DNA of 64,000 nucleotides from Jannaschia helgolandensis. GTDB taxonomy: Bacteria > Pseudomonadota > Alphaproteobacteria > Rhodobacterales > Rhodobacteraceae. A program made the position numbers and the translations under genes. The notes under the pieces were generated by a model, which was given only the letters and a program-made list of their open reading frames with translations, was not told the origin of the DNA and searched no databases. How positions within the stretch are numbered: position 1 is the stretch's first letter; each line of letters opens with the position of its first letter. The stretch is from NCBI RefSeq assembly GCF_900109285.1, contig NZ_FNZQ01000004.1, positions 248,001 to 312,000 on the forward strand, read 5' to 3'. Of the stretch, positions 1 to 64,000 are shown piece by piece.

Positions 1-2
1 TT

Positions 3-2402
3 TCCCGCACGGCTGAGCCCGAAGGCAAGATGCATCAGGTGCGTCGCGCCGGACTGCAGTTCTTAGTGCAAAAGCACGCCGCCACACGTCTCCACTATGA
101 TTTTCGGCTGGAATGGAACGGTGTTCTCCTGAGTTGGGCCGTGACCAAGGGGCCGACCGCCGATCCACGTCAGAAGCGGCTTGCGGTGCGGACCGAGGAT
201 CATCCGCTGGATTATGGCGATTTCGAAGGCACGATCCCGAAAGGTGAATATGGCGGCGGCACCGTCATGCTTTGGGATGAGGGAACGTGGCTGCCGAAAG
301 GCGACCCCGACGCGGGCCTCACGGTGGGCAATCTCAAGGTCGTGCTGCAAGGGCACCGGATGCGGGGGGCCTGGGCGCTTGTGCGGATGAAGCCGCGCAA
401 AGGCGAGAAGCGCGAGAACTGGTTGCTGATCAAGGAGCGGGATGCCCTCGCCTCGGATGAGCCTGACGGCCTGACGGCGACACAGAAGGTGTCGGTGCGC
501 ACTGGACGCACGATGAACGAAATCGCACGCGGAGAGAAGTTTAAGCCCGCGGCAACGAAAAAACGAGACGGAAAGCGCCCACCATTTCGCAAGGTCCAGC
601 TGGCCACGCTCGCCGAGACTGCGCCCGAAGGCGACGACTGGATCCATGAAACAAAGTTCGACGGATATCGCTGCCTTGCCTCCCTTGGCAAGGGTGGGAC
701 GCGCCTGTTCACGCGCAGTGGAAACGACTGGACCAATAAGTTCGCGGCGCTGGACGGGGCCTTCGACACGCTGCCCTGCGCGTCGGCATTGATCGACGGC
801 GAGGTGATGGCCGCCCGGATCAGTGGCACGGCATTCTCATCCCTACAGGACGCCCTGAACATCGGCGATCCGTTGGTATTTTACGCATTCGACCTCCTGT
901 CCCTCGACGGCGCCGATCTGGCGAAACTTCCTCAGACCGCTCGGCGTGAAGCACTTACGAAACTGATGGCTGGAATGCCGGAGGGTGGCACCTTGCGGAT
1001 GAGCCAGCATGTGCAGGGCCATGGACCCGAAGTCTTTGCCGCAGCCTGCGAGGCGGGGGCCGAGGGCATTATCAGTAAACGTTGCGACGCGCCTTATCGT
1101 GGTGCGCGCACCAAGGCGTGGCGCAAGCAGAAATGCACCAAACGGCAGGAGTTTGTGGTGGGGGGCCTGTCGCCGTCAGAGAAGCGGGGACGGCCGTTCG
1201 CGTCGCTTTTGCTGGGCGAGTTTGGTCCTGACGGGCTGCGTTATCGAGGTCGGGTCGGCACCGGGTTCACCGATGCCGATTTCGACCGGCTGGAGAAGAC
1301 GCTGAAAGCCCGCAAGACGAGTCCATTCATCGACGTGCCTGCCAATATTGCCCGTGCGGCGACATGGGTAACGCCCAAAGCCGTTGTCGAGATAGACTTT
1401 GCCGAATTCACCGCCGACGGCCACATTCGCCACGGCACCTATCTGGGGCTGCGTGAGGATAAGGAGGCCGCCACCGTGACAATTGAGCAACCGGAAACGG
1501 ATTCACCCGTCGTGGCTGGCGTGAAGATCAGCAACCCTGACCGACGGGTGTTCGGCGATGCCGGTTTCACCAAACTGGATGTCGCGCGGTATTATGAGCG
1601 GGCAGGCGAACGTTTGACTGAAATAGCAGGCCACCGACCTCTTTCTCTTTTACGCTGTCCCGGTGGCCTGGAAGAAGCGTGTTTCTTTCAAAAGCACGGC
1701 CACGGTGCGATGCCTGCCGCACTCCAACGCATCGCCATCGAGGAAAGTAACGGCGAGACTGCCGATTATCTTTACGCAACGCGCGCCGAATCCTTCGTCG
1801 CCGCGGCGCAGATGGGCACAGTCGAGTTTCACATTCAGGGGGCGCGCACCGATCGGCTCGACCGGCCAGACCGGCTCGTCTTCGATCTCGACCCAGACGA
1901 AGGACTCGGGTGGGACGATGTGCGGCAAACTGCATTGGACCTGCGCGGCTGGCTGTCCGATCTCGCGCTGGAAAGCGGGGCGATGGTGACCGGCGGGAAG
2001 GGCGTCCACGTCTGGGTGCCGCTGCGCCGCACCCAAGGTTGGGACGCGGTGCGCGGGTTCGCCAAGACACTGGCACATGTTTTGGAGGAGAAGGAGCCGA
2101 AGCGCTTTACCGCCTCGATGTCGAAAGCGCGGCGCAAGGGCCGGATTTTCATCGACTGGCTGCGCAACGAGCGCGGTGCGACGGCCGTAGCACCCTGGTC
2201 CCTGCGCGCCCGTGCTGGGGCGCCGGTGGCGGTGCCGGTCGGATGGGACGAGCTGGCGAATTTGAAGGGCGCGGCCACGTTTACTTTGACCAACATCGAC
2301 ACTCGGCTCGCTGCGCCCTGTCCCTATCTCAAGCAGGCAAACAGTCTCCACACTCTCGATGCCGACACGGCGACGCGGCTTCAGGACTGGATCGACAGTT
2401 AA
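3..2402 (+). CDS. ligD: ATP-dependent DNA ligase LigD (5' end cut by window edge)
   Basis: Multidomain non-homologous end-joining enzyme that trims, fills and seals double-strand breaks together with Ku. Counting from the ATG at 30, residues 10-150 are the 3'-phosphoesterase domain (QKHAATRLHYDFRLE, with its His/Asp metal residues). Residues about 190-490 are the ligase, with nucleotidyl lysine K209 in ETKFDGYR. Residues about 500-790 are the primase-polymerase, with the acidic motif FDLDPDEG. The reading frame is open to the left edge, and the residues before the ATG (RTAEPEGK) match the conserved N-terminus of the family, so the true start lies outside the window. No ku gene is visible here; in relatives it is often adjacent, so it may lie upstream. 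Confidence 0.95.
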   Translation, partial: SRTAEPEGKMHQVRRAGLQFLVQKHAATRLHYDFRLEWNGVLLSWAVTKGPTADPRQKRLAVRTEDHPLDYGDFEGTIPKGEYGGGTVMLWDEGTWLPKGDPDAGLTVGNLKVVLQGHRMRGAWALVRMKPRKGEKRENWLLIKERDALASDEPDGLTATQKVSVRTGRTMNEIARGEKFKPAATKKRDGKRPPFRKVQLATLAETAPEGDDWIHETKFDGYRCLASLGKGGTRLFTRSGNDWTNKFAALDGAFDTLPCASALIDGEVMAARISGTAFSSLQDALNIGDPLVFYAFDLLSLDGADLAKLPQTARREALTKLMAGMPEGGTLRMSQHVQGHGPEVFAAACEAGAEGIISKRCDAPYRGARTKAWRKQKCTKRQEFVVGGLSPSEKRGRPFASLLLGEFGPDGLRYRGRVGTGFTDADFDRLEKTLKARKTSPFIDVPANIARAATWVTPKAVVEIDFAEFTADGHIRHGTYLGLREDKEAATVTIEQPETDSPVVAGVKISNPDRRVFGDAGFTKLDVARYYERAGERLTEIAGHRPLSLLRCPGGLEEACFFQKHGHGAMPAALQRIAIEESNGETADYLYATRAESFVAAAQMGTVEFHIQGARTDRLDRPDRLVFDLDPDEGLGWDDVRQTALDLRGWLSDLALESGAMVTGGKGVHVWVPLRRTQGWDAVRGFAKTLAHVLEEKEPKRFTASMSKARRKGRIFIDWLRNERGATAVAPWSLRARAGAPVAVPVGWDELANLKGAATFTLTNIDTRLAAPCPYLKQANSLHTLDADTATRLQDWIDS

Positions 2403-2641
2403 TCCGCCTCGCTTTCCGGCAATACCGCGACTGTCCAGGCTGTGCCGTCACAATGTCGGCAGGCGACAGGTGTTTTGACAGCGACCTCGATGAGTGTCTG
2501 CATCCGCAGCAGGCCATCGATGTATCTTCCCTACCTCTGAGCCAGGTCCGCACATCGCGGGGGCAAATACATCCCATGCAGTTTCGATCGCAATCCGGGT
2601 CGGGGTGGTCTGGCCCAAAAGAAGCTGAAACGCCCGGATGA

Positions 2642-2922
2642 CTAGAGATAGGCATGCCTCACTTCATCCAGGTTGACATAGCCTTGCTCCCGCAAGCTTT
2701 CGAACAACTCACTCTTGCCGATTTTACTATCACGCAAGGCCTGCATGTTAATCACGCCTTCGCGGACGATCTCGGCCGTCACCCCGGCACCTCGGGGTAG
2801 AACATTGCATCGCCGACGGCAGAACCCAGGGCGATAACGAGCAGGAACTCGACGGTCGACATCTGCGCGATGCCCCGCCCGCCGACCCACCGGATCAGCA
2901 GCAATGAATACGCATAAATCAC
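2642..2922 (-). pseudogene. DUF421 (YetF-like) membrane protein remnant
   Basis: Two pieces of one family lie in different frames. The first carries the membrane helix and hallmark segment VGGRGIAQMSTVEFLL, then SAVGDAMFYPEVP. The second, after a frame change near 2785, carries the C-terminal soluble part (VREGVINMQALRDSKIGKSE, then LREQGYVNLDEVR). The stretch that normally joins them, roughly 60 residues, is missing, and so is the N-terminus. The 5' side runs directly into the last codons of the cytochrome c remnant, as if one deletion removed the end of one gene and the start of the other. Non-functional. Confidence 0.75.
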
Positions 2923-4085
2923 ATAAGGCTCTCGGCGAGATACCATGTCGGCTGCCCGGCAAACGCCGGAAAGTCGGGGCTTTGCGGTTGCGATCCCTGG
3001 CCATGGCAACTTTGGCAGGACGGGATCCCGGCCTCTGCGATGCCGTCGAGGGCAATGCGTTAGCCAAGGGCCAGCAGCGCCTCGGGCGTGGAGGGCGTCC
3101 CGCCGGGAGCGGCCATCGGTACCGTGGCATAGCCAAGATCGGTGTCGCCCTCGAGAATCTCGGCCGCGTCCTGTGGAGTGTCGAGCGGAGGACCAGCGGG
3201 CAGGTGGCGATGCCTCTGCGTCCCTGTCGGCACCCGCGTCGGGGCCGGGTTCCGGCACGGGGCCGGGCTGTCGGGCAAAGTATCCGGCAAGTTCAGCGAG
3301 GGTCTGCGCATCATAACGGCTTGCGGGAGGCTGCATGAAGCCGCTTTCACGCCTGCCTTGCGCGAAGGCTGTAAGGTCGCGGAGAGATAGGGCGCGGGCT
3401 GACCCGCGATGATTGGAAAGGCACCGCTGGCCGCGCCCTGCCCCTGGCCCAGCCCATCCCGGCCATGGCAGCGGGCACAATTTTCCAATGCGTTCTCGAA
3501 AATGCCGTCCAGCGCCACCAGCGCCTGCCCGCCCGCCTCCACGTCGTAGTCCACAGTGCCGCCACCGAGGGCAAGATCGGCATAGGTCGCGGCGGTAATG
3601 TCTGGAAAGGCGCGCAGAAAGGCCACCTGCGCCCAGACCTCGTCATCTCGGCCCTGCGCCGGCCAGGCGGGCATCCCGGTATATTTGAACCCGTTCTTTA
3701 CTATCCAGAACAGTTCCTCGTCGCTCCAGTCCACGACGCTGTCCTCCAGCCGCGGCGGGGAAGGAACCATGTTGGCCACGACCGGAGACTGGCGTATGCC
3801 GGAGGCACCATAACAGGCGGCGCAGCTTGTCGCGTAATTACCGGCCGACCGCTGGATCAGGGCCGGATCGGACAGGTCCAGCCCCTCGGGCTTTTCGACC
3901 GGCGTTGACTGGGTGGCGACCGCGTTCTCCAGCGTCCAGCCAAGGAATCAGCGCGTTACAGGCCAGTGACCCGACGAGGCCGCGATCGAAACCAGACCCG
4001 ACCAGCCGACCAGCAATACCCCGGCAATGCCCAGAACCAGCAGGCCTGCCAACCGCTTCCAGGTCAGAACGATCCCCAGCCTCAT
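2919..4085 (-). pseudogene. multi-heme c-type cytochrome remnant (oxidase-associated)
   Basis: Read from the ATG at 4085, the product has a membrane anchor (RLAGLLVLGIAGVLLVGW), a conserved segment typical of cytochromes next to caa3/cbb-type oxidase genes (SSGHWPVTR, then ELFWIVKNGFKYTGMPAW), and three heme-c positions. The first reads CAACYG, with the heme-ligand His replaced by Tyr. The second is CARCHG and the third CQSCHG. An in-frame TGA follows VTR where relatives have Trp, and at least two frame changes occur between 3390 and 3060. The last heme segment ends in AGQPTWYLAESLM at 2919. The start overlaps the upstream stop as ATGA. Formerly a periplasmic electron carrier, now dead. Confidence 0.8.
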
Positions 4086-4247
4086 CTGCAATCCCCGATC
4101 ATCGCGATAGGAAGGGTCTCGAACACCACCGCCACGAAGGACAATAACGCCAGCAGCAGCGTCGAGAACTCAAGGAACCGCTCGCGCGCCTCGGGCGTAT
4201 CCTGATCGTTGTGGAAATCGCCTTCACCGGCTCGCCATTCGCGTCAT
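4082..4247 (-). pseudogene. small oxidase-cluster membrane protein, frameshifted
   Basis: The ATG at 4247 overlaps the stop of the CtaG remnant (TCATGA), but that frame ends after seven codons. In the neighbouring frame a continuous product is readable, GDFHNDQDTPEARERF followed by a hydrophobic helix and ending IGDCR at a TGA that overlaps the cytochrome c start. Small single-helix proteins of this kind sit between ctaG and a cytochrome c gene in oxidase clusters. One frameshift near the start appears to have inactivated it. The family assignment is inferred from context and overall look. Confidence 0.5.
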
Positions 4248-5052
4248 GAGCGCCGCAGAATCAGACCGATCAGGGCGAGGCAGACCAAAGTCATGCTGCC
4301 GATCAGCGTCCGCGTGCCACCGATTCCGCGGAAAGGATCGCCGTTGGGCGCGCATTGCCAGGCCACCAGCAGATAGCTGAACAGGAAGTGAAATCCCCAG
4401 AAGCCCCTGTTCCCGCTTCGGGCAATAATGGTCCAGAACGTCAAGGCCGCGGCGAAGGTCGAACCGTGCATGACGGCATGAACAAGATCGTCCTCAAGTG
4501 CCACGGCAAGCGCGCGCGGCGCCTGCCAGAACAGGAAAACGCCCAGCATCAGGGCGGTGGCGACACCGGGCGCGTTCAGAAGACCGTTTGCCCGACGCCA
4601 GGCTGCGGCTTGGGGAAGCGCGCCGAACCACCTTTGCCAACGTCGCGGCAAGGCGCGGGTCATCGTCGCAAGCGGTTGTCCCATCCCCAGAAGCGGCGCC
4701 GCCAAACCCATCAATGTGATATGCTGCGCCATATGTGCGGAAAACAGACTCTCAGCGCCGCGATTCCGCCCGCAAAACACGCCGCCTGCCAGATTCGTAC
4801 GCCGCGACCCTGACCGGCCCGTGCCCAGGCAAGATGCAAACCGCGAGTGTAAAGAGCGGTCGCCAACCCCAGCTGCAGAAGGACTGAGGGCGTAAAAGAC
4901 CACATTGTCCAGAAGTCGACCGGTGACGGCGGCCCGCCATCGCTGTGCGCCGGCGTGGCGACGATCAACAAGATGGCGGCAGAAAGCGATGCGCAAGAGG
5001 CTGCGTCAAGTCTGTGGCGGCAGCACCGGGCAATGCGCCGAGCGTGCAGCAC
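4244..5052 (-). pseudogene. CtaG-like (caa3_CtaG) cytochrome c oxidase assembly protein, frameshifted
   Basis: The N-terminal half is read from about 5052 in one frame (signal/helix, then SFTPSVLLQLGLATALYTRG). The C-terminal half is in another frame from about 4750 (HMAQHITLMGLAAPLLGMGQ, later ALEDDLVHAVMHGSTF, ending LIGLILRRS). The conserved MAQH and HAVMH histidine motifs are those of the caa3_CtaG family of polytopic assembly proteins. The two halves together make a normal-length protein of about 260 residues, so a single frameshift near 4750 explains the damage. No oxidase subunits I-III are present nearby. Confidence 0.8.
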
Positions 5053-5169
5053 GATTTTCCGGAGTCCGCACGGTTACCTGTTCTCCACCTCCGGAGGTCC
5101 GATGCTCACCCTGCTCGAATTCCGCGCAGGTTTCAATCTTCTGGCCCGGCAAAGCGGCCCGGTCGCATG

Positions 5170-7047
5170 TCAGTTGCCGAGGGCATAAGCCACGACTTGG
5201 TCGCCAATTTGCGGTTTCAGAATTGGGTTGCCGCCGGCGACGAAGACGACGTAATCGCGCCCCTCGTGGGTATAGACCGCAGGAATGGCGACCGAGGGCG
5301 CCTCGACCAGATCCGACCAGACCTCGGTACCGGTCCGGGCGTCGAGCGCGCGCACTCTCGCATCCATCGACGCGCCGATGAAGATGACCCCGCCCGCCGT
5401 CACCACCGGGCCGCCGAGCGTCGGCGAGCCCCAGCTTTCGGGACCATAGAAACCCCATTGCTGCGTCATTCCGAACGGCACTTCATAGAGCCTGTCGCCG
5501 GTGCGCAGATCATAGGCCGAAAAGGTACCGTAGGGCGGCGCCCAGCAAGGCAGATTGGCCCAGTTGGTCCAGTTGTAAAGCTGGATTCCATAGGGCGCAC
5601 CCTCTTGCGCGTAATAGCCCTGCTCTGCACCGCTTTCACCGGCGACCTGAGCGTAGGTGTCGCGCGGAATGAGCTTGATCACCTGCACGATTCGCGAGGA
5701 GTTGAGGTAGAGGATGCCTGTTCTGGGATCGACGGCACCGCCGCCCCAGTTATTGGCACCGGCCGTTCCGGGCCATAGAAATGTCCCCTGTTCGGAAGGC
5801 GGCGTGAATAGCCCTTCGTAGCGGAAACGTTCGACATCGTCGCTGCACTGGCCCCAACCCGTCACATCGGCCAGCCGAGAGACATCGGGCAGCTTTCCGG
5901 GATCGTTGGTGGGTGCCAGCGCGGATGAAAAGGGCTGGGTCGGGGCGGCCTTTTCACCTTTCGCATCGCTGGCGGGCACGGGGCGATACTCGATCGGATA
6001 GACCGGCTCGCCGGTCTCGCGGTTGAGCACGAAGATCTGACCCTGCTTGGTGGTCTGAACCAGCGCGGGGATCGTCTCGCCATTCTTCTCCAGATCGACA
6101 AGGGTCGGGGCGGAAGGTGTGTCATAATCCCAGATATCATGACGGATGAGCTGTTGGCTCCACCGGACCTCGCCGGTCTCGATATCGACCGCCGTCACCG
6201 AGGTTGCCAGCGGAATCGGATCCGTCCGGTTGCCACCCCAGTAGTTGGGGCTGGGCGAGGATACCGGTACATAGACCAGCCCGAGCCGGGGATCGGCGGC
6301 CATGGAGGTCCAGATATTGGCGGTGCCGGTTTGCGGTATCAGGTCTTCCGGGATGAAGGACAGATCCCACTTCAACCCACCGGTGCGGGCGTCGATCGCC
6401 ATCAGATTGCCCGGCGGCGCGACGGCATAGGCCCAGTCCTTCCCGGCCCAACCCAGCAGCAAGGTGTCGCCGACGACGGTAGGTGGCTGAAGCAGAGAGA
6501 ACGGAAAATTGTCGTTGACCGTATTCCACTGGTTTACGTCGAGAACGCCGCCTTCGCCAAAATCGGCGCAGGGCTGTCCGGTATCGGCGTCAACCGCGTG
6601 CAATGTCGCGTTCATCGTTCCGATGTAGACGCGCTTTTCGCAAACCCCTTGCGACCCGCTCTGCCAATAGGCCACACCGCGATTCTTCAGCGCGGGCTGG
6701 GTCAGCGCCTCGAGCACCGTCTCGGGCTCATAGGACCAGCGTTCCTCGCCGGTCGCGGGATCGAGCGCGAGTATGCGGTAGAACGGAGTCCCGAGATACA
6801 GTGTCTCGTTGGCGTAGATCGGTGTCGCCGACCACACGGTTTGCGGCAGCTCGTCGCTGCCGTCGGCCGCGTCCCCGGTTTCAACCGACCACACCCTTTC
6901 AAGTCTTTGGACCGTCTCGGGTGTGAAGGAACTGACGGGAGAATACTTTTGCGCCGCAAGATTGCCGTTGAACGTCGTCCAGTCGGTGGGCTGAGCACCG
7001 GCACCCGAAGCGGCGAGGAGAAGAAAGGCTGCAAGAGTCCGGGCCAT
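5170..7047 (-). CDS. PQQ-dependent dehydrogenase, glucose/quinate/shikimate-type
   Basis: Periplasmic quinoprotein of 625 residues that oxidises an alcohol, sugar or polyol and passes electrons to ubiquinone or a cytochrome. The chosen start gives a clean signal peptide (MARTLAAFLLLAASGAGA). The rest is a beta-propeller with repeated W-motifs (LAALDPATGEERW-like blades) and the C-terminal signature PVVTAGGVIFIGASMDARVR followed by YVVFVAGG. The membrane part that is fused at the N-terminus of E. coli Gcd is absent; a separate four-helix gene sits 5 bp upstream. PQQ biosynthesis genes are not in the window. The substrate cannot be told from sequence. This is the only intact member of a run that continues into dead oxidase-related genes. 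Confidence 0.88.
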   Translation of the reverse strand: MARTLAAFLLLAASGAGAQPTDWTTFNGNLAAQKYSPVSSFTPETVQRLERVWSVETGDAADGSDELPQTVWSATPIYANETLYLGTPFYRILALDPATGEERWSYEPETVLEALTQPALKNRGVAYWQSGSQGVCEKRVYIGTMNATLHAVDADTGQPCADFGEGGVLDVNQWNTVNDNFPFSLLQPPTVVGDTLLLGWAGKDWAYAVAPPGNLMAIDARTGGLKWDLSFIPEDLIPQTGTANIWTSMAADPRLGLVYVPVSSPSPNYWGGNRTDPIPLATSVTAVDIETGEVRWSQQLIRHDIWDYDTPSAPTLVDLEKNGETIPALVQTTKQGQIFVLNRETGEPVYPIEYRPVPASDAKGEKAAPTQPFSSALAPTNDPGKLPDVSRLADVTGWGQCSDDVERFRYEGLFTPPSEQGTFLWPGTAGANNWGGGAVDPRTGILYLNSSRIVQVIKLIPRDTYAQVAGESGAEQGYYAQEGAPYGIQLYNWTNWANLPCWAPPYGTFSAYDLRTGDRLYEVPFGMTQQWGFYGPESWGSPTLGGPVVTAGGVIFIGASMDARVRALDARTGTEVWSDLVEAPSVAIPAVYTHEGRDYVVFVAGGNPILKPQIGDQVVAYALGN

Positions 7048-7052
7048 GTAGG

Positions 7053-7421
7053 TCACGTTGTCATCCTTCCCTGTCTGCTGCCTGCAAAGGCCGCAGCTAA
7101 ACCGGCAAGCAGCGCCAGCAGCATTGTGGCCACAAGTACATTGGCCATCAGGAAATAGGCCGCGACCGCCGTCGCCGCCGCGTCGATGACGCTCAATGTG
7201 AGCAACAACCCGAACAGCCACCGTTTCAAATGAACGAAAGCCAGCAATGCCGCAGTGGCGGCAAGCAGCGCCGTGGAAACCAACACGAGGGTCGCGCCTG
7301 CCGACCCGGCAGTCCCGCTTGTCGGAGAAAGAAGCTCGAACAGCGCAAGTCCCAGACCAGTCAAACCCAGAATGGTAACAAGAAGCAAAGCTGTCTGGCG
7401 GAAATTTCTCGTGATCATCAT
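7053..7421 (-). CDS. small four-helix membrane protein, likely membrane anchor of the PQQ dehydrogenase
   Basis: A 122-residue, almost wholly hydrophobic protein with about four transmembrane helices and no recognised catalytic motif. Its stop lies 5 bp before the start of the PQQ dehydrogenase, so the two are co-transcribed. It resembles in size and topology the N-terminal membrane domain of membrane-bound glucose dehydrogenase, suggesting a split version of that enzyme; this is inference. A perfect EcfG-type promoter ends 8 nt upstream of the first ATG, which would make the mRNA nearly leaderless. Confidence 0.65.
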   Translation of the reverse strand: MMITRNFRQTALLLVTILGLTGLGLALFELLSPTSGTAGSAGATLVLVSTALLAATAALLAFVHLKRWLFGLLLTLSVIDAAATAVAAYFLMANVLVATMLLALLAGLAAAFAGSRQGRMTT

Positions 7422-7429
7422 GAGTATAT

Positions 7430-7454
7430 AACGTTGTTTGTCTTCCGAGGTTCC
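7430..7454 (-). promoter_or_regulatory. EcfG (general stress sigma) type promoter for the PQQ operon
   Basis: On the minus strand GGAAC is followed by a 16-nt spacer and CGTT, an exact match to the GGAAC-N16/17-CGTT consensus of alphaproteobacterial EcfG/SigT/RpoE2. It faces the 7421 start codon. The predicted transcription start would fall within a few bases of the ATG. Confidence 0.65.
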
Positions 7455-7944
7455 AATCGGGACTGGCTGGGGAATGCCCTAAACCTGGAGGATAGGCGCG
7501 CCGGGCTTGCTGCGTAGCCTTCGTGCCGTCGAGGACGTCGGATCATGGTGGAGTTGCGAACTTCAAATACGAACCGATGGGCACCCGGTGACCGAGATCG
7601 ATATGCCCCTTGATCGAGCTTTTCGAAAAGCACGACGAGAGCGACTTCTTGTTCTGTGACCGAGGCGGTGCTTGAGAACCTTATCGAGCATGACGCCGAA
7701 ACCTCGACACTCAACGCGATGGCTTGCAGCAGGCCCGTCATGCCCCCGCCACGAAGGCGATGCTTGGCACCAGCTTTCAGATGAGAATGTCCAGACAGAC
7801 GGGCGTCAGGATGCCAGCCTGTCCCACGATGACACCCTTTCCACCTGGCGGATCGCGGGCATCACGCCAATCCCGGCACAGTCTCCGATGGCGACCCCAA
7901 GAATTTCAAACGCGCGAATGTCAGCACACAGACCCTAGCGGCTG
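7455..7944. other. 490-bp stretch without a recognisable gene
   Basis: Short open frames occur on both strands, but none shows a family signature, a convincing ribosome binding site or a consistent frame. It lies between the PQQ operon and the CDF remnant and is probably further decayed coding DNA. Confidence 0.4.
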
Positions 7945-8238
7945 TCATTCATCATCCCCATGCACAGCCTTGTGGTGCTCGCGATTGGCGTCGCGGAGAA
8001 TCTTGACCCCACCCCAGATGAATATACCGGCAACGGCGACGCCGACGGCCAGGTCCGGTTAGTTGGAGCCCAGCCACCAAACGAGTCATCCGGTAACGAG
8101 GATGCCGCCATTCGCGGCGAAATCGTTCCAGCTGAACGTATTCGCGGCGCGGACCTTGACGTCGGGATCGTCTATCCTGTTCAGAAGCCAGACGCAGATC
8201 ACGTTCACGTTGGCCGCAATCACTGACATCACGATCAT
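7945..8238 (-). pseudogene. CDF-family cation efflux protein, C-terminal remnant with two in-frame stops
   Basis: The readable product is VIAANVNVICVWLLNR, then NTFSWNDFAANGGILVTG, a stop, LVWWLGSN, a second stop, PDLAVGVAVAGIFIWGG, and VKILRDANREHHKAVHG. This is the C-terminal third of a CzcD-like cation diffusion facilitator. The two stops (TGA, TAA) stand where the family normally has Trp, so both are likely point mutations of TGG. The N-terminal two thirds are missing; an IS left-end fragment sits at the broken edge. Confidence 0.8.
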
Positions 8239-8313
8239 CGAACCTGTTACATAGTGCTTCCTGCCTTTCCTGAGAAAGGTTCGCACCATCAAACCGTGGG
8301 ATCAAACACCTAG
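8239..8313 (-). mobile_element. left-end fragment of an IS481-type element
   Basis: About 75 bp, read on the minus strand, align closely with the left end of the degenerate element that starts at 11794 on the plus strand. Shared blocks include CTAGGT, ACGGTTTGATGGTG, TTCTCAGGA and AGGAAGCACTATG. The fragment includes the region of the transposase start codon but almost none of the coding part. It sits exactly between the broken DUF892 and CDF remnants, so it marks an old insertion followed by deletion. Confidence 0.75.
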
Positions 8314-8455
8314 ATGCTCGTCGATGACTGCCTTCAATCCTTTTGTCGGTCGCGGTTTCCTTCATTTTGGGAAATGCTTCGCAAAGCTACGCCTCGACCG
8401 ATCGAGCCTCAATTAATTCTTTCAGGTACATCTGTTGAAACCTTTCAATGTTCAT
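8314..8455 (-). pseudogene. DUF892 (YciE-like ferritin-fold) protein, N-terminal remnant
   Basis: A good Shine-Dalgarno (AAGGAGA) precedes the ATG at 8455. The product reads MNIERFQQMYLKELIEARS, VEA, a TAG stop, CEAFPKMKETATDK, and after a one-base frame change GLKAVIDEHL. This is the N-terminus of the DUF892 family of stress-associated ferritin-like proteins. The gene stops at DEHL, where the IS left end begins. The stop codon, frameshift and truncation all point to a dead gene. Confidence 0.75.
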
Positions 8456-8512
8456 TTCGGGTCTCCTTTTCGTGTAGTCGTGGCAGTATACCGACGGCGG
8501 GGCATCGCCATA

Positions 8513-8743
8513 TCAATTCACAGGCACCGGTTCCGCCATCCATGGCCAAGTAATTGCCAAAAGGCCGATCCAGAAGAGAAAGAAGATCAGCAGTGCTGCC
8601 ATTGCAGCCGCGGTCGCGGGCGCGTAACGCCATCCCCCGCCCCGGCGGTAAATTCCGCGGTTGCGGGTGTAGGGCCAAGCCGGATACGCGAACGTCGCGA
8701 TCACCAGCAAGATTACCAATGTCCAAAACCAGAAAGCCTCCAT
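8513..8743 (-). CDS. small membrane protein, DUF3309-like
   Basis: A 76-residue protein with two hydrophobic segments (WFWTLVILLVIATFAY and AAMAALLIFFLFWIGLLAIT) separated by a basic, glycine-rich loop with PAWPYTRNRG, reminiscent of the PxWPYSR segment of DUF3309 proteins. Function unknown; such proteins are common in stress-induced sets. It follows the PRC-barrel gene on the same strand after about 70 bp and could share its EcfG-type promoter. The start is supported by AAGGAAAA upstream. Confidence 0.6.
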   Translation of the reverse strand: MEAFWFWTLVILLVIATFAYPAWPYTRNRGIYRRGGGWRYAPATAAAMAALLIFFLFWIGLLAITWPWMAEPVPVN

Positions 8744-8812
8744 GGCTAGTTTTCCTTATTAATGAGTGGTTGTTGCGCAGGCCAACCCGACCCGCGCGAA
8801 AGGTAGATAGCG

Positions 8813-9541
8813 TCACTCGAAGCGGTCGTAATCGAACGGTTCTGCGTCTCGGATGTCATCTTCTGTATAGGGCATGTCGTAATAAGGGCTGCCGGCATTC
8901 CAACCGTAAGGGTAGCCATAATAGGGATATGCCCGGTATCCCGGCCCATATCCTGCACGTGGCTGCACAACTACGGCCGCGACCTTGTTGTCGCGCAGAA
9001 TCAGATCACTGACATATCCGTAATCTCCATAAGCATTGCCGTCGCGCAGTCGGGCATAGTCCCCGATCAATTCGGAGGCCCGCCACGCGCGTGGGATGGC
9101 CCTATCATCCACGCCTTCGACGATCTCGGATTCGACTGCGCCCGTCTGGACAGGCTCGTTGTTCCAGAAGCCGTAGTCGCCAACGCTATCTTCTGTGACC
9201 GGAACGGTGATCCGGCCATCTGACGTATCAACCTGATCGATCGGAATGCTGACATGAGTATCGCCGATGTCCCAGAAGCCCCCCACTTCGGCAACGATCG
9301 ATTTGACCTGACCGTCCGGGCCGATGAGAATGTCCTCCACATCGCCGATCTCGTCACCGGTCCGGCCATAGACGTCTCTGTCGAACAGGTTTCTGGCGCT
9401 TACACCATTGGAATAGAGGTCATCGTAGCGCCAGTCAGGTAGCGAAACGACTTTGGCATCATCGAGAACGCCTTCCTGAGCGAAAAGGGGTGCTGCCAAG
9501 ACCGACGCCATGATCGTGAAAATCATTGAATTCTTAGTCAT
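8813..9541 (-). CDS. secreted PRC-barrel domain protein
   Basis: A 242-residue protein with a signal peptide (MIFTIMASVLAAPLFA) and two PRC-barrel-like units. The first is around GRTGDEIGDVEDILIGPDG and IVAEVGGFWDIGDTHVSIP, the second around LIGDYARLRDGNAYGDYGYV and LILRDNKVAAVVV. The C-terminus is a Tyr/Gly/Pro-rich tail. Proteins of this type are periplasmic stress proteins of unclear biochemistry. The ATG at 9541 is chosen because AAGGAGG lies just upstream, rather than an ATG seven codons earlier. An EcfG-type promoter lies 120 bp upstream. Confidence 0.85.
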   Translation of the reverse strand: MTKNSMIFTIMASVLAAPLFAQEGVLDDAKVVSLPDWRYDDLYSNGVSARNLFDRDVYGRTGDEIGDVEDILIGPDGQVKSIVAEVGGFWDIGDTHVSIPIDQVDTSDGRITVPVTEDSVGDYGFWNNEPVQTGAVESEIVEGVDDRAIPRAWRASELIGDYARLRDGNAYGDYGYVSDLILRDNKVAAVVVQPRAGYGPGYRAYPYYGYPYGWNAGSPYYDMPYTEDDIRDAEPFDYDRFE

Positions 9542-9882
9542 TTTTTCCTCCTTCGGCTGCATTGCAGGTACCGCAGGCAGAGAGTCCGGTTCGGACGCTC
9601 TTGCCGGTGGAAGCGCAATGCCCAGCCACCACCGGTCACCTGGATGGCTATTGCCATAAGAACGAAAATAGTCGGCATCAGGTTCCGCTTCCTGCTGCGA
9701 TCACGGATTGTGACCGAATCCGCCGGGCCTGCCGATTGCTTTAATGATATAAGATAGTTAGCCGTCTGCGGTTTCTCGCCATGTGGATTTGTACGGCTTC
9801 GCACGGGGCGCAGCGGGACAAGAAATGCTCCGCTAAAGTTGCCGCATGGGAACCTGCCATTTTTACGAGGGAAGACAACATC
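9542..9882. other. intergenic region between divergent PRC-barrel and kinase genes
   Basis: A 341-bp divergent control region. It contains the EcfG-type promoter for the minus-strand gene. On the plus strand, near 9738-9760, there is an AT-rich TTGCTTTAATGATATAAGAT stretch that could hold a promoter for the kinase. No further gene is seen. Confidence 0.4.
9661..9686 (-). promoter_or_regulatory. EcfG-type promoter for the PRC-barrel gene
   Basis: The minus strand reads GGAAC, 17 nt, CGTT, a perfect match to the alphaproteobacterial general stress promoter. It would start transcription near 9653 and give a leader of about 110 nt before the ATG at 9541. Confidence 0.7.
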
Positions 9883-10584
9883 ATGGCAAAAGCACCGAAT
9901 AAGAATTCCAACAGAGCCAGGGAAACCGTTCAAGGTACCCATATGCGCGCCGGTGAAGCGCGCCAGAAAGAAGCTGATCACCGGATCGCCAACGGCATCC
10001 AGTTCGCCGCTGCGCTACTGCGCCACGAGAGCCGTCAGATAACCAGCATAGCGGCGGCGCGCGGCGCTTTGATCAAGGCGGCGAACCGGCTCAGCGCCAT
10101 CGCACATATGCACCGACAATTCAGCACGATTCAGCCGGACCGTAAGGTAAACCTGGAGGAGTTCATTGCCCCCTTTTGCGAGGACTTGTGCCGGAGCATC
10201 GGAGCGATAGTGAACGTCGAAACGGATACCGTGACGCTGCGCGCCGATGTGGCGGGTCAGATCTGCATCATCCTGAACGAGCTGGCGACGAATGCGGTGA
10301 AACACAATGGCCATGATGGGGGGCCGATTACCCTGATGCTGAAAGTCGTGCGCAACGGTTCCGACAGATTGCGGCTTACGGTGCGGGATAACGGCAGCGG
10401 TCTGCCCGACGGATTTTCACTGCAGGACGCGAACGGGCTGGGAATGACAATCGTCACTTCGACAGTGGAAAAACTGGGCGGCAGCATCCGTATCATGCCC
10501 GGCAAAGGTGCCGGGTTTGACATCGACCTGCCACAGGATGGCGGAACCAAGCGCATTACAAGCCAACGGGAGAAGGCGTCATGA
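9883..10584 (+). CDS. soluble sensor histidine kinase, HisKA_2/HWE type
   Basis: A 233-residue cytoplasmic kinase without a sensor domain. H33 in ADHRIANGIQ fits the phospho-acceptor site. The ATPase has N box LNELATNAVKH (131-141), G1 DNGSGLPDG and G2 NGLGMTIV. This class phosphorylates small response regulators and is common in the PhyR/EcfG general stress network of alphaproteobacteria. Its stop overlaps the start of its partner regulator (ATGA), but that partner is a pseudogene, so the kinase is orphaned locally. The ATG at 9883 is preceded by GAGGGAAG; an upstream in-frame ATG at 9781 lacks such a site. Confidence 0.85.
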   Translation: MAKAPNKNSNRARETVQGTHMRAGEARQKEADHRIANGIQFAAALLRHESRQITSIAAARGALIKAANRLSAIAHMHRQFSTIQPDRKVNLEEFIAPFCEDLCRSIGAIVNVETDTVTLRADVAGQICIILNELATNAVKHNGHDGGPITLMLKVVRNGSDRLRLTVRDNGSGLPDGFSLQDANGLGMTIVTSTVEKLGGSIRIMPGKGAGFDIDLPQDGGTKRITSQREKAS

Positions 10585-10857
10585 AACAGATCAGAGTTTT
10601 ATTGGCGGAGGATGATGTTCTGATCGCCACTGACCTGGCTTGCGATCTTTGTCTTGTTGAATGTCGGACTGCAGGATGGTTCCAGTTATCCGGCCGCGAG
10701 ACGGCTCAAGGCGCTTGATATTCCGTTTGTTTTCTTCACCAGTTTCGAGAAGTCCGAAATCGACCCGGAGTTTCAGGACGTTCCACGCCTGGCGTAGCCG
10801 CAGGATTCCAGAGGCGTTGCAGAGTTTCTTGCAGGGCTGCTGAAGGCCCTGGTTTAG
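10581..10857 (+). pseudogene. single-domain response regulator, deleted and frameshifted
   Basis: It starts as a normal receiver (MKQIRVLLAEDDVLIATDLA), loses about 25 residues, and continues in the next frame as VLLNVGLQDGSSYPAARRL, then IPFVFFTSFEK, ending DVPRLA, a TAG stop, and PQDSRGVAEFLAGLL. The stop replaces the conserved Lys of the PRLAKP motif (AAG to TAG), and the phospho-acceptor region reads LNVG instead of LDVG. The family is the receiver class paired with HWE/HisKA_2 kinases. The ATGA overlap with the kinase shows they were once an operon. Confidence 0.85.
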
Positions 10858-10978
10858 GTGCCCGCCCACCCCGCGAAGCAAAAAGGAAACGAGGACTCAT
10901 GTCTGAACTCCTGTTTCTGGCCTCTTCGGAATTATGTCAGGTCCCGATCAGACGTGCGTATTCGGCTTCCGGTTTGCC

Positions 10979-11650
10979 TTAGGAATCCTGCGCTTCGGCT
11001 TCCAGGCCTTCACGATCAAGAATGACGATCCGCCCGCGAGTGGCCCGGATCAGCCCCTTCCCCTCAAGCAAATGAGTACCCACGGTCACGCCCGCGCGGC
11101 GCACGCCCAGCATGATCGACAGAAACTCGTGGGTCAGGTACATCTCGTTGCCGCTGATCCGATCGTGACACATCAGCAGCCACCGCGCGAGCCGCTCTTC
11201 CAGTTTGGCCTGTCCGTTCGACAATGCGGTTTGCGAAGTCTGCGTCATCATCGCCTGCACGTATCGCAGCAGATGGCGTTGCAATGGCGGGCTTTGTTCC
11301 ATCGCATCCTGCAGCCTGCCGGATTCGATCGCCAATCCTTCCCCGGCGACCTGCATGAATGTCTCATGGGAGGCATGTCCAGTTTGCAGTACCGCTGCGG
11401 TTCCCGACATGCCTTCACAGCCGAAGAGCCCCGTTTCGATGCGGCGCCCATTGTTGCTGAAGGCCACCGTCGATCCGACACCGGATTTCAGAAAATAGAC
11501 ACGTTCGATAGGCTTGCCGGGTTCCTCCAGTGTCATACGGGCGTCCATTTTCACCGGCGTCAGGTGCGGTTTGAGCAGCGCGCGATCCCCCTCGGACAAG
11601 GTGGGAATGAGATTGGATTCACCGATTGGACAGGAAAAGGCCTTGGGCAT
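10979..11650 (-). CDS. Crp/Fnr family transcription regulator, possibly C-terminally clipped
   Basis: A 223-residue protein with an N-terminal cyclic-nucleotide-binding-like beta barrel (KPIERVYFLKSGVGS, FGCEGMSGTAAVL) and a C-terminal winged helix (LTHEFLSIMLGVRRAGVTVG, GLIRATRGRIVILDREGLE). There are no Fnr-type Cys ligands. Directly after the TAA stop the frame continues GKPEAEYARLIGT to a second stop at 10937. That fits the usual tail of this subgroup, so the TAA may be a recent mutation removing about 13 residues. Start taken at MPKAFS. Confidence 0.8.
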   Translation of the reverse strand: MPKAFSCPIGESNLIPTLSEGDRALLKPHLTPVKMDARMTLEEPGKPIERVYFLKSGVGSTVAFSNNGRRIETGLFGCEGMSGTAAVLQTGHASHETFMQVAGEGLAIESGRLQDAMEQSPPLQRHLLRYVQAMMTQTSQTALSNGQAKLEERLARWLLMCHDRISGNEMYLTHEFLSIMLGVRRAGVTVGTHLLEGKGLIRATRGRIVILDREGLEAEAQDS

Positions 11651-11793
11651 GGGTGCTCTCGCGCTTGGGGGCAAGAGCACTGCTTGTGATGTCTCTCAAC
11701 CGGGGCCGCCCTGACGGAATGGCACCGGCACCTTACATTACGACCTATCATTCAGTTTGTAACGCGCGACTTTACAATGTGTGCGGTTCCGCA

Positions 11794-12765
11794 CTAGGTT
11801 TTTGATCCAACGGTTTGATGGTGTGATCCATTCTCAGGAATGGAAGGAAGCACTATGGGACAGTTCGTCACGGCAGCGCCACGACAACGTACGCCGTCAG
11901 AGCTGCAATACAGCGATCGCAAGCGTCGCTCTCGGAACTGAGCCGGGAGTTGGGGATCAATCCCAAGACGGTTGCGAAGTGGCGGAAGCGGGCGACGGTC
12001 GAGGATCTTAAGACCGGCCCGAAGGAGCCGCGGTCAACGGTTCTGACCGAGGAAGAGGAGGCAGCGGTCGTCGCTTTCCTAGGGCACACACTGCTGCCGC
12101 TGGATGACTGTCTTTATGCACTTCAGCCCTCGATCCCGAACCTGACACGATCAGCCCTTCACCGCTGTCTGCAACGCCATGGGATCTCTCGCTTGCCGGA
12201 TTTCGGCGGCGACAAGGCGAAGCGGCAAAAGTTCTAGCGCAATCCGATCGGATTCTTTCACATCGATATCGCCGAGGTGCAGACCGCCGAGGGCAAGCTC
12301 TATCTCTTCGTCGGCATTGATCGCACGAGCAAGTTCGCGGTCGCGAAGCTTGTTGAAAAAGCTGACAGACGCACAGCCTGGGAGTTCCTGCAGTACATGC
12401 TCGAGACCGTGCCCTACCACGTCCACACCATCCTGACCGACAACGGCATCCAGTTCGCAGAGCAGCCGAGGAACCGAAAACGACCATCTCCCGGCCGATG
12501 CGCTTCGACATGATCTGCGAGGCGAACGGGATCGAGCACCGCTGGACCAAGCCCAACCATCCGTGGACCAGTGGCCAGGTCGAGAGGATGAACCACACGA
12601 TCAAGAACGCCACTGTGAAACGCTTCCACTACGACAACCACGATCAGTTGCACGCACCTTGCCGACTTCATGGCAGCCTACAAGTTCGCCCGACGGCTCA
12701 AGACGCTCGGCGGCCTGACCTCCGACTATGTCATCAAATCAGATGTGCCCTCGGTCTGATCAGAA
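11794..12765 (+). mobile_element. degenerate IS481-family insertion sequence
   Basis: A single transposase remnant with a left end shared with the fragment at 8239-8313. The left boundary is placed where that similarity begins (CTAGGT). The right boundary is uncertain: no clear inverted copy of the left end was found before tRNA-Gln. The element is dead. Confidence 0.6.
11853..12760 (+). pseudogene. IS481-family transposase pseudogene
   Basis: Fragments in several frames match the family. There is an N-terminal helix-turn-helix region (SRELGINPKTVAKWRKR, RHGISRLPDF) and the DDE core start FFHIDIAEVQTAEGKLYLFV with VGIDRTSKF. The next acidic block is ILTDNGIQF, followed in another frame by NGIEHRWTKPNHPWTSGQVE with RMNHTIKNATVKRFHYDN, then LADFMAAYKFARRLKTLGGL. 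A TAG stop at 12236 breaks the core, and frame changes occur near 11930, 12480 and 12650. The DDE residues are still visible, but no continuous product is possible. Confidence 0.85.
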
Positions 12766-12963
12766 CAGCGCAAACAGTTCGCGAAACTGTAAGCCAGAGT
12801 TTCCCTCTGTTCTCCAAATTCGTACCGCCGGAATGGCAAACAGAGATTGCGGCCTGAAATAGGCTGTATCTGCTCTCACATACGTGTCTCTGTCGGAAAC
12901 CCCACAACGCAAGCGTTGGAAAACACGCGACAATCTCTCAGCTTCGAAAATCATAGGAGTATT

Positions 12964-13038
12964 TGGCTGGGGCGGTAGGATTCGAACCTACGATCTTCAG
13001 TACCAAAAACTGTTGCCTTACCGCTTGGCCACGCCCCA
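12964..13038 (-). tRNA. tRNA-Gln (anticodon TTG)
   Basis: A cloverleaf is readable on the minus strand. The acceptor arms are TGGGGCG/CGCCCCA, the D-arm is GCCAAGCGGTAAGGC, the anticodon loop TTTTGGT carries TTG, and the T-arm is GTAGGTTCGAATCCTAC, with encoded CCA. One anticodon-stem pair (A-A) is mismatched. Its 3' end faces the decaying region at 1-12.9 kb. Confidence 0.95.
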
Positions 13039-13109
13039 ACGTGCGGCGTGAAATAGTTGAGTGACCCTTGGGCCGCAAGCGGAAAATCCGGCTGTGCGTC
13101 CTCTTTCCG

Positions 13110-15257
13110 TCAGGTCCGCATCGTACGGATCAGCGACAGGATATCCGCCGCTGCTGCGGGGATGTTGGTGCCCGGTCCGAAGATCGCAGCCACGCCCGCA
13201 GCCTTGAGGAAATCATAGTCCTGCTGCGGGATCACACCGCCGCAGATGACGATAATTTCCCCTGCCCCGGCTTCGCGCAAAGCGGCGATCAGTTTGGGGG
13301 CAAGGGTCTTGTGCCCTGCAGCTTGCGAACTGATACCCACGACATGCACATCGTTATCGATGGCATCCTGCGCGGCCTCCTCGGGGGTCTGGAACAGGGG
13401 GCCGACGTCGACGTCAAATCCGATGTCGGCAAAGGCGGTGGCAATGACCTTGGCCCCGCGGTCGTGCCCGTCCTGCCCCATCTTGACGACCAGCATCCGG
13501 GGGCGGCGGCCTTCTTCTTCGGCGAAATCCTCGACATCCTTCTGGATCGCGGCAAAACCGGCGTCGCCCTCATAGGCCGCGCCATAAACCCCGGCCAGCG
13601 TCTTTACCTCGGCGCGGTGTCGGCCGAACGTGTTTTCCATCGCCATGCTTATCTCTCCTACGCTGGCACGATGGCGCGCGGCCTCGACCGCCGCTTCCAA
13701 CAGGTTACCGCCTTCGCGCGCGCGCCGCTCGACTTCGGCCAGCGCTGCATCGCATGCGGGTTGGTCGCGACTGCCGCGGATGCGATCCAGTCGGGCGACC
13801 TGGCTTGCCCGCACGGCATCGTTATCGATATCCATGATGTCGATCGGATCTTCCGTGTCGCGCCGGTACTTGTTGACGCCGACGATCACCTCGTCGCCCT
13901 TGTCGATCAGGGCCTGCCGGGTAGCAGCCGACTCCTCGATCCGCAACTTCGGCATACCGCTGGCGACCGCCTTGGTCATGCCACCCATTGCCTCGACTTC
14001 CTCGATCAGCTTCCATGCTGCCTCGGCCATGTCGTGCGTCAGCTTTTCGACATAGTAGCTTCCGCCCAACGGATCGACCACATGGGTCACGCCAGTTTCT
14101 TCTTGCAGAATCAACTGCGTATTCCGCGCGATCCGGCTGGAATTCTCGGTTGGCAGGGCAATCGCCTCGTCAAAGGAATTGGTGTGCAGCGACTGGGTGC
14201 CACCCAGTACGGCGGCCAGCGCTTCGTAGGCGGTGCGTACGACGTTGTTATAGGGGTCCTGCTCCTGCAGGCTGACACCGCTGGTCTGGCAATGCGTCCG
14301 AAGCATCGATGACTTGGGATTCTTCGGTTCGAATTCCGACATGATACGGTGCCACAGAAGACGTGCGGCGCGCAGCTTTGCCGCCTCCATGAAAATGTTC
14401 ATGCCGATCGCGAAAAAGAACGATAACCGCCCGGCGAAGCGGTCCACGTCCATGCCGCGCGCGATGGCGGCACGGACGTATTCGCGCCCGTCGGCCAAGG
14501 TGAACGCCAGCTCCTGCACGAGGTTCGCGCCCGCTTCCTGCATGTGATAACCGGAGATGCTGATCGAGTTGAACCTCGGCATCTCGTCTGACGTATATTC
14601 GATGATATCCGCGATGATCCGCATCGAAGGCTCCGGGGGATACACATAGGTGTTCCGCACCATGAATTCCTTGAGGATATCGTTCTGGATCGTGCCCGAC
14701 AGGGCCGACCGGGGCACGCCCTGTTCTTCGCCTGCGACAATGAAACTGGCCAAAACCGGGATCACCGCGCCGTTCATCGTCATGCTGACCGATACCTGTT
14801 CCAGCGGGATGCCGTCGAACAGGATCTTCATGTCCTCGACGCTGTCGATAGCCACCCCAGCCTTGCCGACATCGCCCAGGACGCGGGGGTGATCGCTGTC
14901 GTATCCGCGGTGTGTCGCCAGATCGAAGGCGACCGACACGCCCTGCTGCCCGGCGGCCAGCGCCCGGCGATAGAAGGCGTTGGATTCCTCGGCCGTCGAA
15001 AAGCCCGCGTATTGCCGTATGGTCCAGGGACGACCTGCATACATCGTGGCCTTGACGCCGCGGGTGTAGGGTGCCTCGCCAGGAACGCTGCCCAGATGAT
15101 CGACTTCCGCCAGATCGTCGGCGGTATAGACCGGCGACACGTCCAGACCTTCGAGGGTTTTCCACGTCAGGTCGTCGAGCGACCTGTTCCGCAGTTCGTT
15201 CTCAGCCTGCTGCGCCCATCTGGTCCTGTCGTCGGTCTGTTTTTCGGAAGGGGCCAT
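13110..15257 (-). CDS. scpA: methylmalonyl-CoA mutase
   Basis: Adenosylcobalamin-dependent enzyme (715 residues) that converts (R)-methylmalonyl-CoA to succinyl-CoA, the last step of propionyl-CoA assimilation. The N-terminal TIM barrel carries [20 protein letters not shown] and [16 protein letters not shown]. The C-terminal B12-binding domain has DGHDRG, with cobalt-ligand H598, followed by [12 protein letters not shown] and [11 protein letters not shown]. It is a single-subunit type with no separate small subunit. The start at MAPSEK has AGGAG upstream. The start overlaps the end of the sulfotransferase-like gene by 56 bp. The carboxylase subunits pccA and pccB lie 2.4 and 8.3 kb upstream on the same strand. 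Confidence 0.96.
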
Positions 15258-16161
15258 GTCTCGATCTCCTGTCACGGAAAAGCACTTCTGCGAGGGCTTG
15301 GGAAGGCGTGACGATCCGCCCGCCCGCACCATCGCGCAGCCAGATCAGATCATCATCGTACCGACCGCGCAATTCGGCACGTTCGTCGGCGGTGAAGGGT
15401 GCATAGTGCCCAGCGACATGCGGCAGGACGGTCAGGCAGCCCTCGTCGCGCAGGCGCACCTGCAGATCGGCGCAGGGGGGCGCGGCGTTCAGAACCGGTG
15501 CAGTGCGCGTTTCCGGCATCGTTCCCGTCAGTTGCGCAAAGGCATCGGCGGGACGGGCAGCCATATCTTCATGCGTCCAGACCGTCAGACGCGCATCGGG
15601 CAACGCGTCGGCAACGTCGCAGACGACCTGTCGCCAGCCGCGCCGCGCCTTCAGCACGGCATCGATGGTGGCACGATCCGGGGGGGCGAACCCGCGCGTC
15701 ATCAGGTGCGCGAACAGGCTGGTCCACCAGGCATCGGGGCTGCGGATCGACAGCGAGACGTGATCGACGCCCGGCAATACCGCGCCCAGACGCTCCATCC
15801 GCGCCGAGACTGTCGGGTACAGTCGGCCCAGAAGAAGATTTTCGCGCAAACTGCCCAGCATGTTGCAGTCTGACACGACAAGCCGGGAAATGCCGTCACC
15901 GGCCATCGTCGTCCGATGCATTGCGACCCGCCCGGCTGCGCGATGGGCCTGCAGGTCGCGATAGGCGCTGGCGCGTCCCGGATCGCCCATCACACCCGAC
16001 AACAGGCCGCCATCGCGCGTTCGCCGTGGCCCCCAGACCGCGACACCGCGAGAGGCAAGTTGTTCCGCGTTACGCGACAGCAGGCGCTGCAGGGTCGACG
16101 TGCCCGTTCGATGCGCGCCGGGATGCAGCGTAATCGGGGGGGTGCGCGTCATTCGGGGCAT
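15202..16161 (-). CDS. sulfotransferase-like P-loop protein
   Basis: A 319-residue protein starting [20 protein letters not shown], a P-loop like the 5'-phosphosulfate-binding loop (HxGxxKTGT) of sulfotransferase-family proteins, with Arg in place of the usual Lys. The remainder is weakly conserved ([27 protein letters not shown]). The function is unknown; other members modify polysaccharide or glycan. It overlaps mcm by 56 bp in another frame on the same strand, so the two are transcribed together. The ATG at 16161 is preferred because AAAGGAA precedes it. Confidence 0.65.
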
Positions 16162-16317
16162 GACAGTTCCTTTCATCATGGCCCCTCTTCTGCCGCAGGG
16201 TGTCCTGCTATCCGGTTAAGCGTTGCATTTGCAGCTAATTGGAATGATCTATCACGCAAATCCTTCGCCATGCGCCCTGTCATGCCTATATCTATGAAAT
16301 CATAACGGACGAGACGC

Positions 16318-16794
16318 ATGCGCCCCAGACTTCCCCGCCCGATCCTGACCGCAATGACGGCATTTTCCCTGCTGATGGCGGGCATTCCGGCGACTGCAGC
16401 CGAGGCGCAGTCCCTGCTGGAACGATGGGCCGAAGATCCGGGCCAGGTCTTCGACGCTGCCGACGTCGATCTTGCCGAATTGCAATGGATCGCGCGACCC
16501 GTCGTCGTCTTTGCCAATTCCCCCCGCGACCCGTCATTCGAGGACCAGATGGACGAACTGCTCGCCGAATTGCCCCGGTTGATCGAGCGGGACGTCATTC
16601 TGATCACCGACACCGACCCGTCCGCCGCGTCCGAGATTCGGACCAAACTGCGCCCGCGCGGCTTCATGCTTGTGCTGATTGGCAAGGACGGACAGATCAA
16701 ATTGCGCAAACCCCTGCCCTGGACGGTGCGCGAGTTGTCTCGCTCCATCGACAAGATGCCGATCCGCCTACAAGAAATCGGCCGCAGTCGATAA
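16318..16794 (+). CDS. exported DUF4174 protein
   Basis: A 158-residue protein with a signal peptide (ILTAMTAFSLLMAGIPATAAEA) and a DUF4174-like thioredoxin-fold body: WIARPVVVFANSPRDPSFED, then RDVILITDTDP and FMLVLIGKDGQIKLRKPLPW. There are no Cys residues in the position of a redox motif. Function unknown. It is the only plus-strand gene inside the mcm-pcc cluster and is divergent from the sulfotransferase-like gene. Confidence 0.8.
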   Translation: MRPRLPRPILTAMTAFSLLMAGIPATAAEAQSLLERWAEDPGQVFDAADVDLAELQWIARPVVVFANSPRDPSFEDQMDELLAELPRLIERDVILITDTDPSAASEIRTKLRPRGFMLVLIGKDGQIKLRKPLPWTVRELSRSIDKMPIRLQEIGRSR

Positions 16795-16891
16795 AGGCGA
16801 CCGGAGTTGCGGATTCGACGGATCGGCCCCATATTAAGGTCAATCGCAACCGGAGGGCGTGTCATGGAACGCGACGACAACGACATCCCGT

Positions 16892-17692
16892 TCAATCCCT
16901 ACCCCGGCCTGCCGGGCCGGTCCGGTCCACGACCGGGTTATTGATCTGTTTCGAAAGCGCTTCGGCCTTGGCCGCGCCACCCTCGGCGTAGGCATTTATC
17001 GTCAACAGCAGGTTTCGCCCCATAACGAACGTGCGGTGACGTAATTCCAGATAATCCTCGACCATCGCAATCCGGCGCGGCTGATCCAGTTGCTGGAACC
17101 TTTCGCCTCGCATGTCCTCGACCAGGGCGGCGATCGCCGCGACCTGACTGTAGAAAGCGACCACGACGTCGATCGTCTGCCGGGGCAGAACGTCGATATG
17201 CTCCAACTGCGCGGTAAAGACACGATCATGCTGTTCGCGCGGGATGAACGGCGTGAAGGTCGGGTCATGCTCCATCCGCTCCAGCAGGGCCTGGCCCTGA
17301 TCTTCGGCCTGCCCCTTGCCCCAGAGTGCCTCCCGCGTGTTCAGCACTTCCGCATAGAGCGCCTTGTGAAAATCGCGCGTGCGTTCCGCCTTGCGCGCCG
17401 CGCGCTCTATCTCGGCAAAGATGGCCGTGGCCAGCCAACCGGTTGCGATCACCAGTCCCGCGATCAGCGCCTGCCAAAGCCGTTCTTCCAGGACGACGAC
17501 CTGCCCCAGCAGAACCAGCGGCAGACCAAGAAGGATCGCGATGGGCAGAAAGACGCGGATCAGGAACGACAGGATCACCCGGCGCGACGGGCCCGCGCCG
17601 CGACCCAGATACAAAGCCGCGTAAAGCACGCCTGCCAGAACCGCGATCAGGACCAGAAGCGGACCGAAACCTATGCGCAGCAGACCATCCAA
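16892..17692 (-). CDS. membrane protein of unknown function next to pccA
   Basis: A 266-residue protein with three N-terminal hydrophobic segments (LLVLIAVLAGVLYAALYLG, VFLPIAILLGLPLVLLGQVV, ALIAGLVIATGWLATAIFA). They are followed by a long charged, helix-rich cytoplasmic part with no known motif. It starts 4 bp after the pccA stop, so it is translationally linked to pccA. Confidence 0.7.
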   Translation of the reverse strand: MDGLLRIGFGPLLVLIAVLAGVLYAALYLGRGAGPSRRVILSFLIRVFLPIAILLGLPLVLLGQVVVLEERLWQALIAGLVIATGWLATAIFAEIERAARKAERTRDFHKALYAEVLNTREALWGKGQAEDQGQALLERMEHDPTFTPFIPREQHDRVFTAQLEHIDVLPRQTIDVVVAFYSQVAAIAALVEDMRGERFQQLDQPRRIAMVEDYLELRHRTFVMGRNLLLTINAYAEGGAAKAEALSKQINNPVVDRTGPAGRGRD

Positions 17693-17696
17693 GGCG

Positions 17697-19694
17697 TCAC
17701 TCGAACTCCAGGATCACATCGTCCACGGCAAGGCTGTCGCCAGCCGACGCGTTGACCTTGGACACCCGGCCCTTCTTCTCGGCGCGCAGGATGTTCTCCA
17801 TCTTCATCGCCTCGACCACGGCCAGCGCCTGACCCTCCTGCACCTCGTCGCCCTCGGAGACATCGACGCGCACGATCAGCCCCGGCATCGGGCACAGCAG
17901 CAGCTTCGAGGTATCGGGCGATGACTTTTCGGGCATCAGCGCGGCCAGTTCGGCCTGCTGCGGCGTGCGAACATGGACCTTCAGGTCTGCCCCCCGTGTG
18001 CGGATACGGAAGCCCTGGGTGATCTTCCCCACCTTCAGCACGATCACCTCGCCCCCGACCGACACGCGCGCCAGCGGGTCGCCCGGCGTCCACAGGCTCT
18101 CGCAGCGCAGGGTGGTGTCGCCGATGGTGACGTCCGCTCCGTTCCTGTCAGCCTGAATATGCGTATGGAACGTCTGACCGCCCAAGGATACGACCCAGTC
18201 AGCCCCAACCTTGCGTTCATGGTTGTCCATCCGCCCCGAGACCCGCGTCCGTCGGATTTCGGCCACGCGGTGCATCGCGGCACAGGCGGCGGCGATACGT
18301 TTCAGGTGATCCCCGGGCAGGGCGACACCGTCGAACCCATCGGGAAATTCCTCGGCGATGAAAGCGGTGGTCATTTCGCCCGCGATGAACTTCGGATGAT
18401 CCATGACAGCGCTCAGGAACGGCAGGTTGTGGCCAATCCCCTCGACCTCGAAGCCGTCCAGCGCGTCGCGCATCGCCTGAATGGCCGCGGCCCGGTCCGG
18501 CCCCCATGTGCACAGCTTGGCAATCATCGGGTCGTAATACATGCTGATTTCGCCGCCCTCATAGACGCCGGTATCGTTGCGGACGACGTGCATATCGGTC
18601 ACGAGCTCTTCGGGCGGGCGATACCGCGTCAGTCGTCCGATGGACGGCAGGAACCCGCGATACGGATCTTCGGCATACAGACGGCTCTCCATTGCCCAGC
18701 CGGTCAGCTTGATGTCGTTCTGCGTCAGGCTCAGCTTTTCGCCATAGGCCACGCGGATCATCTGCTCGACCAGATCGACGCCGGTAATCAGCTCCGTCAC
18801 GGGGTGTTCTACCTGCAAGCGCGTGTTCATCTCCAGGAAGTAGAAGTTGCGGTCGCCGTCCACGATGAACTCGACCGTGCCGGCACTGGCATAGCCCACC
18901 GCCTGCGCCAGCTTCAGCGACTGCTCACCCATGGCCTTGCGGGTGTCGGGGTCAAGGAAGGGTGACGGCGCCTCCTCGATGACCTTCTGGTTGCGGCGCT
19001 GGATCGAACATTCCCGCTCGCCCAGATAGACACCGTTTCCATGAGTGTCGCAGAGCACCTGAATTTCGATGTGCCGCGGCTGCGTCACGAACTTCTCGAT
19101 GAACATCCGGTCGTCGCCGAACGACGCCGCCGCCTCGTTCTTCGATGCCTGAAAGCCTTCGCGGACCTCGGATTCGTCCCATGCGATCCGCATGCCCTTG
19201 CCACCGCCCCCTGCGCTGGCCTTGAGCATCACCGGATAGCCGATCTCGCCGGAAATCCGGATTGCCTCGTCCGCATCCTCGATCAGACCCATATGGCCCG
19301 GCACTGTGCTGACGCCCGCCTCCTGGGCGATCTTCTTCGACGTTATCTTGTCGCCCATCGCTTCGATGGCACCGACCGGCGGGCCGATGAAAGCAACGCC
19401 CTCGGCTTCCAATGCCTGCGCGAACTTGGGGTTCTCTGACAGGAAGCCATAGCCCGGATGGACCGCTTCGGCCCCGGTCTGCCGGATCGCATCCATGATC
19501 TTGTCGATCACAATGTAGGACTGGTTGGCCTGCGGCGGTCCGATATGCACCGCTTCGTCCGCCATTCGCACATGCAGGGCGTTGCGGTCGGCATCGGAAT
19601 AGACGGCCACCGTCTTGATGCCCATCCTCTGTGCCGTCTTGATGACGCGACAGGCGATCTCGCCCCGGTTCGCGATCAGGATTTTCTTGAACAT
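17697..19694 (-). CDS. pccA: propionyl-CoA carboxylase alpha subunit (biotin carboxylase + BCCP)
   Basis: A 665-residue subunit that carboxylates biotin with ATP and bicarbonate and delivers CO2 to PccB. Residues 1-110 are the biotin-carboxylase N-domain (KILIANRGEIACRVI). Residues about 115-320 are ATP-grasp (SAGGGGKGMRIAWDE, ECSIQRRNQKVIEEAPS). The BC C-domain follows, then the BT domain. The C-terminal biotinyl domain has K631 in AMKM. The start at MFKKIL is chosen because it matches the family N-terminus. PccB is encoded 3.9 kb upstream on the same strand. Confidence 0.96.
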   Translation of the reverse strand: MFKKILIANRGEIACRVIKTAQRMGIKTVAVYSDADRNALHVRMADEAVHIGPPQANQSYIVIDKIMDAIRQTGAEAVHPGYGFLSENPKFAQALEAEGVAFIGPPVGAIEAMGDKITSKKIAQEAGVSTVPGHMGLIEDADEAIRISGEIGYPVMLKASAGGGGKGMRIAWDESEVREGFQASKNEAAASFGDDRMFIEKFVTQPRHIEIQVLCDTHGNGVYLGERECSIQRRNQKVIEEAPSPFLDPDTRKAMGEQSLKLAQAVGYASAGTVEFIVDGDRNFYFLEMNTRLQVEHPVTELITGVDLVEQMIRVAYGEKLSLTQNDIKLTGWAMESRLYAEDPYRGFLPSIGRLTRYRPPEELVTDMHVVRNDTGVYEGGEISMYYDPMIAKLCTWGPDRAAAIQAMRDALDGFEVEGIGHNLPFLSAVMDHPKFIAGEMTTAFIAEEFPDGFDGVALPGDHLKRIAAACAAMHRVAEIRRTRVSGRMDNHERKVGADWVVSLGGQTFHTHIQADRNGADVTIGDTTLRCESLWTPGDPLARVSVGGEVIVLKVGKITQGFRIRTRGADLKVHVRTPQQAELAALMPEKSSPDTSKLLLCPMPGLIVRVDVSEGDEVQEGQALAVVEAMKMENILRAEKKGRVSKVNASAGDSLAVDDVILEFE

Positions 19695-19736
19695 GGTCCC
19701 TCCCCCTCCGGTCTGATGCCGGATTGAAAACACAAA

Positions 19737-19766
19737 GGGCTGCCCGGTCGAATGACCGGACAGCCC
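19737..19766 (-). terminator. hairpin between small lipoprotein gene and pccA
   Basis: A 13-bp stem with one mismatch (GGGCTG.CCGGTC paired with GACCGG.CAGCCC) and a 4-nt loop lies just after the lipoprotein stop. On the minus strand it is followed by a T-rich stretch, consistent with a rho-independent terminator. Confidence 0.6.
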
Positions 19767-19802
19767 AATGTCATGTGATAGTGCCCCGCGAGGGGCCGCA
19801 GA

Positions 19803-19997
19803 TCAGAAGTCGTTGGCCAACGCGCCGCCAGCGGCACCGATGGCACCGCCCGCGATGCAGTTGCCGTCCTTGATGATCTCGCCGACGGCACAGCCGACGA
19901 CACCGCCGATGGCGGCACGCTCGAAATCGCTGCCTTGCTGGCAGGCAGACAGTCCGACGACGAGCGCCAGGGCGGGAAGGATGATGACACGTTGCAT
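19803..19997 (-). CDS. small lipoprotein with glycine-rich helix
   Basis: A 64-residue predicted lipoprotein. The signal peptide ends in the lipobox LSAC, with the Cys at about residue 19. The mature part is short and rich in Gly/Ala (AAIGGVVGCAVGEI, IAGGAIGAAGGALAND), like glycine-zipper proteins. It is probably anchored in the outer or inner membrane; function unknown. A terminator hairpin follows it. Confidence 0.75.
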   Translation of the reverse strand: MQRVIILPALALVVGLSACQQGSDFERAAIGGVVGCAVGEIIKDGNCIAGGAIGAAGGALANDF

Positions 19998-20496
19998 AGA
20001 TTAACTCCGGTTAGGTTACGGTATGCGAAAGGAACGATATTCCATTTGGAATAGCGATAACATTCGAAAATTTGAAAAATTTGGTGTGGGATTTCCGTCA
20101 TGCCGGGCTCTGGGAACCCCGCAAACCACAGGAATCGGTCCGGCACGATGGCCGGTGACCCGATGGATGGAAAATGACGGCTGAAAACTCCTGCGCAGTC
20201 TGTTTTTACCTGTATGGCTGCACGCCGCCTCTGGTCTCCGAAACCCGTCCTCGCCGATCGTAAGGGGGGAAAAGAAGGTCCGGACGATGCCCCGCCACAA
20301 TGGCGAACGCACCGTCCGGGAGGGGAAGGGGTACGGTTCCACTCGCGTTCCGGCAAATCTTCGGTATGTCGAAGTGGTAAGCCTGAACACACAGACACGC
20401 TGCCCGTTGAACGACCATCCGCATAGTGCCAATTCAATGACGACTGCCGCTCGGCACGAGATCGCCCAACGGCAACGGGTTTCGGCGGGAAGATGC
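19998..20496. other. 500-bp intergenic region, no gene recognised
   Basis: It separates the small lipoprotein from an unknown gene on the same strand. The first 60 bp are AT-richer (runs such as GAAAATTTGAAAAATTT) and may hold the lipoprotein promoter. The rest gives only frames with unusual composition and no family signature. Confidence 0.4.
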
Positions 20497-20898
20497 TCAC
20501 CCGTGATCCTCGGGCCAGTCCTCGTCCTCGGCATCCCAGTCAATCGGGGCCTCGGTCGTGAAGATATCGGGAAATGCAGCTTCGGCGCGCGCCAGGTCGA
20601 CGCGCAGCAAGGCATCGTAATCCGCCGGGTCGAACGGGTCTTCAGCGGCCAACACCTCGCGCCCGAACAGCCAGGACAAGCGCCCGGCATCCAGATTGCC
20701 CCGTTCGAACGGTGCATCCCCGAAGTGGTCGATAAGGGCCTTAAGGAACGCACGATCGGCAGCGCGGTCGACGGATTTGCGATCGCGAAACCGTTCCCTC
20801 CGGGTGATCGGCGTGACGCCGCGCGGATTGGCGCGTCTTATCGTGAACTGGAAATCGGTGCCGGTCAGACGACCGGGAAAGCCGCGATGCTTCAGCAT
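20497..20898 (-). CDS. conserved hypothetical protein
   Basis: A 133-residue soluble protein with a basic N-terminal half (FTIRRANPRGVTPITRRERF) and an acidic C-terminal tail (DWDAEDEDWPEDHG). No known domain recognised. The frame has normal high-GC codon use for the window, and AGGAGAG precedes the start. It lies in the pcc-mcm gene neighbourhood on the same strand. Confidence 0.55.
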   Translation of the reverse strand: MLKHRGFPGRLTGTDFQFTIRRANPRGVTPITRRERFRDRKSVDRAADRAFLKALIDHFGDAPFERGNLDAGRLSWLFGREVLAAEDPFDPADYDALLRVDLARAEAAFPDIFTTEAPIDWDAEDEDWPEDHG

Positions 20899-20946
20899 GC
20901 CCGCTCTCCTGAAAAGTTGAGGAACGGACGGACGGTTCGGAACGCC

Positions 20947-20970
20947 GGGGCGGAAGCCTGCTTCCGCCCC
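20947..20970 (-). terminator. perfect 10-bp hairpin after small lipoprotein gene
   Basis: GGGGCGGAAG and CTTCCGCCCC form a perfect stem with a CCTG loop, starting 10 bp after the stop of the gene at 20980. There is no clear T-run, so it may be an mRNA-stabilising 3' hairpin or a weak terminator. Confidence 0.5.
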
Positions 20971-20979
20971 GTGCCGATA

Positions 20980-21117
20980 TCAGAATTTGCCGCTGACCGG
21001 CTCAACCACGACGGGCGCGGGTTCGATGATAACGATCTCTTCGGACTGGGGGGCGCTGCAGGCCCACAGGGTCGACAGCGCTGTGAAAGAAACGACAACT
21101 TTGACAATTCTCGACAT
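20980..21117 (-). CDS. 45-residue lipoprotein ending EPVSGKF
   Basis: A short lipoprotein: signal peptide with lipobox LWAC, then an acidic-hydrophobic tail (EEIVIIEPAPVVVEPVSGKF). It closely resembles the gene at 21481 in length, layout and C-terminal motif, so the two look like paralogues. Function unknown. AGGAG lies just upstream of the ATG. It is flanked by hairpins on both sides (20947-20970 and 21133-21171). Confidence 0.7.
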   Translation of the reverse strand: MSRIVKVVVSFTALSTLWACSAPQSEEIVIIEPAPVVVEPVSGKF

Positions 21118-21480
21118 TCAGGTCTCCTGACGTTGACGGGCGGTGCAAGGAGTACGATCCCTGCGCCGCCCGTGATGCTGGCCGCGTTGGTGCAGCCTGT
21201 GGAAAACCTATCAGATTGATGCACAGCTAGATACGGGTGCCCCAGAAATGCCCCAGTTGCGCCAAAGGCTTGTGGCGTAGTGGCATCAATAAGGCGGCAG
21301 GACGGGTTTAAGGTCGGATCGGAAACAGAAGTCCGTGTCGGCGGCGCCACCCGGACTATCGCCGCCCAGTCTATCGACCCAAACAAAAAAACGGCCAGAC
21401 CTGCGACATGGCGCGGGTCCGACCGTTTTAACACCAGCTCGATCAGGCCGGACGATGTCCGGGCTGCGGCAGGCGTTGAA
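21118..21480. other. 363-bp region between the two small lipoprotein genes
   Basis: It contains the terminator of the downstream-numbered lipoprotein gene (21385-21429) and a GC-rich inverted repeat at about 21133-21171 (ACGGGCGG paired with CCGCCCGT). The repeat lies in the expected leader of the gene starting at 21117 and could affect its expression. No coding sequence seen. Confidence 0.45.
21385..21429 (-). terminator. rho-independent terminator of the small lipoprotein gene at 21481
   Basis: An imperfect 16-bp stem (AAAACGG.C...GACC with its complement) is followed on the minus strand by seven T. It lies 50 bp after the stop codon. Confidence 0.75.
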
Positions 21481-21612
21481 TCAGAATTTGCCGGTGACAG
21501 GCTCGGGCTGAACCGGAACGAAGACCACTTCTTCTTCCTGTGCAGGCGAGGCGCAGGCGCCCAGGGTTGCGGTGATGCCCATGACGGCGACGAGTTTAAT
21601 GATCTTCTGCAT
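21481..21612 (-). CDS. 43-residue lipoprotein ending EPVTGKF
   Basis: Signal peptide MQKIIKLVAVMGITATLGAC with lipobox LGAC at its end, then a short acidic tail SPAQEEEVVFVPVQPEPVTG and KF. It shares length, lipobox position, acidic block and C-terminal EPVxGKF with the gene at 20980-21117. GGAGAG lies just upstream of the ATG, and a strong terminator follows. Probably expressed as a single-gene transcript. Function unknown. Confidence 0.72.
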   Translation of the reverse strand: MQKIIKLVAVMGITATLGACASPAQEEEVVFVPVQPEPVTGKF

Positions 21613-21730
21613 TGGTCTCTCCTGTCGAAACGAGGGAACTTGTGACACAATTGTTGCGCGGTCCCTATCGCTAAACCCATGGCAACGGAAATCGGTTCCC
21701 GCAAGATGCCAATAACAAAAAATACCCGCA

Positions 21731-22117
21731 TCAGTAGTCTTCCGGCGAACATTCGCCGTTTTCGATGGTATAAAGGCCAAAATATTGCGTTGCGTCGGGG
21801 TCAGTCACCCCGCGCGGCACCGGTCGGTCCATCATCGTGATCACGACCGAATCTGCCCGCGCAGCCGGAAGCCGGGACAGAGGTACTGCGTGCGTCGCAC
21901 ACAGCCAGTCCAGATCGGTCAGCGCTGCCTCGGGACCCACGGTGCCGCCCTCGCGGGCCACACCGGGCGCGATGAAGCGCAGAACGGCCTGCGTGCCGCC
22001 GCCCTCGATCCGTTCCCACATCACCTCCCACAACACCAGCGCCTGACCCGAAGGGATCGTCTCCTGCGCCACGACGGGCGTTGCAACAGCCAACAACAGG
22101 GCCGCAACGCGGATCAT
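21731..22117 (-). CDS. exported DUF6497-like protein
   Basis: A 128-residue protein with a clear signal peptide (MIRVAALLLAVATPVVA). The mature part contains SGQALVLWEVMWERIEGGG, then LRFIAPGVAREGG and DLDWLCATHAVPLSRL, ending with an acidic tail. I recognise it as the DUF6497 type found beside propionyl-CoA carboxylase genes in Rhodobacterales; the name rests on memory. It is probably periplasmic. Function unknown. Confidence 0.7.
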   Translation of the reverse strand: MIRVAALLLAVATPVVAQETIPSGQALVLWEVMWERIEGGGTQAVLRFIAPGVAREGGTVGPEAALTDLDWLCATHAVPLSRLPAARADSVVITMMDRPVPRGVTDPDATQYFGLYTIENGECSPEDY

Positions 22118-22139
22118 GACCCGGCCCCTGTCGCTCGGG

Positions 22140-22403
22140 TCAGTGATTGCGCAACGCGTCGATCAGTTCGTCCTTGGACATGCTCGACCGACCGTCGATC
22201 TCCAGTTCCTGCGCGCGGGCATACAGGTCGTCCTTCGTCCATGTCTCGTAAGGCGGCGCCTGTCCGCCCTTCTTCGACGGCTGCATGTCCGAATTGGCCT
22301 GCGCATTCGCGATGCGCGCGGCTTTTTCCTTCGACGCGCCATCCTCGCGCAGCGCCTCGTAGGTGGCATCGTCCTTGATGCTGGGTCCGTGATTTTTTGC
22401 CAT
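22140..22403 (-). CDS. small Rho N-terminal-domain-like (SAP-fold) protein
   Basis: An 87-residue basic/acidic protein. Residues 1-30 are KNHGPSIKDDATYEALREDG with SKEKAARIANA. The C-terminus WTKDDLYARAQELEIDGRSS, then MSKDELIDALR, is a Rho-N/SAP-like helix-extension-helix motif, usually nucleic-acid binding. The ATG at 22403 has GGAGGG upstream. About 50 bp upstream is GGAAC-N17-TGTT, one base from an EcfG-type promoter, which fits the stress association of this family. Confidence 0.75.
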   Translation of the reverse strand: MAKNHGPSIKDDATYEALREDGASKEKAARIANAQANSDMQPSKKGGQAPPYETWTKDDLYARAQELEIDGRSSMSKDELIDALRNH

Positions 22404-22460
22404 GACGCCCTCCTTTCCAAGGAAACACAGCCACAGATGCACGGGTTCCGATGCGTTCGA

Positions 22461-23231
22461 TCATGCGGCATCCTTCCTGGCGAGAAGTCGCAGATGCGCC
22501 GCCCCGCGTCCAATTTCCTCGACCGGGCCGACGGCTTCCAGCACCGCACGCTCCTGGGCCGCCTTCCGGGTGCGGACGTCCAGCACGACAGCCCCGCCCG
22601 GTGCCACACCATCCGCATAGAACGCGGAATACGTTGCCGCCGGGTAGTGAAAGCCGCAGGACAGCATCGACATGGCCAGATCGACCGATGCGGTCTTCGA
22701 CAGGTCCTGCGACTGTGGATTGACCGTTTCGATCGCCTGCGCGGGCACACCGTTCGCCTCAAGAAACGCCCGGGCCCGGTCAAGCGACGTATAGGCCGCG
22801 CCGGTCTCGGCAAATCCGAAATGGCGCTCCTCCGCCTCCTCGATGTCGATCAGAACAAGCCGTGCGCCCAGATCACGGTGCGCGAACAGGTCGGCCATCG
22901 CGTAACCGCAACCGATATCGGCAATCGAACCCGGTTTCCGGCGCACCAGCGCATACAGCATGTCGCGCCACTCCAGCCAGGCCACCGCCGCCGTGCGCCG
23001 GGCAATGTCGTCGCCCCGCCGTTCTGCGATGGCGATCAGGGGGGCGGCATCGCCGTTTACCCAGGCGCGCACCGCCCGGCCCGGTCGCGTCTCGTCCCAC
23101 AGGACTTCGGAGCGTTGCAGGATCAGGTTCACATGGTCGCGCGTGTCGAACATCGACACGTCGAGACCGGAAATCTCGGCCGAGTCGCAGGCGGCTTCGA
23201 TCCGCGCGGGGCTTGCTGCGTCGGAGGTCAT
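22461..23231 (-). CDS. class I SAM-dependent methyltransferase-like protein
   Basis: A 256-residue protein with motif I IADIGCGYAMADLFAHR, followed by an acidic strand end (LVLIDIEEAEERH). Later come DLAMSMLSCGFHYPAATYSA and GGAVVLDVRT, the layout of class I methyltransferases. The substrate is unknown. It lies between pccB and the Rho-N-like gene, 13 bp after the 119-residue hypothetical gene on the same strand, so it is probably in the pccB transcript. Confidence 0.75.
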   Translation of the reverse strand: MTSDAASPARIEAACDSAEISGLDVSMFDTRDHVNLILQRSEVLWDETRPGRAVRAWVNGDAAPLIAIAERRGDDIARRTAAVAWLEWRDMLYALVRRKPGSIADIGCGYAMADLFAHRDLGARLVLIDIEEAEERHFGFAETGAAYTSLDRARAFLEANGVPAQAIETVNPQSQDLSKTASVDLAMSMLSCGFHYPAATYSAFYADGVAPGGAVVLDVRTRKAAQERAVLEAVGPVEEIGRGAAHLRLLARKDAA

Positions 23232-23244
23232 GCGCCAGTTTCCA

Positions 23245-23604
23245 TCAGCGGTGACCCGCCGCGCGCTGCCAGGCTGCGCGCATGGCCGGGTCCACCAGCA
23301 TCGCGGCAATCTCCGCTTGCACACCCGGCGGCACCGACCCAGCGACCGACCCGCCCGCCCGCAGATGCACCCCCTGCCCGGCCCGCGTTACCGATACGAT
23401 GGGCGCATAGCCACGCAGACGCTGCAACATGCGCCACAGATCCTGCCGCACCGCATGGGCCAGCCTGCGCCGCCCCATGTCGGGCAGACGCGTCTCGGCG
23501 AAAATATCCCATTTTGCCGGCAAACACCGTGTCACGACATAGGTCGCCCCGTCGTCCGATATGTGCCAGCCGCGCTTGTCCCATTGCCACGTCCCGTTAT
23601 TCAA
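23245..23604 (-). CDS. conserved hypothetical protein downstream of pccB
   Basis: A 119-residue protein: [40 protein letters not shown], then a region rich in Ala/Gly/Arg. No domain recognised. It starts with TTG overlapping the pccB stop (TTTGA), so it is translated by coupling to pccB. A gene of this kind follows pccB in relatives, which suggests a role tied to the carboxylase; that is inference. Confidence 0.65.
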
Positions 23605-25133
23605 AGGGGAATCGTATCATGCTTGCGCCAGGGCCTCTCCTGCCGCTTGGTCCGCAGCGATGCAAAGGCCCGTGCGATCCGCTTGCGGGAATTGCGCGGC
23701 ACGATAACCTCGTCGATGAACCCCTTTTCGGCGGCCACGAACGGATTGGCGAACCGGTCTTCGTAATCCTTGGTCCGTGCCGCGATCTTGTCGGCATCGC
23801 CCAACTCGCTCCGATACAGGATCTCGACCGCGCCTTTCGCCCCCATCACGGCGATTTCCGCTGTCGGCCAGGCATAGTTGAAATCACCCTTCAGATGTTT
23901 CGACGCCATCACGTCATAGGCCCCGCCATAGGCCTTGCGCGTGATCAGCGTGACTTTCGGCACCGTCGCCTCGCCATAGGCGAACAACAGTTTCGCGCCG
24001 TGCTTGATGACGCCGCCGTATTCCTGCGCCGTGCCGGGCAGGAAGCCGGGCACGTCCACCAGCGTCAGGATCGGAATTTCGAAGGCATCGCAAAACCGCA
24101 CGAACTTGGCCGCCTTGCGAGAGCTGTCGATATCCAGACATCCGGCCAGCACCATCGGCTGGTTCGCCACGACGCCGACAGTGCGGCCTTCGATACGGAT
24201 GAACCCGGTCAGGATATTCCTGGCGAAATCGGGCTGGATCTCGAAGAAATCGCCTTCGTCCGCCAGTTTGGTAATCAGTTCGGCCATGTCATAGGGCGCG
24301 TTCGGATTGTCGGGGATCAGCGTGTCGAGGCTGGTTTCCACCCGGTCCGGATCGTCGAAGAACGGACGCACAGGGGGTTTTTCGCGGTTCGACAGGGGCA
24401 GGAAGTCGATCAGACGCCGCGTCTCGGCCAGCGCCTCCACGTCATTTTCAAAGGCGCAATCGGCCACGCCGGACTTGCGGGTATGGGTGGTTGCGCCGCC
24501 CAGCTCCTCGGCCGTCACCACCTCGTTGGTGACGGTTTTCACCACGTCCGGCCCGGTCACGAACATATAGCTGCTGTCGCGGACCATGAAGATGAAGTCC
24601 GTCATCGCCGGTGAATAAACCGCCCCGCCCGCACAGGGCCCCATGATAACGCTGATCTGCGGTATCACGCCGCTGGCATCGATGTTGCGCTGAAACACTT
24701 CGGCGTATCCGGCCAGCGATGCGACACCTTCCTGAATGCGCGCGCCACCGGAATCGTTCAGCCCGATCACCGGCGCGCCGTTCTGGACCGCCATGTCCTG
24801 GATCTTGCAGATCTTTTGTGCGTGGGTTTCCGAAAGGCTGCCGCCGAAGACGGTGAAATCCTGACTGAACACATATACCAGCCGCCCGTTGACAGTGCCC
24901 CAGCCGGTGACGACGCCGTCGCCCGCAGGCCGGTCGTCCTGCATTCCGAAGTCGGTGGCGCGGTGTGCGACGAAAGTATCGAACTCCTCGAACGACCCGT
25001 CATCCAGCAGCAACTCCACCCGCTCGCGCGCGGTCAGCTTGCCCTTGCCGTGCTGTGCCGCGATCCGCCGTTCGCCGCCGCCCATCCGCGCCTGTTCGCG
25101 GCGGTTCTCCAGCTCTTCGAGAATGTCCTTCAT
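23601..25133 (-). CDS. pccB: propionyl-CoA carboxylase beta subunit
   Basis: Carboxyltransferase subunit (510 residues) that moves CO2 from biotin on PccA to propionyl-CoA, giving (S)-methylmalonyl-CoA. It has an N-terminal domain ([53 protein letters not shown]) and a C-terminal domain ([41 protein letters not shown]). The C-terminus ends [11 protein letters not shown] as in the family. The start at MKDILEELE matches PccB; the open frame upstream has unusual composition. The promoter region at 25134-25365 contains several TTTGCA/TGCAAA half-sites. Confidence 0.96.
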
Positions 25134-25365
25134 TGGGTCGCCCTCCCTGTCGCTCCCGGCATAGACGCTGCCAAGCGGCTCGGAAAGGCCGATCTGGCAC
25201 ATTTGCATAGCCCGAAAAGGCTCGATTGCACGATCTGCAAATATTATGCGACACGACGGGTCTCTGCCATCAACTGCCCCATATCCTGCATCACGGCGGC
25301 CCTGCACACCCGCCTGTGCATTTGCAGGTGCAGACAAGATCGGCATGAAGGCGTAGCGACACCCA

Positions 25366-26580
25366 ATGGCCATACTGACCGAAACATCCCGCGGTGCGAC
25401 GCGCACGCCGCCGCATATCCTGACGCTCGTGGCGCTGGTCGGCGTGTCGACTCTGGCGATGAACGTCTTCCTGCCGTCCCTGCCCGCGATGTCCGAATAT
25501 TTCGCCACCGACTATGGCGTCATGCAGTTGTCGGTCGGCCTTTACCTCGGCATCAACGCAGTTCTGCAATTGTTCGTCGGGCCGCTGTCGGACCGCTATG
25601 GTCGCCGCCCCGTGATCCTGTCGGGCATCGTGCTGTTCATGCTGGCCACACTCGGGGCGCTGATGGCCACCACGGTCGAGGTCTTTCTGGCCTTCCGCAT
25701 GGCGCAGGCCGCCATCGTCGTCGCCATGGTTCTGTCACGCGCCATCGTTCGCGATCTATATCCGCAGGACAAGGCCGCCTCGATGCTGGGCTATGTGACC
25801 ATGGGCATGTCCATCGTCCCGATGATCGGTCCCGCCGTCGGTGGTGTGCTGGAGGCGTCGTTCGGATGGCAATCGAACTTCTGGCTGCTGCTGATCGTGG
25901 GCGTTGCGCTCTGGTTGCTGACCTATTTCGATCTGGGCGAGACCGCCCCCCCGTCCAGCGGCACTTTCGCCGATCAGGTCCGCCAATACCCCGATCTTCT
26001 GACATCGCGCCGGTTCTGGGGCTATTGCGCCGCATCCGCCTTCGCCAGCGGTGCATTCTTCGCCTATCTGGGCGGCGCACCTTTCGTCGGAACCAGCGTG
26101 TTCGGCATGTCGCCCGAAACGCTGGGCCTGTACTTCGGAGCGCCCGCACTAGGTTATCTTGTCGGCAACGGCATTTCCGGACGGTTTTCGCAACGAATAG
26201 GCATTGATCGCATGATCCTGTGGGGAGCGATCGGACAAGTCAGCGGCCTGACCATGCTGGCTATCATCACGCTGTCGGGGTTCACGTCGCATTATGTCTT
26301 CTTCGGCTTCATGACCTTTGTCGGCCTCGGCAACGGTCTGGTCATTCCCAACGCGACCGCCGGCATGCTGTCGGTCAAACCGCATCTTGCCGGAACTGCA
26401 TCAGGCCTTGGCGGGGCCATCATGATCGGTGGCGGTGCCGCCCTTTCAGCGGTGGCAGGCTGGGTTCTGGGCTTCGGTGGCGGCGCGCTGCCGCTGATTG
26501 CGCTGATGGTCGCGTCCGGATCGGGCAGCGTTGTCGCCATCTTGCTGACGATCCGCCGAACCCGCATGTTGTCCGCCTGA
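25366..26580 (+). CDS. Bcr/CflA-type MFS drug transporter
   Basis: A 404-residue inner-membrane protein with 12 predicted helices. The family motifs are [20 protein letters not shown] (motif [12 protein letters not shown]) and [10 protein letters not shown] (motif D-like), plus [20 protein letters not shown]. These antiporters expel hydrophobic drugs or metabolites by proton exchange. It is divergent from pccB with a 230-bp shared control region. In relatives that position may instead hold a short-chain acyl-CoA regulator, which is not seen here. Confidence 0.9.
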
Positions 26581-26983
26581 CATCCGGTTGCAACGCCTGC
26601 TGAAGCGCTTGGCATAGAAGCCTGCCGTCAGGAAATTCTACGCTGGACAAATCTGCGCGAGATGCGCGTACGGATCGGCCTGGACCAGATAGGCCGGATG
26701 CAAGGCTTGCATTATTGCGATAATATTACCTTGTTAATAGGAAAAATTTCCTATTTTATTTCATTATAACGATAATTTGTCGACAAGCGATGCGTCAGGC
26801 CAAACACTTCGCTGCATCGCTGGAACAGGTGCCCGATCTGCAAATGTATAACGTATCACCAGCGCGCCGTTGCATCGCTGGAACTGTCACTGGAAATCGA
26901 CCCGGACGATCGCGGAATCCTGCCTTACGACTTGTGAGCACGACGCCTTTACGGCAACGCTGAATTCTAAATCGGAGGATATC
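26581..26983. other. 403-bp region with AT-rich island, inverted repeat and short direct repeats
   Basis: The stretch at 26705-26780 is strikingly AT-rich. It holds a 9-bp inverted repeat AATAGGAAA-AA-TTTCCTATT (26736-26755), which with the following T-rich bases could terminate the MFS transcript or act as an operator. A 14-bp direct repeat TGCATCGCTGGAAC occurs at 26813 and 26871. No gene recognised. Confidence 0.5.
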
Positions 26984-27442
26984 ATGGAACTGACCGGAAC
27001 CCGCCTGATCGCCGCCCCGCGCGAGGTCGTCTGGACCAGACTGAACGACGCCGCGACCCTGAAAGCCTGCATTCCCGGCTGCGAGGAATTGACCGGATCA
27101 CCCGAAGAGGGATTCGAAGCCGTGGTGAAACAGAAGGTCGGCCCCGTGAAGGCGACCTTCAAAGGCTTTGTCACACTGTCGGACGTGAAACCGCCCGAAA
27201 GTTACCGCATCGCGGGCGAAGGCAAGGGCGGCGTCGCGGGGTTCGCCAAGGGCGGGGCGGACGTGCGGCTGACCGAAGTGCCGGAAGGAACCGAACTGTC
27301 TTACGCAGTCGATGCCAAGGTTGGCGGCAAGATCGCGCAACTCGGCTCGCGCCTGATCGACAGTTTTTCGGCCAAGATGGCAGACGCGTTCTTCGAGAAT
27401 TTCAAGAATGAGGTCGAAGGCGGATCTGCCGATAAAGCCTGA
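26984..27442 (+). CDS. CoxG-like SRPBCC-family protein
   Basis: A 152-residue protein that starts MELTGTRLIAAPREVVWTRL and contains LKACIPGCEELTG and KVGPVKATFKGFVTLSDV, the hallmarks of the CoxG (carbon monoxide dehydrogenase subunit G) family. The helix-grip fold binds lipid or hydrophobic ligands, and CoxG anchors or matures molybdenum hydroxylases. No CO dehydrogenase genes are in the window, so it acts alone or with a distant partner. The ATG is preceded by TCGGAGG. Confidence 0.88.
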   Translation: MELTGTRLIAAPREVVWTRLNDAATLKACIPGCEELTGSPEEGFEAVVKQKVGPVKATFKGFVTLSDVKPPESYRIAGEGKGGVAGFAKGGADVRLTEVPEGTELSYAVDAKVGGKIAQLGSRLIDSFSAKMADAFFENFKNEVEGGSADKA

Positions 27443-27493
27443 CCGCGATATGCACACCTTACATGAGGTTTATCCCTCAACTCTCTGAAAAGG

Positions 27494-28150
27494 CTAAAAT
27501 CTGGCTGGGCGCCAGCCCGCGGCACGCGCCTCGTCTTCGGTGCAGAACCAACGCTCGCCCCGACGTTCGTCGATGCGCGTGGAACCGTATGCCGGGCTTA
27601 TCGGCAGGTGATAGATGCGCCCGTTGCCGCTGATGTTGCCCTTGATCGTGCAAGCGCCATCCGGCGCGTTCGCCCTGGCCCGCATGGCACGTTGTTCCGC
27701 CCGGTATGCCGCTGGATCGATCATGTCATAGGCCCAGAGGCCGCGTGATAGCAGCACTGCCTCTTTCTGTTCCTCGAAATAGGTCCGATCCTGCCGGTAA
27801 ACGCGCGCGATCCCAAGACGCACCAACTCGGCGTTGGCGTCCGTTCCACCAACCTTGCAGACGGCCAAAGGGCGACCGTAACGATCGGTCTGATCCCATC
27901 GGCATGTTGCCTGCCGTCCCTGATAGAGCGCCCTTGCCGCTTCGCTCGCCAATTGACCGCAGGCCAGGACCGCGCCATCGGCGTTGGTGCAGGTCTGCGC
28001 GTCCTCGGCGGCGTCGATCCCGATCAGGCGGATGTTTTCGCGCCAACCGATATCGAAGGTATCCGCATCGACGACACGGATCGGTCCGGTGAACTCAGCG
28101 GACAGGGCGGGTGCGGCGAGCAGGACGAGAAATGAACAAAGTCTGAACAT
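27494..28150 (-). CDS. secreted thermonuclease-like protein with extra C-terminal domain
   Basis: A 218-residue protein with a signal peptide (MFRLCSFLVLLAAPALSA) and a staphylococcal-nuclease fold: IRVVDADTFDIGW, IRLIGIDAAEDAQTC, then AVCKVGGTDANAELVRLGIA and YFEEQKEA. An extra C-terminal unit, KGNISGNGRIYHLPISPAYG and then ERWFCTEDEARAAGWRPA, resembles the small Ada-type or surface-associated domain found fused to nucleases. It probably degrades extracellular or periplasmic nucleic acid. Full length. Confidence 0.82.
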   Translation of the reverse strand: MFRLCSFLVLLAAPALSAEFTGPIRVVDADTFDIGWRENIRLIGIDAAEDAQTCTNADGAVLACGQLASEAARALYQGRQATCRWDQTDRYGRPLAVCKVGGTDANAELVRLGIARVYRQDRTYFEEQKEAVLLSRGLWAYDMIDPAAYRAEQRAMRARANAPDGACTIKGNISGNGRIYHLPISPAYGSTRIDERRGERWFCTEDEARAAGWRPARF

Positions 28151-28219
28151 AGGCGCTCAGATGCCGCCAAAATGGCACCGTGCCAAGCGGAAAAGTTAAT
28201 ATATGGTTAATATCGCGGA

Positions 28220-29122
28220 CTAGTGTTTCGTCGCCACGTGCGGCGGCGTCACCCCTCGCTTCAGCCGCGCTTCGCGCCATGCGATGAAGCTGACCGACGC
28301 GATGATGATCAGCGCGCCCAAAATGACGAACCCGTCCGGGGGCTCCGCGAAGAATGCCCAGCCCAGCAGGACGGCCCAGACCATCTGCAGGAACGTCACC
28401 GGCTGGGTCACCGAAATCGGGGCCGCCGCGAAAGCCCGGGTCATGGTATAATGTCCCGCCGTCGCGAAGGCCGCGACCAGGAACATCCAGCCCAGGTCGG
28501 CGACCGTGGGCGTCCTCCAGACGGCGAATGCGAAAGGGGCCAGTCCGACCGTAACCGTCACCGACAACATCGCCACCACCATCGTCGCCGAATACCGCCC
28601 CGACAGCGGCTTGGCGAACAGGTAGGATGCGCCGAACAACGCTGCGGTGGCCAGCATCGCCAGATGCCCCGTCTCGATCTCGCGGAAGCCGGGGCGCAAG
28701 ATGACCACCACCCCCAAAAGCGCCGCGACCACCGCCAGAATGCGACGCAACGCAAGCGTTTCACCCAGAAAGATCGCTGCACCCAGAGTGACATAGACCG
28801 GGTTCAGATAGTTCATCGCGGTGACTTCGGCGATCGGGATCTGTGTCATTGCATAGAACCACAGGATCACGGCGAGCGTATGCACAAGACCGCGCGCCGC
28901 GAAGAATTTCAGATCGCGCGAAGATATGCGCGTTGCCAGCAAAGTGCGCGCGATCGGCAGAAGAAAGACCAGCCCCAGAAGATAGCGCAGGAATGCCGCC
29001 TCGGCCGCAGGCAAATCCTGCGCGGCGTATTTGACGATGGCGGTCACTGCGATGAAGCACAGGCCCGTGGAAATCATCCACAGAATACCCTGGATCGGAT
29101 GCGATGGCATTTTCATCCGCAA
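28220..29122 (-). CDS. EamA-family (DMT superfamily) transporter
   Basis: A 300-residue protein of ten predicted helices in two EamA repeats (GILWMISTGLCFIAVTAIV at the start, LAMLATAALFGASYLFAKPL at the second). It carries the usual internal MTQIPIAEVTAMNYLNPVYV signature of the first repeat's end. The substrate is unknown; relatives export amino acids or metabolites. It lies 35 bp upstream of argO on the same strand. Confidence 0.88.
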   Translation of the reverse strand: MRMKMPSHPIQGILWMISTGLCFIAVTAIVKYAAQDLPAAEAAFLRYLLGLVFLLPIARTLLATRISSRDLKFFAARGLVHTLAVILWFYAMTQIPIAEVTAMNYLNPVYVTLGAAIFLGETLALRRILAVVAALLGVVVILRPGFREIETGHLAMLATAALFGASYLFAKPLSGRYSATMVVAMLSVTVTVGLAPFAFAVWRTPTVADLGWMFLVAAFATAGHYTMTRAFAAAPISVTQPVTFLQMVWAVLLGWAFFAEPPDGFVILGALIIIASVSFIAWREARLKRGVTPPHVATKH

Positions 29123-29156
29123 TCCATGGGCCGGGCGCGGGCCGTCCGCAAGCGCG

Positions 29157-29750
29157 TCATCCGCGCAGCAGGCTGATGGCGATGGACCACATGACGATGG
29201 CGATCAGCCCGTCCAGAACGCGCCAGGCGACGGGTCGTGTGAACACCGGGCGCAACAGCGTCGCGCCATACCCCAGCGCGAAGAAGAACGCGAAAGAAGA
29301 TGCGACGGCCCCGACCCCGAACATCACCGGCGATGCCGCCTGCGTCGAGATCGAGCCCAGCAGGATCAGCGTATCAAGATAGACGTGCGGATTGAGCCAG
29401 GTCAGTGCCAGGCAGATCGTCACGGCCCGGCGCAACCCGCCCGCCGCCGCCGCCGCCTGCAAGGAGCTGCCGCCTCGCCATGCCGCCAGCGCCGCCCGTC
29501 CGCCATAGACGATCAGGAACGCCGCCCCGCCCCAGCGGAACAGCGGCACGATCCAGGGCACCGTCTCGACAAGTATGCCGAAGCCCGCGACCCCCGCCGC
29601 CACCAGAAGGGCATCCGAGAGCGCGCAGGTCAGAACGACAGCCAGAACATGTTCGCCACGCAGCCCCTGGCGCAGCACGAAAGCGTTCTGTGCCCCGATG
29701 GCGAGGATCAGCGAAAGGCCAAGGCCGAAGCCGGAGAGGAACGAAGTCAT
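29157..29750 (-). CDS. LysE/ArgO-family amino acid exporter
   Basis: A 197-residue membrane protein with six predicted helices. It begins MTSFLSGFGLGLSLILAIGA and continues QNAFVLRQGLRGEH, the signature of LysE/ArgO exporters of basic amino acids. TWLNPHVYLDTLILLGSIS is also typical. An in-frame GTG 18 bp earlier is a weaker start. Confidence 0.88.
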   Translation of the reverse strand: MTSFLSGFGLGLSLILAIGAQNAFVLRQGLRGEHVLAVVLTCALSDALLVAAGVAGFGILVETVPWIVPLFRWGGAAFLIVYGGRAALAAWRGGSSLQAAAAAGGLRRAVTICLALTWLNPHVYLDTLILLGSISTQAASPVMFGVGAVASSFAFFFALGYGATLLRPVFTRPVAWRVLDGLIAIVMWSIAISLLRG

Positions 29751-29880
29751 AGCGGGCGGAAGGACCACACGGACTGGACTTGTGCAACTGGGAAGTTACG
29801 CAAAGTCAGGAAACGCTCTGCCAGAGATGCCCGGACCGCCGCCGTCCGCGTTTGGGCACTGCATCAGCCGGTATGCCCTC

Positions 29881-30531
29881 TCATGCGTCGATTGCCTTGG
29901 CCCGCCCCAGAAACGTCAGAGCGATGGCTGCGACGAAGACAAACGTCAGGGCACCGAGACCGCGTTCATACAGTCCGTCGATGTTGTCGGGCATGAAAAA
30001 GAACACCGGGGCCAACGGCAGCCAGAGAACCGTGACTGCCTTGCAGGTCAGTTCCAGACGGCGCGAAACCACACCCGCACCCGCCGACATCGCCCAGGGC
30101 ACGACCGAAAACAGAACCCACAGACCCCAGACCAGATAGGTGTGGATCACCACGCCCTCGGAATCGCTGTCGCCATATTCGTCCCGTGCACCGACAAGGA
30201 AAACAATCAGCCCAGCCAGGATCAGTCCATAGATGCCCGTGGTCCAGCCGCGTCCGCCCAGATGTGCATGGGCCGCACCAACCGCGCAGGCAATCAGCGC
30301 GGCAGAATAGGAATAAATACCCGCGTCTACGATGAATTCGTACCGCCCCGCGCCCAGATCGCTGATCGTGTCGGACACCCAATCGTGGTCCGGCACCGCG
30401 AAATCGGCGATCAGCATGGACAGCGAGAACAACACCATGCCCGCAATCGCGATCACGGCCATACCGCGCAGAATGTGCGAATGCTCCGGCAGGGGGACAT
30501 AGGGCTGATCGGAAAAATCTCTGGCCTGCAT
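29881..30531 (-). CDS. DUF998 membrane protein under EcfG-type promoter
   Basis: A 216-residue protein with about six to seven helices and the DUF998 signature HDWVSDTISDLGAG near residue 48. The cytoplasmic N-terminus is short. Function unknown; the family is widespread in bacteria. GGAGGAG lies just upstream of the ATG. A perfect GGAAC-N16-CGTT promoter lies 41 bp upstream of the start codon, giving a leader of about 33 nt, so the gene is probably induced in general stress. Confidence 0.82.
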   Translation of the reverse strand: MQARDFSDQPYVPLPEHSHILRGMAVIAIAGMVLFSLSMLIADFAVPDHDWVSDTISDLGAGRYEFIVDAGIYSYSAALIACAVGAAHAHLGGRGWTTGIYGLILAGLIVFLVGARDEYGDSDSEGVVIHTYLVWGLWVLFSVVPWAMSAGAGVVSRRLELTCKAVTVLWLPLAPVFFFMPDNIDGLYERGLGALTFVFVAAIALTFLGRAKAIDA

Positions 30532-30571
30532 GGTCGTCTCCTCCGGTCGCGGACATACCGCAGGTGGCGGA

Positions 30572-30596
30572 ACAACGACCAGAAAAGGGACTGGTT
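30572..30596 (-). promoter_or_regulatory. EcfG-type promoter for the DUF998 gene
   Basis: The minus strand reads GGAAC, 16 nt, CGTT. The predicted start of transcription near 30564 and the Shine-Dalgarno 8 bp before the ATG at 30531 give a well-formed promoter-leader. Confidence 0.75.
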
Positions 30597-30606
30597 CCTC
30601 CGGCGT

Positions 30607-31350
30607 CTACTCCAGTTGCGCCATGACCTCGTCGCTGGCCTCGAAATTGGCGGTGACATTCTGCACGTCGTCGTCGTCTTCCAACGCATCGAGCAGTTTC
30701 ATCAGCGATTGCATGCCGTCCAGGTCCAACTCGGTCGTGGTGGTGGGCCGCCACACCAGTTTCGTGGATTCGCTTTCGCCCAGATGCTCTTCCAGCGCGG
30801 TCGACACGGCATTCAGATCGGTATCGGCGCACCAGACGACGTGGCTTTCCTCGTCGCTCTCCACATCTTCGGCACCGGCCTCGATCGCGGCCATCAGAAC
30901 GGTTTCGCCATCGCCCACGCTGGCGGGATAGACGACCTGTCCTTTGCGGTCGAACATGAACCCGACGGAGCCCGTTTCGCCCAGGTTACCGCCATTCTTG
31001 GAAAACGTGGAGCGCACGGACGAGGCGGTCCGGTTGCGGTTGTCGGTCATCGCCTCGACGATGACAGCAACGCCATTGGGGCCGTAGCCTTCGTAGCGGA
31101 TCTCGTCATAGCTTTCCGCGTCGCCGCCCGACGCCTTGGCGATGGCGCGCGCGATGACGTCCTTGGGCACCGACTGCTGCTTGGCCTCTTTCACGGCAAG
31201 CCGCAGGCGGGGGTTCTTGTCGGGATCGGGGTCGCCCATCTTGGCAGCAACGGTGATTTCCTTCGACAACTTGGAAAACAGCTTGGCGCGGATCTTGTCC
31301 TGACGCCCTTTGCGATGCTGGATATTCGCCCATTTGGAATGGCCTGCCAT
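30607..31350 (-). CDS. YebC/PmpR family protein
   Basis: A 247-residue cytoplasmic protein with the family N-terminus [18 protein letters not shown], followed by [19 protein letters not shown], and later [19 protein letters not shown] and the acidic surface loops. Members bind the ribosome or DNA: they relieve stalling at difficult motifs and in some species act as transcription regulators. Length is usual. The neighbouring SLC13 gene is divergent. Confidence 0.95.
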
Positions 31351-31516
31351 GGGGTCTCTCCGGAATTTGAGGTTTGTTTGCGGCCCGCTATACCGCCCCG
31401 GCAAGGGTGGCGGCAAGCCGGGACGGAATTTCAGGTCGGCGCAACCCGACAAGGCATTTGCGCGTTCCCTTCGGTCCGTCCTAGACGGGGATACCCAGAT
31501 CGGAACGGACACCTGC

Positions 31517-33301
31517 ATGACAACCGACCAGATTATCCTGTTTGCCCTGTTCGGGGGCGTCTTCGCCATGCTGCTCTGGGGCCGGTTCCGGTATGACATC
31601 GTGGCGTTTTCCGCGCTGCTGCTGGGCGTGATTCTGGGCGTCGTTCCCAAGGAGGACGCATTCCTGGGCTTCGGCCACCCTGCCACGCTGGTTGTGGCGC
31701 TGGTGCTGATCGTGTCGGCGGGCCTTGTGCGGTCTGGCGCGGTGCTGCTGATCACGCGCACACTGGTCGATGCGAAACGCGGCACCGGGACGCATATCAC
31801 CATCATGGGCGGAATCGGCGCGATCCTGTCGGCGTTCATGAACAACGTGGCGGCGCTTGCGCTGTTGATGCCGGTGGACATCGCCACCGCGCGCAAGGCA
31901 GGCCGCCTGCCCGGTCGGACGCTGATGCCGCTGTCATTCGCGACCATACTGGGCGGCACGATCACCCTGATCGGCACGCCGCCCAACATCGTTATCGCGG
32001 GCATCCGCAGGGACCAGCTGGGTGAGAGCTTTGCGATGTTCGACTTCGCACCGGTCGGCCTGGTGACCACGCTGGCGGGGCTGATCTTCGTGGCACTTGT
32101 CGGCTGGCGGCTGATCCCCGGAATGGGGGACAGCGACGCGCAGGGCGGGCTGAACGAGAACGAAAAGGCCCATTACGTCGCCGAACTGACCGTGCCCGAG
32201 GGCAACGCCCGCGTCGGCGCGCACGTCGGCGATCTTTATGATACGGGCGACGAGATCGGGGTGCATATCATCGGCCTGCTGCGCAATGGGCGACGGATGT
32301 TCGGAACGTCCCGCGATGTCGTGCTGGAGGCGGGCGATGCCCTGATCCTCGAAGCGATGCCCGAGCAACTGGACGAGTTTCGCGTGGCGGAATCCTTCGA
32401 ATTCACCGATGATCGCCGCATGACGATGCTGGAAGCGGCGGATCAGGGTCTGAGCCTGATCGAAGTCGTGGTCCGCGATGACAGCCGCATCAACGGCAAG
32501 TCGGCGCAGGCCATCGGCCTGGCATGGCGTCAGCGCACGATTCTGATGGGAATCTCGCGTCGGGGGCGGCGCATCACCGACCGTTTGCGCCGCGAAACGA
32601 TCAAGGCGGGCGATATTCTGCTGTTGCTGGCTCCCACCGACTCGGCCGAGGAAATGGTGACCTGGCTGGGCGCGCTGCCACTGGCCGACCGTGGTCTTGC
32701 CGTGACCGATAACAAGAAGATCTGGCCGTCGGTCGGGTTCTTCGCGGTGGCCGTGGCGGCCGCCAGTTTCGGTCTTGTCGACCTGACCGTCGCGCTCGGC
32801 GTTGTCGTCGTCGCCTATGTCCTGACCCGCATCGTGCCCTTGCAGGAACTGTATAACCATGTCGAATGGCCGGTCGTCGTCCTGCTGGGGTCGATGATCC
32901 CGCTGGGCGCGGCGCTCGACTCGGCGGGCGGCACCAAGCTGATTGCCGAATGGCTGCTGGTGTTGACGAAGGGACAACCGGCCTGGATGGCGATGCTGCT
33001 TCTGATGGTGGTGACGATGGTGCTGTCGGCGGTGCTGAACAATACGGCGACCGCGATCGTGGCCGCCCCCGTCGGCATCTCGATGGCGCGGGCGATGGAC
33101 GTGAACCCGGATGCCTTCCTGATCGCCGTGGCGATCGCGGCGTCCTGCGCGTTTCTGACGCCCATCGGCCACAAGAACAACACGCTCATCCTTGGGCCCG
33201 GCGGCTATCGCTTCGGCGACTACTGGCAGATGGGTCTGCCGCTGACAGTCGTGATCCTTGCCGTATCCTTGCCCGCGACGCTTTATTTCTGGCCGCTTTG
33301 A
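31517..33301 (+). CDS. SLC13-family permease with two TrkA-C domains
   Basis: A 594-residue inner-membrane transporter. Two membrane halves flank a cytoplasmic insert of about 200 residues that contains two TrkA_C-like units ([20 protein letters not shown] and [20 protein letters not shown] regions). The N-half carries [13 protein letters not shown] and [18 protein letters not shown]; the C-half carries [17 protein letters not shown] and [17 protein letters not shown]. These are the repeats typical of Na+-coupled anion transporters (sulfate, dicarboxylate or similar). The substrate cannot be told. Confidence 0.9.
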
Positions 33302-33388
33302 GGTTGGGGCGATGGCGCAGTCGGAAATTTGTGACACCGCGACCGCGACCGGCTTGCCCCTGCCCCGCGCCGGGCGCATGAAGCAGGC

Positions 33389-34186
33389 ATGACGCTGCGC
33401 TTCACGATCCTCGGTTGCGGCTCCTCCGGCGGGGTTCCGCGGCTGGGGGGCCACTGGGGCAATTGCGACCCGTCCAATCCGCGCAACCGCCGACGCCGCT
33501 GCTCCATGCTGGTCGAGAGGATCACGCCGGACGGCAGGACGCGGGTGTTGGTCGACACCTCTCCGGACATGCGCCAGCAGCTTCTGGATGCGGGCGTCGG
33601 TCAGTTGGACGGCGTGGTCTGGACCCATGCCCATGCCGATCATGTCCACGGGATAGATGACCTGCGGATGATCGTCATCAACCAGCGCCGGATGCTGGAC
33701 ATCTGGGCCGACGACGCGACCTGGGCCGACCTGTCGACACGCTTTGCCTATGCCTTCCAGACGCCGCCCGGGTCCAGCTATCCGCCGATCCTGTCGCGCC
33801 ATTCCCTGTCGGGGCCGGTCAAGGTCGAGGGCGCGGGCGGGCCGATCACCCTGCACCCGATCAGGGTCGGCCACGGAGAGATCGAGGCCCTTGGGCTGCG
33901 CATCGGCGGGCTGGCCTATATGCCTGACGTCAATGTCATTCCGCCCGAAGCGCAGGCGCTGCTATCCGATCTCGACGTCTGGGTTCTGGATGCCCTGCGC
34001 CGAACGCCGCACCCGTCGCATCTGTCGCTGTCGGAATCGCTTGCCTGGATCGACCGCATGAAGCCCCGGCGCGGCGTTCTGACCAACATGCATCTCGACC
34101 TCGACTACGCGACCGTCATGGCGGAAACCCCCGAAACCGTCGTCCCCGCCCATGACGGCATGACGATCGAACTGCCGGATGACTGA
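33389..34186 (+). CDS. MBL-fold metallo-hydrolase, PhnP-like
   Basis: A 265-residue hydrolase that starts LRFTILGCGSSGGVPRLGGH and has the metal motif THAHADHVHG (HxHxDH). It later has IRVGHGEIEALGLRIGGLAY and ends with GVLTNMHLDLDY. The family includes PhnP (cyclic phosphodiesterase) and lipoate-operon-type enzymes; the exact substrate is uncertain. No phosphonate genes are nearby. Confidence 0.88.
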   Translation: MTLRFTILGCGSSGGVPRLGGHWGNCDPSNPRNRRRRCSMLVERITPDGRTRVLVDTSPDMRQQLLDAGVGQLDGVVWTHAHADHVHGIDDLRMIVINQRRMLDIWADDATWADLSTRFAYAFQTPPGSSYPPILSRHSLSGPVKVEGAGGPITLHPIRVGHGEIEALGLRIGGLAYMPDVNVIPPEAQALLSDLDVWVLDALRRTPHPSHLSLSESLAWIDRMKPRRGVLTNMHLDLDYATVMAETPETVVPAHDGMTIELPDD

Positions 34187-34219
34187 CGTTCGGGCCCCCT
34201 GCGCCCGAAAGCCGCACTG

Positions 34220-35146
34220 ATGCTCGACGTCCTTACCGTCACGCTTCCGGTCTTCCTGATCATCGGCGCGGGCTATGTGGCTGTCTGGCGCAAAGTCTTC
34301 TCTCAGGGCCAGGTCGATGGGCTGATGATGTTCACCCAACGCTTCGCGATTCCCTGCCTGCTGTTCCTTGCCATGGCGCGGCTGGACCTGAGCGAGGGCT
34401 TCGACTGGCGCATGCTGACGGCGTATTACTCCGGCTCGCTCGTCAGCTTTGGCGCAGGCGTCATCGGCACCTTGCTCTGGCTCAAACGAGGGATAGAAGA
34501 CGCGGTCGCCGTTGGTTTCGCGGCCATGTTCGCCAACACCGTTCTGCTTGGCCTGCCGATCGCCGCCCGCGCCTACGGCGAAGACAGCCTTGCGCCGAAC
34601 TATACCATCATCGCGTTCAATGCGGCCTTTTGCTACTTCATCGGCATCTCCGCGATGGAAGCTGTGCGCGCGGGCGGGACCGGCTTTCTCGGCGGGATGA
34701 AGACTGTCGCGCGCCGGATGTCGACCAATTCGCTGATGATCGGCGTCGCAGCCGGTTTGCTGGTGAACCTGACCGGCCTGCCCCTGCCCGGCCCGATATC
34801 CGAAGCCCTGACGTTGATCGCCAGCGCCGCCCTGCCCGCCGCGCTGTTCGGTCTGGGGGGCGTGCTGGTGCAATACCGCCCCGAAGGCGACGCGCGCGGC
34901 ATCATTCTATGCTCTGGTATCGCGCTGATCCTGCATCCAGCATGGACCTGGGGCATTGGGCGCATGCTGGGTTTGGATCAAGCCGCATTCCGTGCGGCGG
35001 TCCTGACGGCGGCGATGGCACCGGGCGTCAATTCCTATCTGTTCGCGGCGATGCACGGACGCGCCGTCCGCATCAGCGCTTCATCTGTCCTGATCGGAAC
35101 GGCCGTATCGGTGCTGACGGTATCGGGCTGGCTGCTGTTGCTTTGA
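34220..35146 (+). CDS. AEC-family transporter
   Basis: A 308-residue protein with about ten helices: LTVTLPVFLIIGAGYVAVW at the start, FANTVLLGLPIAARAYG in the middle, and MAPGVNSYLFAAMHGRA near the end. These are signatures of the auxin-efflux-carrier (MdcF/YfdV-like) permeases. The substrate is unknown. It starts 33 bp after the metallo-hydrolase gene. Confidence 0.9.
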   Translation: MLDVLTVTLPVFLIIGAGYVAVWRKVFSQGQVDGLMMFTQRFAIPCLLFLAMARLDLSEGFDWRMLTAYYSGSLVSFGAGVIGTLLWLKRGIEDAVAVGFAAMFANTVLLGLPIAARAYGEDSLAPNYTIIAFNAAFCYFIGISAMEAVRAGGTGFLGGMKTVARRMSTNSLMIGVAAGLLVNLTGLPLPGPISEALTLIASAALPAALFGLGGVLVQYRPEGDARGIILCSGIALILHPAWTWGIGRMLGLDQAAFRAAVLTAAMAPGVNSYLFAAMHGRAVRISASSVLIGTAVSVLTVSGWLLLL

Positions 35147-35269
35147 CCGATGCAAACCGGATCTGTCAGATACCTCTATGCTGAACTTTTCGGTATGGTC
35201 CCCGAAGGGCCGGACTGCATCGACAGCACGGCCCATCCCTTTCGGCGGACCGTTCGCAACGAGGCAGAC

Positions 35270-35695
35270 ATGACACAGGCAAACGACCTGATCGGCACCT
35301 GGCGGATGATATCCTGGACACGGCAGGCCCTGAAGACAGGTCAGGTGTCCGACGCAATGGGGCCGAACCCCATAGGATACATCGCCTATCACGCCGACGG
35401 ACGCATGATGGCGACCGTGTTCCGCAACGACCGGCTATCCGCGCGCGACGGGGTGTGGACGAGCGACCAGAAGGCGCAACTCTTCGACACCATGCTGGCC
35501 TACGTGGCGCGCTACAGCATCGAGGACGATCAGGTGATCCATCACGTCGAACGGGCCTGGAACCCCAACTGGCAGATCGACCTGTTCCGCCCGTTCTCGC
35601 TTCGGGGTGAAACCCTGACGATCAGCGGGGCACCGGGTATAGACCCATCGACCGGGGAAGAGGTGATCTACCGAATGGAATTCATCAAATTATGA
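35270..35695 (+). CDS. lipocalin-like domain protein
   Basis: A 141-residue soluble protein: LIGTWRMISWTRQALKTGQV, then GYIAYHADGRMMATVFRNDR and HVERAWNPNWQID, matching the Lipocalin_5-like family, a single-domain beta barrel. An earlier in-frame ATG at 35150 gives an N-terminus that does not match the family and lacks a good ribosome site. The function in bacteria is not established. Confidence 0.82.
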   Translation: MTQANDLIGTWRMISWTRQALKTGQVSDAMGPNPIGYIAYHADGRMMATVFRNDRLSARDGVWTSDQKAQLFDTMLAYVARYSIEDDQVIHHVERAWNPNWQIDLFRPFSLRGETLTISGAPGIDPSTGEEVIYRMEFIKL

Positions 35696-35749
35696 CGCTG
35701 CAACGGCTTCCCGCTTGCGGTCGTCATGTCCTGTCCGACCTGTGAAAGA

Positions 35750-35792
35750 CGGATGCCGCAAAAGAAAAAGCGGGACACGAAGGTCCCGCTTT
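35750..35792 (-). terminator. rho-independent terminator of the transglycosylase gene
   Basis: A perfect 10-bp stem (AAAGCGGGAC/GTCCCGCTTT) with a 6-nt loop at 35767-35792, followed on the minus strand by CTTTTTCTTTTG. It lies about 30 bp past the stop at 35820. Confidence 0.8.
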
Positions 35793-35819
35793 CCGGATCG
35801 ACAGGTCAGGAAACGTCAA

Positions 35820-36725
35820 TCACATGTCTTTCAGCACTGCCACGTCCGGTGCCGATCGCGTCGACAGGAACGTCTTGTCCAGTTCCCACGATACGAACAA
35901 CGGAACCTCGTCGGCGTCGCCTGCCGGATCGTTCAGCCATTCGGGACGCTCGACCGGACGTGCCGAAATGCTCAGACCGTTGCAGAACGGTTGACGCACC
36001 AGCCAGCGGCGCATGTCCTCGCGTTTGCGCGACGAATAGAACGGCCCCCAGTCGGCGGCCACGCCGCGCATCCCGCGCGACACGACGCCGTCACGGGGCA
36101 CGGTGGTGTTCATGATGCGCACCGCACAGGACATGTTCAGGGCGCCGTTCTTCAAGGCCTCGCCCGTCCGCGCCTCGCAGCCATAGCCCCGTGCCGTGGC
36201 GGGCAGAATCTGGACCAGCCCGAACCAGCGACCGCCCCCCCCGACGGCAGTCGGGCGATAGGTGCTTTCGTGCTTGGACAGGGTCGACAACAGACCGGCC
36301 CAGAACGCCTTGCGCTCCCACTTGCTGGCATTCGGATAGGACGGGCACCATTCGGCGATGTCGCGCGGCACGGTATTTACCAACCTCTGTCCGTGTGTTT
36401 CAAGTGCGCGCATCGCGGCCCGCGTCCATCGTGCGGAACCGTTGACGCTATCCCAGCGCAGATCCGGCATCTTCTGGACGATGTTCCGCGGACGGCCTTT
36501 CGGCGCGACAGAAGTTTCCGGCGCCAGGGCCGAGGCCTGAGGCACGCGCAGAGACATCGTGCTGGGCGTCGTCAGCAGCGGCGCCGTCGGCGCGGTCGCA
36601 TCGGTTCCGGCCCAGCCTGTCGAGGCGGCAGCAGCAGACACAAGCGCCGTCAAAACGGCGAAGGCGGTCAGTCTGAGACCGCGTGCAGATCGATTCGTTA
36701 TCAAGTGGCACCCCCAAGGCGACAT
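35820..36725 (-). CDS. exported lytic transglycosylase-like (SLT) protein
   Basis: A 301-residue protein with a signal peptide (LRLTAFAVLTALVSAAAAS) and a catalytic domain in the C-half. The domain has LLSTLSKHESTYRPTAVGG (catalytic Glu in KHES), GRWFGLVQILPATARGYGC and LKNGALNMSCAVRIMNTTV. It cleaves peptidoglycan by the lysozyme-like non-hydrolytic route. The start is uncertain: ATG at 36725, while a longer frame exists. Terminator hairpin follows. Confidence 0.82.
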   Translation of the reverse strand: MSPWGCHLITNRSARGLRLTAFAVLTALVSAAAASTGWAGTDATAPTAPLLTTPSTMSLRVPQASALAPETSVAPKGRPRNIVQKMPDLRWDSVNGSARWTRAAMRALETHGQRLVNTVPRDIAEWCPSYPNASKWERKAFWAGLLSTLSKHESTYRPTAVGGGGRWFGLVQILPATARGYGCEARTGEALKNGALNMSCAVRIMNTTVPRDGVVSRGMRGVAADWGPFYSSRKREDMRRWLVRQPFCNGLSISARPVERPEWLNDPAGDADEVPLFVSWELDKTFLSTRSAPDVAVLKDM

Positions 36726-36996
36726 GTATTCTTGTCGAATTGACGCAAGGGATGGTGCTTTCACCGCCCCGGATTGCGACATCCGGTAGGCCGAAGCTTA
36801 CGATCCGGGTAGCAGCCCGGACTTCGACCTGCGGGCAATTAGCAGTTTTGCCTTTTTGTGCAAACCCATGCGCACCAGCGCCCCGTCTCCCGGCGGAACC
36901 CGGCTTATGCGCTGTGTGATGCCGCAAGCGGCGTGACGCGCTTGCCCCGGCCTGCCCCCCGTCCTAAACCGGGCCGCGATCCCGCCGGAGGCCCCC

Positions 36997-38526
36997 ATGC
37001 TCGACACCCAGATGCCCACCCCGAAACCCCGCGTCATCGCAGGAGAGTCGCACGACTGGGAACTTGTCATCGGGCTGGAAGTCCACGCGCAGGTCGCCAC
37101 GAAGGCCAAGCTGTTTTCCGGCGCATCGACCACCTTCGGGGCCGAACCCAATTCCAACGTGGCCTTCGTCGACGCGGGCATGCCGGGCATGTTGCCCGTC
37201 ATCAACGAAGAATGCGTCGCGCAGGCCGTGCGTACGGGATTGGGGCTGAAGGCCGAAATCCATCTGACCTCCGCCTTCGACCGCAAGAACTATTTCTATC
37301 CCGACCTGCCGCAGGGCTATCAGATCAGCCAGCTTTACCACCCCATCGTCGGCGAGGGCGAAGTGCTGGTCGAACTGGGCCCGAACGATCAGGGAACGCC
37401 CACCGCGCGCACCGTCCGCATCGAACGCATCCATCTGGAACAGGATGCCGGCAAATCCATCCACGACATGGACCCGGCCCTGTCCTTCGTCGACCTGAAC
37501 CGCACCGGCGTCGCCCTGATGGAGATCGTCTCTCGCCCCGACATTCGCGGCCCCGAGGAAGCCGCCGCCTATGTCACCAAGCTGCGCCAGATCATGCGCT
37601 ATCTGGGCACCTGCGACGGCAACATGCAGAACGGCAACCTGCGCGCCGACGTAAACGTCTCGGTCTGCCGGCCCGGCCAGTACGAGAAATACCAGGAGAC
37701 GCAGGACTTCGGTCATCTCGGCACGCGCTGCGAAATCAAGAACATGAACTCCCTGCGGTTCATCCAGGCCGCCATCGAGGTCGAGGCCCGCCGCCAGATC
37801 GCCATCCTTGAATCCGGCGGCTCGGTCACGCAGGAAACCCGGCTCTACGACGTCGAAAAGGGCGAAACCCGGTCGATGCGGTCCAAGGAGGAGGCGCATG
37901 ACTATCGCTATTTCCCCGACCCCGACCTTCTGCCGCTGGACATCGAACAGGCCTGGGTCGACGACCTCGCCGCGCATCTGCCCGAACTGCCCGATGCCAA
38001 GAAGGCCCGCTTCATCGGCGATTTCGGCCTGTCGGACTACGACGCCTCGGTCCTGACCGCCGACACCACCTCCGCCACGTTCTTCGAAGCGGTCGTCGCC
38101 GCCTCAGGCAACGGCAAGGCCTCGGCCAACTGGGTCATCAACGATCTGTTCGGACGCCTGAAGAAAGACGACCGCGAGATCGCCGAAAGCCCGGTCAGCC
38201 CGGCGCAACTGGGCGGCATCCTCAAACTGATCGAGGCGGGCGACATTTCCGGCAAGATCGCCAAGGACCTGTTCGAGATCGTCTATACCGAAGGCGGCGA
38301 CCCGGCGGAAATCGTCGCCGCACGCGGCATGAAACAGGTCACCGACACCGGCGCGATCGAACGGGCCGTGGACGAAATCATCGCCGCCAACCCCGATCAG
38401 GTCGAAAAGGCCCGCGTCAATCCCAAGCTGGCGGGCTGGTTCGTCGGCCAGACGATGAAGGCGATGGGCGGCAAGGCCAATCCTGCGGAAGTCAATCGGC
38501 TGGTGGGCCAGAAGCTCGGCCAGTAA
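36997..38526 (+). CDS. gatB: Asp/Glu-tRNA(Asn/Gln) amidotransferase subunit B
   Basis: A 509-residue subunit of GatCAB, which amidates misacylated Glu-tRNA(Gln) and Asp-tRNA(Asn). The N-terminal kinase-like domain starts [32 protein letters not shown] and [13 protein letters not shown] are the conserved stretches, and the GatB/Yqey domain closes the C-terminus ([20 protein letters not shown]-like). gatA and gatC are elsewhere. GGAGG lies upstream. Its presence fits tRNA-Gln being charged indirectly in this lineage. Confidence 0.97.
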
Positions 38527-38701
38527 GGCGGCATCGCGGGCAAGGTTGCGGTCGCGACGGCGGACGCAACCGGACCCGGCGGTAGGCCTGTCGCGCGCCA
38601 GATCCCTGAACTCCGACGCATCTGCCGCCTTTCCGTCCCGCCCCCGTCATCGGATCGTCCAGATCCCGGTGTCCTCTGCCCCTTCACAGAGGATACCAGA
38701 T

Positions 38702-39025
38702 ATGCGCCACGAATCCTTCCCTGCCCCCGAAGCCTTTGAATTCAGGGTTGTTCCAGCCCCCCGCAAAGGCGAACGCGTGCCCGGCCTCAAAACTGACGAG
38801 GCGCGGATGGCGAACACCCTGACCGACGTCCTCAACCAGATGGCGACGGATGGCTGGGATTACGTTCGCGCCGACCAGCTTCCGAACGACACCAGCACCG
38901 ACCTGACCGGCACCGCGCCGAAAACCATGATCCTGCTGGTCTTCCGCCGCCCCCTGCCGTCCGAGCGACCGCGCGCCCGCCGCCGCCCCGACCCGCTGGT
39001 CCTGACCGATCCGCTGATGGGGTGA
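38702..39025 (+). CDS. DUF4177 domain protein
   Basis: A 107-residue protein. The body EFRVVPAPRKGERVPGLKTD with DVLNQMATDGWDYVRADQLP is the DUF4177 pattern, a small alpha-beta domain of unknown role. The C-terminal tail is Arg/Pro-rich. The ATG at 38702 is chosen over the longer frame because of fit with the family. Confidence 0.75.
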   Translation: MRHESFPAPEAFEFRVVPAPRKGERVPGLKTDEARMANTLTDVLNQMATDGWDYVRADQLPNDTSTDLTGTAPKTMILLVFRRPLPSERPRARRRPDPLVLTDPLMG

Positions 39026-39120
39026 CGCGGCGGACCGACGCCCCTTGATCCGCTCCAAACCCTTCCTTAACCCTTGGCGGCGACGATCCCGGCATTCGGG
39101 ACGCGAAAGGGGCACCGGGC

Positions 39121-40173
39121 AGGAACAAGCTGTGTTATGGCGACAACCTCGCCGTCCTGCGGGAGAGTATCGCGACCGAGAGCGTCGACCTGATCTATCT
39201 GGACCCGCCGTTCAACTCGAATGCCAGCTATAACAAGCTGTTCAAGGCCCCGGACGGCAAAGACAGCCTCGCGCAGATCGAGGCGTTCGACGACACATGG
39301 TCGTGGAACGAGAGTGCCGAGCAGGCCTTTCAGGACGTCCGCCGCTCCGGCAACGTCGCCGCCCTGACCATGTTGCAGGCGATGCGGTCGTTTCTGGGCG
39401 AGAACGACATGATGGCCTATCTGTCGATGATGGCTGTGCGGATGCTGGAACTGCACCGGGTGCTGAAGCCGACGGGGTCGCTCTATCTGCACTGCGATAA
39501 TGAGGTCGTTTGGAAGCGAACTTTTGCACACGGGTCGGCCCATAAATGGGGACCTGTGCATGACACGATGCTATTCTATAGCCGCATCGACGTCACCCAC
39601 CTCGCCATCGGCCTGATCGAAAAGCGTTTGCGCGATGCCTACCGCGAGCGACCCGACGATCTCAACTTCAAGACCTACGGCGTCCCGCAGGATATCGAGG
39701 GCGCGCGCAACCTCGCCCGCCGGGGCCGCACGGAAGGCCGTCATTACTTCGAATTCGAGAAATGGGCCGTCTCCCTTCTGGCCGGGGAGCAGACGAAGAA
39801 CACCGGCGACGGCGGCATCGACGGCATCATCCCCTTCGGCAAGAAGTCCATGGCCGTCGTCTCGGTCAAGGCGGGCGAGAATGTCGGCGTCGCCATGATC
39901 CGCGACCTGCGCGGCGCGATGGAACGGACGGGGGCCGAGATCGGCATCTTCCTGACCCTCACGCCTCCCAAGGGCGGCATGGCCGCCGAGGCGGCGACGG
40001 CGGGCCAGCACGAGGAACCGGGCTTCACCCCCGTCCCCCGCATCCAGATCGTCACCATCGAGGATGCCATGGCGCTCCGCGACCGCGCCGCGCAAATTCC
40101 CGCCCGCCTCGGGTCCGTCCAGAAGGTCGCGCCGAAACAGAAGAACGACGCGGATCAGGGCAAACTTCTCTAG
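39121..40173 (+). pseudogene. DNA methyltransferase - restriction endonuclease fusion, gutted by deletions
   Basis: An N-terminal beta-class DNA methyltransferase part starts RNKLCYGDNLAVLRESI and has motif IV in LIYLDPPFNSNASY. Two in-frame deletions are evident from family comparison. At LHCD/NEVVWKRTFAHG about 20 residues are missing. At MLFYS/IDVTHLAIGLIEKR the whole middle with SAM-binding motif I is gone. A C-terminal Mrr-like PD-(D/E)xK part remains (GDGGIDGIIPFGKK, AVVSVKAG). No ATG, GTG or TTG occurs between the upstream stop at 39046 and residue RNKLC, so the start is lost too. The frame itself is open, so short products could form from internal ATGs, but catalysis as a methyltransferase is impossible. 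Confidence 0.8.
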
Positions 40174-40240
40174 TCGCGAACCCCCTGCCGCCATACCCCC
40201 GAACCGCCCCACCGCACGCTGGGGATGCCTGCGCGTCTGC

Positions 40241-40275
40241 ACGGGGGGTGTACGGGGGGTGCATCGGGGGTGCAC
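40241..40275. repeat. three imperfect tandem copies of a G-rich 11-12-mer
   Basis: CGGGGGGTGTA, CGGGGGGTGCAT and CGGGGGTGCAC follow each other in the gap between the dead methyltransferase and bolA. Function unknown; a similar GGGGGTGCA occurs near 50435. Confidence 0.5.
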
Positions 40276-40370
40276 GCCGTTTCGGCGACGCCGACGGGCG
40301 CCGGTCGCACATCCGCGTCCGTCGCCCCTGTCCTGCGCCAGCGGGCCGCAACCCGGGCGCGGGTGCCGCA

Positions 40371-40631
40371 TCAGGCCCCGTCCGACAGGTCCATCGACAG
40401 GGCATGGATCTGCTGCATGATGTCGCCAAGCGCCGCATGAACCATCCGGTGCCGGGCCACGCGCGACTGTCCGGCGAACACATCCGCCGCGATCACGACG
40501 TGCCAATGGCTCTCGCCCGTGCCGTCGTCGCCGGCATGGCCCGCATGTTTGTGGCTCTCGTTGACCACCTCCAGACGGCTGGGCGACAGCGCCTCGGTCA
40601 GCCGTGCGCGGATCACCGCTTCCATTGTCAT
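40371..40631 (-). CDS. BolA family protein
   Basis: An 86-residue protein with the BolA fold: IRARLTEALSPSRLEVVNES, then HVVIAADVFAGQSRVARHRM and VHAALGDIM. HxxxR and the conserved His that ligates Fe-S clusters with monothiol glutaredoxins are present. It acts in iron-sulfur trafficking or regulation. Convergent with nothing; divergent from the J-domain gene 90 bp away. Confidence 0.93.
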   Translation of the reverse strand: MTMEAVIRARLTEALSPSRLEVVNESHKHAGHAGDDGTGESHWHVVIAADVFAGQSRVARHRMVHAALGDIMQQIHALSMDLSDGA

Positions 40632-40723
40632 CGGATTTCCCTTCGAATTGCGCCGTCAAGGTCTTCACCTCCGGCCCGACAATGCCTAGAGTCCAACGCC
40701 TCAGGCCGGAAGGGGGTTCGAAG

Positions 40724-41338
40724 ATGACCAGCAAAGACCCATTCAATTTCGACATGCGTGTGTCGACGGCCAAAAAGCGTAATCCCAGGGGTAAACGTGG
40801 CATGTCGGGCGCGGTCGAAACATCGACACGCGTCTGCGATCACGATGGATGCGAAGAAGGCGGCAAGTACCGCGCGCCCAAGATGCGCGACACCAGCGAA
40901 GATTATTTCTGGTTCTGCAAGGACCACGTCCGCGAATACAATGCCAAGTGGAGCTTCTTCGACGGCGCGACCGAGGCCGAGCTGGCCCGGCAGGCTGAAT
41001 CCGATGAACGGCCGACCACGCCATTTCGCAAGACGGTCGAGGAACGCGCCTGGGCGCGCCTGGGGATCGAGGATGCGCATCAGGTGCTGGGCGGCAATGC
41101 CACCCGCAACCCCGGACGGGGGGTCGTGGGGCGCAAATTGCCGCCGACCGAACGCAAGGCCCTGACCATCCTTGAAGGCAAGGACGATTGGGACAAGGCG
41201 ATGATCCGCAAGGCTTACAAGAGCCTGATCAAGGTGCTGCACCCCGATATCAACGGCGGCGACCGCAGTCAGGAAGAACAGCTGAGCGAAGTCGTCTGGG
41301 CCTGGGACCAGTTGAAGGACAGCCGCAATTTCAAATAG
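40724..41338 (+). CDS. J-domain protein with zinc-ribbon-like N-terminus
   Basis: A 204-residue protein. The C-terminal J domain has MIRKAYKSLIKVLHPDINGG, with the catalytic HPD, so it can stimulate a DnaK partner. The N-terminal half has a CDHDGCEEGG...FCKDHV Cys/His cluster that could bind zinc. This is the alphaproteobacterial short DnaJ-like type often beside bolA. No substrate-binding Gly/Phe domain. Confidence 0.88.
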   Translation: MTSKDPFNFDMRVSTAKKRNPRGKRGMSGAVETSTRVCDHDGCEEGGKYRAPKMRDTSEDYFWFCKDHVREYNAKWSFFDGATEAELARQAESDERPTTPFRKTVEERAWARLGIEDAHQVLGGNATRNPGRGVVGRKLPPTERKALTILEGKDDWDKAMIRKAYKSLIKVLHPDINGGDRSQEEQLSEVVWAWDQLKDSRNFK

Positions 41339-41341
41339 ATG

Positions 41342-41362
41342 TGGCGTAAAAAGCGTACGCCA
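41342..41362. terminator. hairpin between convergent genes
   Basis: TGGCGTA and TACGCCA form a perfect 7-bp stem with a 7-nt A-rich loop, just between the J-domain stop and the DUF2235 stop. It could serve both genes. Confidence 0.45.
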
Positions 41363-42532
41363 TCAGCTTGGCCGGTCGTCTTTCCATTGCTGTAACTCAT
41401 CTGCCAGTCGCGACAGGGTGTCGGGACGATAGGACCTGAAATCCGGGTCCGTCGCCTCGTAGGCCCAGCGCTCACGGACGGCGGAATGCAGGTCGTCCAA
41501 CCGCAAGATCGCATCGCGCGGCGCACCGAACCGCCGCATCAGCGCGGCGACTGGCCCGCCTTTTGGCACGCTGGAATTCGCCAGCGGACCAAGCGGATCG
41601 CCCTCGGCCCTGATCGCGGCGGAGACGAGCGGGTCGAATTCCAGCCCCATGACGCCCGCGCCGTCCATCATCCAGTCCAGCGCGATCGCGCTGAGCGCGG
41701 TGATATCGCCGCCACCGCCGACCGATCCATGGTCGCCCGCGAAATGCTGCTGTCGATAGGGCGGGGTGGCATGGCCCCGGTTCAGCTCGTCCAGATTGGA
41801 CCACAGGGTCGGGCGAAACGCCCTGCGCCGCTCGTCGATGGCAACGGCGTGGCGCGCGGATTGGACCATTGGCGTCAGTGCTGTATCGTGGAAAGCGTAT
41901 TTCCTGTTCAACACCGGCGCCGCCGTGAAATACCCTGGCACGCCCAGCGCGCCCACCGTATCCCAGACACCCAGATAGGCCACGTCGAACAATACGGCCT
42001 CGTCCGCGCCGAATTCGGCATAGATATCGGCATCGTCGGGATCGGTCATGATGTGGGGCGAATTGAGCGCCCGCCATTCCGCGTTGCGCCGCTGACGTCG
42101 GTCCGCCGTTTCGATCCGACGCTCGGAATAGCGCGCGACCGCCTCCGGCAAAAGGTGCAGATCGGCACGTGCCAGAAGGCCCGTGAACCGGATCAACCCG
42201 ACAAGGGATCGCGCGGTGAAGGCGCCGCGGGAAAACCCGAAGACGAACACCTCGTCCCCCGGCTCGTAGAGAAAGACGAGGTGACGGTAGGCTTCGGTCA
42301 CGTTTTCCATCAGGCCCAGCCCCAGCACACCGCCCAACACGCGGTCCGTGGCGCGTGACAGGGCGGTCACACCACGCCGCCCTGTGCCCACCCCTTCGAT
42401 GTAGATCGGGATCTGCACAAGATCGTCCACCCCGACCGGAGCGAGAGCCTGGCCCAGCCGGACGACATTGGTAGGGTCGGGTGCTTCGGCGGCATTCCAG
42501 GTCCCGTCACACAGAAGAACGATGCGTTTCAT
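41363..42532 (-). CDS. DUF2235 alpha/beta-hydrolase-like protein
   Basis: A 389-residue protein that starts MKRIVLLCDGTWNAAEAPDP. It has the nucleophile elbow GFSRG (99-103, S101) and the conserved VWDTVGALG, the signature of DUF2235. Some members are type VI secretion phospholipase effectors (Tle1-like), but most are stand-alone cytosolic proteins; no T6SS genes are nearby. No signal peptide. Confidence 0.9.
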   Translation of the reverse strand: MKRIVLLCDGTWNAAEAPDPTNVVRLGQALAPVGVDDLVQIPIYIEGVGTGRRGVTALSRATDRVLGGVLGLGLMENVTEAYRHLVFLYEPGDEVFVFGFSRGAFTARSLVGLIRFTGLLARADLHLLPEAVARYSERRIETADRRQRRNAEWRALNSPHIMTDPDDADIYAEFGADEAVLFDVAYLGVWDTVGALGVPGYFTAAPVLNRKYAFHDTALTPMVQSARHAVAIDERRRAFRPTLWSNLDELNRGHATPPYRQQHFAGDHGSVGGGGDITALSAIALDWMMDGAGVMGLEFDPLVSAAIRAEGDPLGPLANSSVPKGGPVAALMRRFGAPRDAILRLDDLHSAVRERWAYEATDPDFRSYRPDTLSRLADELQQWKDDRPS

Positions 42533-42566
42533 CCCGGCAGTCTACACGATGCGGCGCCCCTGCCAT

Positions 42567-42604
42567 AAAAAAGACGCCCCCGACCGGAACGACACGGGAG
42601 CGTC
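42567..42604 (-). terminator. rho-independent terminator of the fasciclin gene
   Basis: On the minus strand a GACGC.CCCG/CGGG.GCGTC hairpin at 42573-42604 is followed directly by six T (42567-42572). It lies 110 bp past the fasciclin stop, so it would end the short 3' UTR. Confidence 0.75.
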
Positions 42605-42714
42605 AGTCGTCATGGGACGGAATCGGTCCGGGGGGACCGCTCCGCCCACCGCCCGCCGCCACTTGGGTGTTGCGCGACGGGTTGAACGGGCGCGGGAGGA
42701 CGCGCCGTCATCAC

Positions 42715-43275
42715 TTACTGCCTGGGCAGCAGAACACGGTCGATGACGTGAATGACGCCGTTCGATTGTTTGACGTCGGCGGTGGTCACGGTCGCTTCGC
42801 GGCCATTTTCGTCCGTGAGGGTGAAGGTGTCGCCCGAATATGTGCCCTGCAGAACGCAACCGCCCACGGTCGTGATCGGGTAGGAACCGCCGTCGGCGTC
42901 GATCATGCCCTTCAGCGCGTCCGACATCACGTCTCCGGCGACGACATGACAGGTCAGGACCTGCTGAAGCTGGGCCTTGTTCTCGGGCAGCAGCAGGGCG
43001 TTCAGCGACTCCTCGCTGACCATGCCGAAAGCTTTGTCCGTCGGGGCGAATACGGTGAACGGGCCGGGGCCCTGCAGCGTCTCGACCAGATCGGCGGCAG
43101 TCACGGCGGCGACCAGCGTGGTGTGGATCGGCGAGTTCACGGCGTTCTCGATGATGTTCTTTTCGGCGAACATCTCCGCCCCGCCGACCATCGGGTTCGC
43201 GGCATTCGCGTCGGCCAGTGCGGCAGCGGTGGTCAGCGACAGGGCGGCGGCAGCGCCAAGAACGATTGTTTTCAT
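42715..43275 (-). CDS. secreted fasciclin (FAS1) domain protein
   Basis: A 186-residue exported protein: signal peptide MKTIVLGAAAALSLTTAAALA, then one FAS1 domain with the H1 motif GPFTVFAPTDKAFGMVSEES and the H2-like end IHVIDRVLLP. FAS1 domains mediate adhesion or carbohydrate/protein contact at the cell surface. It stands directly upstream in coordinate of the anti-sigma/ECF sigma pair and on the same strand, like the mycobacterial SigK-RskA-MPT70 arrangement. AGGAGAG-like ribosome site precedes the ATG (GGAGAGAC). Confidence 0.93.
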   Translation of the reverse strand: MKTIVLGAAAALSLTTAAALADANAANPMVGGAEMFAEKNIIENAVNSPIHTTLVAAVTAADLVETLQGPGPFTVFAPTDKAFGMVSEESLNALLLPENKAQLQQVLTCHVVAGDVMSDALKGMIDADGGSYPITTVGGCVLQGTYSGDTFTLTDENGREATVTTADVKQSNGVIHVIDRVLLPRQ

Positions 43276-43377
43276 GATGTCTCTCCAGACTGAATGCGCG
43301 GAGAGCGTCTGCCCCCCGTCGCATCCAGACACGCAAAGGGCGCGGCGGAGTTTCAGCCAGATGGCGCGAAAGTGCCT

Positions 43378-44049
43378 TTACAGATCGTAAAGAGGTCCGG
43401 CGGCCAGAACCGCACCCGTCGCCTGCCCGGTGGGCGACCCGCCCGGCGGTTCGTCCGAGACGGCCAGAACCGCGCCCGCTGTCAGACCCGCCGGGGCCGG
43501 AATGACCACACGGTCCTGATCGGGCAGCACACCCAGCGATACCGGCGCGGCATCGCCGGCGATCAGCCAGAGTTGCAGGACACGGCCCGGCAATGGCTCA
43601 CCCGACCGGCGAATGATCAGCAGATCGGTGCCGTCGGTGCCAGCGGCCAGGTACAGATCGCCCGCGCCGGAGCCTTCGATGCCCGGCATTTCGGCGTTCA
43701 GCGTCGGGACGAATCCGGTCGGTGGCTGCAACAGGAAAACGGCCAGCGCAAAGGCCGCGACCGGCCCCGCGACGATGCCCGCCCAGCCCCACCAGCGGCT
43801 GCGTTTCGGCTCGGGTCGGAACAACCTGGCCTCGATTTCGGCGCGCAGACGGGCGGGCGCGGGCACATCGCGACCGGCCAGCATCGGCGACAGCGCCTCG
43901 GCCCAGTCTGAGTGCAGTTGCGCCAGCGTCCGGTCCTGCGGCAGACGCCGTTCAACGGCCGCTTCTTCCTCGGGGGACAGAAGGCCCAGAAGATACTCGC
44001 CTATCAGCGCGCGATCATCGTCTTCGAATGTGTCGGTCACGTCGGTCAT
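43378..44049 (-). CDS. membrane anti-sigma factor, RskA-like
   Basis: A 223-residue protein. The cytosolic N-terminus (DDDRALIGEYLLGLLSPEEE) is the zinc-less anti-sigma helix bundle that clamps the ECF factor. One transmembrane helix (WAGIVAGPVAAFALAVFLL) is followed by a periplasmic RskA C-terminal domain (LYLAAGTDGTDLLIIRRSGE, VLQLWLIAGDAAPVSLGVL, TLAVSDEPPGGSPTG-like). The start overlaps the sigma stop (ATGA), so the two are made together. Confidence 0.88.
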   Translation of the reverse strand: MTDVTDTFEDDDRALIGEYLLGLLSPEEEAAVERRLPQDRTLAQLHSDWAEALSPMLAGRDVPAPARLRAEIEARLFRPEPKRSRWWGWAGIVAGPVAAFALAVFLLQPPTGFVPTLNAEMPGIEGSGAGDLYLAAGTDGTDLLIIRRSGEPLPGRVLQLWLIAGDAAPVSLGVLPDQDRVVIPAPAGLTAGAVLAVSDEPPGGSPTGQATGAVLAAGPLYDL

Positions 44050-44594
44050 CGGCTCAGACACTCCCGCAGGGCGATCAGACTGCGCCGCAGCCATGTCCGC
44101 ATCGTGTTAAGCGGAATGTCGAAGCGCGCCGCCAGATCGGCATATGTCTCGCCTTCCAGATAGGCGCGGCGCACGGCTTCGGACTTCTGATCCTCCAGTT
44201 CGGCCAGGCAGTCGACGATGGCGCGCGCCTCACCGCGGGCGACGGCGTTCGCCTCGGGTCCGGGGGCGATGTCACGCAGAAGATCGTCGGCGGGCATCTC
44301 GCGCCGCCCCGCCTCGGCCCGTCGCTTGCGCAGCCGGTCGATGCAATGGTTGCGCGCGACCGTTGCCATCCAGGTAATCGGGGACAGCCCGTTCACGCGG
44401 TATCGGTCGGCGTTTCGCCATATTTTGACATAGATGTCCTGCAAGGCGTCCTCTGCTTCCGCTCGGTTTCCCAAGACACGCAGCGACAAACCGAAGAGTT
44501 TCCCCGATGTCGCATCGTAAAGCTGTCCGAACGCCGCACGGTCTCCCAGGGCCGCCCCGGCAAGCCAGCGCTCCAGATCGTCACGTGTCGCCAA
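44046..44594 (-). CDS. ECF sigma factor, SigK-like
   Basis: A 182-residue sigma-70 family factor. Region 2 is [20 protein letters not shown] with [19 protein letters not shown] (the DAEDALQ-type core contact). Region 4 is [20 protein letters not shown] with [12 protein letters not shown]. Its immediate partner is the RskA-like anti-sigma factor. Regulation is expected by proteolysis of that partner at the membrane. The group resembles mycobacterial SigK, inferred from gene order and partner type. Confidence 0.92.
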
Positions 44595-44710
44595 TCGACC
44601 CTCCCGATGTATGCCTCAGGCACGCACGCGTCGATTTCACGCCCGGCCTTCCCCTTGCAGATAACCCCCTTATGTTGCATCCGGGCGAGCAACTGCAAGG
44701 AGACCGGACG

Positions 44711-45697
44711 ATGGCAGATGGTGCGATGGACATGATGGCGGAACCGACCAAGGACTTTTCCGTCCGCGAGGTGTTCGGCATCGACAGCAACATGATCATC
44801 AAGGGGTTTCCCAAAGGCGGCGACCGCGTGCCGGTCATGGACCCGACCTACAAGTTCGATCCCGATACCACGCTGGCGATTCTGGCGGGCTTCGGCTGGA
44901 ACCGCCGGGTGATGATCCAGGGCTATCACGGCACCGGGAAATCGACACACATCGAACAGGTCGCCGCGCGCCTGAACTGGCCCTGCGTCCGCGTGAATCT
45001 CGACAGCCATATCAGCCGGATCGACCTGATCGGCAAGGATGCGATCAAGCTGCGCGACGGCGTGCAGGTCACCGAATTCCACGAAGGCATCCTGCCCTGG
45101 GCGCTACGGAACCCTGTCGCCATCGTGTTCGACGAATACGACGCGGGCCGTGCCGACGTGATGTTCGTGATCCAGCGCGTGCTGGAACATGACGGCAAGC
45201 TGACCCTGATGGACCAGAACACCATCATCGAACCGCACCCGTCCTTCCGCCTGTTCGCCACTGCCAACACGGTCGGCCTGGGCGACACGACGGGCCTGTA
45301 TCATGGCACGCAACAGATCAACCAGGCGCAGATGGACCGCTGGTCGCTGGTGGCAACGCTGAACTATCTGAGCCACGACGCCGAGACGATGATCGTTCTG
45401 GCCAAGAACGCGCATTACAATACCGAGGCCGGGCGCAAGACCGTCAGCCGCATGGTCACCGTCGCCGACATGACCCGGACCGCATTCATGAACGGCGACC
45501 TGTCCACCGTCATGTCGCCCCGCACCGTGCTGGCCTGGGCCCAGAACGCCGAGATCTTCCGCGACGTGGGATATGCGTTCCGCCTGACGTTCCTGAACAA
45601 ATGCGACGAGCTGGAGCGGCAGACCGTGGCGGAGTTCTACCAGCGGTGCTTCGACGAGGAACTGCCGGAGAGTGCGGCGAGTCTGAGCTTGGGGTGA
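44711..45697 (+). CDS. cobS: cobaltochelatase AAA subunit CobS
   Basis: A 328-residue AAA+ ATPase of the aerobic cobalt chelatase (CobN-CobS-CobT), which inserts Co2+ into hydrogenobyrinic acid a,c-diamide in B12 synthesis. Walker A is GYHGTGKST (71-79), Walker B is [11 protein letters not shown] (136-146), and [20 protein letters not shown] is the sensor region. The N-terminal [10 protein letters not shown] is typical. The stop overlaps the next gene's ATG (TGATG). cobN is not in the window. Confidence 0.95.
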
Positions 45698-46206
45698 TGT
45701 GGGCTGAGTGGACGACTGCTCAGATAGCGTTGATATTCAGCGCCTTCTCTCTCTGTATCTCGTTATGCGGCTTTGTCTGGAATGTTTGGTCAAAATTTAT
45801 CTACCCTAAGCCACAGCTTCAGATGTCAGTGGGCAGGTTCGTCGGGTTTGGGAGCAAAAATTCTGACAAGCTCGAGTTCGTCATCGCGACAATCGTGAAC
45901 CACGGTCCAATTGCATGTACAGTCAAACTATTTATCGGGCGACGACCTCGTTGGCACACAGTAGCAACTAGGCGGTTCCAAGGATTCATTGTGAAGACAT
46001 GGGATGCAAAGCCTGCTCTTCTTCCAATAGAGCTTCCGTGCACGATTGACGTAGGAGAGGAGAAGCAGTTTTATTTCTCTTCGGACGTCGAATGGTCACT
46101 GGAAAAAAATCGATTTCAGTTGGGGATCGCTGATGTTTATGGGCGCCATCATTGGGTGCCCCGCCGGACAATGAAAAAGCTTACGGAGTCTGGAAAGTCA
46201 CCATGA
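45697..46206 (+). CDS. orphan single-helix protein inserted between cobS and cobT
   Basis: A 169-residue protein of unknown function. One N-terminal membrane helix ([19 protein letters not shown]) is followed by the juxtamembrane segment [20 protein letters not shown] and a beta-rich soluble part ([38 protein letters not shown]). The gene is visibly AT-richer than its neighbours, with codons (AAA, TTT, ATA) rare in the window. Its ATG overlaps the cobS stop (TGATG) and its stop overlaps the cobT ATG (ATGA), so it is spliced into the operon without a gap. Signs point to a horizontally gained insertion that kept translational coupling. Confidence 0.7.
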
Positions 46207-48074
46207 ATAAGCCAACCGACAACCCCGCCGATCCGTTCAAGAAGGCCCTCGCCGAGGCCACCAAGACCATGGCCGACGATCCGGAGCTGAACGTCTCGTT
46301 CTCCGTCGATCCGCCGGGCAAGACCGACGACAGCATCCGCCTGCCGCAGGTCAGCCGCCGCATGACCCGCGACGAAGTGCTGCTGTCGCGCGGCACCGCC
46401 GACGCTTTCGCCCTGCGCCACCGCCACCACGACATCGCGGTGGCCAACAAGTACATGCCACAGGGCAACATGGCGCGCGAGTTGTACGAAGCGATGGAAA
46501 CCGCCCGATGCGAGGCGGTCGGCGCCCGCGACATGCCCGGCACCGCGGGCAACATCGACGCCAAGATCAGTGTCGAGGCGACGCGCAAGGGCTATGGCGA
46601 CGTGACCGACAAGGCGCAGATTCCGCTGGCTTCCGCCGTCGGATATTGGGTCCGCCAGATGGCCACGGGCCGCGACATGCCCAAGGGCGCGGACAATGCC
46701 CTGGACCTGTGGCGCGGCTTCATCGAGGAATCGGTGGGTGACCGACTGGACAACGTGCAGGACCTGCTGGCCGACCAGTCCGCCTTCGCCCGCCTTGCCC
46801 GCCAGATGATCGAGGACCTGGGCTACGGCGACCAGCTGGGCGACGACCCCGATATCGAAGACGAGGATCAGGAGGACGAGGGCCAGTCCGAGGAAGAGGA
46901 GGAGCCCGACAGCACCGGCGACGACGATCAGGAGGACGCCGATGCCGACGCTTCGCCGGATCAGTCGCAGGAGCAGCAGGACGACCCCAGCCAGGCCCAG
47001 GTCAGCATGGACGACATGGCCGATCAGGAAGCCGGTGAAGAGGCGGAGATGCCCGACTCGGACGAGGCGAAGGACCCTCCCGCCCCGCAGCCGGTATCGG
47101 ACGCCGACCCGAATTACACTGTCTTCACCGAAGCTTTTGACGAGATCGTCGGGGCCGCCGACCTTGCCGAACCGGCGGAGCTGGAGCGTTTGCGCGCCTA
47201 TCTGGATCAGCAGTTGGAGCCGCTGAAGGGCGCGGTGTCGCGACTTGCGAACAAGTTGCAGCGCCGTTTGCAGGCTCAGCAAAACCGCTCGTGGGAGTTC
47301 GACCTTGAGGAAGGCATCCTTGACGCCGGACGTCTGGCCCGCGTCGTCGCCAACCCCACCACCCCCCTGTCGTTCAAGATGGAGCGGGATACCGAGTTCC
47401 GCGATACCTGCGTGACGCTTCTTCTGGATAATTCCGGCTCGATGCGCGGACGTCCGATTTCGATCGCCGCGATCTGCGCCGACGTTCTGGCGCGGACGCT
47501 GGAACGCTGCGGTGTGAAGGTCGAGATACTGGGCTTTACCACCAAGGCGTGGAAGGGCGGACAATCCCGCGAGGCCTGGCTCAAGGCCGAACGCCCCGCC
47601 TCGCCCGGTCGCCTGAACGACCTGCGCCACATCATCTACAAATCCGCCGATGCGCCATGGCGCCGGGTGCGCCCGAACCTTGGGCTGATGATGAAGGAAG
47701 GCCTGCTGAAGGAAAACATCGACAGCGAGGCGCTGGAATGGGCGCACCGCCGCGCCACCGCCCGGCCCGAGGCGCGCAAGATCCTGATGGTGATTTCCGA
47801 TGGTGCGCCGGTCGACGACAGCACCCTGTCGGTGAACCCGGCAAACTTTCTGGAAAAGCATCTGCGCGACGTGATCGCCATGGTCGAGAAACGCCGCGCG
47901 GTCGAACTGCTGGCCATCGGCATCGGGCATGACGTGACGCGGTATTACGACCGGGCCGTAACGATCACGGACGTCGAGCAGCTGGCGGGCGCGATGACAG
48001 AACAGCTGGCCGCCTTGTTCGACAGCGATCCGCGCGCAAGGGCGCGGGTGATGGGAATGCGCCGCGCCTCCTGA
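46203..48074 (+). CDS. cobT: cobaltochelatase subunit CobT
   Basis: A 623-residue partner of CobS. The N-terminal CobT domain ([20 protein letters not shown]) is followed by a low-complexity acidic stretch of mostly Asp/Glu/Gln (about 215-300). The C-terminal von Willebrand A domain has MIDAS D409-x-S411-x-S413 ([11 protein letters not shown]). It couples ATP hydrolysis by CobS to CobN. The ATG lies inside the stop of the upstream gene. Confidence 0.95.
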
Positions 48075-48228
48075 CCCTGGTGCGCCCTGCCCGGTCGAAG
48101 CCTCCGGCGGGGATATTTGGACAAGGGGGAAGCGGGATTGAAAAGCCCTCCCCTATTTGAAAATATTTCGCAGGGGTCCGGCGGTGCGCGCCCTGCCTCC
48201 CGACATTGCGACCAAACCGGAGACCCGC

Positions 48229-50007
48229 ATGTTCCAGACCTTCGACGTCACCGCCCGACCCGAGGCCGCCGCGCCCCGCGTGGCCCGCCTGCGCGCGTGG
48301 ATGGCCACGCAGGATCTCGACGCTTTCCTCGTGCCCCGCGCCGACGCGCATCAGGGCGAATACGTCGCCCCCCGCGACGAGCGGATGGCCTATATTTCCG
48401 GCTTCACCGGGTCCGCGGGGTTCGTCGTCGTGTTGCGCGACCGGGCGGCGATCTTCACCGATGGGCGGTATACCGTGCAGGTCCGCGCGCAGACCGACCC
48501 CGCGATTTTCGAGACGGTGAACTGGCCCGCGACGGGACTGGCCGACTGGTTGCCCGGTGCCCTGCCTGACGGCGGACGTCTAGGATTCGATCCCATGCTG
48601 CACAGCGTTACTCAGATCGAGGGGCTGCGCAAACTGTCCGGGCTGGACGTCGTGGCGGTGTCCAACGGTATCGATGCCACATGGCCCGACCGTCCGGCCC
48701 CGCCCAACGCGCCGATGACCATCTATCCGCAGGCGCTGGCCGGTAAATCCGCCACCGAAAAACGCGCCGAAATCGCCACCGCGCTGCAAGCCGCCGGTGT
48801 CGCCAGCTATGTCACGAACCAACCCGAGGCGGTGGCCTGGCTGCTGAACATTCGCGGTGCTGACATTGCGCGAACGCCCCTGCCGCAGTGCTTTGCGGTG
48901 ATCCATGCCGATGCCGGCGTCGATCTGATCTGCGCGCCGGAAAAAGCCGCCCCGATCACGGATCATCTGGGACCTGACGTGCGGATCACGGCGCCCGCAG
49001 ACATGGCCGCTTTGCTGGGCGGGCTGACCGGCCCTGTCGGCCATGACCCAGCAAGTTGCCCCGTCGCGCTGGCCGAAATGCTGACGGATGCCAAGGCGAT
49101 CCCCGACCCCTTCGCCCTGCGCCGCGCGCGCAAGACCGGGGCCGAGATCGCCGCCACGACCGAGGCGCATCTGCGCGACGGGGCCGCCATGGTCCGTTTC
49201 CTGCGCTGGCTGGACCACGAGCGCCCGGCGGATGCGACCGAGATCGACGTGGTCCGCGCACTGGAAGGATTCCGGCGCGATACAAACCAGTTGAAGGATA
49301 TCAGCTTCGAGACCATCGCAGGCGTCGGTTCCAACGGTGCCATCGTGCATTACCGGGTCAACGAGGACACGAACCGGAAGTTGGGAACGGACACAATCCT
49401 GCTGGTCGATTCCGGCGCGCAATATCTGGATGGAACCACGGATATCACACGGACCATGCCGCTGGGAACGCCACCGGACGGTGCTGTGCGGGCGTTTACC
49501 CGCGTGTTGCAGGGACTGATCGCGATCAGCCGGGCGCGGTTTCCGGTCGGTGTCGCGGGCGCGCATCTGGACGCTCTGGCGCGCGCGCCCCTGTGGATGG
49601 ATCACCGCGATTACGATCATGGGACGGGGCATGGTGTCGGCGTCTATCTGGGTGTGCATGACGGGCCTGCGCGGATCAGCCGTGTCAGTCAGGTGCCACT
49701 GGAAGCGGGCATGATCCTGTCGAACGAGCCGGGATATTACCGCGAGGGCGAATACGGCATCCGGATCGAAAACCTGATCCATGTGGTCGAGGCGGTTCGA
49801 CCCGACGGCGGCGACGACCGCAAGATGCTGCGGTTCGAGACGCTGACCTGGGTTCCGATCGACCGGCGACTGATTGATCGCGCGCTTCTGTCACCCGACG
49901 AGCGGGCGTGGGTCGATAGGTATCATGCTGATGTCATGTCGAAAATAGGCCCGCGCGTTGACGGTGCGGAGAGGGAATGGCTGACCGCGATGTGCGCGCC
50001 TCTCTGA
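48229..50007 (+). CDS. aminopeptidase P family protein (peptidase M24)
   Basis: A 592-residue protein with the three-domain layout of eukaryotic-type Xaa-Pro aminopeptidase. Two creatinase-like N-terminal domains (LDAFLVPRADAHQGEYVAPR, RLGFDPMLHS) precede the pita-bread M24 domain. Its metal ligands are visible: the two Asp of LLVDSGAQYLDGTTDITR, His of TGHGVG, Glu of LSNEPGYY and Glu of GIRIENL. It removes N-terminal residues before proline. The C-terminal M24C extension fits. Start at MFQTFD chosen to match the family. Confidence 0.93.
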   Translation: MFQTFDVTARPEAAAPRVARLRAWMATQDLDAFLVPRADAHQGEYVAPRDERMAYISGFTGSAGFVVVLRDRAAIFTDGRYTVQVRAQTDPAIFETVNWPATGLADWLPGALPDGGRLGFDPMLHSVTQIEGLRKLSGLDVVAVSNGIDATWPDRPAPPNAPMTIYPQALAGKSATEKRAEIATALQAAGVASYVTNQPEAVAWLLNIRGADIARTPLPQCFAVIHADAGVDLICAPEKAAPITDHLGPDVRITAPADMAALLGGLTGPVGHDPASCPVALAEMLTDAKAIPDPFALRRARKTGAEIAATTEAHLRDGAAMVRFLRWLDHERPADATEIDVVRALEGFRRDTNQLKDISFETIAGVGSNGAIVHYRVNEDTNRKLGTDTILLVDSGAQYLDGTTDITRTMPLGTPPDGAVRAFTRVLQGLIAISRARFPVGVAGAHLDALARAPLWMDHRDYDHGTGHGVGVYLGVHDGPARISRVSQVPLEAGMILSNEPGYYREGEYGIRIENLIHVVEAVRPDGGDDRKMLRFETLTWVPIDRRLIDRALLSPDERAWVDRYHADVMSKIGPRVDGAEREWLTAMCAPL

Positions 50008-50060
50008 CCTTTCGTCGGGGGTTCGCAACGGATAGGGTTCGCCGAAAGAGGGAGAAGCTC

Positions 50061-50402
50061 ATGACGAAGATCACCGTATCGCCCGCCGAGGGAACCTGGT
50101 CCGTGCGTTCAGACGATGGCGTTCTGGTCGAAAGCAGGAATGCCCTGTCCCTGGTCGAGGACGATATGGGCTTCGTGATTTACTTCCCGCGCGCGGACGT
50201 TGCGATGGCCTTGCTGGAACGCACTGAAACGACGACGGAATCTCCATACAAGGGCACGGCGAACTATTATTCGTACATCGGTCAGTCGGCACAGATCATG
50301 GATGTCGCCTGGACCTACGAGGATGTCACGAATCCGGACGCCAAGGCGGTCGAAGGGCATCTGGCATTCTATGACACCAAGGTCACGATCGAACAGATCT
50401 GA
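50061..50402 (+). CDS. DUF427 domain protein
   Basis: A 113-residue protein with the DUF427 pattern: VRSDDGVLVESRNALSLVED, then VIYFPRADVAMALLERTETT and ESPYKGTANYYSYIG, with WTYEDVTNPDAKAVEGHLAF. This small beta protein family has no settled function. GGGAGAAG precedes the ATG. Confidence 0.9.
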   Translation: MTKITVSPAEGTWSVRSDDGVLVESRNALSLVEDDMGFVIYFPRADVAMALLERTETTTESPYKGTANYYSYIGQSAQIMDVAWTYEDVTNPDAKAVEGHLAFYDTKVTIEQI

Positions 50403-50442
50403 CGCCGCCGCCGTCTGCAAATCCGGATATTACGGGGGTGCA

Positions 50443-50463
50443 TACCGGGGTATTACCCCGGTA
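50443..50463. terminator. hairpin after the DUF427 gene
   Basis: TACCGGGGT and ACCCCGGTA form a perfect 9-bp stem with an ATT loop, 40 bp past the stop. Only two T follow on the plus strand, so termination strength is uncertain. Confidence 0.5.
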
Positions 50464-50581
50464 TTCCGTCCAGACGCATCATTCTGCACCTGCGCTTTGC
50501 CGGGGCCTTTGGACCCGACCCGGAATGTCCGGCCGTGTCGAGATGTCGGACAGGTCCGATTTTTCCGCCACGACATTGGCT

Positions 50582-51610
50582 TCATATGCCGGCGTCGACG
50601 GCTTGCGATGCAAGTCGGGCGCGGTGGATGTCTATGCCGTTTTGCCACAGGACGATCAAGCCGAAGCCCACCACAAGAATGATTGACATGATATAATTGA
50701 ACAGGATCATCAGAAGCGCCGTTTCGGGCGGAACGTCCAGCATTTGCAACGCAAATCCTGCGCCAAAAATGAAGCTGCCGGGGATCCGCACGAAACGACC
50801 CAGCACCATGATGAACCCGGCAAACACCATCAGGAAAATATAGTCCCAAGGGGTCAGAACGACGCCAACCGCAAGACCTGCCCAGACGAAGTGGGTGGCT
50901 GCTGTCAGCTTGGCCGCGACCGCACCCAGGAACACCGCCGCCCGCCGCATCGCATCGCGCGGCCAGACCACACCATTGCAGAGAGCCCTGCGCAGTTCCC
51001 TGCCATCGCCGCGCATTCGCTTGGCCAGCCAGTCAAACAGACGGCAAACCGCTGGTCCGTCGGTGGCGAAAAGCGCGCGGAACCGGAACATCGCCCAAAG
51101 CAATCCCCCGAATACTGCAATATTGAGTGCCCCCGCGACGCTCAGGCCCAGTTCCAGATTGCCCTCGACCTGCGGAACCCGCCCGGACATAGCCAGGACA
51201 CCGGCAAAAAGCGCAAAAACCACGCCGTCGACAAAGCGCGAAATGATTGTGGTTGTCAGTACGGTTGCCATCTTCAACTGTTCAAGCCGTGCGATGATCC
51301 ATGCCCGTACCAACGGGCTGATGCCAAGCGGCACCAGCACATTGGCCCCGTATCCGGCCAGCAAAGCGCCGGTTAACCTCAAGGTGCCAACAGATTTGAC
51401 ATCATGCAAAATCTGACGCCATTTCCAGCCGTTCAGGAACTGTTCCAGCAGGATGGTCACGGCAAGAACCACGATCCAGACGGGATTGGCCGAACGCAAC
51501 ACTTCCAGGAATTTCCAGAAGTCCAGGCTTCCATACAGCAGGAAAATCAAAAGAAGCGCCACGACACCACCGATCAATGGAGCCGCCCAGCGCAGCAATA
51601 TTCTTTTCAT
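50582..51610 (-). CDS. YbhN/UPF0104-type membrane protein (lysylphosphatidylglycerol synthase TM region)
   Basis: A 342-residue protein with about eight to nine helices. It starts KRILLRWAAPLIGGVVALLL, and VPLGISPLVRAWIIARLEQL, GRFVRIPGSFIFGAGFALQM and TIISRFVDGVVFAL are typical of the flippase-like LPG-synthase transmembrane family. The catalytic aminoacyltransferase domain is absent, so it probably moves lipid or a precursor across the membrane. Convergent with DUF427. Confidence 0.82.
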   Translation of the reverse strand: MKRILLRWAAPLIGGVVALLLIFLLYGSLDFWKFLEVLRSANPVWIVVLAVTILLEQFLNGWKWRQILHDVKSVGTLRLTGALLAGYGANVLVPLGISPLVRAWIIARLEQLKMATVLTTTIISRFVDGVVFALFAGVLAMSGRVPQVEGNLELGLSVAGALNIAVFGGLLWAMFRFRALFATDGPAVCRLFDWLAKRMRGDGRELRRALCNGVVWPRDAMRRAAVFLGAVAAKLTAATHFVWAGLAVGVVLTPWDYIFLMVFAGFIMVLGRFVRIPGSFIFGAGFALQMLDVPPETALLMILFNYIMSIILVVGFGLIVLWQNGIDIHRARLASQAVDAGI

Positions 51611-51905
51611 GACTGCTCCTGATCGGCGACCGGTTCAGCGAAGCCGCCAAAGCCGTCCTCCTGTCCGTCGGATGTGGGAACGGCCTAACGATTTTCAGTA
51701 CATACGTCATATCACCATTGCGGTATCGGGTTCAGGCTTCGACGCGATACTTCTGGCAAAGGGCCACCTGCAAGCACCGGTTTCAATAGACGTCGGTCGT
51801 GTAAAGAAAGCGCCGGCGCGCGATGACACGGCACGGAACAGCGGACCCTGAATTCGACCGCGGCAAGGCCTGCATAGTCGCGCATGAGCGACCGCATCGC
51901 GACCC
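51611..51905. other. 295-bp region without a gene
   Basis: The gap between two minus-strand genes. It gives no frame of supported length and no clear hairpin; the first 60 bp may hold the promoter for the YbhN-like gene. Confidence 0.4.
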
Positions 51906-53279
51906 TCAGTTCTGTCGGACCAGTTTGCCGGGGTTCATCGTGCCGTCGGGGTCGAGGCTGCGTTTGATCGCGCCCATCACGTCCCAGGCGGCCCCATGTT
52001 CCGCCTCCATCAGGTGCAGCTTGCCAAGGCCGACGCCATGTTCGCCCGTCGCCGTGCCGCCCAGGTCCAGCGCATGCGCGACCATTGCGTCCGACAGGCG
52101 CTTGGCCTCGGCGATCTCTGTGGGCGCGTTGCGGTCGACCAGCAGGATCGCGTGATAATTGCCGTCTCCGACATGGCCCAGGATAGGACCATCAAGCGAC
52201 GAGACATCGATGTCGGCGGCGGCGCGGGCGATGGCCTGCCCCAGTTTGGAAATCGGGACGCAGACATCGGTGACGACGGCGGTGGCACCGGGACGTGTGG
52301 CCAGGATCGTGTGATAGGCACGGTGGCGCATCGACCAGAGTTTGCTGCGATCCTCGGGTTTGGTGGCCCAGCGATATGCGCTGCCGCCATGGTCTGCGGC
52401 GATCTGGCCGAAATGTTCCGCCTCGGTCGCGACAGCGGCGTCGGAGCCGTGGAATTCAAGCAGCAGATGCGGCGTCTCGGGCAGGTCGGCCCCGTCGGCG
52501 GCATTCAGTATCCGGGTGGTGGCGACATCGACGTATTCGATGCGCGCCGGGGTCAGCCCCATCTGCATGGCGAGGATCACGGCGTCGATGGCGCCTTCGG
52601 TCGTCGCGAAACCGCAGACGGCGGCGGCGGTCGCCTCGGGCTGGCCCCAGAGTTTCAGGGTCAGTTCGGTGATCAGGCCCAGCGTCCCTTCGGAGCCGAC
52701 GAACAGCGCGGTCAGGTCATAGCCCGCCGATGATTTCCGGGCACGGGAGCCAGTGTGGATGACGCGCCCGTCGGCCAGCACGACCTCCAGCCCGCGCACC
52801 TGATCGCGCATCGTGCCGTAGCGCACCGCCGTTGTCCCGCTGGCGCGCGTTGCGGCCATCCCACCGAGCGAGGCATTGGCGCCGGGATCGACTGGAAACA
52901 TCAGGCCGGTGGCGCGGAGTTCGGTGTTCAGCGCTTCGCGCGTGCAGCCCGGCTGGACGCGCACCAGCATGTCGTCGGGCACGATTTCCAGCACCGCATC
53001 CATGTGGCGGAAGTCGACCGTAACGCCGCCGCGCGGGGCAGAGGCATGGCCTTCCAGCGCTGTGCCGGTGCCCCAGCCGATCACCGGCAGGCCATGTCGG
53101 GCGCAGGTCTGCACGATGGCCGCCACCTCCGCCGTCGTCACGGGATAGGCCACGGCGTCGGGCGGCATTTCGGGATGGAACGTTTCGGACCGGCCATGCA
53201 GGGACAGATCGCTCTTTCCCGTGGACAGTCGTTCGCCTAGCATCGCCTGCAATTCGGACAGTGCGTCTTGCGGGATCAT
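51906..53279 (-). CDS. FAD-binding oxidoreductase, D-lactate/glycolate dehydrogenase type
   Basis: A 457-residue flavoenzyme. The N-terminal FAD_binding_4 domain has VIGWGTGTALEGHASAPRGG and VDPGANASLGGMAATRASG. The C-terminal FAD-oxidase domain has LGHVGDGNYHAILLVDRNAP (catalytic His) and TGEHGVGLGKL. It oxidises a 2-hydroxy acid, probably D-lactate or glycolate, and feeds electrons to the quinone pool or cytochrome c. Length fits the Dld/GlcD group. The start is at MIPQDALSEL. Confidence 0.92.
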   Translation of the reverse strand: MIPQDALSELQAMLGERLSTGKSDLSLHGRSETFHPEMPPDAVAYPVTTAEVAAIVQTCARHGLPVIGWGTGTALEGHASAPRGGVTVDFRHMDAVLEIVPDDMLVRVQPGCTREALNTELRATGLMFPVDPGANASLGGMAATRASGTTAVRYGTMRDQVRGLEVVLADGRVIHTGSRARKSSAGYDLTALFVGSEGTLGLITELTLKLWGQPEATAAAVCGFATTEGAIDAVILAMQMGLTPARIEYVDVATTRILNAADGADLPETPHLLLEFHGSDAAVATEAEHFGQIAADHGGSAYRWATKPEDRSKLWSMRHRAYHTILATRPGATAVVTDVCVPISKLGQAIARAAADIDVSSLDGPILGHVGDGNYHAILLVDRNAPTEIAEAKRLSDAMVAHALDLGGTATGEHGVGLGKLHLMEAEHGAAWDVMGAIKRSLDPDGTMNPGKLVRQN

Positions 53280-53342
53280 CGGCCCCTCCCCAAATGGAAC
53301 GCCCCCGAGGGTGCGCGAGGGGCGCGGGAAGGACAAGAGGCC

Positions 53343-55025
53343 GTGACCGACGCCCCCCCGTCAGCCGCCAGAGCATCGCATCCGATTACCGGAAGGGTCC
53401 GCCGCGCCTGGGAGGTGGTGCGCAGGCGCGGGCCGTCCAAGGTTCAGTTCTGGTTTATCGCGCTGATCGTGGGCATCGCCTCGGGCTATGCCGCCGTCGC
53501 CTTCATGATGGCCATTCAAAGCTTGCAGACGGCGCTATATGGCACGGACGATCCACGCAAATTGCATTCCTTCGCGGCGACGATGCCCTGGTTCTGGGTG
53601 CTCATCCTGCCGGTGATGGGCGGCCTTCTGGTCGGATGGATCCTGACGCGGTTCACCCCGGATGGGCGTATCCGCGCTGTCGCCGAGGTCATCCAGGCCT
53701 CGGCCATGAAGGAAGGCCGGGTCGAACGTCGCGCCGGATTGGCGTCGATCGCCGCCTCGCTGATAACTTTGTCGTCGGGCGGCTCGTCGGGCCGCGAGGG
53801 GCCCGTGGTCCACATGACCGGCATGATCGCGGGCTGGGTCAGCAACAAGATGAACGCCGATGGGGTGACGGGCCGCGACCTTCTGGGATGCGCGGTGGCG
53901 GCGGGCGTCGCGGCCAGTTTCAACGCGCCGCTGGCGGGCGCGCTGTTCGCGATGGAAGTCGTACTGCGGCATTTCGCCGTCCATGCCTTCGCGCCCATCG
54001 CCATCGCCGCCGTGTCAGGGGCGGTCATCAGCCGCATCCACTTTGGCGACGTGACCGAATTCGTTCTGCCGCAGGCGGGGGCGCTGGCGTTCTATGTCGA
54101 ACTGCCGGCGTTCATCCTGCTGGGCGTGGTCTGCGCGCTGGTGGCGGTGACCTTGATGAAATCGGTGTTTTTCGCCGAGGACGTGGCAAACCGCATCCAG
54201 GCGCGCCTGTCGATGCCGCCGATGCTGCGCCCGGCCATGGCGGGGCTGATGCTGGGGGCGATGGCGATCTTCTTTCCGCATATCATCGGAGTCGGCTACG
54301 AGACGACGAGCGCGGCCCTGTCGGGAAACCTGATCCTGCGCGAGGCAATCGTGTTCGCCATCCTGAAGGTCGCCGCCGTCAGTATCACCATGGGCGGACG
54401 GATGGGCGGTGGGATATTTTCGCCCGCACTGATGGTCGGGGCCCTGACCGGGCTGGCGTTCGGGTTGATCGCGACGGCGGTCTTTCCCGACATCTCGGGG
54501 ACCGGATCACTCTATGCGCTGGCGGGGATGGGCGCGGTCGGGGGGGCGGTGCTGGGCGCGCCGATCTCGACGACGCTGATCGTGTTCGAGCTGACCGGCG
54601 ATTGGCAGACCGGGCTGGCGGTGATGGTCGCGGTGTCGATCGCATCGGCGCTGGCGTCACGGATGGTGGATCGGTCGTTCTTCCTGACGCAGCTGGAGCG
54701 GCGCGGTATCCATCTGGCGGCGGGGCCGCAGGCCTATCTGCTGGCGATGTTCAAGGTCTCGAGCGTGATGAAATCGTCCGACCACCCCAATGCCCCGCCC
54801 GAGGACCGCGTGCGCCGGGCCGTGAACGAGGGGCTGTTCGTGGCCCCCGTCGACACGCTGGAGGCCGCGATGCCCCTGTTCGAGAGGTCGAATTCGGACT
54901 TTCTGGCGGTCGTTCGGCTGTCTGATGAAGGTGCACCGGATGTCTTGGGCGTTGTGCTGCATGTTGATGCACTGCGGGTCTATAACCGGGCACTGGCCGC
55001 GACGGCGGCGGAGGAGCATTCGTGA
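53343..55025 (+). CDS. ClC-type chloride channel/antiporter
   Basis: A 560-residue membrane protein with the anion-selectivity motifs GSSGREGPVVHMTGM, GGGIFSPAL and a third GAVGGAVLGAPISTT. The C-terminal cytosolic part ends with a partial CBS-like unit. It starts with GTG, preceded by GAAGGACAAGAGG. A longer frame would overlap the divergent dehydrogenase gene. The gene overlaps the next by TGATG. Confidence 0.9.
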   Translation: MTDAPPSAARASHPITGRVRRAWEVVRRRGPSKVQFWFIALIVGIASGYAAVAFMMAIQSLQTALYGTDDPRKLHSFAATMPWFWVLILPVMGGLLVGWILTRFTPDGRIRAVAEVIQASAMKEGRVERRAGLASIAASLITLSSGGSSGREGPVVHMTGMIAGWVSNKMNADGVTGRDLLGCAVAAGVAASFNAPLAGALFAMEVVLRHFAVHAFAPIAIAAVSGAVISRIHFGDVTEFVLPQAGALAFYVELPAFILLGVVCALVAVTLMKSVFFAEDVANRIQARLSMPPMLRPAMAGLMLGAMAIFFPHIIGVGYETTSAALSGNLILREAIVFAILKVAAVSITMGGRMGGGIFSPALMVGALTGLAFGLIATAVFPDISGTGSLYALAGMGAVGGAVLGAPISTTLIVFELTGDWQTGLAVMVAVSIASALASRMVDRSFFLTQLERRGIHLAAGPQAYLLAMFKVSSVMKSSDHPNAPPEDRVRRAVNEGLFVAPVDTLEAAMPLFERSNSDFLAVVRLSDEGAPDVLGVVLHVDALRVYNRALAATAAEEHS

Positions 55026-55681
55026 TGCGGGTTGAAAAAAAGGTCGTGATGATCGGGGCGACCGGGGCCGTGGGCGGGGCCTGCGCTGCGGCGCTGACCG
55101 GGCGGGCCGGGGTGACGGCACTTGGCCGACGGACCGAGGATGGATTGGCAGCGGATCAGCATGTCGTCGATCTGGCCGACCCCGCCAGCTATGCCGCGCA
55201 TCTTGAAGGGCAGGATGCCGCGATCTGCTGTCTGGGCGTGGGCGAGCCATCGAACGTGTCGCGGGCGGAATTCAGGCGCATCGACCACGATATTCCGCTG
55301 GCGTTCGCCACGGCCTGCCGGGCCGCAGGTGTGTCCGGATTTTCGCTGCTGTCTTCGGTCGGGGCGGATGCCGGGTCGCGGATTTTCTTCGCGCGCAGCA
55401 AGGGCGAACTGGAGGACGGGCTGCGGGCACTGGCCTTCGACCGGCTGAGCCTGTTTCATCCGTCGATGATCCTGACGCCGAAGAACCGCTATGGCCTCTC
55501 GCAGGCGCTGACGCTGGCGATCTGGCCCAGGCTGACTCCCTTGTTTCAGGGGCCGATGAAGAAGCTGCGCGGTATCCCCGTGGCCCGTCTGGGTCGGGCA
55601 ATCGCGCAGGATGCGCTGCGCGACCGTCCGGGCGAAGCCACCTATGAGTGGCCCGAGATCATGGACCTGAGCGCGGAATGA
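55025..55681 (+). CDS. NAD(P)-binding Rossmann-fold protein (HTATIP2/NmrA-like)
   Basis: A 218-residue protein: VVMIGATGAVGGACAAALTG is the dinucleotide-binding loop. Further along are ISCLGVGEPSNVSRAEFRRI-like, LLSSVGADAGSRIFFARSKG (the YxxxK-like Ser-Lys pair of this atypical SDR group), and HPSMILTPKNRYGLSQ. It is likely a small reductase or a redox sensor; the substrate is unknown. Translationally coupled to clc by TGATG, and its 3' end overlaps the convergent kinase gene by 23 bp. Confidence 0.82.
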   Translation: MRVEKKVVMIGATGAVGGACAAALTGRAGVTALGRRTEDGLAADQHVVDLADPASYAAHLEGQDAAICCLGVGEPSNVSRAEFRRIDHDIPLAFATACRAAGVSGFSLLSSVGADAGSRIFFARSKGELEDGLRALAFDRLSLFHPSMILTPKNRYGLSQALTLAIWPRLTPLFQGPMKKLRGIPVARLGRAIAQDALRDRPGEATYEWPEIMDLSAE

Positions 55682-56570
55682 TCGCGCCACGGTAGCCGAT
55701 GACACGGCATGCCAGACTATGGCCCGTTTGCAGTGCGGCGGCCTGATCCGCGCCGGACAGCCAGGCTGCGAGGTATCCGCCGGTAAAGCTGTCGCCCGCC
55801 GCCGTCGTGTCCACCACCTTGTCGCAAGGCGCATAGGTCGCGTCGAAGCGCGCGCCTATGGGCAACGGGCCGGATTCGCCACGTTTGAGCGCACCTGTCG
55901 GAACGCCGTATCCTTCGATCCGCGCCATCACGGCAGCGGTGTCCGCATCGCCGAAGAGCGCCATTTCGTCGTCGACGCTGGGAAATCCGATGTCGGTTTC
56001 GCGCCACATCGCTGCGACCGCCGACTGTGCCGTCGGCACGTCTTCCCACAGTCGGGGGCGATAGTTGCTGTCGAAGGCGATACGCCCCCCCGAGGCGCGG
56101 TACCCCGGAACCCACGACATCAGCGCCGCGCGGGCTTGCGGCGCCAGTATCGCCAGCGTGATGGCAGACAGGTGCACCACGTCGAACTGCGACAGGGTTT
56201 CGGGTTGGATCGGGCTGTCGGGTGTCATCATGGTGCGCGCCGCAGATGTGTCGCGCCAGTAGACGAAGCTGCGTTCGCCAGACGTATCGGTTTCGATGGC
56301 ATAGGCCCCGGCGATACGGTCGGCATGGCGGGTGATGTGATCGGTCGACACGTCTTCGGCCGCGATGCGCGCCACCATCCGGTCCGACAGCATGTCCTGC
56401 CCGACGGCAGAGACGAAAGACACACGATGCACATCCGGCAGGGACCGGCGCAGATAGATCGCGGTATTCAGCGTATCGCCCGCAAAGCCCAGATGCGCGA
56501 TATCGCCGTCCAGCGACAGCTCCACCATGGCTTCGCCCAGACAGGCGATCGAAAGCGGGCGGTCGGTCAT
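55659..56570 (-). CDS. PfkB-family sugar kinase, 2-keto-3-deoxygluconate kinase-like
   Basis: A 303-residue kinase: IACLGEAMVELSLDGDIAHL and GFAGDTLNTAIYLRRSLPDV at the N-terminus (GGD-like substrate loop), and the ATP/anion-hole signature DTTAAGDSFTGGYLAAWLSG (catalytic Asp) at the C-terminus. It phosphorylates a sugar acid, probably KDG in an Entner-Doudoroff branch. No eda or edd is nearby. The last 23 bp overlap the convergent gene. Confidence 0.88.
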   Translation of the reverse strand: MTDRPLSIACLGEAMVELSLDGDIAHLGFAGDTLNTAIYLRRSLPDVHRVSFVSAVGQDMLSDRMVARIAAEDVSTDHITRHADRIAGAYAIETDTSGERSFVYWRDTSAARTMMTPDSPIQPETLSQFDVVHLSAITLAILAPQARAALMSWVPGYRASGGRIAFDSNYRPRLWEDVPTAQSAVAAMWRETDIGFPSVDDEMALFGDADTAAVMARIEGYGVPTGALKRGESGPLPIGARFDATYAPCDKVVDTTAAGDSFTGGYLAAWLSGADQAAALQTGHSLACRVIGYRGAIIPRSGP

Positions 56571-56708
56571 GGCGGTATCCCCTTTGGCTTCATGGCTCGG
56601 CGGCGCAAGATAGGCGCGCGTCGGGGTGGGCGCAAACAGGTCGGCAGGCGTTTCCCTGCCCCGCCGCGCGGACTATGGTCCGGCCAGCCACCGCCCCCGG
56701 AGACCGCG

Positions 56709-57665
56709 ATGACCGACGACCGCCCCGCAGGCCCCGTGCCCCCCGTCGACCCAGGCAAGCTGAAGGCATTTCTGGATCGTCTGTCGACCGAGGTTCACGC
56801 GGCAGACGACTGGGGACAGGTCGCCACCTACATTCCTGAGCTTGCCGATGTGGCGCCTAACCAGTTTGCGATCTCGGTCGTTCTGGCAGACGGGACACGT
56901 CTGTCGGCAGGCGCGCGCAGCGTGCCATTCTCGATCCAGAGCGTGTCGAAAGTCTTCATGCTGGCCTGCGTCCTGGGGCGCGAAGGAGATAATATCTGGC
57001 GGCGCGTCGATCGGGAGCCATCCGGCGATCGCTTCGATTCGATCCTTCTGCTGGAACAGGAGAAGGGCCGCCCGCGCAATCCGTTCATCAACGCCGGCGC
57101 GCTGGTGACGACGGATGCCATGCTGGCCAACCGCGCGCCGAAACAGGCGCTGAGCGAGTTTCTGGGATTTCTGCGCGCCGCCGCCGGAGACGAGGATATC
57201 CATATCGACCCGAGCGTCGCCGCGTCCGAGGCGCGCTATGGGTTCCGCAATGTGGCGCTGGCGAATTATCTGAAATCATATGATAATCTGCACAACGCGC
57301 CCGAACTGACGCTGGGCACGTATTTCCACCAATGCGCGGTCGAGATGACCACCGATCAACTGGCCATGGCCGGTCGGATGATCGCGCAACTGCCGGGTGC
57401 TCCGCCCCTGATGGCACCCGCGCGGGCACGGCGGCTGGGGGCCCTGATGATGACCTGTGGCCATTACGACGGGTCGGGCGATTTCGCCTTCCGCGTCGGT
57501 CTGCCGGGCAAGAGCGGGGTCGGCGGCGGTATCCTGATGGTTGCGCCCGGCCGGGCATCCATCGCGATCTGGTCGCCGGGGCTGAACAGCTATGGCAATT
57601 CCAAGGTCGGCACCGAAGCCGCGGAGTTGCTGACGGATTTCACCGGCTGGTCGGTTTTTTCCTAA
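56709..57665 (+). CDS. glsA: glutaminase A
   Basis: A 318-residue serine-dependent glutaminase that hydrolyses glutamine to glutamate and ammonia. The S-x-x-K motif is in FSIQSVSKVF (S78, K81). INAGALVTTDAMLANRAPKQ, SEARYGFRNVALANYLKS and VGLPGKSGVGGGILMVAPGR are family signatures. Its stop overlaps that of the convergent YtoQ gene by two bases. Confidence 0.96.
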   Translation: MTDDRPAGPVPPVDPGKLKAFLDRLSTEVHAADDWGQVATYIPELADVAPNQFAISVVLADGTRLSAGARSVPFSIQSVSKVFMLACVLGREGDNIWRRVDREPSGDRFDSILLLEQEKGRPRNPFINAGALVTTDAMLANRAPKQALSEFLGFLRAAAGDEDIHIDPSVAASEARYGFRNVALANYLKSYDNLHNAPELTLGTYFHQCAVEMTTDQLAMAGRMIAQLPGAPPLMAPARARRLGALMMTCGHYDGSGDFAFRVGLPGKSGVGGGILMVAPGRASIAIWSPGLNSYGNSKVGTEAAELLTDFTGWSVFS

Positions 57666-58114
57666 GGCAGCGCGCCGGTCTGCACATAGGTCAGGATCTG
57701 GACGACCTGCGCCGGGGTTTCGGCCACGGCGAGCGCGGCGGCATCGACCTCTTTCAGCGCGTGCTGATGATCGGGACCATGCAGCACGATCAGCGATTTG
57801 CCCAAGGCCGCCGCCTGCCCCGCATCGAAGGCCGCGTTCCATTGCTTGTACTTGTCACCGAACCGCACGACCACGATGTCGGCAGCGGCGAGTGCCGTGC
57901 GCGTGCGGATGGCGTTCAGTCTGGCGCCCTTGTTGTCGTGCCAGAACTTGTCCGGCTCGGCCCCCAGAATGGCCACGCCGCAATCGTCCGAGGCGGCGTG
58001 GTCGGTCACCGGGGCGGAGAAGGTGACATCCAGACCCGCATCCGCGCAGCCCTGCATGATTTCGTTGCGCCAATCGGTGTGGATTTCGCCGGACAGATAG
58101 ATGGAAAGGGTCAT
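57662..58114 (-). CDS. YtoQ family protein (nucleoside 2-deoxyribosyltransferase fold)
   Basis: A 150-residue protein with the pattern MTLSIYLSGEIHTDWRNEIM, later VTDHAASDDCGVAILGAEPD and ADIVVVRFGDKYKQWNAAFD, typical of YtoQ and related deoxyribosyltransferase-like folds. The activity is unproved. It lies 26 bp from the SDR gene on the same strand. Confidence 0.88.
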   Translation of the reverse strand: MTLSIYLSGEIHTDWRNEIMQGCADAGLDVTFSAPVTDHAASDDCGVAILGAEPDKFWHDNKGARLNAIRTRTALAAADIVVVRFGDKYKQWNAAFDAGQAAALGKSLIVLHGPDHQHALKEVDAAALAVAETPAQVVQILTYVQTGALP

Positions 58115-58139
58115 CGCAGGCTCCGTGACATCGGTTGGA

Positions 58140-58886
58140 TCAATAGGTGGCGCGTCCGCCCGACAGATCGAAGGCCGCGCCCGTGGTGAAGCTGTTCTCC
58201 TTCGAGCAGAGCCAGAGGATCATCGCGGCCGCCTCGCCCAGTTCAAGAAAGCGACCGCGCGGAATTTTCGACAGCATGTAGTCGATGTGCTCCTGCTTCA
58301 TCTGGTCGAAGATGCGGGTGCGGGCGGCGGCGGGGGTCACGCAGTTCACCGCGATATCCATATCCGCCAGCTCTTTTCCCAGCGATTTGGTCAGGCCGAT
58401 GACACCCGCCTTGGACGCGGAATAGGCCGAGGCGTTGGGATTCCCCTCCTTGCCCGCGACCGAGGCGATATTGACGATGCGACCGTATCCTTTGGCCCGC
58501 ATCCCCGGCACCACCGCCTTGTTCACGAGGAACGTGCCGGTCAGGTTGATCGCGACGATCTGCTGAAATTCCTCGACCGGATAATCGGCCAGGGGCGCGT
58601 TTGACCCGGCGATCCCGGCGGAATTCACGAGGATGTCTGCTTCGCCCAACGCATCCACGGTCTGCTTGTGCGCCGCCTGCACCGAGGCCCAGTCGCCCAG
58701 ATCGCAGGGCACGGCGATGGCCCCGTTGCCCAGCGTCGCGGCAGCCTTGGACGCCAGTTCCTTGTCCATGTCCCAGATCGCGACACGCGCGCCGTGATGG
58801 GCCAGCTCCGTAGCGACGGCCCCGCCGATCCCCTGCGCACCGCCGGTCACGACAGCGATGCGGTTCCTGAAATCCGAAGTATCCAT
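58140..58886 (-). CDS. short-chain dehydrogenase/reductase
   Basis: A 248-residue classical SDR: cofactor loop TGGAQGIGGAVATELAHHGA, Asn-Ala-Gly-like VNSAGIAG, catalytic Ser in IVNIASVAGKEG and YSASK (Tyr-x-x-x-Lys). The C-terminus is FTTGAAFDLSGGRATY. It is likely a 3-oxoacyl- or sugar-alcohol dehydrogenase type; the substrate cannot be told. The start at MDTSDF is chosen over a longer frame. Confidence 0.92.
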   Translation of the reverse strand: MDTSDFRNRIAVVTGGAQGIGGAVATELAHHGARVAIWDMDKELASKAAATLGNGAIAVPCDLGDWASVQAAHKQTVDALGEADILVNSAGIAGSNAPLADYPVEEFQQIVAINLTGTFLVNKAVVPGMRAKGYGRIVNIASVAGKEGNPNASAYSASKAGVIGLTKSLGKELADMDIAVNCVTPAAARTRIFDQMKQEHIDYMLSKIPRGRFLELGEAAAMILWLCSKENSFTTGAAFDLSGGRATY

Positions 58887-59194
58887 GGGTCTCTGCCTCT
58901 CAAGATGGTGTTGCGCCGACGATAGCGGATCGCTGGCCAAGGTCGAGCATCTGCGTTTGACCTGCAAGCCGGCAAATGACGGGCGGGGCGCCCGGTGGCC
59001 ATGACGGACCTTTCGCGCTTTCGCTTCGGCGTTACCCGCGGACCCCGAAAACCTGCCCCGGTCTTCTTCGGGGGATCCGAAACCCAATATCTCGGGTGTT
59101 CATGCCCGGCCTCCGAGACCGTTCGGCGTGCCGGATAGCCGCAGAAAAGCCGGGGGCGCGGGATGCCGTCCCCGCGCCCCCGGCATCAATCCGT
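58887..59194. other. 308-bp intergenic region with nrdJ terminator
   Basis: It separates nrdJ and the SDR gene, both on the minus strand. It contains the strong nrdJ terminator (59149-59184). The rest may hold the SDR promoter. No further gene. Confidence 0.5.
59145..59184 (-). terminator. rho-independent terminator of nrdJ
   Basis: A perfect 14-bp stem (GCCGGGGGCGCGGG with its complement, 59149-59184), 7-8-nt loop, followed on the minus strand by TTTTC. It starts 10 bp past the nrdJ stop. Confidence 0.85.
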
Positions 59195-62100
59195 TCAGCT
59201 ACAACCGGACGTCCCGCCGCAGGTGTTGCACTTCATGCAGGTGCCGTTGCGGACCAGCGTGTAGTTGCCACACTCGCCACAGGCCTCGCCCTCGTAGCCC
59301 TGCATCTTTGCCTTGGCCCGCGCGTTCAGACCCGTGGCCGCGACCGTCGTGGTGGAGGTGGTGAACGTGGCCTGCGCGGTCTCCGAGAAGCCTGACGCCG
59401 CGGTCGATCCGGCAAGTTCCGCCGCGACACGGTCCATGCCACCACGAAGCGCGACCAGATCCTGCGGCATACGATTGCGCAGATACCCTGACGAGGTGAC
59501 CGACTTGATGACCTCCAGCGACTTGGTGGCCGCCGATTGACCAAGGGCCGAGACGTTGCCATCCGCGTCGGGGGCGCCTTCGCCGCCGTTGTGGATCGAG
59601 TCGAAGGTCGCGCCTTCGGGTTTGACGTGGGCCAGATCTTCCCGGTCCAGATAGCTGACGGCCAGTTCGCGGAAGATGTAGTCCAGAACCGACGTGGCAT
59701 TCTTGATCGCCGCGTTGCCCTGCACCATGCCCGCAGGTTCGAACTTGGTGAAGGTGAAGGCGTCCACGAATTCCTCGAGCGGGACGCCGTATTGCAGGCC
59801 GACCGACACGGCGATGGCGAAATTGTTCATCATCGCCCGGAAGCCCGCGCCTTCCTTGTGCATGTCGATGAAGATTTCGCCCAGATTGCCGTCCTTGTAT
59901 TCGCCGGTCCGCAAATAGACCTTGTGACCGCCGACGACCGCCTTCTGGGTATAGCCCTTGCGCCGCTCGGGCAATTTGGTGCGCGCGGCGCGGGCGACCT
60001 CCTTGACGATGATTTTCTCGATCACCTTTTCGGCCAGAACGCCGGCCTTTTCGTGTGGCGTACCGCTTTCCAGGATCTCGGCGGCCTCGTCGTCATCCTC
60101 GACCAGGGCCGCGGCCAAGGGCTGCGACAGTTTCGATCCGTCACGGTAGAGCGCGTTGGCCTTGACCCCCAAGGACCACGACAGCTCGTAGGCAGCCTTG
60201 CAGTCCTCGATGGTGGCGTTGTTGGGCATGTTGATCGTCTTGGAAATCGCGCCCGAGATGAAGCTCTGCGCCGCCGCCATCATGTGGATGTGGCTGTCGA
60301 CCGACAGGAAGCGTTTGCCCTTCTTGCCGCAGGGGTTGGCGCAATCGAACACGCTCAGGTGCTCGTCGCGCAGACCCGGCGCGCCTTCCAGCGTCATGGT
60401 TCCGCAGACGTGGTCGTTGGCGGCCTCGATCTCTTTCTTCGAGAAGCCCAGATGCCGGAGCAGGTCGAAGGTCGGATCGTTCAGCCTGGCCGCCGGAATG
60501 CCAAGCGCCTTGGTGCAGAACTCCTCGCCCAGCGTCCACTGGTTGAACACGAAACGAATGTCGAAGGCCGAGGGCAACGCCGCTTCGATCTTGGCGATCT
60601 CCGCCTTGCCGAAGCCGTGCCCGATCAGCGACGTGTGGTTGATGCCGGGCGCCTGTCCCAGTGATCCGTGACCGACGGCATAGGCGATGATCTCGCCGAT
60701 CTGCGCCTCGCCATAGCCCAGCTTGCGCAGGGCGGCGGGCACCGACTGGTTGATGATCTTGAAGTAACCGCCGCCGGCCAGCTTCTTGAACTTCACCAGG
60801 GCGAAGTCCGGCTCGATCCCGGTGGTGTCGCAATCCATGACCAGACCGATGGTGCCGGTCGGAGCGATCACAGTGGATTGGGCATTGCGGAAGCCGTTCT
60901 TCGCGCCCGCCTCGACGACCCCGTCCCAGATTTCGGCGGCCAGCGCGATCAGGCGCGCATCAGGGCAGCCGTCGATGTCCAGCGCGACGGGCTTGACCGC
61001 CAGTTCCTCGTAACCATCCGTCTGACCCTTGGCGGCATTGCGGTGATTCCGCATCACGCGCTGCATGTGGTCGGCATTCCTGGCATAGCCGGGGAATGGC
61101 CCCAGTTCACCGGCCATTTCGGCCGACGTGGCGTAGGACACGCCCGTCATGACGGCGGTCAGCGCACCGCACAGCGCGCGACCTTCGCGCGAGTCGTAGC
61201 CCAGACCCATGTTCATCAGCAGGCCACCAATGTTGGCATAACCCAGACCCAGGGTGCGGAAGTCATACGACCGCTGGGCGATTTCCTTCGACGGGAACTG
61301 CGCCATGGCGACCGAGATTTCCAGCGTAACGGTCCAGAAGCGCGCCGCGTGAATATAGCCTTCGTGGTCGAAGGAGCCGTCGGCGTTCAGAAACTTCAAC
61401 AGGTTCATCGAGGCCAGATTGCAGGCCGTATCGTCGAGGAACATGTACTCGCTGCACGGATTCGACCCGCGGATCGCACCGTCTTCCGGGCAGGTGTGCC
61501 AGTCGTTGACGGTGTCATGGAACTGAATGCCCGGATCGGCACAGGCCCAGGCGGCATGGCCGATCTTGTCCCATAATTCGCGGGCCGGCACGGTCTTGGC
61601 AACCTTGCCGTCACGGCGGTTGATCAGCTCCCAGTCAGCGTCCTTTTCAACGGCGTGCAGGAAGGCGTTCGTCACCCGAACCGAGTTGTTGGAGTTCTGG
61701 CCCGAAACGGTGCTGTAGGCCTCGGAATCCCAGTCGGTGTCGTAGGTCGGGAATTCGATGCTGTCATAACCCTGCTTGGCATATTGCAGCACGCGCAGGA
61801 TGTAGGCTTCGGGGATCATGTGCTTCTTGGCGGCCCGGATCACGTCCTTCAGCGCCTCGTTGATGTTCGGATCGGTCGCATCGTCCAGCGTGCCGTCCCA
61901 GGCACGAACCGCTTCCATGACTTTGGTCAGCTGGGCCTGGTGCGCCTTGGACCCGGCGACGATGGCCGCGACCTTCTGCTCCTCGATGACCTTCCAGTCG
62001 ATGAAAGCTTCGATATCGGGATGGTCCATGTCGACGATGACCATCTTGGCCGCGCGCCGCGTGGTGCCGCCGGATTTGATGGCCCCCGCCGCCCGGTCGC

Positions 62101-62881
62101 CGATCTTGAGGAACCCCATGAGACCGCTCGACTTGCCACCGCCCGACAGTGCCTCGCCCTCACCGCGAAGCGAGGAGAAGTTGGTGCCGGTGCCCGAGCC
62201 GTATTTGAACAGACGGGCCTCGCGGACCCAGAGGTCCATGATGCCGCCGTCGTTCACCAGATCGTCGCTGACCGACTGGATGAAGCAGGCGTGCGGTTGC
62301 GGATGCTCGTAGGACGACCTGGACCGGACCAGCTTGCCGGTCTTCGGGTCGACATAATGATGCCCCTGCGCGGGGCCGTCGATGCCGTATGCCCAGTGCA
62401 GGCCGGTGTTGAACCACTGCGGCGAATTCGGCGCGGCCATCTGTCGGGCCAGCATGACGCGCATTTCGTCGAAATAGGTGCGCGCGTCTTCCTCGGTGGT
62501 GAAATAACCGCCCTTCCAGCCCCAATAGGCCCAGGCCCCGGCCAAACGGTCGAACACCTGCTTGGACGACGTCTCGCCACCGAAGCGTTCGTTCTCGGGC
62601 AATTCGGCCAGCGCGTCATCGTCGGGAACCGAGCGCCACAGGAACTCGGGCACGCCCTTTTCCTTGACCGCCTTCAGCCGGGCCGGAACGCCTGCCTTGC
62701 GGAAATACTTCTGCGCGATGACATCGGACGCGACCTGGCTCCAGCCTTCGGGGATTTCCACCGCTTCCAGCTTGAACACCACGGTACCGTCGGGATTGCG
62801 GATCTCCGAGGTGGTGGTGGTGAAGGTCAGTGCCGAATAGGCATCTTTACCGCTTTCCGTGAATTTCCGCTCAAGCCGCAT
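59195..62881 (-). CDS. nrdJ: vitamin B12-dependent ribonucleotide reductase (class II)
   Basis: A 1,228-residue adenosylcobalamin-dependent enzyme that makes deoxyribonucleotides with or without oxygen. The active-site loop is N474-P-C476-S-E478. The N-terminus [20 protein letters not shown] is that of the long alphaproteobacterial form. The C-terminus has a Cys-rich zinc element [28 protein letters not shown], with the terminal Cys pair that reduces the active site. [12 protein letters not shown] and [16 protein letters not shown]-like segments follow in order. Upstream there are two NrdR-box-like sites. It needs B12, linking it to cobS/cobT and mcm in this window. Confidence 0.97.
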
Positions 62882-63041
62882 CGTGGTGTCCCCTATGAAA
62901 TCGTCTTGTTACAAATCGGTGCATTATCCGCCCCGTCCCTTGGCCCGCACGGCAGTTTTCCGACGCACCTCGACCGTCGCGTCCGGTCGGACACGGGGGA
63001 ATGGAATGTCTGAGGCTGCTGCCCGGTCTTGTCGCACTGAG

Positions 63042-63088
63042 CCACTACATTTGGTGGCCTCTCTTTGCCAAGACACCAATAGCTGCGC
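63042..63088 (-). promoter_or_regulatory. pair of NrdR-box-like sites upstream of nrdJ
   Basis: CCACTACATTTGGTGG (63042-63057) and ACACCAATAGCTGCGC (63073-63088) resemble the NrdR consensus (ACACwATATATwGTGT pattern). Their starts are 31 bp apart, about three helical turns, as in known NrdR operators. The second overlaps the predicted -10 of the nrdJ promoter. Confidence 0.55.
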
Positions 63089-63105
63089 TTTTCGGGGGCG
63101 GTCAA
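63076..63105 (-). promoter_or_regulatory. predicted housekeeping promoter of nrdJ
   Basis: The minus strand reads TTGACC, an 18-nt spacer and TATTGG. The -35 is good, the -10 weak. It faces nrdJ and would start near 63069. Confidence 0.45.
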
Positions 63106-63114
63106 TGTGGATAA
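63106..63114 (-). promoter_or_regulatory. perfect DnaA box adjacent to the nrdJ -35
   Basis: TTATCCACA on the minus strand, an exact DnaA box, sits directly upstream of the predicted -35 of nrdJ. DnaA controls nrdAB in E. coli through similar boxes. Confidence 0.5.
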
Positions 63115-63383
63115 CGGGGATAACTCGCAAAGAAAATTCTTGACCGCTCGTTAACGGATTCAAGACACCCACGACTCACATTCACCTGGGTCGAGTAACG
63201 ATGCGAAGCGCCTTGGAATCCTGCAAAACGGATGCGGTCGCCATGCGGTCGGGGGGCGAACCGGGAACCGTGGCACGGCTGCAACGCCTGCTGTCATACA
63301 AAGTTGTCCACAGGATGTTAGATCCGGGAATCACCCGGCATGTCACGGGTTCATGAAGATTGATTACCGTCACCCCGGCGGGA

Positions 63384-63402
63384 CAGATATCCAGGATATC
63401 TG
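63384..63402. repeat. perfect 19-bp palindrome downstream of tRNA-Pro
   Basis: CAGATATCC-A-GGATATCTG, 9-bp arms with a single central base. The one-base centre is unlike a terminator hairpin; it could be an operator for a dimeric protein or part of the tRNA-Pro trailer. Confidence 0.5.
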
Positions 63403-63445
63403 CATTGTGGCTTATGTTGCCACTCGCGATACCAGATGTATCGCA

Positions 63446-63522
63446 TGGTCGGGGCGAGAAGATTCGAACTTCCGACCCCCTGTACCCAAAACAGGTGCGC
63501 TACCAGGCTGCGCCACGCCCCG
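63446..63522 (-). tRNA. tRNA-Pro (anticodon TGG)
   Basis: A full cloverleaf on the minus strand: acceptor CGGGGCG/CGCCCCG, D-arm GCGCAGCCTGGTAGCGC, anticodon loop TTTTGGGTA with TGG, T-arm GGAAGTTCGAATCTTC, encoded ACCA. Confidence 0.95.
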
Positions 63523-63570
63523 ACTCGTGCCGCTTAGCAGGGCTTTGCGACGGGGAAAAGCCTTGACGGT

Positions 63571-64000
63571 TCAATCACAGGGCCAGGCGGCGGTATCCTG
63601 CGGCAGGGCAACGGTGCGCAGCTCGTCACCCGCGTCGATGCCCAGCATCCGCGCCATGCCGCCATTGATCTCCAGCACAGCCAATGTCGGCGCACCGGCG
63701 GGAATCGGCGTCTCGTCCAGGGGCACGGCATTCTCGTGGACCCGCACGATGCGGCCTTCGTCATCGACGAAGATCATGTCGAGCGGGATCAGAGTGTTCC
63801 GCATCCAGAATGCGACATTCGATTCGCGCGGATAGACGAACAGCATCCCCGAAAGGCGGGACAGCGACTCGCGGTTCATCAGGCCTTTTGCCTGCTCTGC
63901 GGGGGTCAGGGCCAGTTCGACGCGAAAACGGACTTGTCCGAAATCCCCGCGCACATCGACCATGCCGTCCTGACATTCGCCCGATGAAAGTGCTGCAACG
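63571..64000 (-). CDS. exported DUF192 protein (5' end outside window)
   Basis: The open frame reaches the right edge. The first ATG (63963) is internal, since the residues before it (VAALSSGECQDG) look like the end of a signal peptide and the mature start. The body QVRFRVELALTPAEQAKGLM, NRESL, FWMRNTLIPLDMIFVDDEGR and VLEINGGMARMLGIDAGDEL is the DUF192 signature. The family is secreted, with unknown function. It lies about 50 bp upstream of tRNA-Pro on the same strand. Confidence 0.92.
   Translation of the reverse strand, partial: VAALSSGECQDGMVDVRGDFGQVRFRVELALTPAEQAKGLMNRESLSRLSGMLFVYPRESNVAFWMRNTLIPLDMIFVDDEGRIVRVHENAVPLDETPIPAGAPTLAVLEINGGMARMLGIDAGDELRTVALPQDTAAWPCD

Follow-up and report, generated by a model that had tools for sequence, protein, structure and literature searches.

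INTRODUCTION

Among the described kinds of gene that come close to the one considered here is the prophage 'moron', or lysogenic-conversion gene. Roseobacter phages that carry cobS and cobT of their own, and that integrate at tRNA-Thr, are described in part of one published account (PMC11288001). In the literature on cobS/cobT gene order, on cobS as an integration site, and on defence islands and Kiwa, no description of the cobS-cobT junction was found. Here, we describe a 169-residue open reading frame (ORF) that lies precisely at this junction in a 64,000-nt stretch of Jannaschia helgolandensis DNA (the window), and the protein family to which it belongs. We consider it likely that this is a horizontally moved accessory gene that docked at the cobS stop codon, within a slot that holds variable cargo, and that is carried there as an operon passenger via translational coupling, with a phage-related job rather than one in the chelatase. 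New here are the protein family and the finding that it lies at the cobS stop in several genomes.

RESULTS

The inserted gene overlaps cobS and cobT and differs from them in composition

The features of the region are listed below in window coordinates.

39370-40173, + strand: ORF with an Mrr-type restriction endonuclease domain (PF04471, 4.1e-9), ~5.5 kb upstream of the insert
41363-42532, - strand: Tle1-like phospholipase catalytic domain protein (PF09994, 3.8e-74), upstream of cobS
44711-45697, + strand: cobS, cobaltochelatase subunit CobS (TIGR01650, 581 bits, above cut-off)
45695-45699, + strand: TGATG junction of the cobS stop and the inserted-ORF start, 1-nt overlap (read from the sequence)
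45697-46206, + strand: inserted ORF, 169 residues, predicted to be N-terminally membrane-anchored (translation, homologs, alignment A2, composition)
46203-46206, + strand: ATGA junction of the inserted-ORF stop and the cobT start, 4-nt overlap (read from the sequence)
46203-48074, + strand: cobT, cobaltochelatase subunit CobT (TIGR01651, 815 bits, above cut-off)

The TGA stop of cobS occupies positions 45695-45697, and its final A is also the A of the ATG of the inserted ORF (45697), which in turn ends with a TGA at 46204-46206, within the overlap with cobT. Reading of the sequence thus confirms the 169-residue ORF and the TGATG and ATGA overlaps given in the preliminary description of this locus. 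The lower G+C that had also been claimed is evident (0.487 vs 0.625 for cobS and 0.658 for cobT), and the codon adaptation of the inserted ORF is likewise low, at 0.416 vs 0.820 and 0.791 for cobS and cobT, respectively. This value lies below those of all 40 other long window ORFs classed as genes by a third-position G+C heuristic (minimum 0.422, median 0.681).

The Kyte-Doolittle profile of the inserted protein, averaged over 19 residues, is characterized by a sole clear hydrophobic segment at residues 10-28 (mean 2.23), and by a second, weaker peak at residues 62-80 (1.54). The lysines and arginines come after the first segment, and by the positive-inside rule a positively charged flank is expected on the cytoplasmic side. 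As the positive residues follow the helix, the protein would be anchored in the inner membrane by this one helix, with a domain of ~135 residues on the cytoplasmic side. The term 'single-helix protein' that was first applied to it holds for the first ~30 residues, and not for the rest of the 169.

In agreement with the earlier statement that no domain could be recognised, searches of the inserted protein against Pfam, NCBIfam, PHROGs and PADLOC gave zero matches at E<=1. A match to a standard CobST accessory profile was sought among these, and none to the Cob models of Pfam and NCBIfam was obtained at E<=1; likewise, no known anti-phage defence model was matched in PADLOC, which was searched with the window protein only. 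We take the inserted ORF to be a real gene because 12 columns are invariant among 20 aligned members, and because its identity to the nearest homolog by codon position (G855; 0.53/0.69/0.38) fits constraint at the protein level. The invariant residues (T7, A11, S15, W28, N29, K33, P37, N68, G70, G120, D146 and H152 in alignment A2, which has the window protein among its 20 rows, so that this protein has them by construction) are common to homologs in several alphaproteobacterial families, and on these grounds, together with the codon-position constraint, a spurious ORF was ruled out.

Promoter and terminator scans of the region gave results at chance level. Among nine window ORFs scanned, the Mrr-domain ORF is the only restriction-like neighbour found near the insert; the N-terminal part of this ORF is methyltransferase-like, as judged by eye. 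No trace of a route of entry was seen: no integrase or transposase is present among nine neighbouring ORFs scanned, a selection of those between 39370 and 51610, and no direct repeat flanks the gene.

Members of the family are few and scattered

A pattern-based scan for the protein family in 84,980 species genomes gave 14 loci. Within the genus, the gene is present in 1 of 20 genomes, and the other 19 are without it; a second genus match, at E 0.29, was dismissed. The family-level search, covering 394 genomes at E<=0.01, returned four, this genome included, and two of the other three (of 393) hold up. A match in G038 (E 0.005) was not reproduced by tblastn and was left uncounted. The profile search at the level of the order matched 7 of 390 genomes, a number that includes this genome and takes in the broken copies in G1024 and G938 as well as a fragment in G873, and at the level of the class the family occurs in 2 of 385 genomes, again with this one included. 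The same gene, with normal composition, is therefore not what most relatives carry (1 of 20 in the genus, 7 of 390 in the order), and the foreign composition and patchy occurrence both support the original view that the gene is an inserted one.

In all, 20 cellular loci were considered, each counted once, namely this genome, L006-L019, G302, G255, G855, G1024 and the G873 fragment (one contig stands behind both L018 and G938, and another behind both L013 and G558, and each pair has a single count). Identity to the inserted protein is 25-38% for the homologs in alignment A2 and 47% for G855. The G+C of the family gene is lower than that of its locus in 20 of 21 copies, with L012 being level. 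The 20 members of A2 gave one marginal match each in Pfam and PHROGs (E 0.039 and 0.062, respectively), neither of known function, and a profile search against solved structures gave a best E of 0.38, which is not meaningful. A single-sequence search of named phage and plasmid collections gave no match. The family is patchy, fast-diverging, alphaproteobacterial and previously undescribed, and its predicted architecture is one clear membrane helix followed by the domain of ~135 residues.

Homologs occur in phage contigs and in places beside anti-phage genes

In the viral collection, seven contigs encode a family member, and all seven also encode at least one terminase, portal, head or integrase protein. 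In the L066 prophage, the family copy adjoins an integrase. A tRNA gene lies within ~230 nt upstream of three copies, and is tRNA-Ser for L003/L071 and for L018, and tRNA-Lys for L010. A further contig, L077, is the sole one in the viral collection to match a degenerate cobS 3'-end pattern; past its cobS 3' end come an ORF that looks transposase-like and genes that look phage-like, all named by eye, and the contig is uninformative for the inserted gene.

Anti-phage genes are found near several homologs. L012 contains a complete Kiwa pair alongside the family member (KwaB 4e-108, KwaA 8e-75). At L006:133-1410, a reverse transcriptase (PF00078; best specific PADLOC class RT_UG17) ends 13 nt upstream of the family member, on the same strand and with the same low G+C, and the two possibly form a two-gene unit. 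The phage contig L065 encodes an OLD/GajA-like ATPase, which has a TOPRIM domain, ~450 nt downstream of the family gene. In L014, the gene for an AriA/GajA-like ATPase is found ~2.2 kb downstream, in L064 a protein with a weak TIR-like match (2.6e-6) is encoded ~170 nt downstream, and in L128 NsnA-like and HEPN genes lie alongside the family fragment. The scanned neighbours in e.g. L008, L011, L013 and L068 gave no defence match. Scanned neighbours were hand-picked as promising, and the tally of defence neighbours is a lead rather than an enrichment. It is possible, and we suggest it tentatively, that the inserted protein has a job in phage exclusion or defence at the inner membrane.

Gene content between cobS and cobT varies across Rhodobacteraceae

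The preliminary description took cobS and cobT to be normally adjacent, and this does not hold across the family. Interval lengths were obtained from the 110 genomes that appear in both the cobS and the cobT lists, among the matches listed and with higher scorers over-represented, of which 102 have both genes on the same strand and contig within 20 kb. With this genome set aside, the remaining 101 have a median interval of 923 bp, and 26 of their intervals are of <300 bp and 4 of <50 bp (among the matches listed). In the genus, where cobT was found in 20 of 20 genomes, the interval ranges from 73 to 2840 bp in the 18 of 19 other genomes for which it was resolved; in G404, cobS was not found in the stretch fetched, so this interval is missing from the range. 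The contents vary from minus-strand secreted proteins to plus-strand secreted proteins, a racemase, a protein that we take to be TRAP/TAXI-like, or nearly nothing. As minus-strand genes lie between cobS and cobT in some genus members (e.g. L049, L052 and L054), cobT probably needs its own promoter there. In a set of 59 intervals (this genome, 18 genus genomes and 40 evenly picked from 72 family genomes with 300-3300 bp), single-linkage clustering places a ~130-residue secreted protein in 26 and the racemase in 14.

Genus intervals are mostly of near-host G+C, the exceptions being L042 and this genome. In L042, from the near relative G405, a putative hydrophobic ORF of 63 residues (3483-3674) is low in G+C and differs from the inserted gene; it has a GTGA start within the cobS stop and overlaps the cobT start. 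In G243, a DUF1877 gene with a G+C of 0.51 (L136:4752-5237, - strand) is located a few bases past the cobS stop and before the usual interval genes, as another foreign-looking occupant of the slot. The genus genome G410 (L040) has a second CobT-like C-terminal domain elsewhere, 41% identical over residues 389-599.

With G255, G855 and G1024 added to the 59 intervals, 62 junctions could be compared. In 16 of these, the cobS stop contains the start of an ORF of ≥50 residues; with the four insert-family copies subtracted, this is 12 of 58, and some of these 12 are possibly not real genes. In L050, from the same genus, the start of an Asp/Glu racemase gene (PF01177, 1.1e-15) is at TGATG, and the gene shares 4 nt with cobT. 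Because this racemase overlaps cobS and cobT alike, the inserted gene is not alone in its double overlap, and the earlier suggestion that the overlap marks the gene as special is not supported.

Copies at the cobS stop and the history of the inserted gene

Five of the 20 cellular loci have the family gene directly at the cobS stop, and 15 have it elsewhere. In two other genera, L070 (G255) and L125 (G855) contain an intact gene between cobS and cobT with identical TGATG and ATGA overlaps. In L126 (G1024), the copy is broken, with a GTGA start in the cobS stop and a frame that ends after 94 residues; both cobS and cobT are kept, separated by 1774 bp, and a protein that by eye resembles the common ~130-residue secreted one is still present between them. 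In L009, a Caulobacteraceae metagenome-assembled genome (MAG), the gene is at TGATG after cobS, and cobT is on another contig. The other homolog loci showed no cobS match, and some of them start near a contig end.

The double overlaps in three genera, with the gene intact in all three, its position adjoining cobS in the Caulobacteraceae MAG too, and the protein-level constraint are each consistent with a chelatase accessory protein that would tether or regulate CobST at the membrane and be retained by selection in a few lineages. Against such a protein stand the 15 loci away from cobS, the unlinked cobT of the Caulobacteraceae locus and the homologs in phage contigs, as well as a disparity in occurrence: of 248 family genomes, 237 have cobS and 240 have cobT, whereas the inserted family is found in 4 of 394 (E<=0.01). 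Moreover, G1024 has kept cobS and cobT with a broken copy of the gene. We regard this explanation as quite improbable, and a chelatase role of the insert, which had been raised as an action on the chelatase, is not supported.

In the protein tree, the inserted protein is closest to the G855 copy (support 99/94). Support for a group of the four Rhodobacteraceae cobS-site copies is weak (35/89), and a single clade of all five cobS-site copies is not rejected (p-AU 0.289). At the position where most other copies read M-T-T-A, M being the start methionine, the four Rhodobacteraceae copies read W-[ST]-T-A. Quick trees of cobS and cobT, of 31 and 29 rows with about a dozen outside the genus and with many weak forks, place this genome among its genus, and G255, G855 and G1024 outside. 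These trees disagree with the distribution of the insert, and thus the history of the inserted gene, as read from the sequences, appears to differ from that of the flanking cobS and cobT. In cobS and cobT, identity to G855 or G255 is not clearly raised over any block that would indicate an exchange tract.

The W-[ST]-T-A motif, the three identical double overlaps and the single clade of five that is not rejected would also suit old vertical inheritance, in which the gene was part of an ancestral cobST operon and was lost in almost all descendants. Such a history would, however, require losses in nearly every sampled genus, and is opposed by the 19 other genus members without the gene, by its foreign composition, and by the pairing of this genome with G855 in the protein tree, as opposed to the cobS and cobT trees that put G255, G855 and G1024 outside the genus. 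We find it very improbable. For a horizontally moved gene, arrivals of the family at cobS may number from one to three. By hand arithmetic, two of ~17 placements falling on one gene of ~4000 has a probability of ~3% by chance, the exact stop-codon position aside.

A further explanation is that the 3' end of cobS is a site-specific integration site, as at tRNA 3' ends, and that the gene is the part of an integrated element that was left nearest to the site. The 5 of 20 cellular loci that start in the cobS stop point in this direction, as do the three more that lie shortly downstream of a tRNA gene, the L066 copy beside its integrase and the G1024 broken copy, which sits at cobS with other interval genes still downstream. 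The traces of integration that were sought gave, however, nothing convincing. Direct repeats of at least 12 nt number zero in window 45500-46400 and in L070:6150-7050, and in L125 there are only a 14-nt pair with one mismatch and a 21-nt pair that matches at 76%, both of them chance-like. In the 9 of 12 fetched cobS regions that extend >1 kb downstream, no obvious integrase is present among the downstream ORFs, which were judged by eye, two of them, in L136, being scanned against families. Finally, the L066 and L069 recombinases and an L016 ORF, used as tblastn queries, gave self-matches only. An integration site of this kind is thus unlikely in our view.

DISCUSSION

Taken as a horizontally moved passenger, the gene would have entered by horizontal transfer into a tolerant cobS-cobT slot. 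Judging from the overlaps, ribosomes that end CobS would re-initiate at TGATG to yield the inserted protein, and re-initiation at ATGA would in turn yield CobT; with coupling at TGATG, the inserted gene would need no promoter of its own. The preliminary description offered a passenger tuned to operon expression, and of this we retain a passenger that would be expressed with the operon. The anchored protein may then serve as a phage-related accessory factor, in exclusion or defence, and not as a chelatase subunit. A bolder form of this proposal, which we hold to be rather doubtful, is that the cobS stop repeatedly serves as the docking point of a mobile single gene, the family having reached it on more than one occasion, in Rhodobacteraceae and Caulobacteraceae, and always starting inside the stop, and that the core operon provides an expression platform for a membrane-anchored defence or exclusion protein.

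The locus draws attention to a small family that has no significant library match (Pfam and PHROGs for the 20 members, NCBIfam and PADLOC for the window protein), and that occurs in phage contigs and sometimes by anti-phage genes. It also shows that unrelated genes, some of which have codon-level overlaps, occupy a variable slot at one junction of a core operon. If docking is repeated and targeted, it would provide a promoterless expression route for mobile genes, and the search for genes starting inside the cobS stop would be a simple rule by which more cargo may be found.

In comparison with known systems, the family resembles prophage morons in that its genes are small, mostly lower in G+C (20 of 21), patchy, and present in phage contigs (7 of 7 with hallmark genes), whereas the window gene is chromosomal, stands alone, overlaps two core genes, and has no phage gene among the nine neighbouring window ORFs scanned. 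The resemblance to defence-island accessory proteins lies in the several homologs that adjoin Kiwa, reverse transcriptase, OLD/Gabija-like and AriA-like genes; the window protein differs in having no PADLOC match, and its setting in having one Mrr-domain ORF ~5.5 kb upstream. With CobN, CobS and CobT, the window gene shares the operon and the coupling layout, although the insert lacks similarity to Cob models, and most sampled genomes with cobS and cobT are without it. Finally, the other interval genes, i.e. the Asp/Glu racemase and the ~130-residue secreted protein, recur more widely than the insert (14 and 26 of 59, respectively), and the intervals of the genus are mostly of near-host G+C; these genes occupy the same slot, and the L050 racemase does so with the same overlaps.
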